33,751 bases of DNA from Tannerella sp. (GTDB lineage Bacteria > Bacteroidota > Bacteroidia > Bacteroidales > Tannerellaceae), in the NCBI GenBank assembly GCA_031276175.1, contig JAISNP010000133.1:1-33751 (forward strand). The letters are read 5' to 3'. Below, piece by piece: positions 1 to 33,751 of the stretch (positions within the stretch are counted from its first letter, which is position 1; each line of letters begins with the position of its first letter). The notes under the pieces were generated by a model. The model was not told where the DNA came from, made no database searches, and worked only from the letters and a program-made list of their open reading frames with translations. A program made the translations under genes and the position numbers.

Positions 1-1
1 T

Positions 2-556
2 AAACAGAAAGGCAATGTAGTGACCCACGGATTGAGTGGGCAGATAGGCGGGATGCTGGTATTCCGTCAGAGGGCCGGCCGGACGATTGTATCGAAGATG
101 CCGGAGATGGGTAAGGAAGCGACGGAAGCGCAGTTGGCGAACCGTCGTAAATTCCAGCGTGCAACGCTGTACAGCACGGGCGTCATGTCCGATCCAAAGC
201 TTGCCGAAGCTTACGCTTCAAAGGCCAAACCGGGACAGAGCGCGCGCAACGTGGCGGTAGCCGACTTTTTCCATGCGCCGGATATAGAAACGATCGACGT
301 GACGGATTACCGCGGTCTTCCGGGCGACGTGATTCGCATCGAAGTCACGGACGATTTCATGGTTAAGGAAGTGAAGGTCGAGATATACCGTTCGGACGGC
401 GCGCTGGTGGAAGAAGGCTACGCCGTGCAGGAACCGGTCGGCTACGAGTGGAAATATGTGGCCAAGGTAGAAAATCTTACGCAGGAAGGCGAGCGGATCG
501 AAGTCTTTGCCTCCGACCTGCCGGGAAACATCTCGGAGAAGACAAAGGAACTGTAA
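2..556 (+). CDS. Uncharacterised Bacteroidota protein with Ig-like C-terminal half (5' end missing)
   Basis: The reading frame is open to the left edge of the window, so the true start lies outside. The visible codons before the GTG at 20 read K-Q-K-G-N-V-V-T-H-G, which resembles the usual N-terminus of this Bacteroidota family (a short M-A-x-x-K-G-N start followed by a G-x-S-G-x-I/V-G-G segment). The N-terminal third is glycine-rich and then basic (R-Q-R-A-G-R-T-I-V). The middle has the pattern A-N-R-R-K-F-Q-R-A. The C-terminal half alternates hydrophobic and polar residues (V-K-V-E-I-Y-R-S-D-G, then A-S-D-L-P-G-N), which suggests a beta-sandwich or Ig-like domain. I know this family only as hypothetical proteins and assign no function. 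A good intrinsic terminator follows the stop. Confidence 0.75.
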   Translation, partial: KQKGNVVTHGLSGQIGGMLVFRQRAGRTIVSKMPEMGKEATEAQLANRRKFQRATLYSTGVMSDPKLAEAYASKAKPGQSARNVAVADFFHAPDIETIDVTDYRGLPGDVIRIEVTDDFMVKEVKVEIYRSDGALVEEGYAVQEPVGYEWKYVAKVENLTQEGERIEVFASDLPGNISEKTKEL

Positions 557-579
557 GTCCTCTCTTTGTGCATATAATT

Positions 580-622
580 CCTCCGCGTATCCGTACAGAC
601 GGGATATGCGGAGGTTTTTTAT
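580..622 (+). terminator. Intrinsic terminator after the first gene
   Basis: The arm CCTCCGC(g)TATCC pairs with GGATA(t)GCGGAGG across a short loop and is followed directly by six T residues (615-620). It lies about 25 bp past the stop codon at 556 and ends that transcript. Confidence 0.85.
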
Positions 623-716
623 TGCGTTAAAATAAGGCAACAAGTCTGATGAAACATAAATCGTGTGCGTTTTGTTTACGTTTTCTTCACTAAAAATGCC
701 CGGTTCGAGGGATACG

Positions 717-766
717 GGATTCGTATAGGATCCTCGAAGGATGTGTATAGGATTCGTATAGGATCC
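717..766. repeat. Two 17-bp direct repeats plus a third partial copy
   Basis: GGATTCGTATAGGATCC occurs at 717-733 and again at 750-766. The core GTATAGGAT occurs a third time at about 744-752. The copies sit in a non-coding spacer between a plus-strand terminator and the 3' end of a minus-strand gene. An 89-codon open frame covers the area but has no sign of being a gene. Confidence 0.8.
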
Positions 767-838
767 CTTTGGCTGTATTTTAAGATGAGTTATGATACGG
801 TAATTAATTTTATCCTGCGTTTGCTGTTCCCGCCGTTC

Positions 839-944
839 GGACGGGATTCTATCCCGTCTCCTTTATCCGTAAGATTCCATCTCACATATATTATATTACG
901 GATGGAATCCGCAGTGATAGACAGAACGGGATAGAATCCCGTCC
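839..944. repeat. 106-bp nested palindrome (MITE- or REP-like element)
   Basis: A 19-bp sequence at 839-857 is repeated in exact inverted form at 926-944. The arm itself contains the palindrome ACGGGAT-TCT-ATCCCGT. Inside lies a second inverted pair, GATTCCATC (873-881) with GATGGAATC (901-909), flanked by CCGTAA and TTACGG. As RNA or single-stranded DNA the whole segment would fold into a long hairpin. No transposase is nearby and no clear target-site duplication is visible, so its mobile nature is inferred only from its shape. Confidence 0.75.
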
Positions 945-1029
945 AAACATCAATTTAAACACAGAGGAAAACCTCATTTCCACCTGATTGAAATAACAGA
1001 ACAACCGCAGCAGGGATATACAGGCAGGA

Positions 1030-2331
1030 TTATTCCATCAGGTCGTCGAGTATCTCCGTATGGTCGGCAGGCTGTTCTTCGAGTTTTTGGAAAAAGTTTT
1101 TTACAAAGAGCGTTCTCTTTTCATTGAACGGCTCGTCTTTGGAGCGGAAGCTGTTGTATATCGTATGAACATAGTCGAGATGCAGTTCGTCGAACAGTAT
1201 CTGCTTCAGTATGGGAATCTGTGCGATGTCGACCTCGTAAAAGAAACTCAGCTTGTCCATTCCCAGATACTTCAAGTCGTCGGGAGAGAGGTTCAGACGG
1301 TCGTACAGGACACGTCCTTCGGGCACGTTGTGGCTGAGTAGCGGCAGGAGCGTGAGCACAAGCAGGTTGTCGCCGTCTATCGTGAAAGCGAAATAGCCGA
1401 TCGTCTTCTCTCCCGAATCGCAGGGCGCAATGCAGGCAATCATCTGCATCCCGTTGGGACTGCGTACTATGCGCTGCGCCATCATGAGCGAGATGACGAA
1501 AAACTCGTTTCGCATGATGGGGTAGAACGTGTCGATGCGTTCCTTGAAGCGGTGAATGGCGTGCGACTGTATGTAGATATTCAGTTGCCTGTCGTGCGTG
1601 ATGCCCGGTATAATCTTGCTCATGGCGATGGTGGCGCCCGTGTAGGGTATGCTCATGAACTGTCCGGTACCTACGCGGAAGGCGGTGCGTTCCTTGTTGC
1701 GATACTTGAAGCGCAGCGACTGACATTCGTGCGTCGTGATGCGCACTACCTGTTGCAGGGAGGCCTTGTTTGTCGCCTTATGCTCGCCTCCCTGTTGCCC
1801 GTAGATGCGGAAGTTAGGTTGCGAAAGCATCATCAGCGAGATTTTGATATGGCCTGCCATCGATTCCTGAACCAGCGAGAAGATGTCGTGTTTCTCAAAC
1901 ATCTCCCGCAGCCGGTTTGCCGTTTCACGCTGTGGTTCCGGCAAGGCATTCACATACGACTCTACGGAAAACATCAACTGCAACGCCTGCCCGACGGTGG
2001 CCATATCCATCCATGTGACTCCTGCTTCTTTGTTGAAATATTCGCGCTTCAGATACGTGATCAACTCTTCCTGCACGTAGCGCAGATACTGTCGCGGCAC
2101 CTTGTGTCCGGGCATGGGCATGATGCGCGGAGGCGATACGGCGATACGGAAAATATCCTGTTTCTGGCGTTTGGTGAAAGTATCGAATAGCGACCCGTCT
2201 TCGCCCATCGCCCGAAAGATGCGCCGCACCGCCGCATAACATGCATCCAAATAGGTTTTGGAGTGTTTAATCGACACGGATTGGTTCTGATGCGGCGATT
2301 GTACCTTTTTTCTTTTCTTGTTTTTAGCCAT
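1030..2331 (-). CDS. Hypothetical protein, 433 aa, basic N-terminus
   Basis: I do not recognise this family. The ATG at 2331 starts a very basic leader (M-A-K-N-K-K-R-K-K) with no signal peptide or membrane segment, so the product should be cytoplasmic and may bind nucleic acid. The middle holds H-A-I-H-R-F-K-E-R-I-D, a polar helix with clustered histidine, arginine and glutamate. The C-terminus is acidic (E-I-L-D-D-L-M-E). Codon use looks like that of its neighbours. It lies downstream of and on the same strand as tldE, 89 bp away, so it may be co-transcribed, although a hairpin separates the two genes. No clear -7 box precedes it. Confidence 0.75.
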   Translation of the reverse strand: MAKNKKRKKVQSPHQNQSVSIKHSKTYLDACYAAVRRIFRAMGEDGSLFDTFTKRQKQDIFRIAVSPPRIMPMPGHKVPRQYLRYVQEELITYLKREYFNKEAGVTWMDMATVGQALQLMFSVESYVNALPEPQRETANRLREMFEKHDIFSLVQESMAGHIKISLMMLSQPNFRIYGQQGGEHKATNKASLQQVVRITTHECQSLRFKYRNKERTAFRVGTGQFMSIPYTGATIAMSKIIPGITHDRQLNIYIQSHAIHRFKERIDTFYPIMRNEFFVISLMMAQRIVRSPNGMQMIACIAPCDSGEKTIGYFAFTIDGDNLLVLTLLPLLSHNVPEGRVLYDRLNLSPDDLKYLGMDKLSFFYEVDIAQIPILKQILFDELHLDYVHTIYNSFRSKDEPFNEKRTLFVKNFFQKLEEQPADHTEILDDLME

Positions 2332-2391
2332 AGTTCCGAAAAGTTTTTACGATGTCAAATTGATTCATACTCTCGCGCGGCGTTGTGCCGG

Positions 2392-2415
2392 GCGCGTTCG
2401 GGAAACGGAACGCGC
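2392..2415 (-). terminator. Hairpin just past the tldE stop (possible terminator or processing site)
   Basis: GCGCGTTC (2392-2399) and GAACGCGC (2408-2415) form a perfect 8-bp GC-rich stem with an 8-nt loop, starting 5 bp after the tldE stop. No T-tract follows on the minus strand, so it is not a textbook intrinsic terminator and may only stabilise the 3' end or reduce read-through. Confidence 0.4.
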
Positions 2416-2420
2416 GCTGC

Positions 2421-3740
2421 TTACAGCCCGCTGAAATCTACCGCGTCGAACAGCAGCGACGGAATCCGCCAGTTCGAACCGGGGTAGGGGTCGTTGCCCA
2501 CTTCTACGAGGTTTTGCCAAAGGGTCAGCATGTTTCCCGTGATGTTCATTTCGTTGACGGGTTGTACGGTTTTGCCGTTTTCGATCAGGAACCCTTCGAT
2601 GCCGTACGAGAAGTCGCCGGTTGTGGTGCTGCAGTTTCCTCCGTTAAAGCCCGTCACCAGAATGCCTTTGTCGAGCGAGGCAATCAGTCCGTCGAGGTCT
2701 TTGCCGCCCGGAGGCATGATCAGGATGGAAGGCGAATCGACGGTGCGCGCCGTCTCCATCTTGTTGGCGTAGTAGGTGTCGATGTAGTAGGTTTTCAGTA
2801 CTCCCGCTTCGAATACGGGCATTTGTCGTGTAGCCACGCCTTCGCTGTCGAAAAGCCGTGCGCCGGAGGCTTTGGGCAGATGCGGATTGTCGGTCAGGGT
2901 CATTTTGTCGCCCAGCGTCTTTTCGTTCAGTTTGTTGATCAGGAAAGAGTTTTTTTGCTGGATGGCCGAGCCGTACAGCGCCTGTATGACGGGCGAGAGC
3001 AGCCGCCGCGAATTGGTGAAGTCTACCAGCATGGGCAGGCGTGCGGAGGCGATTTTCTTCTGTCCCAGTTTCCGCAGCGTACGTGCCAGCGCTTTGGCGC
3101 CGATGCCTTTTTTGCACAGGGTGTCGTAGTATAGCGACGATTCGTACCAGTAGTCGGACGGGCGTGCGTCGCCGTCGCCCTTGATGCCGGCATTGCCGGA
3201 GAGCGTAAAGTAGGAATCGGACGATTCGCCTTCGAAGCCGTTGCTTGCAATCATGTAGCGGAAGTTGTCGCCGTCGCCGTACGACGATTCCGCCGATACG
3301 AGGCGTGTGTCTTTTCCTGCTATTTCGTCGCATACCTGCATGGCGAGGGCTACCTTGTCGTCGGGCGGGACGGTTTCGAACTTCGGGTCGTAGAGTTGCA
3401 GGTCGCGGCCTTCTTCTTTGTAGTAGAGCGAGGCGTCGGGGAGGGTGCGCGCCCTGTCTTCGGCAAGGAAGCGGGTGGAGTCGATGCCGTCGAGGATAAA
3501 TTTTTCCAGTTCTTTACGGTCTATCCTGTTGGTTGAGAATGCGCCGTAGCGTCCGTCGACGAAGAGGTGTATGGCGCAGGCGTTTTCCGATGCCTGCTGC
3601 AGGCGGTCTATCTTCATGTCGCGTATTTCGAACGAGGTGTTCGAACCATGATAGAGGCTGATACGGACGGCTTGGCATCCGTTTTTCAGGGCAAAATTCA
3701 TTGCCTGCTGTGCGATTTGTTTGTGTGTTTCCGAAATCAT
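2421..3740 (-). CDS. TldE/PmbA-family metalloprotease-like subunit
   Basis: This is the TldE (PmbA) half of a TldD/TldE pair. In characterised bacteria the two form a heteromeric metalloprotease that degrades unfolded peptides and trims modified peptides such as microcin B17; TldD carries the metal site and TldE does not. The 439-aa product has no HExxxH motif, as expected for TldE. The C-terminal region has family features: F-N-G-G-N-C-S-T-T-T-G-D-F-S-Y-G-I-E-G followed by L-I-E-N-G-K. The ATG at 3740 lies 1 bp past the upstream tldD stop, so the two are translated from one message. The N-terminus (M-I-S-E-T-H-K-Q-I-A) is not a signal peptide, unlike that of its partner. Confidence 0.9.
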   Translation of the reverse strand: MISETHKQIAQQAMNFALKNGCQAVRISLYHGSNTSFEIRDMKIDRLQQASENACAIHLFVDGRYGAFSTNRIDRKELEKFILDGIDSTRFLAEDRARTLPDASLYYKEEGRDLQLYDPKFETVPPDDKVALAMQVCDEIAGKDTRLVSAESSYGDGDNFRYMIASNGFEGESSDSYFTLSGNAGIKGDGDARPSDYWYESSLYYDTLCKKGIGAKALARTLRKLGQKKIASARLPMLVDFTNSRRLLSPVIQALYGSAIQQKNSFLINKLNEKTLGDKMTLTDNPHLPKASGARLFDSEGVATRQMPVFEAGVLKTYYIDTYYANKMETARTVDSPSILIMPPGGKDLDGLIASLDKGILVTGFNGGNCSTTTGDFSYGIEGFLIENGKTVQPVNEMNITGNMLTLWQNLVEVGNDPYPGSNWRIPSLLFDAVDFSGL

Positions 3741-3741
3741 A

Positions 3742-5277
3742 TTAATTTTCTCCTCCTACCGTAAGTTTGGCGACCAGCGCTGCGGGCATTCCGCATGTGA
3801 CGGGGCAGGATTGTCCGTCTTTGCCGCAGGTCCACGTGCCGTTATCCATTTTGGGGTTATTGCCGACCATCGTGATGTCGGCCAGCGCTGCGGGGCCGTT
3901 GCCGATGATGTTGACATCTTTCACGGGTTGCGTCAGTTTGCCGTTTTCGATCAGATAGCCGTTTTTGACGAAGAAGGTAAAGTCGCCTGCTCCGATCTGT
4001 ACCTGTCCGTTGGTGAAATTGGCGGCGTAGATTCCTTTTTTGACTGCGGCGATGATTTCTTCTTCGGGATATTCTCCCGCTTCCATATAGGTGGAGCGCA
4101 TACGCGGGATGGGTACTGCGCGGAACGATTCGCGGCGTCCGTTGCCGGTGGGCGCGACGCCGTAGTGTTTTGCACTGATGCGGTCGTGCATGTAGCTTGT
4201 CAGTATGCCTTCGCGCACGAGATACGTTTTTTGTCCTTCGATGCCTTCGTCGTCGATGTTCACTGCGCCGCGGTTGGAGGCGATGGTGCCGTCGTCTACG
4301 ACATTGATATTTGGGTTGCAGACCGTCCTGTTCAGTTTGTCCGAGAAGATGGAGGTGTTTTTGCGGTTGAAATCGGCTTCGAAGGCGTGTCCTATGGCTT
4401 CGTGCAGGAGTATTCCCGATCCGCCGGCGCCCATTACGACGGGCATTTCGCCGCCTTTGGGTTTTACGGCACGGAACAGGACGGCGGTTTTGTTGACGGC
4501 TTCGCGGGCTATGGTTTCGATGATTTCGTGGGTTAGAAATTCGGAGCCGGTGCGAAACGAGCGGCTGGCGAAGTTGTTTTCCGTTTTGTCGCCGTCGGTC
4601 ATGATACATTGTGCGAAGATTTGCGCCATCGGGCGATAGTCGTAGTACATCAGTCCTTCGGAGTTGCAGAAGAAGATGTGCGACGTGTTGTCGCTCAGAC
4701 CGGCCGTTACCTTGGCGACGCGCTTGTCGAGGGTGAAGATGCGGTCGTTCAGTTTTTGCAGGAAGGGCGTTTTGTTTTTGACCGATATTTCGTCCCAGGG
4801 TGTTTTTACGATATAGTAATTGTGCGTGAGGGGCAGTTCCGTCAGGTTGACGGGTGCCTTGCGGGCGCTGCTGTCGGCGATGCGGGCGGCTGTTTTTGCG
4901 GCCTTCAGCATTTCCTTGAGCGTAATGTCTTCGACATAGGCGTAGCCCGATCTGTCGCCGGAGAGTACGCGCACGCCCATTCCGAAGTCAATGTTGGACG
5001 AAGCCCTGTTTACGGCGGCGTCCTGCAGGCTGACGTTATTGAAGTGGCTGTGTTCAAAAAACAAGTCTGCATAGTCGCCGCCTTTTTCGAGTGCGGCCGA
5101 GAGCGTTTTTTGCAAATCGCGCTCGCTTACGTTGAAATGGTTCAACGCAAAACGTATGGCGGCCGAACTGCCGCCGGAAGTTTCGGCGTCGCAACTTCCC
5201 AGAAAAGAAGGCATTGTAAGCGAACTTACCATGGCCATTCCTCCCGTTTTAATAAATTCGCGTCGGTTGAATTGCAT
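3742..5277 (-). CDS. TldD-family metalloprotease with Tat-like leader
   Basis: The 511-aa product carries the TldD metal-binding motif H-E-A-I-G-H (H292, E293, H297), followed by the acidic A-F-E-A-D. The C-terminal half repeats the family signature G-D-F-T-F-F-V-K-N-G-Y-L-I-E-N-G-K. The N-terminus begins M-Q-F-N-R-R-E-F-I-K-T-G-G, a twin-arginine-type motif, and a hydrophobic stretch leads to L-G-S-C at C29, which also fits a lipobox. That predicts export and perhaps lipid anchoring, whereas studied TldD proteins are cytoplasmic. The ATG at 5277 has its own promoter (5308-5338) inside the end of the upstream minisatellite element. tldE follows after 1 bp. Confidence 0.92.
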   Translation of the reverse strand: MQFNRREFIKTGGMAMVSSLTMPSFLGSCDAETSGGSSAAIRFALNHFNVSERDLQKTLSAALEKGGDYADLFFEHSHFNNVSLQDAAVNRASSNIDFGMGVRVLSGDRSGYAYVEDITLKEMLKAAKTAARIADSSARKAPVNLTELPLTHNYYIVKTPWDEISVKNKTPFLQKLNDRIFTLDKRVAKVTAGLSDNTSHIFFCNSEGLMYYDYRPMAQIFAQCIMTDGDKTENNFASRSFRTGSEFLTHEIIETIAREAVNKTAVLFRAVKPKGGEMPVVMGAGGSGILLHEAIGHAFEADFNRKNTSIFSDKLNRTVCNPNINVVDDGTIASNRGAVNIDDEGIEGQKTYLVREGILTSYMHDRISAKHYGVAPTGNGRRESFRAVPIPRMRSTYMEAGEYPEEEIIAAVKKGIYAANFTNGQVQIGAGDFTFFVKNGYLIENGKLTQPVKDVNIIGNGPAALADITMVGNNPKMDNGTWTCGKDGQSCPVTCGMPAALVAKLTVGGEN

Positions 5278-5283
5278 AGCGTT

Positions 5284-5622
5284 TTAATTAATGAATTTGT
5301 CATGCGGCAAATGTACATAAAATAATTCGATTGGGAAAATGGGGGAGTGAAGGGGCGTATTTCGGATTGTCGCGTCTTTTGCGGAGTTTTCGCTGTCTTC
5401 CGCGAGAGTCTCGCTGTCCTTCGCGAGGGTCTCGCTGTCTTCCGCGAGAGTTTCGCTGTCCTTCGCGAGAGTCTCGTTGTCCTTCGCGAGAGTCTCGCTG
5501 TCCTTCGCGAGGGTCTCGCTGTCTTCCGCGAGAGTTTCGCTGTCCTTCGCGAGGGTTTCGCTGTCCTTCGCGAGGGTCTCGCTGTCTGTCGCGCGGGGCT
5601 TGTTGTCTGTTGCGCGGGTCAT
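5284..5622 (-). CDS. Possible heptad-repeat ORF, 112 aa (doubtful gene)
   Basis: An ATG at 5622 overlaps the TGA of the preceding upxY-like gene (shared ATGA), the classic arrangement for translational coupling, and the frame runs through the whole minisatellite to a stop at 5284. The product would be highly charged: a short lead, 11 heptads of the D-S-E-T-L-A-K type, then a tail (D-A-T-I-R-N-T onward) that looks like translated non-coding DNA. It ends 6 bp before the tldD ATG and contains the tldD promoter. I lean towards a repeat that happens to be open, but the ATGA overlap keeps a real small protein possible. Confidence 0.3.
   Translation of the reverse strand: MTRATDNKPRATDSETLAKDSETLAKDSETLAEDSETLAKDSETLAKDNETLAKDSETLAEDSETLAKDSETLAEDSENSAKDATIRNTPLHSPIFPIELFYVHLPHDKFIN
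5308..5338 (-). promoter_or_regulatory. Predicted Bacteroidota promoter for tldD-tldE
   Basis: On the minus strand a -33 box TTTC (5338-5335) is followed after exactly 19 bp by TACATTTG (5315-5308). This matches the Bacteroidota consensus TTTG-N19-TAnnTTTG in spacing and in all but one base. Transcription would start near 5302, about 25 nt before the tldD ATG. The -33 box lies at the end of the segment shared with the second minisatellite locus. Confidence 0.7.
5358..5418 (-). repeat. Conserved tail of minisatellite element, copy 1
   Basis: These 61 bp, read on the minus strand, match 24767-24827 on the plus strand at 49 of 61 positions without gaps (counted by eye). In the heptad frame they encode D-S-E-T-L-A-E, D-S-E-N-S-A-K, D-A-T-I and then GAAATA. 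Similarity continues with a 1-2 bp gap (CCCCTT, CAC, CATTTT) up to the tldD -33 box. Confidence 0.8.
5377..5607 (-). repeat. 21-bp minisatellite, 11 units (heptad type D-S-E-T-L-A-K)
   Basis: Eleven consecutive 21-bp units run from 5607 down to 5377. Nine are near-identical (consensus GACAGCGAGACYCTCGCGRA plus one base) and the two end units are degenerate. On the minus strand they encode D-S-E-T-L-A-K or -E, with one D-N-E variant. Each unit carries the palindrome TCGCGA. Because the unit length is a multiple of three and lacks stops, several frames on both strands stay open, so an open frame alone is not evidence of translation. The array fills the gap between the upxY-like gene and tldD. 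Confidence 0.92.
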
Positions 5623-6149
5623 TTTATTTTATTCAGGGAGACTACGTTTTGGAGGTTTACGCTGACGGTGGCGCCGAGCGGTTCGATGTAGAGGAGGAGG
5701 TATTTTTTGTTTATTTTCCGGATTTTGCCCGATACGTGCTTCATCAGTCCGCAGAGTATTTCTACTTCTTCGCCTTCGCACAGGGGGTGTTCGGCGGCAT
5801 GTCTGAGGAAGATGCGGATGGCGTCTATTTCTTTTTGGCTTACGATGGCCGGTCTGCCGTTATAGTATACGATTCTGGAGATGCCGTAAATCCAAAGCAG
5901 GGTGCGCAGGAGGTTTTCGCGGCATTTGACGAAGATGTAGGAGGGGAAGAGCGGTTTGTCAATCATTTTGACGCGGTCGGACCATACGCGTGGCGTTCGG
6001 TGGAGCGGCAGGTAGTTTTCGATATTTTGCTCGTCGAGATGTGCTTTTACTTTTTTCTCCATATGCGACGAGGTGTACAGTACGTACCAGTTTACCACGT
6101 TTCTGTGTCGGGTTACTGTTGTTGGCGGTGTATTATTTTCATTTTTCAT
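5619..6149 (-). CDS. UpxY-type NusG-like transcription antiterminator
   Basis: This 176-aa protein has the NusG architecture. An N-terminal NGN domain (about residues 20-115) opens with N-W-Y-V-L-Y-T-S-S-H-M-E-K-K-V and contains the family motif L-F-P-S-Y-I-F-V-K. A short KOW-like domain follows (E-G-E-E-V-E-I-L-C-G-L-M, then S-G-K-I-R-K-I). UpxY proteins are specialised NusG paralogues of Bacteroidota that bind RNA polymerase and allow read-through into long operons, classically capsule loci where they are the first gene. Here it is the last clear gene of the ftsK run, overlapping the glycoside hydrolase gene by 11 bp, with no polysaccharide genes in view. Its stop overlaps the start of the heptad-repeat frame. 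Confidence 0.88.
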   Translation of the reverse strand: MKNENNTPPTTVTRHRNVVNWYVLYTSSHMEKKVKAHLDEQNIENYLPLHRTPRVWSDRVKMIDKPLFPSYIFVKCRENLLRTLLWIYGISRIVYYNGRPAIVSQKEIDAIRIFLRHAAEHPLCEGEEVEILCGLMKHVSGKIRKINKKYLLLYIEPLGATVSVNLQNVVSLNKIK

Positions 6150-7608
6150 AGGACGAATAATAATAATAGGTTTCGTATGAGGGCAGGCTTTCGATCCTGT
6201 AACGGTTCGATGCGGTGACGGAGAAGAGGTATCCTCTTTCGGAATCGTCGTCGGCGATGAGTGAGAGTGCGTTGGTGCGCAGGCCGGTTGCCAGGATGGA
6301 TTGCGCTTTTCCGGTGTCGAGCGAATCGGTGAGCGAGCAGTATACGGTGTAGGTGCAGTGGCCGGCGGCTTTGTCCCACGAGAGTTTGAGGAGATTGCCG
6401 TCGCGGACGACTTTGATTTCGGGTGGCGGGGCTGGGGGCAGGGTATCGTTCATCCACGTCAGGGGCGGGAGTTGGGCGGGATATTTGAAGTATCGGTGTT
6501 TCAGTTGGGTATGGATGCCTTTTTCGTTGTCGACTACGAAGCGTGTGCGGAAAAAGGCGCATCCGTTTGCGCCGTGCAGGCGGACGTGGTCGATCTGGCT
6601 GCCTATTTCGTCCGGGTTCCAGTCGCCTTCGCTGCTGTTCAGGCGGTAGACGCCCAGCCCTGCCACCATGTTGCGCGATTTTGCCTGTTCGAGCCAGTGG
6701 TCGAGGTAGGGGTCAAATTCGTCCCTTCGGAAATACATCATGGGCACAATCATGTCGTGGTGGCCGGCTTCCAGCCACGCGCGGGGGTCTTGATAGACGT
6801 CGTCGTAAGCCGTCCATCCGGCGTGGGGCGTCCGTTCATATCTGCGATATTTCCCGACGGGTGAGCTGCTTATCTGCACCCAGGGTTTTTCCGCTTTCAC
6901 GCAGTCGTGGATACGCGCCATGAGGCGGTTGATGTTCGTGCGCCGCCAGTCTTCCGGCGACTGTCCGTGTCCGTACATACCGTAACTGTTTTCGTCGGGA
7001 AAGACTTTATCGGGATAGCGTGCGTAATCGAACTGGATGCCGTCGATGTCGTAGTTGACGACGATTTCTTTCACGAGCGAAAGGATATAGTCGTCCGTTT
7101 CGGGCATACCGGGGTCGAGATACCATTCGTTTTTGTATTTCAGGCAGAGATGCGGGCGCTTCTTCACTACGGACAGGCTGCCCTGCTCGTCTACAACCCT
7201 GTGCGAGCCGAGGGGGAAGGTGACGAAAAAGGCGTGACATTCCATACTCCGCCTGTGACATTCGTCAATCACAAAGGCCAGCGGGTCGTATCCGGGCAGC
7301 GCGCCGTATGTACCTGTAAAGATTTTGGCGACAGGCTCGATACGGGAGGGGTAGATGACGTCGCCGCGCAGACGCGCCTGCACGAAGACGGTATTGAAAT
7401 TTGCTTCCTGAAGGCGGTCGAGGATGGAGCAAAGTTCCTGTTTTTGCCGGATTCGGCTTTCTTCGTCGACGGCCGGAGCGCTCGGCCAGTCGAGGCCGTA
7501 AATGGTGGTAAGCCATACGGCTCTTATTTCGTGCTTCGGGCAGTCGGCGGCGGCGACCATCCGTCCTGTCGACACGAGACATATCAGTCCGACAATAATT
7601 CTTTTCAT
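6139..7608 (-). CDS. Secreted GHL10-type family 10 glycosylhydrolase-like protein
   Basis: The 489-aa product starts with a signal peptide (M-K-R-I-I-V-G-L-I-C-L-V, cleavage near A-A-A-D). A GHL10 (DUF187/FenI-like) TIM-barrel domain follows from about residue 27 to 370. Family marks are R-A-V-W-L-T-T, N-F-N-T-V-F-V-Q-A-R-L-R-G-D, G-I-Q-F-D-Y-A-R-Y-P and the acidic patch around M-M-Y-F-R-R-D-E-F. The last 100 residues (from P-P-A-P-P-P-E-I-K-V) look like a fibronectin type III domain. This family acts on envelope or extracellular polysaccharide; the substrate here is unknown. It follows the glycerophosphodiesterase gene by 9 bp and overlaps the next gene by 11 bp, so it belongs to the ftsK-led operon. 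Confidence 0.9.
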   Translation of the reverse strand: MKRIIVGLICLVSTGRMVAAADCPKHEIRAVWLTTIYGLDWPSAPAVDEESRIRQKQELCSILDRLQEANFNTVFVQARLRGDVIYPSRIEPVAKIFTGTYGALPGYDPLAFVIDECHRRSMECHAFFVTFPLGSHRVVDEQGSLSVVKKRPHLCLKYKNEWYLDPGMPETDDYILSLVKEIVVNYDIDGIQFDYARYPDKVFPDENSYGMYGHGQSPEDWRRTNINRLMARIHDCVKAEKPWVQISSSPVGKYRRYERTPHAGWTAYDDVYQDPRAWLEAGHHDMIVPMMYFRRDEFDPYLDHWLEQAKSRNMVAGLGVYRLNSSEGDWNPDEIGSQIDHVRLHGANGCAFFRTRFVVDNEKGIHTQLKHRYFKYPAQLPPLTWMNDTLPPAPPPEIKVVRDGNLLKLSWDKAAGHCTYTVYCSLTDSLDTGKAQSILATGLRTNALSLIADDDSERGYLFSVTASNRYRIESLPSYETYYYYSSYEK

Positions 7609-7617
7609 TGCTGCGTG

Positions 7618-8391
7618 TTATCTGTGCTGTGAAGATATGAAAATCAATGCGTCGTGCGGAATATCCGTTGTGATGAAATCCGCTCCGGCTTCCGTCATTT
7701 CGCGCATCCGCGTCGTATCGTTCACCGTCCACACATTGATGCCCAATCCCAGCGCTTTTGCCGCTCCGAACCATTCGGGATGTTTCCGCATCACGTCGTA
7801 ATGGTAATCCAGCCCGGCAAAGCCCTGCGCTTTCAGTTCTTCGGGCGACAGGTCGCCGTTGAGGTAATACACGTCGATTTCGGGCGCAAGGCGGATCAGT
7901 TCTTTTCCGGCGTCGGCGTTGAAGGTAATAAAGTCCGTGCGGTGCATCAGTTTCTTTTCTTTCAGCAACTCGACCGAGAGGCGCGCCGCTTCGCGATTGC
8001 GTTCGGGCGTGGCGTGGGGCTTGAGTTCAAAAATGAGGTGGATCTTCGTGCGCCGTGCGGCTTCCAGATATTCACGCAGGGCAGGGATTTTCTCCCCGTT
8101 GGCAAGCACGAAATCTTTGACGGCCGCGTAGGGCGAGGTTTGGATGTGCACGCCTTCGACCGTTTCGTCGTGATGCACGACAAGCACGTCGTCCGCCGTC
8201 AGATGCACGTCGAACTCCGAACCGTATGCGCTAATCTTGTCGGCGTTTTCGAGCGCGGCGATCGAGTTTTGCGCCGCGCCGCGCGATTGCCAGTATCCGC
8301 GGTGTGCAATGATTTGCGTCTTGTCCTGCGCCGTCAGTGGCCGACACAGCGCGCAGACTGCGATGATTATCAAAAAAGCTGTTCTGTTCAT
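7618..8391 (-). CDS. Glycerophosphodiester phosphodiesterase family protein, exported
   Basis: GDPD enzymes hydrolyse glycerophosphodiesters to glycerol-3-phosphate and an alcohol. The 257-aa product has a signal peptide ending near L-T-A-Q, then the GDPD active-site pattern: I-I-A-H-R-G-Y-W (catalytic His), G-S-E-F-D-V-H-L-T-A-D-D (metal-binding Glu and Asp) and V-V-H-H-D-E (second catalytic His). The usual P-E-N-T is replaced by A-Q-N-S, so the fold is clear but substrate preference may differ. The C-terminus has the family W-T-V-N-D motif. It lies 13 bp after trxB and 9 bp before the glycoside hydrolase gene. It is probably periplasmic and may recycle phospholipid head groups. Confidence 0.92.
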   Translation of the reverse strand: MNRTAFLIIIAVCALCRPLTAQDKTQIIAHRGYWQSRGAAQNSIAALENADKISAYGSEFDVHLTADDVLVVHHDETVEGVHIQTSPYAAVKDFVLANGEKIPALREYLEAARRTKIHLIFELKPHATPERNREAARLSVELLKEKKLMHRTDFITFNADAGKELIRLAPEIDVYYLNGDLSPEELKAQGFAGLDYHYDVMRKHPEWFGAAKALGLGINVWTVNDTTRMREMTEAGADFITTDIPHDALIFISSQHR

Positions 8392-8404
8392 GTTTGCTGT
8401 GCTG

Positions 8405-9355
8405 TTATTTCAGGATGCCGTTCATCATTAAATACCGTTCGGCTTCGATAGCCGCCTTGCAGCCGCTTGCAGCCGCCGTGACGGCCTGCCGGTATACCGG
8501 ATCGGCCACGTCTCCTGCGGCAAACACGCCCGGAATACGGGTGCAGGGCGTGCCGGGACGGGTTATGATATAGCCGTTTTCGTCCGTTTCGAGCCAGGGT
8601 TTGAAGACGCCGGAGTTGGGCGTATGTCCGATTGCAAGAAAGAATCCGTCGACGGCAATGTCAACCTTTTCTTCGTCGGGTTCGCCCTGCCGCCTGATCA
8701 GACGGACGCCTTCTACGCCGTGCTCGCCGAACAATCCGGCGGTGTTGTGCTCAAACAATACTTCGATATTGGGCGTATCGAATACTCTTTGCTGCATCAC
8801 TTTGGATGCCCGCAGGAAAGGTTTGCGCACAATCAGGTAAACGCGGGAAGCCAGTCCGGACAGGTAGAGCGCTTCTTCACATGCCGTATCGCCGCCCCCG
8901 ACAACCGCTACACGTTTTTTGCGGTAGAAAAAGCCGTCGCATGTGGCACATGCCGATACGCCCGTTCCGGCATACTTTTGCTCGTCTGCCAGACCGAGAT
9001 ATTTTGCCGATGCGCCCGTTGCGATAATCAGTGTTTCGGTTTCGAGCGTTTTTTCGCCGTCGACAGTCACCTTGTAAGGTGCGGCGGACAGGTTGACGGC
9101 CGTGACGATACCGGGGCGAATATCCGTTTCAAAGCGTGCGGCCTGCTTTTTCAGGTCTTCCATCATTTCCGTTCCCCCCGTACCTTGCGGATAGCCGGGG
9201 AAATTCTCTATGTCGGTTGTGGCCGTCAGCTGTCCGCCGGGTTGAATCCCTTCGTACAGTACGGGCGAGAGGTTGGCGCGCGCCGCATAAATCGCAGCCG
9301 TATAGCCCGCAGGCCCCGACCCGACAATCAAACAATATACTTTTTCGGTTTCCAT
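8405..9355 (-). CDS. trxB: Thioredoxin reductase
   Basis: The NADPH-dependent flavoenzyme reduces thioredoxin. The sequence shows an N-terminal FAD-binding G-S-G-P-A-G-Y, the redox-active C-A-T-C (C136 and C139), the NADPH-binding V-V-G-G-G-D-T-A and the C-terminal FAD motif F-A-A-G-D-V. Length is 316 aa, typical of the family. I chose the ATG at 9355; a TTG three codons upstream is in frame but adds nothing recognisable. It lies 15 bp downstream of lolA and 13 bp upstream of the glycerophosphodiesterase gene. A lolA-trxB order after ftsK is common in Bacteroidales. Confidence 0.97.
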   Translation of the reverse strand: METEKVYCLIVGSGPAGYTAAIYAARANLSPVLYEGIQPGGQLTATTDIENFPGYPQGTGGTEMMEDLKKQAARFETDIRPGIVTAVNLSAAPYKVTVDGEKTLETETLIIATGASAKYLGLADEQKYAGTGVSACATCDGFFYRKKRVAVVGGGDTACEEALYLSGLASRVYLIVRKPFLRASKVMQQRVFDTPNIEVLFEHNTAGLFGEHGVEGVRLIRRQGEPDEEKVDIAVDGFFLAIGHTPNSGVFKPWLETDENGYIITRPGTPCTRIPGVFAAGDVADPVYRQAVTAAASGCKAAIEAERYLMMNGILK

Positions 9356-9370
9356 ATAATTCAATGTATT

Positions 9371-10012
9371 TTAATTTCGCAAATCTACTTCCAGTACTCC
9401 CGGATAATCGGCCGCATTGAAGACAAACACCGATTCGGGCTGATTGACGCCTGTTTTCATGCGACTGATGCGGATTACGCTCCTGACGCCGTTTTTCATC
9501 GTCACCGAAATCCGCAGGGGAAGCGACGTGGCACGGTCGATTTGCAAGTCGACTTCTTCGATGTCGCGGTTGCCTTTGGAAACAAGTTTCACGTCGTCCG
9601 CCATCTTGCCGAGGTCGGAGGTGCTTTCGCCGGTGTACGACAGTTTGAATCCCTTGTTGTACCGGCGAAGCAGTATCATCGGATTGACGGTTTCCAGCTC
9701 GTCGCCCGATGGAGTGGTGATATTGACTTCGTTCGTGCGCAGCATGTATGTCCACAGCGTTGTTCCGTCGTACCATGTCCGCATGTCGGGCGTTATCAGG
9801 TAAAATTTATTGCCTTTCATCTCGACTGTTGCTTCGAAACTTTCCGAGTCGCCCTGTTTGCCGAACTGCACATTTGCCGCAAACGATGCGGATATTCCGT
9901 TTGCGCTTTCATATGCGGCAGCGGCTTTGTCGAAGAGGGCTTCCGCCTTCTGGGCTTGCATGACGGTCAGGTTTACAAGCATATATAAGCATATTCCGAT
10001 AAATCGTTTCAT
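9371..10012 (-). CDS. lolA: LolA-like outer-membrane lipoprotein carrier protein
   Basis: LolA ferries lipoproteins across the periplasm from the LolCDE transporter to the outer membrane. The 213-aa product has a signal peptide (cleavage near M-Q-A-Q-K) and the LolA beta-barrel pattern: F-E-A-T-V-E-M-K-G-N-K-F-Y-L, M-R-T-W-Y-D-G-T-T-L-W-T-Y, and the C-terminal half with I-D-R-A-T-S-L-P-L-R. No separate lolB is visible, as is usual in this phylum. Its ATG overlaps the ftsK stop by 4 bp (ATGA), indicating translational coupling. Confidence 0.92.
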   Translation of the reverse strand: MKRFIGICLYMLVNLTVMQAQKAEALFDKAAAAYESANGISASFAANVQFGKQGDSESFEATVEMKGNKFYLITPDMRTWYDGTTLWTYMLRTNEVNITTPSGDELETVNPMILLRRYNKGFKLSYTGESTSDLGKMADDVKLVSKGNRDIEEVDLQIDRATSLPLRISVTMKNGVRSVIRISRMKTGVNQPESVFVFNAADYPGVLEVDLRN

Positions 10013-12426
10013 CGCTTAAGGGTTTTAAATTTCTGATCCAAAGTATACTCGTCAAAAACCAGCACCTGCCGCGGCTTGCTGCCTTCGGCCGAGCCGACGA
10101 TGCCTGCGTGTTCCAGTTGATCCATCAGACGGCCTGCGCGGTTGTAGCCGATGGAAAATTTGCGCTGTATCAGCGAGGTTGAACCTTGCTGCTGTATCAC
10201 AATTAGGCGGGCGGCGTCTTCAAACAGCGGATCCCATTCGTCCGACAGGTCTGCGCCTCCCGACGATCCTTCACCGCCGTCGGGCACGTATTCGGGTAAC
10301 TTGAATGCTGTGGGATAGCCGGGCTGCCGGCCGATGAAAGAGGCAATGTCTTCGACTTCGGGCGTATCTACAAAAGCACACTGGACGCGCGTCATTTCGC
10401 TGCCCTGCGAAAACAGCAGGTCGCCGCGCCCGATCAGCCGGTTTGCCCCCGGCGAATCCAGAATCGTCCGCGAGTCAACCATAGACGATACGCGGAAGGC
10501 TACACGTGCAGGGAAGTTTGCCTTGATGGTGCCGGTGAGTACATTGGTCGAAGGGCGCTGCGTGGCAATAATCATGTGCATTCCTACCGCTCTTGCCTTT
10601 TGGGCGATACGCGCTATCGGCATTTCAATGTCTTTGCCTGCCGTCATGATAAGGTCGCCGAACTCGTCGATAATCACTACGATGTAGGGCATATATTTGT
10701 GTCCCTTTTCGGGATTCAGCTGGCGGTTGATGAATTTTTCGTTGTAGTCCTTTATGTTGCGTACATGGGCGTTGGTCAGCAGTTCATAACGGTCGTCCAT
10801 CTCGCGGCACAGCGAGTTCAGCGTATGTATCACTTTCGTGAAATCGGTGATGATAGCCTTGTCTTCGTCGGGCAGTTTGGCAAGGTAGTGCCGCTCTATG
10901 CTTTCGTATATATTAAATTCTACCATCTTGGGGTCTATCAGCACAAATTTGAGTTCGGCGGGATGTTTTTTGTACAGCAGCGAAGTGATGATGACGTTCA
11001 GGCCGACCGATTTTCCTTGTCCCGTAGCGCCGGCCATCAGCAGGTGCGGCATTTTGCAGAGGTCGAACATGAAGATTTCGTTCGTAATAGTCCGTCCGAG
11101 GGCAATGGGCAGGTCGTATTTGCTTCCGATATATTTGTGCGAAGCAATCACGGACGACATGGAAACAATCTGCGCATCTTTGTTGGGGACTTCAATCCCT
11201 ATCGTGCCTTTTCCGGGAATGGGCGCAATGATACGTATCCCCAGAGCGGAAAGGCTCAGCGCGATGTCGTCTTCGAGGTTACGTATTTTGGCAATACGGA
11301 CTCCGTCGGCAGGGACTACTTCGTAGAGCGTCAGCGTAGGTCCTACGGTAGCCTTGATGGATACGATACTGATGCCGAAGGTGCCCAGCGTATGTTCGAT
11401 ACGCTGCTTATTCTCGTTCTGTTCTTCCATATTCACCTGATTTTCGGGTGAACCGTATTTTTTAAGCAAATCGAGCGGCGGGAAACGGTAATTCGATATG
11501 TCAAGACGCGGATCATACGTGCCTAATTCCGACAGGTCGAAATCGTGGTCTTCCGAATTCTCTTTGTCCGCAGACACAACTACTTCAAAAGAAACATTTT
11601 CGTCGCTCGAAGGTCGGTATATGTCGTCATCATCGTTTTCCTCATCATATTCGTCCTCATCGTCTCCGCTGTTTTCATCCTCTTCGACTTCTTCCGCAAT
11701 ATCATCGGCCGGGTTTTCGTCATCCGAATCGTCGTCGGAACCGGCGGCGGACACGTGTTTCCCTTTCTTTTTAAACAATCTGATTTTACGTATCCATGCG
11801 AAAGCAAAGATGTTTTGCAGAAACGGCATGACTCTTTTGCTCAGCGACAAGGCAATTATCAGCAGCGAAACAAACAGCAGGAGGACGACGCCCGGCTTTC
11901 CGATGCTTTTTATCAGCATGTCGGAGAGGTTATATCCATGCCGTCCACCGAGGAAAAGAAACGAATCGCCCAAATATTCGGTGAAAAAGAAAGCGAGAAA
12001 CAGCGACCACCATATCATAACGACGCTGCATGACAGAAAACGCTTGAGCAGCGACAGTTTGCATAAGCCCATCAGTTTGGAACCTGCCGAACCGACAAAG
12101 AAAAGCATAAAGAAGGTGGGCATACCGAACCCGCCGTTTATCAGGAAATCGGACAGAAACGCCCCCCAAATACCCGCCCAGTTGGCCACCTTTCCGCGGC
12201 CGGCAAACAAATCTCCGAAAGCCATATGTTTGATTTCGCTCTGGTCTGTCCCGCCGGTAAAAAGGAAAGAAATCATTGCTATACTTGCATATACTACAAA
12301 AATATTCAGTACCAGTCCACACAAGAAACGCATACGCTCGCTCGTGAAAAACGACATGACCGATTCCATAAAATTATCTACATCATTTTCATCCTGACGT
12401 TTCTTTTTTGTTTTTTTCTTCGCCAT
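10009..12426 (-). CDS. ftsK: DNA translocase FtsK
   Basis: FtsK pumps DNA at the division septum and helps resolve chromosome dimers. The 805-aa product has an N-terminal membrane domain with four hydrophobic segments (about residues 30-210). A linker rich in Asp and Glu follows (about 225-275), then the RecA-like motor with Walker A G-A-T-G-Q-G-K-S (K472) and Walker B V-V-I-I-D-E-F. The C-terminal gamma winged-helix domain (about 735-800) contains S-T-S-L-I-Q-R-K-F-S-I-G-Y-N-R-A-G. All domains are complete; the linker is short compared with E. coli FtsK. It heads the tightly packed minus-strand run down to the upxY-like gene, with a -7 box upstream at 12477-12484. Confidence 0.97.
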   Translation of the reverse strand: MAKKKTKKKRQDENDVDNFMESVMSFFTSERMRFLCGLVLNIFVVYASIAMISFLFTGGTDQSEIKHMAFGDLFAGRGKVANWAGIWGAFLSDFLINGGFGMPTFFMLFFVGSAGSKLMGLCKLSLLKRFLSCSVVMIWWSLFLAFFFTEYLGDSFLFLGGRHGYNLSDMLIKSIGKPGVVLLLFVSLLIIALSLSKRVMPFLQNIFAFAWIRKIRLFKKKGKHVSAAGSDDDSDDENPADDIAEEVEEDENSGDDEDEYDEENDDDDIYRPSSDENVSFEVVVSADKENSEDHDFDLSELGTYDPRLDISNYRFPPLDLLKKYGSPENQVNMEEQNENKQRIEHTLGTFGISIVSIKATVGPTLTLYEVVPADGVRIAKIRNLEDDIALSLSALGIRIIAPIPGKGTIGIEVPNKDAQIVSMSSVIASHKYIGSKYDLPIALGRTITNEIFMFDLCKMPHLLMAGATGQGKSVGLNVIITSLLYKKHPAELKFVLIDPKMVEFNIYESIERHYLAKLPDEDKAIITDFTKVIHTLNSLCREMDDRYELLTNAHVRNIKDYNEKFINRQLNPEKGHKYMPYIVVIIDEFGDLIMTAGKDIEMPIARIAQKARAVGMHMIIATQRPSTNVLTGTIKANFPARVAFRVSSMVDSRTILDSPGANRLIGRGDLLFSQGSEMTRVQCAFVDTPEVEDIASFIGRQPGYPTAFKLPEYVPDGGEGSSGGADLSDEWDPLFEDAARLIVIQQQGSTSLIQRKFSIGYNRAGRLMDQLEHAGIVGSAEGSKPRQVLVFDEYTLDQKFKTLKR

Positions 12427-12476
12427 TTATATTGTATAATCTTCTGTTTAGTTGCCAGCAGGACTTTTTGCGGTTG

Positions 12477-12484
12477 CAAAGTTA
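12477..12484 (-). promoter_or_regulatory. Predicted -7 element for the ftsK operon
   Basis: TAACTTTG on the minus strand fits the Bacteroidota TAnnTTTG -7 consensus, about 50 nt before the ftsK ATG. The region 19 bp upstream reads CTGT, a poor -33 box, so this rests mainly on the -7 element. Confidence 0.5.
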
Positions 12485-12734
12485 GTAATATCTCCGAAAA
12501 AAAACAGGTAATCGCCTGCATGTTTTTACTGTCGAAAGTTTCGCAGTCATCCGAACCGCTTTTTCGCGTTTTCCGCCGGCAAACTCTCCGGTAAAAAACG
12601 CTGTAGCGACGAAACGGCGTCCGTTATTGCCGTAAATTCACATGAATTCGGCGCAAATACGCACGGATATTACGCGAACAGGCATATACGCCCGGCGCCT
12701 GATTTCCGGCGCCGACAAACACCATAATTTTGAT

Positions 12735-12742
12735 TATCTTTG
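12735..12742 (+). promoter_or_regulatory. Predicted -7 element for truA
   Basis: TATCTTTG matches TAnnTTTG and lies 21 bp before the truA ATG at 12764, implying a short leader. No good -33 TTTG is visible at the usual spacing. Confidence 0.5.
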
Positions 12743-12763
12743 TCGCGTTTTTCGACAATAGTT

Positions 12764-13516
12764 ATGTACAGATACTTTATATACATGTCGTACAGCGGCA
12801 CGGCGTACTGCGGATGGCAGAATCAGCCGAACGGGACGAGCGTACAGCAGCGGCTCGAAGAAGCGCTGGCGACGATATTGCGCCGTCCGACGCCTGTCAC
12901 GGGAGCAGGCCGTACGGATGCCGGCGTTCATGCCCGCCTGATGGTGGCACACATGGATGCGGAAACGCCGCCGGACGATGTGCCTTTTCTTGCCGGGAAA
13001 CTCAACGGCCTGTTGCCGCATGACATATCCGTGAACAAAATTGTCCCTGTCCGTCCCGATGCACATGCCCGCTTTGATGCGCTTTTGAGGACGTATCGCT
13101 ATACCGTTACCGGCGTGAAAAATCCCTTTAACCACGAATGGGTATGCCGCATGTCTCTGAAAAAGCTGGATTTTGCACTGATGAACGAGGCCTGCCGGAC
13201 GCTGTATCGACATCACAATTTCACAAGTTTCAGCAAATTGCATACCGATGTAAAAACAAATGATTGCCGTATCGACCATGCCGAATGGACGCAGGAAGGC
13301 GATTTGTGGATCTTTACGATTCGTGCAAACCGTTTTCTGCGGAATATGGTGCGGGCTGTCGTGGGCACATTACTTGAGGTAGGGTGGGGGAGGCGTTCCG
13401 TCGACGGATTCGAACGCCTGATCGAAGCGAAAGACCGCCGGCTGGCCGGCGCTTCGGCAGATGCTAAAGGGCTGGCGCTCGTCGACATAGTTTATCCGGA
13501 CGATATATTTATCTGA
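12764..13516 (+). CDS. truA: tRNA pseudouridine(38-40) synthase TruA
   Basis: TruA converts uridines 38-40 of the tRNA anticodon arm to pseudouridine. The catalytic aspartate is in [11 protein letters not shown] (D52). Other family marks are S-G-T-A-Y-C-G-W-Q at the N-terminus, [11 protein letters not shown] in the middle, and F-L-R-N-M-V-R near the C-terminus. I start at ATG 12764 (250 aa): the preceding eight codons from a TTG overlap the predicted -7 box and are not family-like. The EamA transporter gene follows after 5 bp. Confidence 0.96.
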
Positions 13517-13521
13517 CAATC

Positions 13522-14418
13522 ATGTGGCTCACTTACGCTTTTATATCGGCATTCGCACTGGGATGCTATGAAACAGGCAAGAAACATGCACTGAAAGATA
13601 ATGCCGTCATTCCTGTTTTATTTCTTAATTCGCTGGTATCCGCCTTGTTGTTTATACCGTTTATTATTCTCTCACGTGCAACCGGATTGCTGGACGGCAC
13701 GATGCTGTATGTGCCACAGGTGTCGCCTGAAACACATGCCGGCATATTCCTGAAATCCATCATCGTATCATGCTCGTGGATAAGCGGCTATTTCTCCGTC
13801 AAACATCTGCCCCTGACCATCACAGGCCCTGTCAAGGCAATGCAGCCCATGATTACGCTGGTCGGAGCGATGCTTGTATTCGGCGAACGGCTCAATTTAT
13901 ATCAATGGACGGGCGTGATGCTGTCGTTGCTCTCGTTTTTCCTGCTCTCCACGTCGGGGAAAAAAGAAGGCATCCGTTTTTCGCACAATAAATGGATTGT
14001 CTACGCCCTGATTTCGATAATACTCGGAGCCGTAAGCGGACTGTACGACAAGCATCTGATGGCTTCGCTGGACGTGATGACCGTACAGGTATGGTTCAAC
14101 GTCTACCAACTGCTTATCATGACATTCGTATTTCTGCTGCTCTGGTATCCCCGGCGACGACAGACGACGCCATGCCGCTGGCGATGGAGCATCGTGCTTG
14201 TATCGCTTTCCCTTGCCTTCGGCGACTGGATTTATTTCTACACCCTGAGTTTTCCCGGAGCGATGATTTCTATCGTTTCCATGATAAGGCGCAGTAATGT
14301 GCTGGTTACCTTCACGGCAGGCGCTGTATTTTTCCATGAAAAAAACTTAAAGAACAAGGCTGTCGATCTTTTTCTTGTTCTGTTAGGAATGATATTCTTA
14401 TATTTGGGCACAAAATAA
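13522..14418 (+). CDS. EamA/DMT-family transporter
   Basis: The 298-aa inner-membrane protein has about ten hydrophobic segments arranged as two EamA repeats, the drug/metabolite transporter layout. The first repeat ends in the recognisable P-L-T-I-T-G-P-V-K-A-M-Q-P and G-E-R-L-N-L-Y-Q-W-T-G. The second ends in F-F-H-E-K-N-L-K-N-K-A-V-D. A basic stretch (Y-P-R-R-R-Q) marks a cytoplasmic loop between the later helices. The substrate cannot be predicted. It sits between truA and a DUF3256 gene with gaps of 5 and 10 bp. Confidence 0.9.
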   Translation: MWLTYAFISAFALGCYETGKKHALKDNAVIPVLFLNSLVSALLFIPFIILSRATGLLDGTMLYVPQVSPETHAGIFLKSIIVSCSWISGYFSVKHLPLTITGPVKAMQPMITLVGAMLVFGERLNLYQWTGVMLSLLSFFLLSTSGKKEGIRFSHNKWIVYALISIILGAVSGLYDKHLMASLDVMTVQVWFNVYQLLIMTFVFLLLWYPRRRQTTPCRWRWSIVLVSLSLAFGDWIYFYTLSFPGAMISIVSMIRRSNVLVTFTAGAVFFHEKNLKNKAVDLFLVLLGMIFLYLGTK

Positions 14419-14428
14419 AGACGCAATC

Positions 14429-15064
14429 ATGAAACATTTGTTATTATTAATACTGTGTATTTCGATTTTTCCTTCAGTCCGGGCACAGGATATGGCCGCA
14501 TTTTTTATCAAAATGCCGGACGAGTATATCCCTCAGTTCGAAGACGCCTGGAGGAAAGACTTGGTCGAGCTGTATCGTGCCGGCAAACCGGCCACGCTGG
14601 AAAATACAATGAACGGACGTTCCACGCTGCTGAAACTGACGCAGGACTATATACTTTTGCAGACGACCGAGCACAGCACGCTGGAAATGAAATTCCTTCC
14701 CTTAGTCAATCAGACATATATTGTCTGTATGGTGACAACCGTCAGCGCACCTGTGGCCGACAGCCGTGTGGCTTTCTACACCACGGACTGGAAACCGCTT
14801 GACGCTCCTGAATTGTGGAAACGCTCCAAGGACAAATGGTATATCCGTAGCGACGCCGACAGACAGGACGAAGCCTTTCGTGAAGCCTTGTCGCATCTTG
14901 ACATGGATTTGATTCACTACCGCCTGAGCGCCGACAATCCGACCTTGTCCGCCGAATACGTCACGCCGCAATATCTTTCTGCCGATGAACGAGAAAAGAT
15001 AATGCCTTTCCTGACGGATTCGCCGAAAATCTATCAATGGAAAGCAGGACGGTTTGAAGAATAG
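14429..15064 (+). CDS. DUF3256 family exported protein
   Basis: The 211-aa product has a clear signal peptide (M-K-H-L-L-L-L-I-L-C-I-S, cleavage after V-R-A-Q) and matches the Bacteroidota family DUF3256: F-F-I-K-M-P-D, then M-N-G-R-S-T-L-L-K-L-T-Q-D-Y, then A-D-S-R-V-A-F-Y-T-T-D-W. The family is uncharacterised and probably periplasmic. It commonly lies near truA and an EamA gene in Bacteroidales, as it does here, being the last gene of this plus-strand unit. Confidence 0.88.
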   Translation: MKHLLLLILCISIFPSVRAQDMAAFFIKMPDEYIPQFEDAWRKDLVELYRAGKPATLENTMNGRSTLLKLTQDYILLQTTEHSTLEMKFLPLVNQTYIVCMVTTVSAPVADSRVAFYTTDWKPLDAPELWKRSKDKWYIRSDADRQDEAFREALSHLDMDLIHYRLSADNPTLSAEYVTPQYLSADEREKIMPFLTDSPKIYQWKAGRFEE

Positions 15065-15070
15065 CAGTTG

Positions 15071-15087
15071 TGCCGGCTTTTCCGGCA
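15071..15087 (+). terminator. Small hairpin after the DUF3256 gene
   Basis: TGCCGG pairs with CCGGCA across a CTTTT loop 6 bp after the stop. No T-tract follows, so it is a weak terminator candidate. Confidence 0.35.
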
Positions 15088-15162
15088 ATGTATAAAACCT
15101 GCCCATATTTTCTCCATAATCAACATTATGTTAAGTTGACGGCCGGTTCATTAACCCTTTAC

Positions 15163-15214
15163 CCGTAACCGTTACGGCTTGAATACGGTTGCTTGCTACC
15201 TGCTTCCGTAACGG
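15163..15214. repeat. Alternative inverted repeats CCGTAA / TTACGG / CCGTAACGG
   Basis: CCGTTACGG (15169-15177) can pair either with CCGTAAC just upstream (15163-15169) or with CCGTAACGG downstream (15206-15214). The two pairings exclude each other. The segment lies between two convergent genes. Confidence 0.5.
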
Positions 15215-15240
15215 ACTTGTTCTGCTTTTCTACGCACGGC

Positions 15241-15276
15241 ATAAAAAAACCTCGGCGGACAAAACGTCCGCCGAGG
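15241..15276 (-). terminator. Strong intrinsic terminator of the gyrA-TPR unit
   Basis: CCTCGGCGGAC and GTCCGCCGAGG form a perfect 11-bp stem with a 5-nt AAAAC loop. On the minus strand it is followed by a run of seven T residues. It lies about 60 bp past the stop of the TPR gene. Confidence 0.92.
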
Positions 15277-15332
15277 AAATCAACTAAAAAAAATGAATAT
15301 GAAAGTACAAAAAACACAAAGCTATTGATTTG

Positions 15333-16547
15333 TTATTGATTCATTTTTGCCTCTATTTCGGCAAATTTCTCGCCCATATCCAAATTATAGTATATGCCTC
15401 TGAGGGCAACCATATATTGCCGTTCGTCGGGATTGGTTTTATACGCTTTCTCGAAATAAGGCAACGCCTTTTTAAATAATTCTTTGGCAACGCCTTTTTC
15501 CTGATTGTAAAGCGTCGCATCCGAAATCAGATTGGCTTCGGCCAGTTTGACTACACCCTGATTGTAATATACACGTCCGATATTTGAAAGCGCTGTCGGA
15601 CTTTCCGGGGCAATTTCTACCGCTTTCAGATAACTCTCTTCGGCTTTCGTATAATCTTTTTTCGACTCGTATACACTTCCCATTGCCTGATACAAGTCCG
15701 AATTGTTCGGGTCGCGTGTAATGGCCGTATTTAAATGCTGAAGGGCTTGTTCGTCACGATTGCTGCTGATATACAAAGAGATAAGATGCAATAGATAATA
15801 ACTCGAATCGGGGAAAACTGCTAATCCTTCTTCAAGCGTTTTTTCCAAATTGACGGAATCTTGAATTTGTTCGTATTCATAGCAAAGATATTGATATACT
15901 TCGTTCTGACGATACGGCGTATCTTTTGCGCGTTTCAGATTCCTGATAGCCATTTCGCTGTCGTCCAATTGTGTCGAAGCCACTGCCAGATAGAATTGTA
16001 CAATCATATAGCTGGAATCTTTCTCCGAAATTTTTTCTCCCCGGAAAAACGGTGAATCCGAAATTTCCAGATATTGTTCAAAGAAATTGCAAGCCTTCCT
16101 GTAATCCCTTTGATCAAAATAGTATGCTCCCCCGTTCAGGTAATACACGTGATTGGCGCTTAGCGTGCCCAGAATGCTTTTTGCAAATCGGGGTTTTACT
16201 TTTCCTTTCTCATTCGGCAGCTGGTCAAGCTCGTAAGCTTTCATGAAATGAGGAAGACTGTTTGCCAGCGCTTCATACATGACAGGTTCGTTCGGTTGCT
16301 GCCCGAGAATCTGTTTCATGTTTTCGTCAGTGAATTGCTTGTCTTCAATCTTTCCGGCAACATACCACGTCTTTGCGTCATTTTTCGTTTCCGGATCTTC
16401 CAAAGCGCTTTTAATTAAGTTTCTGGCTTCATCGTAATTGGGTTTTGCTTCTTTCGAAATACGTTCTGCTGCGCTTACGTTTTTCTTCTGAGCAAAAGCC
16501 GTAACGGTTACCAAACTTAAGCCAATAAATAACAATACATTTTTCAT
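15333..16547 (-). CDS. Exported tetratricopeptide-repeat protein
   Basis: The 404-aa product has a signal peptide (M-K-N-V-L-L-F-I-G-L-S-L, cleavage after A-F-A-Q) and several TPR-type helical repeats, clearest at about residues 265-335: A-L-Q-H-L-N-T-A-I-T-R-D-P-N-N-S, then Y-T-K-A-E-E-S-Y-L-K-A-V-E-I-A-P-E-S, each with the A-x-x-x-x-P spacing. TPRs mediate protein contacts, and this one should act in the periplasm; the partner is unknown. It lies 43 bp after gyrA on the same strand and ahead of a strong terminator, so it probably shares the gyrA transcript. Confidence 0.88.
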   Translation of the reverse strand: MKNVLLFIGLSLVTVTAFAQKKNVSAAERISKEAKPNYDEARNLIKSALEDPETKNDAKTWYVAGKIEDKQFTDENMKQILGQQPNEPVMYEALANSLPHFMKAYELDQLPNEKGKVKPRFAKSILGTLSANHVYYLNGGAYYFDQRDYRKACNFFEQYLEISDSPFFRGEKISEKDSSYMIVQFYLAVASTQLDDSEMAIRNLKRAKDTPYRQNEVYQYLCYEYEQIQDSVNLEKTLEEGLAVFPDSSYYLLHLISLYISSNRDEQALQHLNTAITRDPNNSDLYQAMGSVYESKKDYTKAEESYLKAVEIAPESPTALSNIGRVYYNQGVVKLAEANLISDATLYNQEKGVAKELFKKALPYFEKAYKTNPDERQYMVALRGIYYNLDMGEKFAEIEAKMNQ

Positions 16548-16590
16548 TGTTGTTTAAAAATTTGAATTAATACTCTATTTTATTTTTTAT

Positions 16591-19131
16591 TTATGCGTTT
16601 GTTTCGTTATTTTCATCCCGGACAGTGTTTTCGTTTTCACCCGAAATCTCCTCGTCTTGTGATGTCATTTGTTCTTCTTCTTTTTCGGACATGACTTTGC
16701 ATACCGAAGCGATTTCATCGTTACGTTTCTCCAAGTTAATCAGGCGAACACCTTGCGTTGCCCGACCGATGATATGCAGGTCTGCCACTTTCATGCGTAT
16801 TGTGATGCCCGACTTGTTGATAATCATCAGGTCATTTTCATCCGTAACCGTTTTGATGCCGACAAGTTTGCCCGTTTTTTCGGTGACGTTGATGGTTTTT
16901 ACACCTTTACCTCCCCGGTTTGTGATGCGATAATCATCTATTTTGGAACGTTTTCCGTATCCCTGCTCCGAAACGACCAAAATGGATTCCTTTTCCGCAT
17001 CCTTGATGCATACCATGCCGATTATTTCGTCATCGCCACCGTCGAGTGTCATTCCGCGCACGCCTGCGGCTGTCCGTCCCATCATGCGCACTTTGCTCTC
17101 GTGGAAACGGATGGCACGCCCGTTACGGTTGGCTATCAGCACTTCGTTGTTACCGTTCGTCATGCGTACTTGTATCAGTCCGTCGTCTTCGCGTAGCGTA
17201 ATGGCATTGACACCGTTTTGGCGCGGGCGTGAATATGCCTCAAGCAGTGTTTTTTTGATAAGTCCTTTGCGCGTACAGAATAATAAATAGTGCGAATTGA
17301 TGAATGCGGTATCGTTCGTCAGGTTTTTCACTCGGATGAAAGCGTTCACGCTGTCGTCCGAGTCGATATTCAGCAGATTCTGGATGGCTCTGCCTTTGGA
17401 GTTTCTGGTGCCTTCGGGTATTTCGAACACCTTTTTCCAAAAACAACGTCCTTTAGCAGTGAAAAACAGGATAGTAGCGTGCATGGATGCAGGATAGATG
17501 TATTCAACGAAATCTTCGTCACGCGTTTCCGACCCTTTGACCCCTACTCCACCGCGGCCTTGTGCACGGAACTCGCTCAGCGGCGTACGTTTGATGTATC
17601 CCATGTGCGAGATGGTGATAATCATTTCGTCGTCGGCATAAAAATCTTCGGGATTAAGTTCTTCCGAAGCATACACAATATCCGTGCGGCGTCCATCGCC
17701 GTATTTGTTTTTGACTTCCTGTATTTCCGTCTTGATAAGTTGCATCAGGACGTCTTCATTTTCAAGTATTTCTTTCAGCCGTACAATCAGCTTTTCTATT
17801 TCGTTGTATTCGGCGTGCAATTTGCTCTGTTCGAGGCCGGTCAGTTGCCTTAAGCGCATTTCGACAATCGCCCGCGACTGTATCTCGGACAGTGCGAACC
17901 GTTCCATAAGCCGGTCTATGGCTTCCTGCGGACTATTTGATGCGCGAATAATAGCGATGACTTCGTCTATATTGTCCGATGCGATAATTAATCCCTCCAG
18001 AATGTGGGCACGTTCTTCCGCTTTCTTCAATTCAAACCGAGTACGGCGTGTGACGACGTCTTTGCGATGATTGATAAACAGCGAAATCATGTCATGGAGG
18101 TTGAGCAATTTGGGACGTCCGTTCACCAATGCGATGTTATTTACACTGAACGACGATTGCAACGAAGTGAGTTTGTAGAGTTTGTTCAGTACAACATTGG
18201 AGTTTGCATCGCGTTTCACGTCGACGACGATACGCATACCGTTCCGGTCGGATTCATCGTTCACGTTCGATATTCCGTCCAGACGTTTTTCGTTCACCAA
18301 ATCGGCAATATTTTTAATCAATTCCGCTTTGTTCACCATATACGGGATTTCGGAGATGACGATTTTTTCGTGCGTACTGTCCGTTTCAATTTCGGCCTTA
18401 CCCCGTATTATGATGCGCCCCTTGCCTGTTTCGAAAGCTTCTTTCACTCCTGCGTAACCGTAAATGGTAGCGCCGGTCGGAAAATCGGGCGCTTTGACAT
18501 GTTGCATGAGTTCGTCGATGCCGATTTGTCCTTTGGCATCAATATAAGCTACACACGCATCCGCTACTTCGCCAATATTATGGGGCGGCATATTGGTGGC
18601 CATTCCCACGGCAATACCAGAAGCGCCGTTTATCAGCAGATTGGGGAGACGTGTCGGCAGAACCGTCGGCTCTTTCAGCGTATCGTCGAAATTGAATTGA
18701 AACTCTACGGTATCCTTGTCGATGTCCTGTAACATTTCTTCGGCCATCCGGCTCAGGCGTGCTTCGGTGTAACGCATGGCTGCGGGACTGTCTCCGTCTA
18801 CCGAACCGAAGTTACCCTGTCCGTCAACCAGCGGATAGCGAAGCGACCACGTTTGTGCCATGCGCACCATAGCGCCGTAGACCGACGAATCGCCGTGCGG
18901 ATGATATTTACCCAATACTTCTCCCACGATTCTGGCTGATTTCTTATATGGCTTATCGGATGTATTTCCCAATTCGTTCATCCCGTACAACACGCGACGG
19001 TGCACCGGTTTAAATCCGTCCCTGACATCAGGAAGTGCACGTGAAACAATAACCGACATCGAATAGTCGATATATGCCGATTTCATTACCTCATCAATGT
19101 TGACCGGGATAATTCTATCTTGTTCTGTCAT
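16591..19131 (-). CDS. gyrA: DNA gyrase subunit A
   Basis: GyrA cuts and religates DNA in the supercoiling gyrase complex. The 846-aa product has the full family layout: the N-terminal winged-helix/tower domain with catalytic Tyr121 (A-A-M-R-Y-T-E-A-R), then the C-terminal beta-pinwheel with a GyrA-box-like N-R-G-G-K-G, which separates it from ParC. The last 35 residues are acidic (E-K-E-E-E-Q, then D-E-E-I-S-G-E). In the quinolone-resistance region the sequence is [11 protein letters not shown]: the Ser83 equivalent is Ser82, but the Asp87 equivalent is Gly86 (codon GGC at 18874-18876). A promoter-like ATTG-N19-TACATTAG lies upstream. Confidence 0.98.
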
Positions 19132-19179
19132 TTAGCTATATATTATTATTTCCTGTTTTTCCGTTTTTGAAAAAACATG

Positions 19180-19210
19180 CTAATGTACGGCTTTTTCATT
19201 TCATGGCAAT
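19180..19210 (-). promoter_or_regulatory. Predicted promoter for gyrA
   Basis: On the minus strand ATTG (19210-19207), 19 bp, then TACATTAG (19187-19180). Each box differs from the TTTG and TAnnTTTG consensus by one base. It is 49 bp before the ATG. Confidence 0.5.
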
Positions 19211-19356
19211 AATGTTTGCGAGAAAAAATGTAAAATATATCGAACAAAATTCTATCGCTTTCGCAAGCAGAGAAAATGCGGAATATGTAATACCTTAGGT
19301 ATTAATAGCATATTTAATATTTTGATTTTTTTTCGTATTCTTATGCCGGAATACTC

Positions 19357-19387
19357 TTTAAGCATCCGAATAAAACGATTATTTTTG
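19357..19387 (+). promoter_or_regulatory. Predicted promoter for the DUF3298-rsmG-MBL-gcvP operon
   Basis: TTTA (19357-19360), exactly 19 bp, then TATTTTTG (19380-19387), a near-perfect Bacteroidota promoter. The start site would be near 19393, about 20 nt before the ATG at 19415. This also argues against using upstream in-frame TTG codons as starts. Confidence 0.7.
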
Positions 19388-19414
19388 CACCGTAACTCTA
19401 AATATTTTAATGTA

Positions 19415-20269
19415 ATGAAACTTGTGTTGTTATTATTGAGAAGCGCCCTTTTATGCAATATAATATTACAACTTGTCTGTTGTAACGCCGGTTCGGGGCA
19501 ACCGGCAAAGAACGGTATTGCGTTCGACTCTCTTTCCGTCGACAAATCATATTATATTAATGATATAGAAACCAATCCGGGATGTTCGTTGCAAATCAGA
19601 TTCGTATATCCGGTCGTTGTTGAGAACAACGAAATACAGAAAAAACTGCAACAGCAGTTTATCGTATCGTTTTTCAATGACGTCGATCGTACGCTGTCGC
19701 CGGCCGAAGCCGCTGCCTGGTATGTCGAAAACTATATCAATGTGTTTAAAAGTGAAGAAAAAGAATATCAGGCGGAAGTTGAAAATCTCGGCGTCCATCC
19801 GGATGAAGTATGGTTTACGTACGAATTGATCAAGAGCAATGAAGTTGTTTACAATCAAGACGGTTTGCTGAGTTTTGTTGTCCAAACGTCATCTTATACG
19901 GGAGGCGCGCACGGTGCGCACAGTGTCGAAAACTACGTGCTGGACGTCAAAACGGGACAGTATATTTCGGAAAACGAAATCTTTGTCGACAAGTATAAAG
20001 AGGAACTGTCCCACTTGCTGGTCGATGAAATCGTCAGGATGAATGAAGTAAAAGATGCTCGCGACTTGGAAACAATCGGATTCTTTGACGTCAACGAGAT
20101 TGTCCCGAACAATAATTTTTATGCGGACGAGACAGGCATCACCTATACATTTAATGAATATGAGATTGCCGCTTATGTCGTAGGCGCCGTTTCGGTGCAC
20201 CTTCCGTATGATAAAATCCGTCATATTCTTCGTCGCGAGGGGCCGCTTGCACACGTTGCGTTCAGGTAA
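19415..20269 (+). CDS. DUF3298 domain-containing exported protein
   Basis: From the ATG at 19415 the product is 284 aa. It begins with a hydrophobic leader (M-K-L-V-L-L-L-L-R-S-A) running to L-V-C-C-N-A-G-S-G, which suggests a lipoprotein signal, although the lipobox is not canonical. The body fits DUF4163/DUF3298: S-Y-T-G-G-A-H-G-A-H-S-V in the centre and a C-terminal Y-T-F-N-E-Y-E-I-A-A-Y with V-S-V-H-L-P-Y. Relatives include the extracellular part of RsiV-like anti-sigma factors, but no sigma factor is present here. Its function is unknown. It leads an operon, ending 3 bp before rsmG. Confidence 0.88.
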   Translation: MKLVLLLLRSALLCNIILQLVCCNAGSGQPAKNGIAFDSLSVDKSYYINDIETNPGCSLQIRFVYPVVVENNEIQKKLQQQFIVSFFNDVDRTLSPAEAAAWYVENYINVFKSEEKEYQAEVENLGVHPDEVWFTYELIKSNEVVYNQDGLLSFVVQTSSYTGGAHGAHSVENYVLDVKTGQYISENEIFVDKYKEELSHLLVDEIVRMNEVKDARDLETIGFFDVNEIVPNNNFYADETGITYTFNEYEIAAYVVGAVSVHLPYDKIRHILRREGPLAHVAFR

Positions 20270-20272
20270 GGG

Positions 20273-20905
20273 ATGATAATTGGCGTGGAAGTAATACGGC
20301 ATTATTATCCGGCATTAAGTGAAAGGCAAATCAGGCAATTTACCCTGCTCAATGAATTGTATTCGGACTGGAATGCAAAAATCAACGTGATATCGCGTAA
20401 AGACATTGAGAATTTATACGTACATCACGTGCTGCATTCGTTGGGCATAGAAAAAATGATTCGCTTCAAGGCCGATACTTCGGTGATGGACGTCGGGACG
20501 GGAGGCGGATTTCCTGGTATTCCTCTGGCGATTCTGTTTCCCGAAGTATCGTTTTATCTGATAGACAGTGTTGGAAAGAAAATCAAGGTAGCTCAGGCTG
20601 TGGCGGACGCCGCAGGTTTGACGAACGTCGCCACACGCCATTGCCGTGTCGAGGAAGAAAAGGGAAAATTCGATTTCATCGTCAGTCGTGCCGTCATGCC
20701 TTTGCCGCAACTGGTGGCACGGGTAAAAAAAAATGTCCGCCGGGAACAATGCAATGCGTTGCCGAACGGACTGATTTGCCTGAAAGGCGGCGACTTGCAG
20801 AGCGAAATTGCCCCTTTCCGCAGCCAAGCGCTTGATGTTGATTTATCCGACTATTTCAAAGAACCGTTTTTTGATACAAAAAAAGTAATATATATACCTT
20901 TATAA
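20273..20905 (+). CDS. rsmG: 16S rRNA (guanine527-N7)-methyltransferase RsmG
   Basis: RsmG (GidB) methylates G527 of 16S rRNA using S-adenosylmethionine. The 210-aa product carries the SAM-binding motif M-D-V-G-T-G-G-G-F-P-G-I-P and the family motifs W-N-A-K-I-N-V-I-S-R-K-D and F-D-F-I-V-S-R-A-V. Loss of RsmG gives low-level streptomycin resistance in other bacteria. It starts 3 bp after the DUF3298 stop and ends 3 bp before the next start, so it is read within this operon. Confidence 0.96.
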   Translation: MIIGVEVIRHYYPALSERQIRQFTLLNELYSDWNAKINVISRKDIENLYVHHVLHSLGIEKMIRFKADTSVMDVGTGGGFPGIPLAILFPEVSFYLIDSVGKKIKVAQAVADAAGLTNVATRHCRVEEEKGKFDFIVSRAVMPLPQLVARVKKNVRREQCNALPNGLICLKGGDLQSEIAPFRSQALDVDLSDYFKEPFFDTKKVIYIPL

Positions 20906-20908
20906 TTT

Positions 20909-21559
20909 ATGATTACTGTCAAAACGTTTATATTTAATCCGTTTGAAGAAAATGCCTACTTGCTTTACGATGAAACAAAAGAAGCGATACTTGTCGACTG
21001 CGGTTGCATGACCACGGCGGAAGAGAAAGCGCTGTCGGAGTTTATTTCGCATAACGGGCTTGAATTGAAACGCTTATTGTGTACGCATCTGCATTTTGAT
21101 CATGTGATAGGGAACACGTTCGCCTGCAAAAAATATGGCGTCAAACCCGAAGCGCATCAAAAAGATGTCGAAGCCATTCCTTCTATAAAAGAGCAGCTCA
21201 AGTTATTTAAGACACGTCTTGCCGTGCAGGAAACATCGGCAGGAAAGTTTATCGTCGGGAACGAATCCATCCGCTTCGGTGAATCCGAGTTGATTTCGCT
21301 GCTCGTTCCGGGACATTCGCCCGGCAGCCTTGCGTTTTACAGCAGGAAAGACGGATTCATCATTGTCGGCGATACCCTGTTCAGAGAAAGTATCGGGCGG
21401 ACGGACTTGTGGGGAGGCAATTTCGACTTGCTGATAGCCGTCATACGCGACAAGATCCTGTCGCTGCCCGACGAAACCATCATCTATCCGGGACACGGGC
21501 CGTCTACCACGGTAATCCATGAGAGAATCAACAATCCTTTTTTAACAAATAACTACTGA
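20909..21559 (+). CDS. MBL-fold metallo-hydrolase (glyoxalase II-like)
   Basis: The 216-aa product has the metallo-beta-lactamase metal motif T-H-L-H-F-D-H (H60, H62, D64, H65), a later V-P-G-H-S-P-G-S-L and V-G-D-T-L-F, and the final Y-P-G-H-G-P-S-T-T histidine. This matches the short YcbL/GloB2-like hydrolases that cleave thioesters such as S-lactoylglutathione, but the substrate cannot be read from the sequence. It has no signal peptide. It lies 3 bp after rsmG and 6 bp before gcvP. Confidence 0.92.
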   Translation: MITVKTFIFNPFEENAYLLYDETKEAILVDCGCMTTAEEKALSEFISHNGLELKRLLCTHLHFDHVIGNTFACKKYGVKPEAHQKDVEAIPSIKEQLKLFKTRLAVQETSAGKFIVGNESIRFGESELISLLVPGHSPGSLAFYSRKDGFIIVGDTLFRESIGRTDLWGGNFDLLIAVIRDKILSLPDETIIYPGHGPSTTVIHERINNPFLTNNY

Positions 21560-21565
21560 ATTTTT

Positions 21566-24421
21566 ATGGATACGAACAGATTTGCCGATCGCCATATCGG
21601 CATTGCATCCGAAGATATGCCTTCGATGCTTGACGTGATCGGAGTATCGTCCGTCGACGAACTGATAAGACAGACGATTCCTTCGGACATACGCCTGAAA
21701 AAAGCGCTCGACTTGCCGGAACCGATGACCGAACGGGAATTTGCCGAACACGTGGCCGAACTGGCATCGAAAAATAAAGTGTTTACGTCATACATAGGTA
21801 TGGGCTGGTACGACACCGTTTGCCCGCCTCCCGTCCTGCGCAACGTATTCGAAAATCCAGTCTGGTATACGTCCTACACGCCCTATCAGGCGGAAGTTTC
21901 GCAGGGAAGGCTGGAGGCGCTGTTTAATTTCCAAACGGTTATATGTGAGCTTACGGGTATGCCGCTTGCCAACTGCTCTCTGCTCGACGAAGCGACGGCG
22001 GCGGCCGAAGCCGTAACGATGTTTTTCGCCACACGCAGCCGCGAACAGGTCAAAGCCGGCGCCAACGTCCTTTTTGTGGACGAGAACGTGTTTCGGTCTA
22101 CTCTGGCTGTTATTCTCACGCGCATGATTCCGCAGGGTATCGAGGTGGTAGTAGACGATTTCCGCCGTTATGCCTTCTCCGACAAAGTGTTCGGCGCGGT
22201 AGTCCAGTATCCCGACGGCAACGGCGAAGTGGTAGACTACGGGTCGTTTGTGTCCGAAGCGCACAGTCGCGGCATACGGGTAGCCGTAGCAGCCGATTTG
22301 ATGAGTCTGGCGCTGTTGACGCCTCCGGGCGAATGGGGCGCAGACGTCGTTTTCGGCAGCAGCCAGCGGTTCGGTATTCCCATGTTCTACGGCGGTCCTG
22401 CGGCGGCATATTTTGCCGTAAGGGATGAATACAAGCGCAATATCCCCGGACGCATCATCGGCCTTTCCGTCGATGCTTACGGCCGGCCGGCATACCGCCT
22501 GGCGTTGCAAACCCGCGAACAGCATATCAAGCGCGAAAAGGCGACTTCCAACATTTGCACGGCGCAGGCGCTGCTTGCTTCGATGGCCGGATTTTATGCT
22601 GTTTATCACGGGCCGGACGGACTGCGCCGGATCGCAAACCGGATTCATGCCCAGGCCGGATTTCTGGCTTGCGAACTCGAAAAGTTCGGATACAGGCAAT
22701 TAAACGGCAACTATTTCGATACGCTCCGAATCGGGCTTCCGGTGCACGTATCTGTCGAAGCCTTACGCGAAATCGCACTGGAATGTGGCGTAAACCTGCG
22801 CTATTTCGACTGCGGACAAATCGGCATCAGCATTGACGAAACGACGCAAGCTACCGATGTCGGCACGTTGCTGTATATTTTTTCGGGCGCGGCCGGCATG
22901 GATTATCTGCTGAAGGATAACATTCCGCAACAGACGTATTTCGATGCGAAGTTTGCACGCACGTCCGGGTTTATGCGGCAGGAAATATTCAACAAATATC
23001 ACACGGAGACGGAACTGATGCGTTACATCAAGCGGCTGGAGCGCAAGGATATTTCGCTGGCGCACTCAATGATTTCGCTCGGCTCGTGCACCATGAAGCT
23101 CAATGCGGCGTCCGAGATGCTTCCGTTAAGCCGCCCCGAATTTCAGAATATTCACCCCTATGCGCCTGCCGACCAGACGGCCGGATATGCGGAAATGATT
23201 GAAAACCTGTCGGCCTTTCTGCTTGAAATTACGGGACTGAAGGGTATCAGCCTGCAACCCAATTCGGGTGCGGCAGGCGAATATGCCGGCCTGCGCATCA
23301 TCCGTTCATACCTCGAAAGCATCGGGCAGGGGCATCGCCACATCGTTTTGCTGCCTGCGTCGGCACACGGCACAAATCCGGCAAGCGCCATTCAGTGCGG
23401 CTACACGACCGTCACCGTCTGTTGCGATGAAAAGGGCAATATCGACCTCGCCGATTTCCGCCGGAAGGCAGAAGCGCACAGGGAAAACCTCGCCGCGAGC
23501 ATGATTACCTATCCTTCTACGCACGGCATTTTCGAGGCCGGCATCAGGGAGATGGCCGACATCGTACATGCCTGCGGCGGACAACTGTATATGGACGGTG
23601 CAAACATGAATGCGCAGGTCGGCCTGACCAGTCCCGGCGCTGTCGGGGCGGACGTGTGCCACCTGAATCTGCACAAGACGTTTGCCTCGCCCCACGGCGG
23701 CGGCGGGCCGGGAGTCGGGCCTGTCTGCGTGGCGGCTCACCTGGCGCCCTTCCTGCCCTCGCACCCCCTGTTTGGCGACGCCGGCAACGCCGTGGCCGCT
23801 GCGCCGTACGGCAGCGCCGGCATCCTGCCCATCACATACGCATACATCCGCATGATGGGCGCCGAGGGACTGACCGACGCTACGAAAATCGCCATACTGA
23901 ACGCCAACTATCTGGCGGCCGGACTGGGCGACGCATACGGCGTGGTGTACACGGGCAGCCACGGACGTGTCGGGCACGAACTGATTCTGGAATGTCGCAC
24001 GTTTAAGGAAAAATCGGGCGTCGACGAAAACGATATTGCCAAACGACTGATAGACTTCGGCTATCACGCCCCTACCCTTTCATTTCCCGTGCACGGCACG
24101 CTGATGATCGAGCCGACCGAAAGCGAAAGCAAAGCGGAACTGGATCGTTTTATCGAAGTAATGAAGTGCATCCGGCAGGAAATAGCGGAAATAGAAGAAG
24201 GCGCAGCCTCGAAAGACGACAATGTGCTCAAAAATGCGCCGCATCCCGAATACGTCGTTACGGCCGACGAATGGACGCATCCGTATTCGCGCGCCAAAGC
24301 GGCATTTCCGCTGGAATGGCTGCACGACGGCAAGTTCTGGGTCAACGTCGCCCGCGTAAACAATGCCTACGGCGACAGAAATCTGGTCGCCTCCGCATGT
24401 GCAGCCTGCGAAATCTCATGA
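21566..24421 (+). CDS. gcvP: Glycine dehydrogenase (P protein of the glycine cleavage system), single chain
   Basis: GcvP decarboxylates glycine and transfers the aminomethyl group to the lipoyl arm of GcvH. At 951 aa it is the fused type with two homologous halves, not the split GcvPA/GcvPB. The N-terminus D-R-H-I-G is typical. The pyridoxal-phosphate lysine is K704 in N-L-H-K-T-F-A-S-P-H-G-G-G-G-P-G. The C-terminus has F-W-V-N-V-A-R-V-N-N-A-Y-G-D-R-N-L. gcvT and gcvH are not in the window. It is the last gene of the operon; I see no convincing intrinsic terminator after it. Confidence 0.98.
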   Translation: MDTNRFADRHIGIASEDMPSMLDVIGVSSVDELIRQTIPSDIRLKKALDLPEPMTEREFAEHVAELASKNKVFTSYIGMGWYDTVCPPPVLRNVFENPVWYTSYTPYQAEVSQGRLEALFNFQTVICELTGMPLANCSLLDEATAAAEAVTMFFATRSREQVKAGANVLFVDENVFRSTLAVILTRMIPQGIEVVVDDFRRYAFSDKVFGAVVQYPDGNGEVVDYGSFVSEAHSRGIRVAVAADLMSLALLTPPGEWGADVVFGSSQRFGIPMFYGGPAAAYFAVRDEYKRNIPGRIIGLSVDAYGRPAYRLALQTREQHIKREKATSNICTAQALLASMAGFYAVYHGPDGLRRIANRIHAQAGFLACELEKFGYRQLNGNYFDTLRIGLPVHVSVEALREIALECGVNLRYFDCGQIGISIDETTQATDVGTLLYIFSGAAGMDYLLKDNIPQQTYFDAKFARTSGFMRQEIFNKYHTETELMRYIKRLERKDISLAHSMISLGSCTMKLNAASEMLPLSRPEFQNIHPYAPADQTAGYAEMIENLSAFLLEITGLKGISLQPNSGAAGEYAGLRIIRSYLESIGQGHRHIVLLPASAHGTNPASAIQCGYTTVTVCCDEKGNIDLADFRRKAEAHRENLAASMITYPSTHGIFEAGIREMADIVHACGGQLYMDGANMNAQVGLTSPGAVGADVCHLNLHKTFASPHGGGGPGVGPVCVAAHLAPFLPSHPLFGDAGNAVAAAPYGSAGILPITYAYIRMMGAEGLTDATKIAILNANYLAAGLGDAYGVVYTGSHGRVGHELILECRTFKEKSGVDENDIAKRLIDFGYHAPTLSFPVHGTLMIEPTESESKAELDRFIEVMKCIRQEIAEIEEGAASKDDNVLKNAPHPEYVVTADEWTHPYSRAKAAFPLEWLHDGKFWVNVARVNNAYGDRNLVASACAACEIS

Positions 24422-24541
24422 TGCGAATAATCTCCGCATAATCACTTCCCTGCATACCGACATCTGCGAAAATACGTCCGACCGGCATCATCGGCGTACT
24501 TTCGAAACATCCTCGCGGCGCGCCGAACCTTGATTCACCTC

Positions 24542-24751
24542 AACCAAGGTTTCGGCGACGCCAACCAACCTTTTGTTCACGCCAACCAATGTTTCGTTCA
24601 CGCCAACCAAACCTTTGTTCACGCCAACCAATGTTTCGTTCACGCCAACCAAACCTTTGTTCACGCCAACCAAACCTTCGTTCACGCCAACCAAACCTTT
24701 GTTCACGCCAACCAATGTTTCGTTGGCGCCAACCAAAGTTCGGTTGGAATG
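24542..24751 (+). repeat. 21-bp minisatellite, 10 units (plus-strand heptad N-Q-T-F-V-H-A)
   Basis: Ten consecutive 21-bp units run from 24542 to 24751. The conserved core is GTTCACGCCAACCAA, followed by a 6-bp variable part, mostly ACCTTT or TGTTTC. The first and last two units are degenerate. Open frames exist on both strands because the unit has no stops in several frames; the only one with an ATG starts on the minus strand at 24761, and none is supported as a gene. On the minus strand one frame reads V-N-E-T-L-V-G or V-N-K-G-L-V-G. The array lies between gcvP and the esterase gene. Confidence 0.92.
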
Positions 24752-24766
24752 TGCAAGGCATGAAAG

Positions 24767-24827
24767 GACGGCGAATATCTCGCGGAAGACCGCGAAAGCT
24801 TCGCGAAGGATGCGACTATCTGAAATA
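24767..24827 (+). repeat. Conserved tail of minisatellite element, copy 2
   Basis: This segment matches the minus-strand segment at 5418-5358 at 49 of 61 positions. It encodes two degenerate heptads of the other array's type (D-G-E-Y-L-A-E and D-R-E-S-F-A-K), then D-A-T-I and a TGA, ending in GAAATA. Similarity continues (CCCCTT, CAC, CATTTT) to the -33 box of the next promoter. Confidence 0.8.
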
Positions 24828-24847
24828 TCCCCTTTTCACAATACATT

Positions 24848-24879
24848 TTTGCATGATGGAAAAAAAACGATTACCTTCG
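24848..24879 (+). promoter_or_regulatory. Predicted promoter for the esterase-GNAT operon
   Basis: TTTG (24848-24851), 20 bp, then TACCTTCG (24872-24879), matching TAnnTTTG in all but one base. The predicted start is close to 24885, with the ATG at 24902. The -33 box joins directly onto the conserved tail segment. Confidence 0.65.
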
Positions 24880-24901
24880 TCGAACAAAATACGGATTGAA
24901 A

Positions 24902-26134
24902 ATGAAAAAGAAAGTTTTTACAACACTGATATTATGCCTGCTGGTCGCCGGAGCGGCGGCGGCGAATCCCGAACGAAAAAGCATTCAGGCAGGCGGACAT
25001 ATGCGCGAATACCTTGTGTATATGCCTCAAAACGAGTATGCAGGCAAACCGGACGGGATCATCGTCGCTTTGCATGGCTTCAATCAGACGATGCACAATT
25101 TTTTTGAAGAATATTCGATGACTTCGATTGCCGATTCGCTGAATTGCATCATCCTGTCGCCTCAGGCGCTGCCCGAACAGGACGAAAATGTTATCGGCAA
25201 ATCCGATGTGTTAAACCTGTTTCTCGACAAAAAGATTAAACTGGATGCCGCATGGGGTTGCGGTTTAAGAGTCAGGTTTTTTATTCTCGACGGCCTTGAT
25301 CTGCCGCTCACCGCAGAACTGAACAAAAGCGTGGACGATGTGGATTTTATCCGCATGGCCATAGCACAAACGCTGAACGAGCACGCCATGCCCGTAGAAA
25401 ATATTTACCTCGCAGGCACGTCGATGGGCGGATATATGGCGTATCAGTTTGCCGTGCGGCAGCCGCTCAAGCTGTCGGGTATCATCTCCATTGCCGGCTC
25501 GATGGGACTGGCCATAAGCGGGGCGGATGGCCGACTCAAAACACCGGTCTGCGATTTCCATAGCGTGACGGACGATGTGGTACCCTATGCGGGTTCATAT
25601 CTTGCAAGCGCCGGCGTCACCGTTTCGCTGGCTAAAAATAAGGAAGACGTCATTCGCTACTGGGCAGAGACCAACGAGACCGGCACGCCTGTAACCGAAA
25701 ACGTCGACTATTATCCGTCGACCAACGGTATTACCGCCGAAAAAATCACATATCCCCATCCTGAAAACGAAGTCGTTCACTACAGGATAAACGGTGCGTC
25801 GCACGGCTATTTTTTCCGCAAAGGCAGCGGAGATTGTATGGATTACGTCGAAGAAACAGGCAAATTCATAGCATCTCATTTCGTAAAACATTCCGGTGGA
25901 AACGAAACCGTCGATGCAACACAAATTGCCGTCTATCCCAATCCTGCGCGCGACGCCGTATACTTCGGATGCCCTGACGGAGATGTTTCCGTATATGATC
26001 TGACGGGGAAACTTGTCCTGTCCGCCTCTTTCCATTCGGGATACCTGAATATCTCCTCCCTGAAACAAGGTATGCACATTCTGCGCATCCGGTCGGGAGA
26101 CCGTACATATACTGCGAAAATAATAAAACAGTAG
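24902..26134 (+). CDS. Secreted PHB-depolymerase/esterase-like alpha/beta hydrolase with T9SS sorting domain
   Basis: The 410-aa product starts with a signal peptide (M-K-K-K-V-F-T-T-L-I-L-C, cleavage after A-A-A). An alpha/beta-hydrolase domain follows with I-V-A-L-H-G-F-N-Q (oxyanion region), the nucleophile elbow G-T-S-M-G-G (S174), an acid in S-V-T-D-D-V-V-P-Y and a histidine in G-A-S-H-G-Y-F. This resembles the LpqC/PHB-depolymerase esterases, which include carbohydrate esterases. The last 75 residues form a type A T9SS C-terminal domain: V-Y-P-N-P-A-R-D, V-Y-D-L-T-G-K, L-K-Q-G-M-H-I-L-R-I and a final K-I-I-K-Q. It should be exported by the type IX system. The substrate is unknown. I use the ATG at 24902. 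Confidence 0.9.
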   Translation: MKKKVFTTLILCLLVAGAAAANPERKSIQAGGHMREYLVYMPQNEYAGKPDGIIVALHGFNQTMHNFFEEYSMTSIADSLNCIILSPQALPEQDENVIGKSDVLNLFLDKKIKLDAAWGCGLRVRFFILDGLDLPLTAELNKSVDDVDFIRMAIAQTLNEHAMPVENIYLAGTSMGGYMAYQFAVRQPLKLSGIISIAGSMGLAISGADGRLKTPVCDFHSVTDDVVPYAGSYLASAGVTVSLAKNKEDVIRYWAETNETGTPVTENVDYYPSTNGITAEKITYPHPENEVVHYRINGASHGYFFRKGSGDCMDYVEETGKFIASHFVKHSGGNETVDATQIAVYPNPARDAVYFGCPDGDVSVYDLTGKLVLSASFHSGYLNISSLKQGMHILRIRSGDRTYTAKIIKQ

Positions 26135-26137
26135 CAC

Positions 26138-26707
26138 ATGAAACATGCTCGTTTCACTCATGCCTTCCCCGACAGCAGATTGCAGTCCGGTATTCGCGAC
26201 ATATATGAAACCTCGTTTCCTTCGGACGAACGGCGGCATTTCGACGACGTTGTCCGGATAGCAGAAACAGAACCGGAGTTTAGCAGCGATATTTATACGG
26301 AAGACGGCGATGTTTTGGGATTCATTCTGTCATGGCATTTTTCATTCTTTCTTTATGTGGAACACTTTGCCATTTGCCGCAATATGCGCGGAAAAGGTTA
26401 TGGCAAAACAATCTTTGCCGATTTCCTGACGCGAGCCGATCAACCGGTCGTATTGGAAGTACAGCTTCCGGAAGACGACACAAGCCGGCGTCGCATCTGT
26501 TTTTATGAAAGTTTCGGCTCGACACGCTCGACCTTCCCTTACCTGCAACCGCCATACAGCCCGGACAAACATCCCGTACCGCTGTCGTTGATGAGTTTCG
26601 GCAACCTTGATTTGAATCGGAAAAAACAATTCGATGCGGTGCGGGATGTGCTATACAGTAAAGTATATGGCGTTAAAACGGACAATGTCGATTATACACA
26701 AACGTAA
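26138..26707 (+). CDS. GNAT-family N-acetyltransferase
   Basis: The 189-aa protein has the acetyl-CoA-binding motif A of GNAT enzymes, R-N-M-R-G-K-G-Y-G-K (about residues 82-91), preceded by the beta4 strand V-E-H-F-A-I. Later comes C-F-Y-E-S-F-G, the usual C-terminal F-Y-x-x-x-G-F segment with S in place of the last-but-one residue. The substrate is unknown. It starts 3 bp after the esterase stop, so it is co-transcribed, but has no signal peptide and should be cytoplasmic. Confidence 0.88.
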   Translation: MKHARFTHAFPDSRLQSGIRDIYETSFPSDERRHFDDVVRIAETEPEFSSDIYTEDGDVLGFILSWHFSFFLYVEHFAICRNMRGKGYGKTIFADFLTRADQPVVLEVQLPEDDTSRRRICFYESFGSTRSTFPYLQPPYSPDKHPVPLSLMSFGNLDLNRKKQFDAVRDVLYSKVYGVKTDNVDYTQT

Positions 26708-26710
26708 ACA

Positions 26711-26725
26711 GACTCGATTTGAGTC
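26711..26725 (+). terminator. Small hairpin after the GNAT gene
   Basis: GACTC and GAGTC flank a GATTT loop 3 bp after the stop codon, without a T-tract. A weak candidate for transcript end. Confidence 0.3.
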
Positions 26726-26814
26726 CAATACACATATGTGAACGGAATAGCAACAAATGTATTCAGCAAAATAACACCCTCTCCTTATCTATATTCCTAT
26801 CACATCCCCTTCAC

Positions 26815-26853
26815 TAAAACAATAAACGCCTCAGACACGAAGTCCGAAGCGCT
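26815..26853 (-). terminator. Probable terminator of the tRNA-Arg gene
   Basis: An imperfect stem joins AACGCCTCAGAC with GTCCGAAGCGCTT (three mismatches) around an ACGAA loop. It lies about 10 bp past the tRNA 3' end, with a T-rich stretch (GTTTATTGTTTT) following on the minus strand. Confidence 0.5.
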
Positions 26854-26863
26854 TATTTTATCG

Positions 26864-26937
26864 TGATTCCGGAGCGACTCGAACGCTCGACCCACAGCTT
26901 AGAAGGCTGTTGCTCTATCCAACTGAGCTACGGAACC
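26864..26937 (-). tRNA. tRNA-Arg (anticodon TCT)
   Basis: Read on the minus strand, the 5' arm GGTTCCG pairs with CGGAATC (one G-T), followed by discriminator A; CCA is not encoded. The D arm contains AGCTCAGTTGGATAGAG. The anticodon stem ACAGC/GCTGT encloses CTTCTAA with anticodon TCT, which reads AGA/AGG arginine codons. The T arm contains GTTCGAGTC. All four arms fold. Confidence 0.97.
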
Positions 26938-26951
26938 TGCAATTGCGGCCG

Positions 26952-26983
26952 CAAAGCTACATGAAAAACCTCATTTTTCCAAG
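26952..26983 (-). promoter_or_regulatory. Predicted promoter for tRNA-Arg
   Basis: On the minus strand CTTG (26983-26980), 20 bp, then TAGCTTTG (26959-26952), a full match to TAnnTTTG, 14 bp before the mature tRNA 5' end. Confidence 0.6.
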
Positions 26984-27000
26984 CGCACACAGAGGTTTTT
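26964..27000 (-). terminator. Hairpin between the XRE regulator gene and the tRNA
   Basis: AAAAACCTC (26964-26972) pairs with GAGGTTTTT (26992-27000), so the minus-strand RNA ends the stem in five U residues. It lies 43 bp past the regulator stop and overlaps the tRNA promoter. Confidence 0.5.
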
Positions 27001-27042
27001 ATTTTGCAAATGATTTGTTCGCCGTGGTACAGGATCTGCCTG

Positions 27043-27501
27043 CTATTTCTCAGGGACGAAAATTTCATGCGTGTTATTCGAATAAAAAACCATTATCCGG
27101 ACTATTTTCCTTGCAGGCGTTTCCCTGATTTCGATAGTCTCTTTTACTTGCGGTTGAACTGCTTCTGTCGGCCGCTTAACTTCTGTTTCCTGCCGGATTT
27201 CCGTCGTTTTTTTTCTTTCGGGCTGAGTTTGTGCCGCATTTTCGAACAAATTCGGCAATGCTGTTGTAGTATGAGAGTCATTGTCGGCTTTGTTACGCCG
27301 CATATGTCCACGACCGAACAGCAACCAATCGGGGTTAATGTCCGGAAAACGTTCCAGAATTTTAATAATAACATCTTTGCTGGGATCGTTCCTGCCTGTC
27401 GAGATATGTGAAATTACTGCCCGTTGGATACCAATCTCGTCTGCAAATTTTGAAGGCGGAAATCCCTCTGCTTTCATTAACTGACTGATTCTATCTTTCA
27501 T
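27043..27501 (-). CDS. XRE-family helix-turn-helix transcriptional regulator
   Basis: The 152-aa protein has an N-terminal HTH (about residues 1-65). It begins M-K-D-R-I-S-Q-L-M, with the recognition helix around I-Q-R-A-V-I-S-H-I-S-T-G-R-N-D-P-S and then I-N-P-D-W-L-L-F-G, as in many Cro/CI-like Bacteroidota regulators. A polar, charged linker rich in T, E and Q (about 70-130) joins it to a short conserved-looking C-terminal strand segment, K-I-V-R-I-M-V-F-Y-S-N-N-T-H-E-I-F-V-P. Its target is unknown. Two TAnnTTTG-type boxes lie just upstream, at the edge of a long AT-rich spacer. Confidence 0.9.
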   Translation of the reverse strand: MKDRISQLMKAEGFPPSKFADEIGIQRAVISHISTGRNDPSKDVIIKILERFPDINPDWLLFGRGHMRRNKADNDSHTTTALPNLFENAAQTQPERKKTTEIRQETEVKRPTEAVQPQVKETIEIRETPARKIVRIMVFYSNNTHEIFVPEK

Positions 27502-28186
27502 AGTTGTCCGTGTCTAATAATAACGAATATGTCCTGATTCAAATAAACAAATGTACGTGTAATTAATTTACAAAGATAAATCAAAGCCGGAAACCTGCAA
27601 AATATATTTGTATGCTATACACAACACAAAAGTATCTTATATGTTATACAAAAGTATGTTTCCATTTGTTGTTTCGTTTTTTTACCGCTGCAATAAGTTC
27701 AAGTATTTCTTTTAAATTCAAACTTAAACTACTGGTTATATTTCGATTATTTTCGATTTAAAAGCTCGAAAACGCCGAATTCAGTCCAAATCTCCGAAAC
27801 TTGAATAAAATGATTGAAGTATTACTTGATAAAGTGCATATTATATCACTAGACATTAGCAATATAAGTAAGTTATAAGTATTCGCATTGGCACATAATA
27901 TTAACAATTATACTCGAATATAAAAGTATGCTATATTTGTTTGCTGAATACATTAGTATATTTTTACTATACAAGCGCCATCTTTGGGTGTGTAGCATTG
28001 TATACAATAATTGATTGATTGGCTGCATATTTATGCACGCAAGTCGATGCGGTATCGAATCATGTACATGTCAATCTGTCATGCCGGAATTATTTTAAGC
28101 AAATACGTTTGTATGTGATGTGGATTTCCGTATATACGAATCATCCGTATTACGGTGGTATATAGCGATACAGTTGTATCCGGGAA
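27502..28186. other. AT-rich non-coding spacer with recurring short words
   Basis: I see no gene in these 685 bp. The minus-strand boxes TACATTTG (27555-27548) and TATCTTTG (27578-27571) may start the regulator gene. The 10-mer GTATGCTATA occurs at 27610-27619 and 27926-27935. AAAAGTAT occurs at 27628, 27650 and 27922. Base composition is clearly more AT-rich than the flanking genes. There is no tRNA, no strong hairpin and no sign of a degraded gene that I can identify. Confidence 0.6.
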
Positions 28187-29233
28187 TCAGTGCAGAATCT
28201 TATACAATAGTTCCTTCAGGATGTCATTTTCGGTCGCATTCGAAGTTGTGCCGTATCCTTTCGAACGCGCATCGGCAAGCCGGATTTCATGAATAATATC
28301 AAAAACCTTTTTACCGGAAAAATGCCGCAAGCCCTCCCTGTAATCTGTTGTTTGTATGCTGTGACGGAATTTGAAAAGTTCCATGATCGCGGATTCCGAC
28401 TTGTCTTTTTCATAATGGCATATCAGCAAGTTGACGAAATAGTTAAAAAGTATCGGCAGTGTCTTTTGAATCGAATGTATTTTGGGATTGTGGCCGAAAT
28501 ACAGGATGATGCGGTTTGCTTTCAGGATGTCTTTTTTCGCAATGGCATTGACGAGTTCAAAATTATTGTATTCTTTGCTAATGCCAACATTCGTTTCGAC
28601 GATTTCGGGCGTAATATGCTTTATTGATTTGCTTGAAAGCAGAATAAGTAGCTTGTCCAATTCTCTGCACAACAGGGATAAATCATTTCCCAGATGGTCG
28701 ACCAGCATCTTTACGGCGTTTTTGTCGGCTGTTATGGCGTGCTTTTTCAGTATGTTTTCGACAAAATCGGGCATCTTGTAGTCGCGTATTTTTTCAGAGT
28801 CAAACAAAATACCGTTTTTCTTGACGGCGGACATGAACGCTTTCTGTTTTTCTGTTCTGGCTTCGAATCGTGCGTGTTTATAGTTGATTACAAGTACGGT
28901 AGATACCAAAGGCTGATTCACGTAATTAGTCAGTAATTCGAGTTCTCTCACCGACTGGGCTTCACGGACGACAATCAGACGTCGCTCGGACAACATCGAC
29001 GGAAATTGCTTGACTGCGTTGAAAATATCGACGGCTTTGATATCCGCACCGTACAGAATCTGCTGGTCAAACGTACGCGATTCTTCGGGTACTACACTGT
29101 CAATAAACAAATCGGTTATCTTGTCGATAAAATAAGGCTCTTCACCCATCAAAAAGTATACCGGTGCAAATATGCCGGCTCTGATACCGGCACAAATTGT
29201 TTCATATGTGTGTGTTACTGTTTCCTTAGCCAT
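28187..29233 (-). CDS. holA: DNA polymerase III subunit delta
   Basis: HolA is the delta subunit of the clamp loader that opens the beta clamp. The 348-aa product shows the family N-terminus (P-V-Y-F-L-M-G-E-E-P-Y-F-I-D), then F-P-S-M-L-S-E-R-R-L-I-V-V-R-E-A, the AAA-like middle with L-G-N-D-L-S-L-L-C-R-E-L-D-K-L, and the C-terminal helical collar. Length is typical. It is divergent from the HsdR_N-domain gene, with 78 bp between starts, an arrangement common in Bacteroidales. Confidence 0.95.
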   Translation of the reverse strand: MAKETVTHTYETICAGIRAGIFAPVYFLMGEEPYFIDKITDLFIDSVVPEESRTFDQQILYGADIKAVDIFNAVKQFPSMLSERRLIVVREAQSVRELELLTNYVNQPLVSTVLVINYKHARFEARTEKQKAFMSAVKKNGILFDSEKIRDYKMPDFVENILKKHAITADKNAVKMLVDHLGNDLSLLCRELDKLLILLSSKSIKHITPEIVETNVGISKEYNNFELVNAIAKKDILKANRIILYFGHNPKIHSIQKTLPILFNYFVNLLICHYEKDKSESAIMELFKFRHSIQTTDYREGLRHFSGKKVFDIIHEIRLADARSKGYGTTSNATENDILKELLYKILH

Positions 29234-29286
29234 CGTTCAATATCGTCAATTTCGGGTAATTTCTTGCTCGGTTTTCATAAATCATC

Positions 29287-29294
29287 TATCTTTG
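29287..29294 (+). promoter_or_regulatory. Predicted -7 element for the HsdR_N-domain gene
   Basis: TATCTTTG, a full TAnnTTTG match, lies 17 bp before the ATG at 29312. A weak CTTG -33 box is found 20 bp upstream (29263-29266). Confidence 0.55.
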
Positions 29295-29311
29295 GCGAAA
29301 TAATCAAGCAA

Positions 29312-29779
29312 ATGTACGAAATGAATTTGTTAAATTTGCCGTATTTTGAGCCGAGAGTATCGCAAATAAATGGAAAATATTTCATTTTTGATCCGATTCG
29401 TCGGAAACATGTGATGCTGACGCCCGAAGAATGGGTCAGGCAACATTTTGTGAATTATCTGATTACAGAAAAAGGCTGTCCGAAAGAACTGCTTGCCAAC
29501 GAAGTAAGCGTTTCGCTGAACAATCAGGCAAGGCGCTGTGATACCATTATATATAACCGCAATCTAAAACCTCTCGCCATTGTGGAATACAAGGCGCCAA
29601 GCGTCAGGATTACACAGGATGTTTTTGAACAGATCGCGCGTTACAATATTTCGCTGCACGTGGCTTGCCTGTTAGTCAGCAACGGACTGGAACATTACGG
29701 TTGCCGGATAGATTATGGTAATGCTACATATACCTATTTGGAACAAATCCCCGCATACCACGAATTAACCGGATTATAA
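29312..29779 (+). CDS. Stand-alone HsdR N-terminal (PD-(D/E)xK nuclease-like) domain protein
   Basis: From ATG 29312 (a second ATG at 29321 is possible) the product is 155 aa and resembles only the N-terminal nuclease domain of type I restriction HsdR subunits. The core reads R-R-C-D-T-I-I-Y, then I-V-E-Y-K-A-P-S: D77, E92 and K94 fit a PD-(D/E)xK metal site. The helicase part of HsdR is absent, and no hsdM or hsdS is nearby, so it is not a restriction system. It is a conserved, uncharacterised neighbour of holA in Bacteroidales. In-frame codons further upstream overlap holA antisense and the promoter, so I exclude them. Confidence 0.85.
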   Translation: MYEMNLLNLPYFEPRVSQINGKYFIFDPIRRKHVMLTPEEWVRQHFVNYLITEKGCPKELLANEVSVSLNNQARRCDTIIYNRNLKPLAIVEYKAPSVRITQDVFEQIARYNISLHVACLLVSNGLEHYGCRIDYGNATYTYLEQIPAYHELTGL

Positions 29780-29782
29780 TTC

Positions 29783-29837
29783 AATTCAAGTTGTCGGTTA
29801 TAATCGTACGGAAACTTGAATTAATCCTGTTTTTTTA
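29783..29837 (+). terminator. Probable terminator after the HsdR_N-domain gene
   Basis: AATTCAAGTT (29783-29792) and AACTTGAATT (29813-29822) form a perfect 10-bp stem with a 20-nt loop, followed within 8 bp by seven T residues. The stem is AT-rich and the loop long, so efficiency is uncertain. Confidence 0.55.
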
Positions 29838-29870
29838 AATGCAATTATCAACGAATTAATCGAGAAAAAC

Positions 29871-30362
29871 ATGATTCGAAAAGTAAAAAAAGAAGACGCC
29901 GAGGAAATCGCCGCGATTTACAATTATTATGTAGTGCACACGGCCATCACGTTCGAGACCGAGCCTGTTTCCGAAGAAGAGATGCGTGAACGGATTGTCC
30001 GCATTTCCGCCAAATATCCGTATTTTGTATACGAAAAAGACGGTTTTATCGCAGGTTACTGTTATGCTGCGCTATGGAAAAAACGCAAAGCTTACGGCCG
30101 TACGGTGGAATCGACGGTATACGTTTCGCCCGACCATAAGCGCAAAGGTGTCGGGCTTGCGCTTATGAACAAGTTGACGGAGGCTTTACTTGAGATGCAA
30201 ATTCATGCAATAATCGCATGTATCACCATTCCGAACGATGAAAGCGTCGCACTGCACGAAAAATTGGGCTTCACGAAGGTATCGCATTTCAGGCAGGTCG
30301 GATGGAAATTTGAACGCTGGCTGGATGTAGGCGACTGGGAACTTGTATTTGAAAATCCGTAA
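29871..30362 (+). CDS. GNAT acetyltransferase, phosphinothricin acetyltransferase-like
   Basis: The 163-aa protein matches the Pat/Bar-like GNAT group. It has I-Y-N-Y-Y-V near the N-terminus, F-E-T-E-P-V-S, the acetyl-CoA motif Y-V-S-P-D-H-K-R-K-G-V-G-L-A-L, and the C-terminal N-D-E-S-V-A-L-H-E-K-L-G-F followed by G-W-K-F-E-R-W-L-D-V. Relatives acetylate phosphinothricin, methionine sulfone or other small amines; the natural substrate here is unknown. It stands alone between a terminator and the convergent manA. Confidence 0.9.
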   Translation: MIRKVKKEDAEEIAAIYNYYVVHTAITFETEPVSEEEMRERIVRISAKYPYFVYEKDGFIAGYCYAALWKKRKAYGRTVESTVYVSPDHKRKGVGLALMNKLTEALLEMQIHAIIACITIPNDESVALHEKLGFTKVSHFRQVGWKFERWLDVGDWELVFENP

Positions 30363-30386
30363 TGTTTTAATTTCAAGAGCGATTAT

Positions 30387-31358
30387 TTATCGCACACATG
30401 TTTCCAGCAGTTTGGCGTGCGGCGAAGGGATGATTTCCACCCATTGCGTCGCAGCGGGAATGAGGATGGTTTGCCCTTGACGGACGGATAATTCATTTCC
30501 GCAGTCGTCACGAATCACGGCGCTGCCTTCCGTCAGGATATGTACGACAAAGGAATCGAGCGAGGCAAAATCCCTTTTCATCGCTTTGTCTACCGACAGC
30601 AGACAGGTTGTAAAATATTTGCAACGCACCAGTTCAACGGGTCTGTTTTCGGCAGGCACGTAGGACGTGCGGCAGTCGGGATACGGCGTGTAGTCGATGG
30701 CGTCCTTAGCCTGTTCGACGTGCAGTTCGCGGGCATTGCCGTTGGCGTCGCGACGGTTATAGTCGTATATGCGGTAGGTGATGTTGCTCGTTTGCTGTAT
30801 CTCGGCAATAAAACAGCCTGCACCGATGGCGTGAACGCGTCCGGCAGGCAGGAAAAACACGTCGCCTGCCGTCACTTCGTAACGATGCAGCACGTCCGTA
30901 AAGCTGTTGTTTGCGATGTATCGCATGTATTCATCGGCATTTATTCGGCGCGAAAAACCGCTGTAAAGCGCCGCGCCGCGAGTCGCCTTGATTACATACC
31001 ACATTTCCGTCTTGCCGAACGAATGATGGCGTTTTTGTGCAAGTTCGTCGTCGGGATGTACCTGTATTGAAAGATCGTCCTGCGCGTCAATGAATTTTAT
31101 CAGAAGCGGAAATCTTTTCCCGAACTGTTGCAATACCTTTTTCCCGAGCAGCGCGGCGCCGAAGTTTTCGACTAAATCGTCTATCGTCTGTCCTGCCGAC
31201 GCGCCGTTGGCAACAACCGAACAATTTCCTTCGACATGCGAAAGTTCCCAGCTCTCGCCGATTTTATCGTCGCCCGGAGGCAATCCCTTGAAGAGGCGAA
31301 TATCTTTTCCGCCCCAGATTATTTCTTTCAGTATGGGTTCAAATATGAATGGATACAT
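30387..31358 (-). CDS. manA: Mannose-6-phosphate isomerase, class I
   Basis: The zinc enzyme interconverts fructose-6-phosphate and mannose-6-phosphate. The 323-aa product has the metal-ligand pattern of the type I cupin family: Q99 and H101 in Q-V-H-P-D-D, E118 in G-K-T-E-M-W, and H176 in A-G-R-V-H-A-I-G. The N-terminus P-I-L-K-E-I-I-W-G-G is typical of the short Bacillus-like form. It lies 15 bp after glgB on the same strand, linking sugar-phosphate interconversion with glycogen synthesis. Confidence 0.95.
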   Translation of the reverse strand: MYPFIFEPILKEIIWGGKDIRLFKGLPPGDDKIGESWELSHVEGNCSVVANGASAGQTIDDLVENFGAALLGKKVLQQFGKRFPLLIKFIDAQDDLSIQVHPDDELAQKRHHSFGKTEMWYVIKATRGAALYSGFSRRINADEYMRYIANNSFTDVLHRYEVTAGDVFFLPAGRVHAIGAGCFIAEIQQTSNITYRIYDYNRRDANGNARELHVEQAKDAIDYTPYPDCRTSYVPAENRPVELVRCKYFTTCLLSVDKAMKRDFASLDSFVVHILTEGSAVIRDDCGNELSVRQGQTILIPAATQWVEIIPSPHAKLLETCVR

Positions 31359-31373
31359 TTGCTTTGGTTGTGT

Positions 31374-33380
31374 TTATATTCGTTTTAAGACTAATGCCGT
31401 TCGTGCGGGAAGATAGAGTTTCAGCCATTCCTTTCCTTCGTTTTCGAACAGCGGGTCGTAATGCGTCGCATGTTCCACCGAGTCGTCCGTTAATCCGAAT
31501 CCGCCGAAACGCGGGTCATCGGTATTCAGCGCCACACGGTACTTGCCCGCAGGCGTCAGAAAACCATAGTCCGTAAACGAGCGGTGAGGATTGAAGTTGA
31601 AAACGAACAGCAGGTCATGCCGCATGTAGGCCAGCGCCTGATCGCCGTCGTGATCCCACACCTTTTGCAGGGAAGAGGTCTGAAAATTTTTCACGGAGTG
31701 GATAAGCGAAATCATGGCGCGGTCGAAATCGCCCAGATAGCGGTACTTGAGGTTTACATCGTCGACGAGATGCCACTGCCGGCGGGCGTATTTGTACGAC
31801 CATCCGTTGCCTTCGCGCGGGAAGTCGATCCATTCGGGATGCCCGAACTCGTTACCCATGAAATTGAGGTATCCGCCGTTGATGGTTGTGGCCGTCACGA
31901 GACGTATCATCTTGTGCAGGGCAATGCCGCGGTCGACCGTGATATTCGGGTCGTTTATCTGCATGTGCCAGTACATGCAGGCGTCAATCAGCCGGAAGAT
32001 GATGGTCTTGTCTCCCACCAGCGCCTGATCGTGGCTTTCGGCGTAGCTGATGGTTTTCTCGTCGGCGCGGCGGTTGGTGGTTTCCCACCAGACGGCGGAG
32101 GGCAGCCAGTCTTCATCTTTCTTTTCCTTCAGCGTTTTAATCCAGAAGTCGGGGATATTCATCGCCATGCGGTAATCGAAACCGTAACCGCCGTCTTTAT
32201 ATGTAGCCGCCAGTCCGGGCATACCGCTTACTTCTTCGGCAATCGTGACGGCACGGGGATTGATTTCGTGTATCAGCTTGTTTGCAAGCGTCAGGTAAGC
32301 AATGGCGTCATCGTCCTGGCGACCATTGTAATAATCATCGTAATTGGTAAACGCTTCGCCCATTCCGTGGCTCAGGTAGAGCATCGAAGTGACGCCGTCG
32401 AAACGGAAACCGTCGAAACGGTATTCGTCGAGCCAAAACTTGCAGTTGGACAGGAGGAAGTGCAGGACTTCGTTCTTTCCGTAGTCGAAACAGAGCGAAT
32501 CCCACTGCCGGTGTTCCCTGCGTCCGCCGGTGTGAAAATACTGATACGGCGTGCCGTCGAAACGTCCCAGCCCTTCGACCTCATTCTTTACGGAATGGCT
32601 GTGCACAATATCCATTATCACGGCAATACCCATGCCGTGCGCATCGTCGACAAGATGTTTCAGTTCGTCGGGCGTGCCGAAACGCGACGATGCGGCAAAG
32701 AAATTGCTTACGTGATAGCCGAACGAGCCGTAGTAGGGATGTTCCTGTATCGCCATAATCTGTATTGCGTTGTAACCGTTGCCGGCGATGCGGGGCAATA
32801 CTTGTGTGCGAAAGGCTTCGTATGTTCCGATTGTTTCGTCTTCCGTCGCCATCCCGATGTGACATTCGTATATCAACAGCGGCGAGACGTCGGGCTTGAA
32901 CGTCTTGTGCGTAAAGATGTACGGGGCGGGCGGCTCCCATACCTGCGCGGAGAAAATCTTGGTATGCGCGTCCTGTACCACCCGGCGACACCATGCGGGG
33001 ATGCGTTCGCCGCTGCCCCCGTCCCACTCCACAATCAATTTATACAGGTCTTCGTGATGCAAAACGTCTGCGGGCAATGTGATTTCCCAATTGCCGTTTT
33101 CCTGCCGGCAGAGACGGAAATCTTCGCTTTTATGCCAGCCGTTAAACGTGCCGGTCAGGTAAACGGCCGTTGCATTGGGCGCCCATTCGCGCAGGACCCA
33201 GCCCCCGGATGTCCGGTGCAACCCGAAGTACAGATAGCCCGATGCAAAGTCGGACAGCGTCGATCGGCCGCCGTCGGTAAACTCCGCTTCTTTTGCCGCC
33301 GCGTGCATGTATCGCCTTTCTATCACCCCGCCGTAAGGCGTCAGCCAGGGGTCGTTCGTTATTAACTTAAGTCTTTGCAT
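31374..33380 (-). CDS. glgB: 1,4-alpha-glucan branching enzyme
   Basis: GlgB introduces alpha-1,6 branches into glycogen. I start at ATG 33380 (M-Q-R-L-K-L-I), giving 668 aa; codons upstream cross the predicted -7 box. The N-terminal CBM48 domain (about residues 45-140) is followed by the GH13 barrel with H-S-H-S-V-K, nucleophile D328 in F-R-F-D-G-V-T, the acid-base glutamate near 382 in I-A-E-E-V-S-G-M-P, and S-H-D-Q. The length and motifs fit the eukaryote-like branching enzymes found in Bacteroidota, which lack the extra N1 domain. No glgA or glgC is in view. manA follows after 15 bp. Confidence 0.95.
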   Translation of the reverse strand: MQRLKLITNDPWLTPYGGVIERRYMHAAAKEAEFTDGGRSTLSDFASGYLYFGLHRTSGGWVLREWAPNATAVYLTGTFNGWHKSEDFRLCRQENGNWEITLPADVLHHEDLYKLIVEWDGGSGERIPAWCRRVVQDAHTKIFSAQVWEPPAPYIFTHKTFKPDVSPLLIYECHIGMATEDETIGTYEAFRTQVLPRIAGNGYNAIQIMAIQEHPYYGSFGYHVSNFFAASSRFGTPDELKHLVDDAHGMGIAVIMDIVHSHSVKNEVEGLGRFDGTPYQYFHTGGRREHRQWDSLCFDYGKNEVLHFLLSNCKFWLDEYRFDGFRFDGVTSMLYLSHGMGEAFTNYDDYYNGRQDDDAIAYLTLANKLIHEINPRAVTIAEEVSGMPGLAATYKDGGYGFDYRMAMNIPDFWIKTLKEKKDEDWLPSAVWWETTNRRADEKTISYAESHDQALVGDKTIIFRLIDACMYWHMQINDPNITVDRGIALHKMIRLVTATTINGGYLNFMGNEFGHPEWIDFPREGNGWSYKYARRQWHLVDDVNLKYRYLGDFDRAMISLIHSVKNFQTSSLQKVWDHDGDQALAYMRHDLLFVFNFNPHRSFTDYGFLTPAGKYRVALNTDDPRFGGFGLTDDSVEHATHYDPLFENEGKEWLKLYLPARTALVLKRI

Positions 33381-33415
33381 GATGCTTTGAATTAAAATAC
33401 TTTCAAATCTATCAA

Positions 33416-33423
33416 CAAAGATA
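33416..33423 (-). promoter_or_regulatory. Predicted -7 element for glgB-manA
   Basis: TATCTTTG on the minus strand, a full TAnnTTTG match 35 bp before the glgB ATG. No good -33 box is visible at the usual distance. Confidence 0.5.
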
Positions 33424-33548
33424 TGGATTTCCCTGTAAACGGGGATTTTTTTCTCCTGCAAATAAAATCTCCGGTTATTTCTTTTAAAGCGCCGGTTCAG
33501 ATGAATTGTGGGGCTTATATATCGCCGAATTGCCCTCCAACCCTAATT

Positions 33549-33751
33549 ATGGCACAGGCAAACATCGACTCGGCTATCAGCCTGCTTGCCCCCTATGTGT
33601 TGCCGCTCACGCCGAAAGAACGGCACGACGTACCGAAAATGGGCAACAAGACGCTCAGTTTTGTCGAAAAAGCGCTCGAATATGCTCGCCGCTATCCGCA
33701 GTTATGTCCGTCGTATCTCAACATAAAAGATTTCGATATCGATATGGCCGA
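33549..33751 (+). CDS. Uncharacterised small protein, 3' end outside the window
   Basis: An ATG at 33549 opens a frame that runs off the right edge; 67 residues are visible. The start is M-A-Q-A-N-I-D-S-A-I. The middle has P-K-M-G-N-K-T-L-S-F-V-E-K-A-L-E-Y-A, then P-Q-L-C-P-S-Y-L-N and an acidic I-K-D-F-D-I-D. It has no signal peptide and looks mostly helical. It resembles a widespread hypothetical family with a conserved M-G-x-K-T-x-x-F-V segment and no known function. It is divergent from glgB. Confidence 0.7.
   Translation, partial: MAQANIDSAISLLAPYVLPLTPKERHDVPKMGNKTLSFVEKALEYARRYPQLCPSYLNIKDFDIDMA

Follow-up and report, generated by a model that had tools for sequence, protein, structure and literature searches.

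The tail of about 60 bp shared by the regions upstream of a tldD-type gene and of an esterase gene is very probably the surviving near end, or relic, of a promoter-targeted, ISKra4-like miniature transposon. Both loci lie in a single stretch of 33,751 nucleotides from a Tannerella sp. contig, hereafter the window. An earlier note on this DNA had hesitated between a dispersed upstream regulatory element and a mobile repeat. We favor the mobile, promoter-targeted reading because a 22-bp terminal inverted repeat (TIR) that forms part of the tail is dispersed through this genome and its relatives. In the relatives, this TIR occurs in inverted pairs, some of them with 8-bp target duplications, adjoins transposase fragments and keeps a fixed spacing to promoters; the same promoters are also found there without the TIR.

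The features of the two loci are as follows (window coordinates):

3742..5277, minus strand: tldD-type metallopeptidase gene (PmbA_TldD domains), downstream of the first TIR
5308..5315, minus strand: tldD promoter, -7 box (TACATTTG), with the TIR end 37 nt upstream
5335..5338, minus strand: tldD promoter, -33 box (TTTC), assigned by position, with the TIR end 14 nt upstream
5353..5374, minus strand: TIR upstream of tldD, reading outward CGCGACAATCCGAAATACGCCC (score 32.8 with a 31-copy profile that includes it)
5375..5608, minus strand: type-A 21-bp array, unit TCGCTGTCCTTCGCGAGGGTC on the plus strand, whose last degenerate units touch the TIR
24526..24737, plus strand: type-B 21-bp array, CCAACCAAACCTTCGTTCACG-like, found by tandem-repeat detection
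24764..24810, plus strand: about two type-A units joined to the TIR, matching the end of the tldD array at 38 of 47 positions
24811..24832, plus strand: TIR TGCGACTATCTGAAATATCCCC upstream of the esterase gene (score 27.2 with a 31-copy profile that includes it)
24848..24851, plus strand: -33 box TTTG of the esterase promoter, assigned by position, 15 nt outside the TIR end
24872..24879, plus strand: esterase promoter, -7 box (TACCTTCG), with the TIR end 39 nt upstream
24896..26134, plus strand: T9SS-sorted alpha/beta-hydrolase gene (carboxylesterase / PHB-depolymerase-like)

The main promoter consensus of the Bacteroidota is -33 TTTG / -7 TAnnTTTG, and the esterase -7 box (TACCTTCG) is one base off TAnnTTTG. 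Tandem Repeats Finder describes the tldD array as 5390-5597 with a period of 21 (9.9 copies) and as 5390-5608 with a period of 42. The earlier note had given both loci the same orientation and the order array (of 21-bp units), tail, promoter, gene, and the sequence agrees. The window also holds a UpxY-family transcription antiterminator gene (5619-6149, minus strand), which ends just before the tldD array, and a tRNA gene (26864-26937, minus strand).

The match between the two loci was recomputed and its size confirmed: 5418-5358 (minus strand) and 24767-24827 (plus strand) are identical at 49 of 61 ungapped positions, and the best ungapped extension pairs 5421-5350 with 24764-24835. When the tldD array is excluded, the runner-up 61-mer in the window reaches 32/61, the mean being about 15 (SD about 3.6). 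The similarity that had been described as one tail of about 60 bp is therefore real, but it is composed of two parts, namely repeat-unit DNA (about 47 bp, 38/47 identical) and the 22-bp TIR (17/22). Outside the TIR end the two loci agree at 13 of 40 positions, which is near chance. The tail had also been said to continue to the -33 box: CAC and CATTTT are literally present at both loci, but this continuation is not established as homology because of the low agreement past the TIR. The shared part thus stops at the outer ends of the TIRs, at 5353 and 24832, ahead of the promoter. Searching the window revealed no recognisable second TIR end at either locus, and no target duplication at the tldD or the esterase locus.

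The heptads that both tails had been said to encode are not established as coding, since their frame is interrupted by a stop in the 24.8-kb copy; several frames are open in other arrays. Type-A units fill 47 of the 69 columns compared between the two loci, as they would if the tail were degenerate array sequence with a chance similarity near two promoters. That explanation is refuted by the presence of the 22-bp part at many loci of other genomes without type-A units, and we regard it as virtually impossible.

The earlier note had proposed a search for further copies of the tail in this genome and its relatives, and the TIR proved to be dispersed in the same genome, in the genus and in other Bacteroidota. 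Indeed, a 16-nt TIR core (up to two mismatches) has 16 matches in the genome of the window versus 2 for the reversed pattern. A similar pattern (up to one mismatch) has 42 matches, some of them within coding sequence, in 19 of 41 genus genomes versus 2 control matches. A sequence-only motif model of 34 columns was built from 31 copies, leaving out coding-region core matches (L093, L104, L118 and others) and L090. It gives 26 matches in the genome of the window at E<=10 and, at E<=1, from 1 to 72 matches in each of the genus genomes (72 in G024, 59 in G051, 58 in G020 and 25 in G000). The genus counts are rough: at most 150 candidates were scored per genome with stricter filters, weak matches are included and the E-values are themselves rough. 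When named genomes were scanned, the 80 records among the matches listed were all Bacteroidota by title. They include Bacteroidales MAGs, some of them labelled Tannerella, as well as Spirosoma (S. spitsbergense DSM 19989), Pedobacter (Pedobacter sp. BS3), Mucilaginibacter, Hymenobacter and Saprospiraceae.

Viral contigs contain no exact TIR match. The letters of the TIR core were not found in the open-licence literature, and no title or abstract opening among open-licence papers on related MITEs and elements describes this TIR family. A second, similar block (approximately GAAAATCRACGYAGTCAAA) follows the core in certain copies (L060, L090, L228 and L229). Several promoter-linked copies are unable, as judged by reading rather than computation, to form a GGTGC/GCACC hairpin, and this structure was therefore rejected; in an Rfam scan of 11 sources, only two tRNAs reach the gathering score.

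In the relatives, the TIR forms outward-facing pairs, 22 in one set and 36 in named records. The two sets overlap: some named records appear to be the same genomes as in the genus set, with the same elements and duplications, and at least one duplication, TCAGAAAT, is common to both. Exact 8-bp target duplications border 5 of the 22 pairs and, with an offset of up to 1, 10 of the 36 pairs in named records; the other 17 and 26 pairs, respectively, have no exact duplication. The relatives thus display two of the features expected of an ISKra4-type MITE, namely outward TIR pairs and a target-site duplication, here of 8 bp. When the two overlapping sets are combined, 44 of the 58 pairs are only 100-275 bp long, which leaves no room for a transposase. 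TIRs of 22 bp together with 8-bp duplications would point to a DDE transposase. REP elements are likewise short, dispersed, intergenic repeats; the elements described here have instead 22-bp TIRs with 8-bp target duplications.

Transposase fragments were found beside some TIR copies. In a Cyclobacteriaceae MAG (L237), a cut frame of 225 aa adjoins the TIR and scores 94.4 bits with the ISKra4 model and 79.2 bits with the ISLre2 model, below the cut-offs. At E<=1e-10, two of the 41 genus genomes contain relatives of this frame, and five of the six transposase loci fetched have a TIR nearby (four in G049 and one in G008). The best NCBIfam model for the four G049 frames (278, 203, 144 and 109 aa) is ISKra4, with up to 132.6 bits (E=2e-38), which is under the NCBIfam cut-off of 205 bits, the frames being incomplete. 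Three of these frames were also scanned in Pfam, where two pass the UPF0236 cut-off and the third falls short of it. All these transposase copies are fragments or split frames; among the sequences recovered there is no intact autonomous element, and the partial query detected no transposase at E<=1e-10 in the genome of the window. Membership of the tail among ISKra4-derived MITEs is accordingly deduced rather than proven, because only fragments of the transposase were seen.

The TIR ends keep a characteristic distance to promoters. Identical ends being counted once, 42 of 257 distinct ends have an exact TAnnTTTG 36-40 nt outside, against about 2.4 expected; the distances 36, 37, 38, 39 and 40 nt account for 2, 1, 22, 12 and 5 ends, and other positions average 0.48. 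Of these 42 box-linked ends, 14 also have TTTG at 14-16 nt, and positions 14-18 are T-rich. The named records alone have the box at the fixed distance in 12 of 109 ends. If one mismatch in the box is allowed, 10 of the 20 distinct ends in the genome of the window have it at 36-40 nt, where this looser box would be expected at about 1.3; in 8 of the 10 it is exact. The window copies fit the family spacing, with the -7 box at 37 nt (tldD) and 39 nt (esterase), and they lie 14 and 15 nt from the -33 box, within the range of about 13-17 bp upstream of a -35-type box expected for such insertions. This promoter spacing is explained by insertion targeting; preferential survival of useful insertions would be another possible cause.

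A rigid spacing is also what one would observe if the 22-bp motif were the binding site of an activator and its copies defined a regulon, at a fixed distance of about -60 from the transcription start. An earlier count found the start of the motif 58-62 nt from the -7 box in 11 of 52 copies, and a later one found it at 60-61 nt in 13 of 56 copies, at least two of which were already in the 52-copy set. Likewise, the ftsK promoter has a copy in three related genomes: among the best 20 of 30 ftsK regions, the TIR lies at 39 nt in G051, at 38 nt in G023 (degenerate) and at 40 nt in G048, the box being too far up for a TIR to show in two regions. Against this, copies of the motif are arranged as inverted pairs, of which some have 8-bp duplications, and the motif sits beside transposase fragments; an exact box at 36-40 nt is lacking for 215 of the 257 ends. 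The genes downstream, moreover, include a tRNA and, by reading of their translations, look like unrelated housekeeping genes, among them ftsK, ileS, sppA and a DsbD-like gene.

The ileS promoters argue in the same direction. The -7 box is present in all 25 upstream regions shown and the TIR in only one, that of G024, 39 nt from the box; two of the 25 have upstream DNA too short to tell whether a TIR is present. (These are 25 of 30 fetched loci; three of those omitted had less than 80 nt upstream, and two more were left out.) Taken with the evidence for mobility, this makes an activator site very improbable. We also considered a general promoter element, but 90 candidate promoters in 427 kb have no conserved block near -60, and the motif is therefore not part of ordinary promoters. 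As for tldD itself, the array is absent from the 700 nt upstream of the gene in 13 genomes of the same genus; G008 has a motif copy upstream of tldD, at a different distance.

The spacing also bears on whether one insertion or two occurred. After a single insertion, gene conversion or recombination could have copied the tail from one type-A array to another in the same chromosome, such arrays being dispersed; indeed, the match spans type-A units as well as the TIR. The homology nevertheless ends at the TIR, and each TIR stands at the family distance from a different promoter, as two insertions would leave, so that we consider such copying improbable.

Promoter-targeted transposition would account for both loci as follows. 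A transposase would tend to place its element some 15 bp ahead of the -33 box and 38-39 nt ahead of the -7 box, a point that would correspond to the upstream edge of RNA polymerase at Bacteroidota promoters, and the insertion would create the 8-bp target duplication. Two such insertions, ahead of tldD and of the esterase gene, would later have decayed, leaving their near ends. We infer that a transposase of this kind moved both window copies and that it senses the polymerase or the promoter complex; any effect of the two copies on expression is hypothetical.

The earlier note knew of no described element of this form. This holds only in part, since promoter-targeted elements of the ISKra4 group and a minisatellite-bearing MITE have both been published. 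According to Guerillot et al. (2014; PMC3942029), the insertion sites of TnGBS and ISLre2 elements lie 15-17 bp ahead of -35 boxes. The ISKra4 group behaves likewise, and those of its elements whose ends are nearly symmetric have promoters on either side. The same text assigns ISKra4 to group p-MULT 4 and TnGBS/ISLre2 to p-MULT 3, and an analogy with yeast Ty3 is suggested there. Our elements resemble these in having TIRs and in their insertion about 15 bp upstream of the box, and the fragments beside some TIRs show similarity to the transposase. They differ in having a Bacteroidota TIR, in being associated with -33/-7 (TTTG / TAnnTTTG) rather than -35/-10 promoters, and in the shortness of most pairs noted above. 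The spacing observed here is the published TnGBS/ISLre2/ISKra4 rule on Bacteroidota promoters.

The minisatellite MITE is BrickBuilt of Porphyromonas gingivalis, which, according to Klein et al. (2015; PMC4596501), has a 23-nt minisatellite and the TIR GAGACCTTTGCA and is attributed to the IS5 family. It is likewise an intergenic Bacteroidales MITE with an internal minisatellite and many copies with one or no end; its duplications, in contrast, are variable or absent. Since its TIR and its unit length both differ from those of the window element, membership in BrickBuilt was ruled out. A MITE in Cardinium is also on record (PMC9769881).

The insertion rule thus recurs, mostly to a base or two, at a different promoter, that of the Bacteroidota, and in short elements, which offers a natural test of RNA polymerase sensing by a transposase. 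Because the distance of about 15 bp is equal at -33/-7 and -35/-10 promoters despite their different sequences, the transposase may read the polymerase-bound promoter rather than the sequence. The miniature elements may then record active promoters throughout the phylum irrespective of promoter sequence, while rewriting the DNA just upstream of housekeeping genes; we advance this tentatively, leaning slightly against it. The TIR is a potential marker of promoters in uncultured Bacteroidota, and TIR elements change the DNA upstream of genes, ileS, ftsK and tldD being examples.

Finally, the arrays were surveyed in 427 kb of the genome, i.e. the window and 20 stretches (L121-L140). The stretches were chosen for contig size and because several of the contigs held TIR or array matches, so that array density may be inflated, the periods being less affected. 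The smallest period of the 60 arrays is 21 in 30 cases and 42 in 8. Among the units, 29 are exactly 21 bp long, and they represent 22 families; the 21-bp period shared by two unlike arrays is therefore ordinary and says little, and the suggestion that one element swaps or amplifies its array is not supported. Nothing on this pattern of array periods was found in the open-licence literature. Units related to type A occur at C137:7388 and C137:39004, and units related to type B in C143 near 32762 and 56406 and in C90 near 27861. Five other type-A-like array loci have no TIR by eye, two of them being cut by contig ends.

Array DNA was rejected as the dispersed element: the type-A array matches 1 of 41 genomes, its own, at E<=1e-3, and arrays therefore do not define the TIR family. 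Among 144 sampled intergenic regions, 33 have arrays (period 20-23 or 41-42 bp) and 5 have a strong TIR. The two coincide in 4 regions against 1.0 expected, or in 2 of 3 against 0.65 once the window loci are removed; this is at most suggestive of a link between TIR and arrays. The presence of type-A units at the TIR in both window loci suggests that the two moved together, the units presumably having travelled with the element end.

Arrays of other kinds were seen in the relatives. In another species (G024, L098/L218), the TIR at the ileS promoter is directly followed on its inner side by a 21-bp array of a different unit, GAAGACCTGGGAAAGATTGAC. In 60 kb from the single-contig relative G042 (L375-L377), the smallest period is most often 41 bp (10 of 27 arrays), with nine units making up seven families; this period is perhaps species-specific. 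Note also that two contigs, G000:C31:1-47 and G000:C82:2-32, start inside type-A-like repeats; longer arrays may therefore have broken the assembly.
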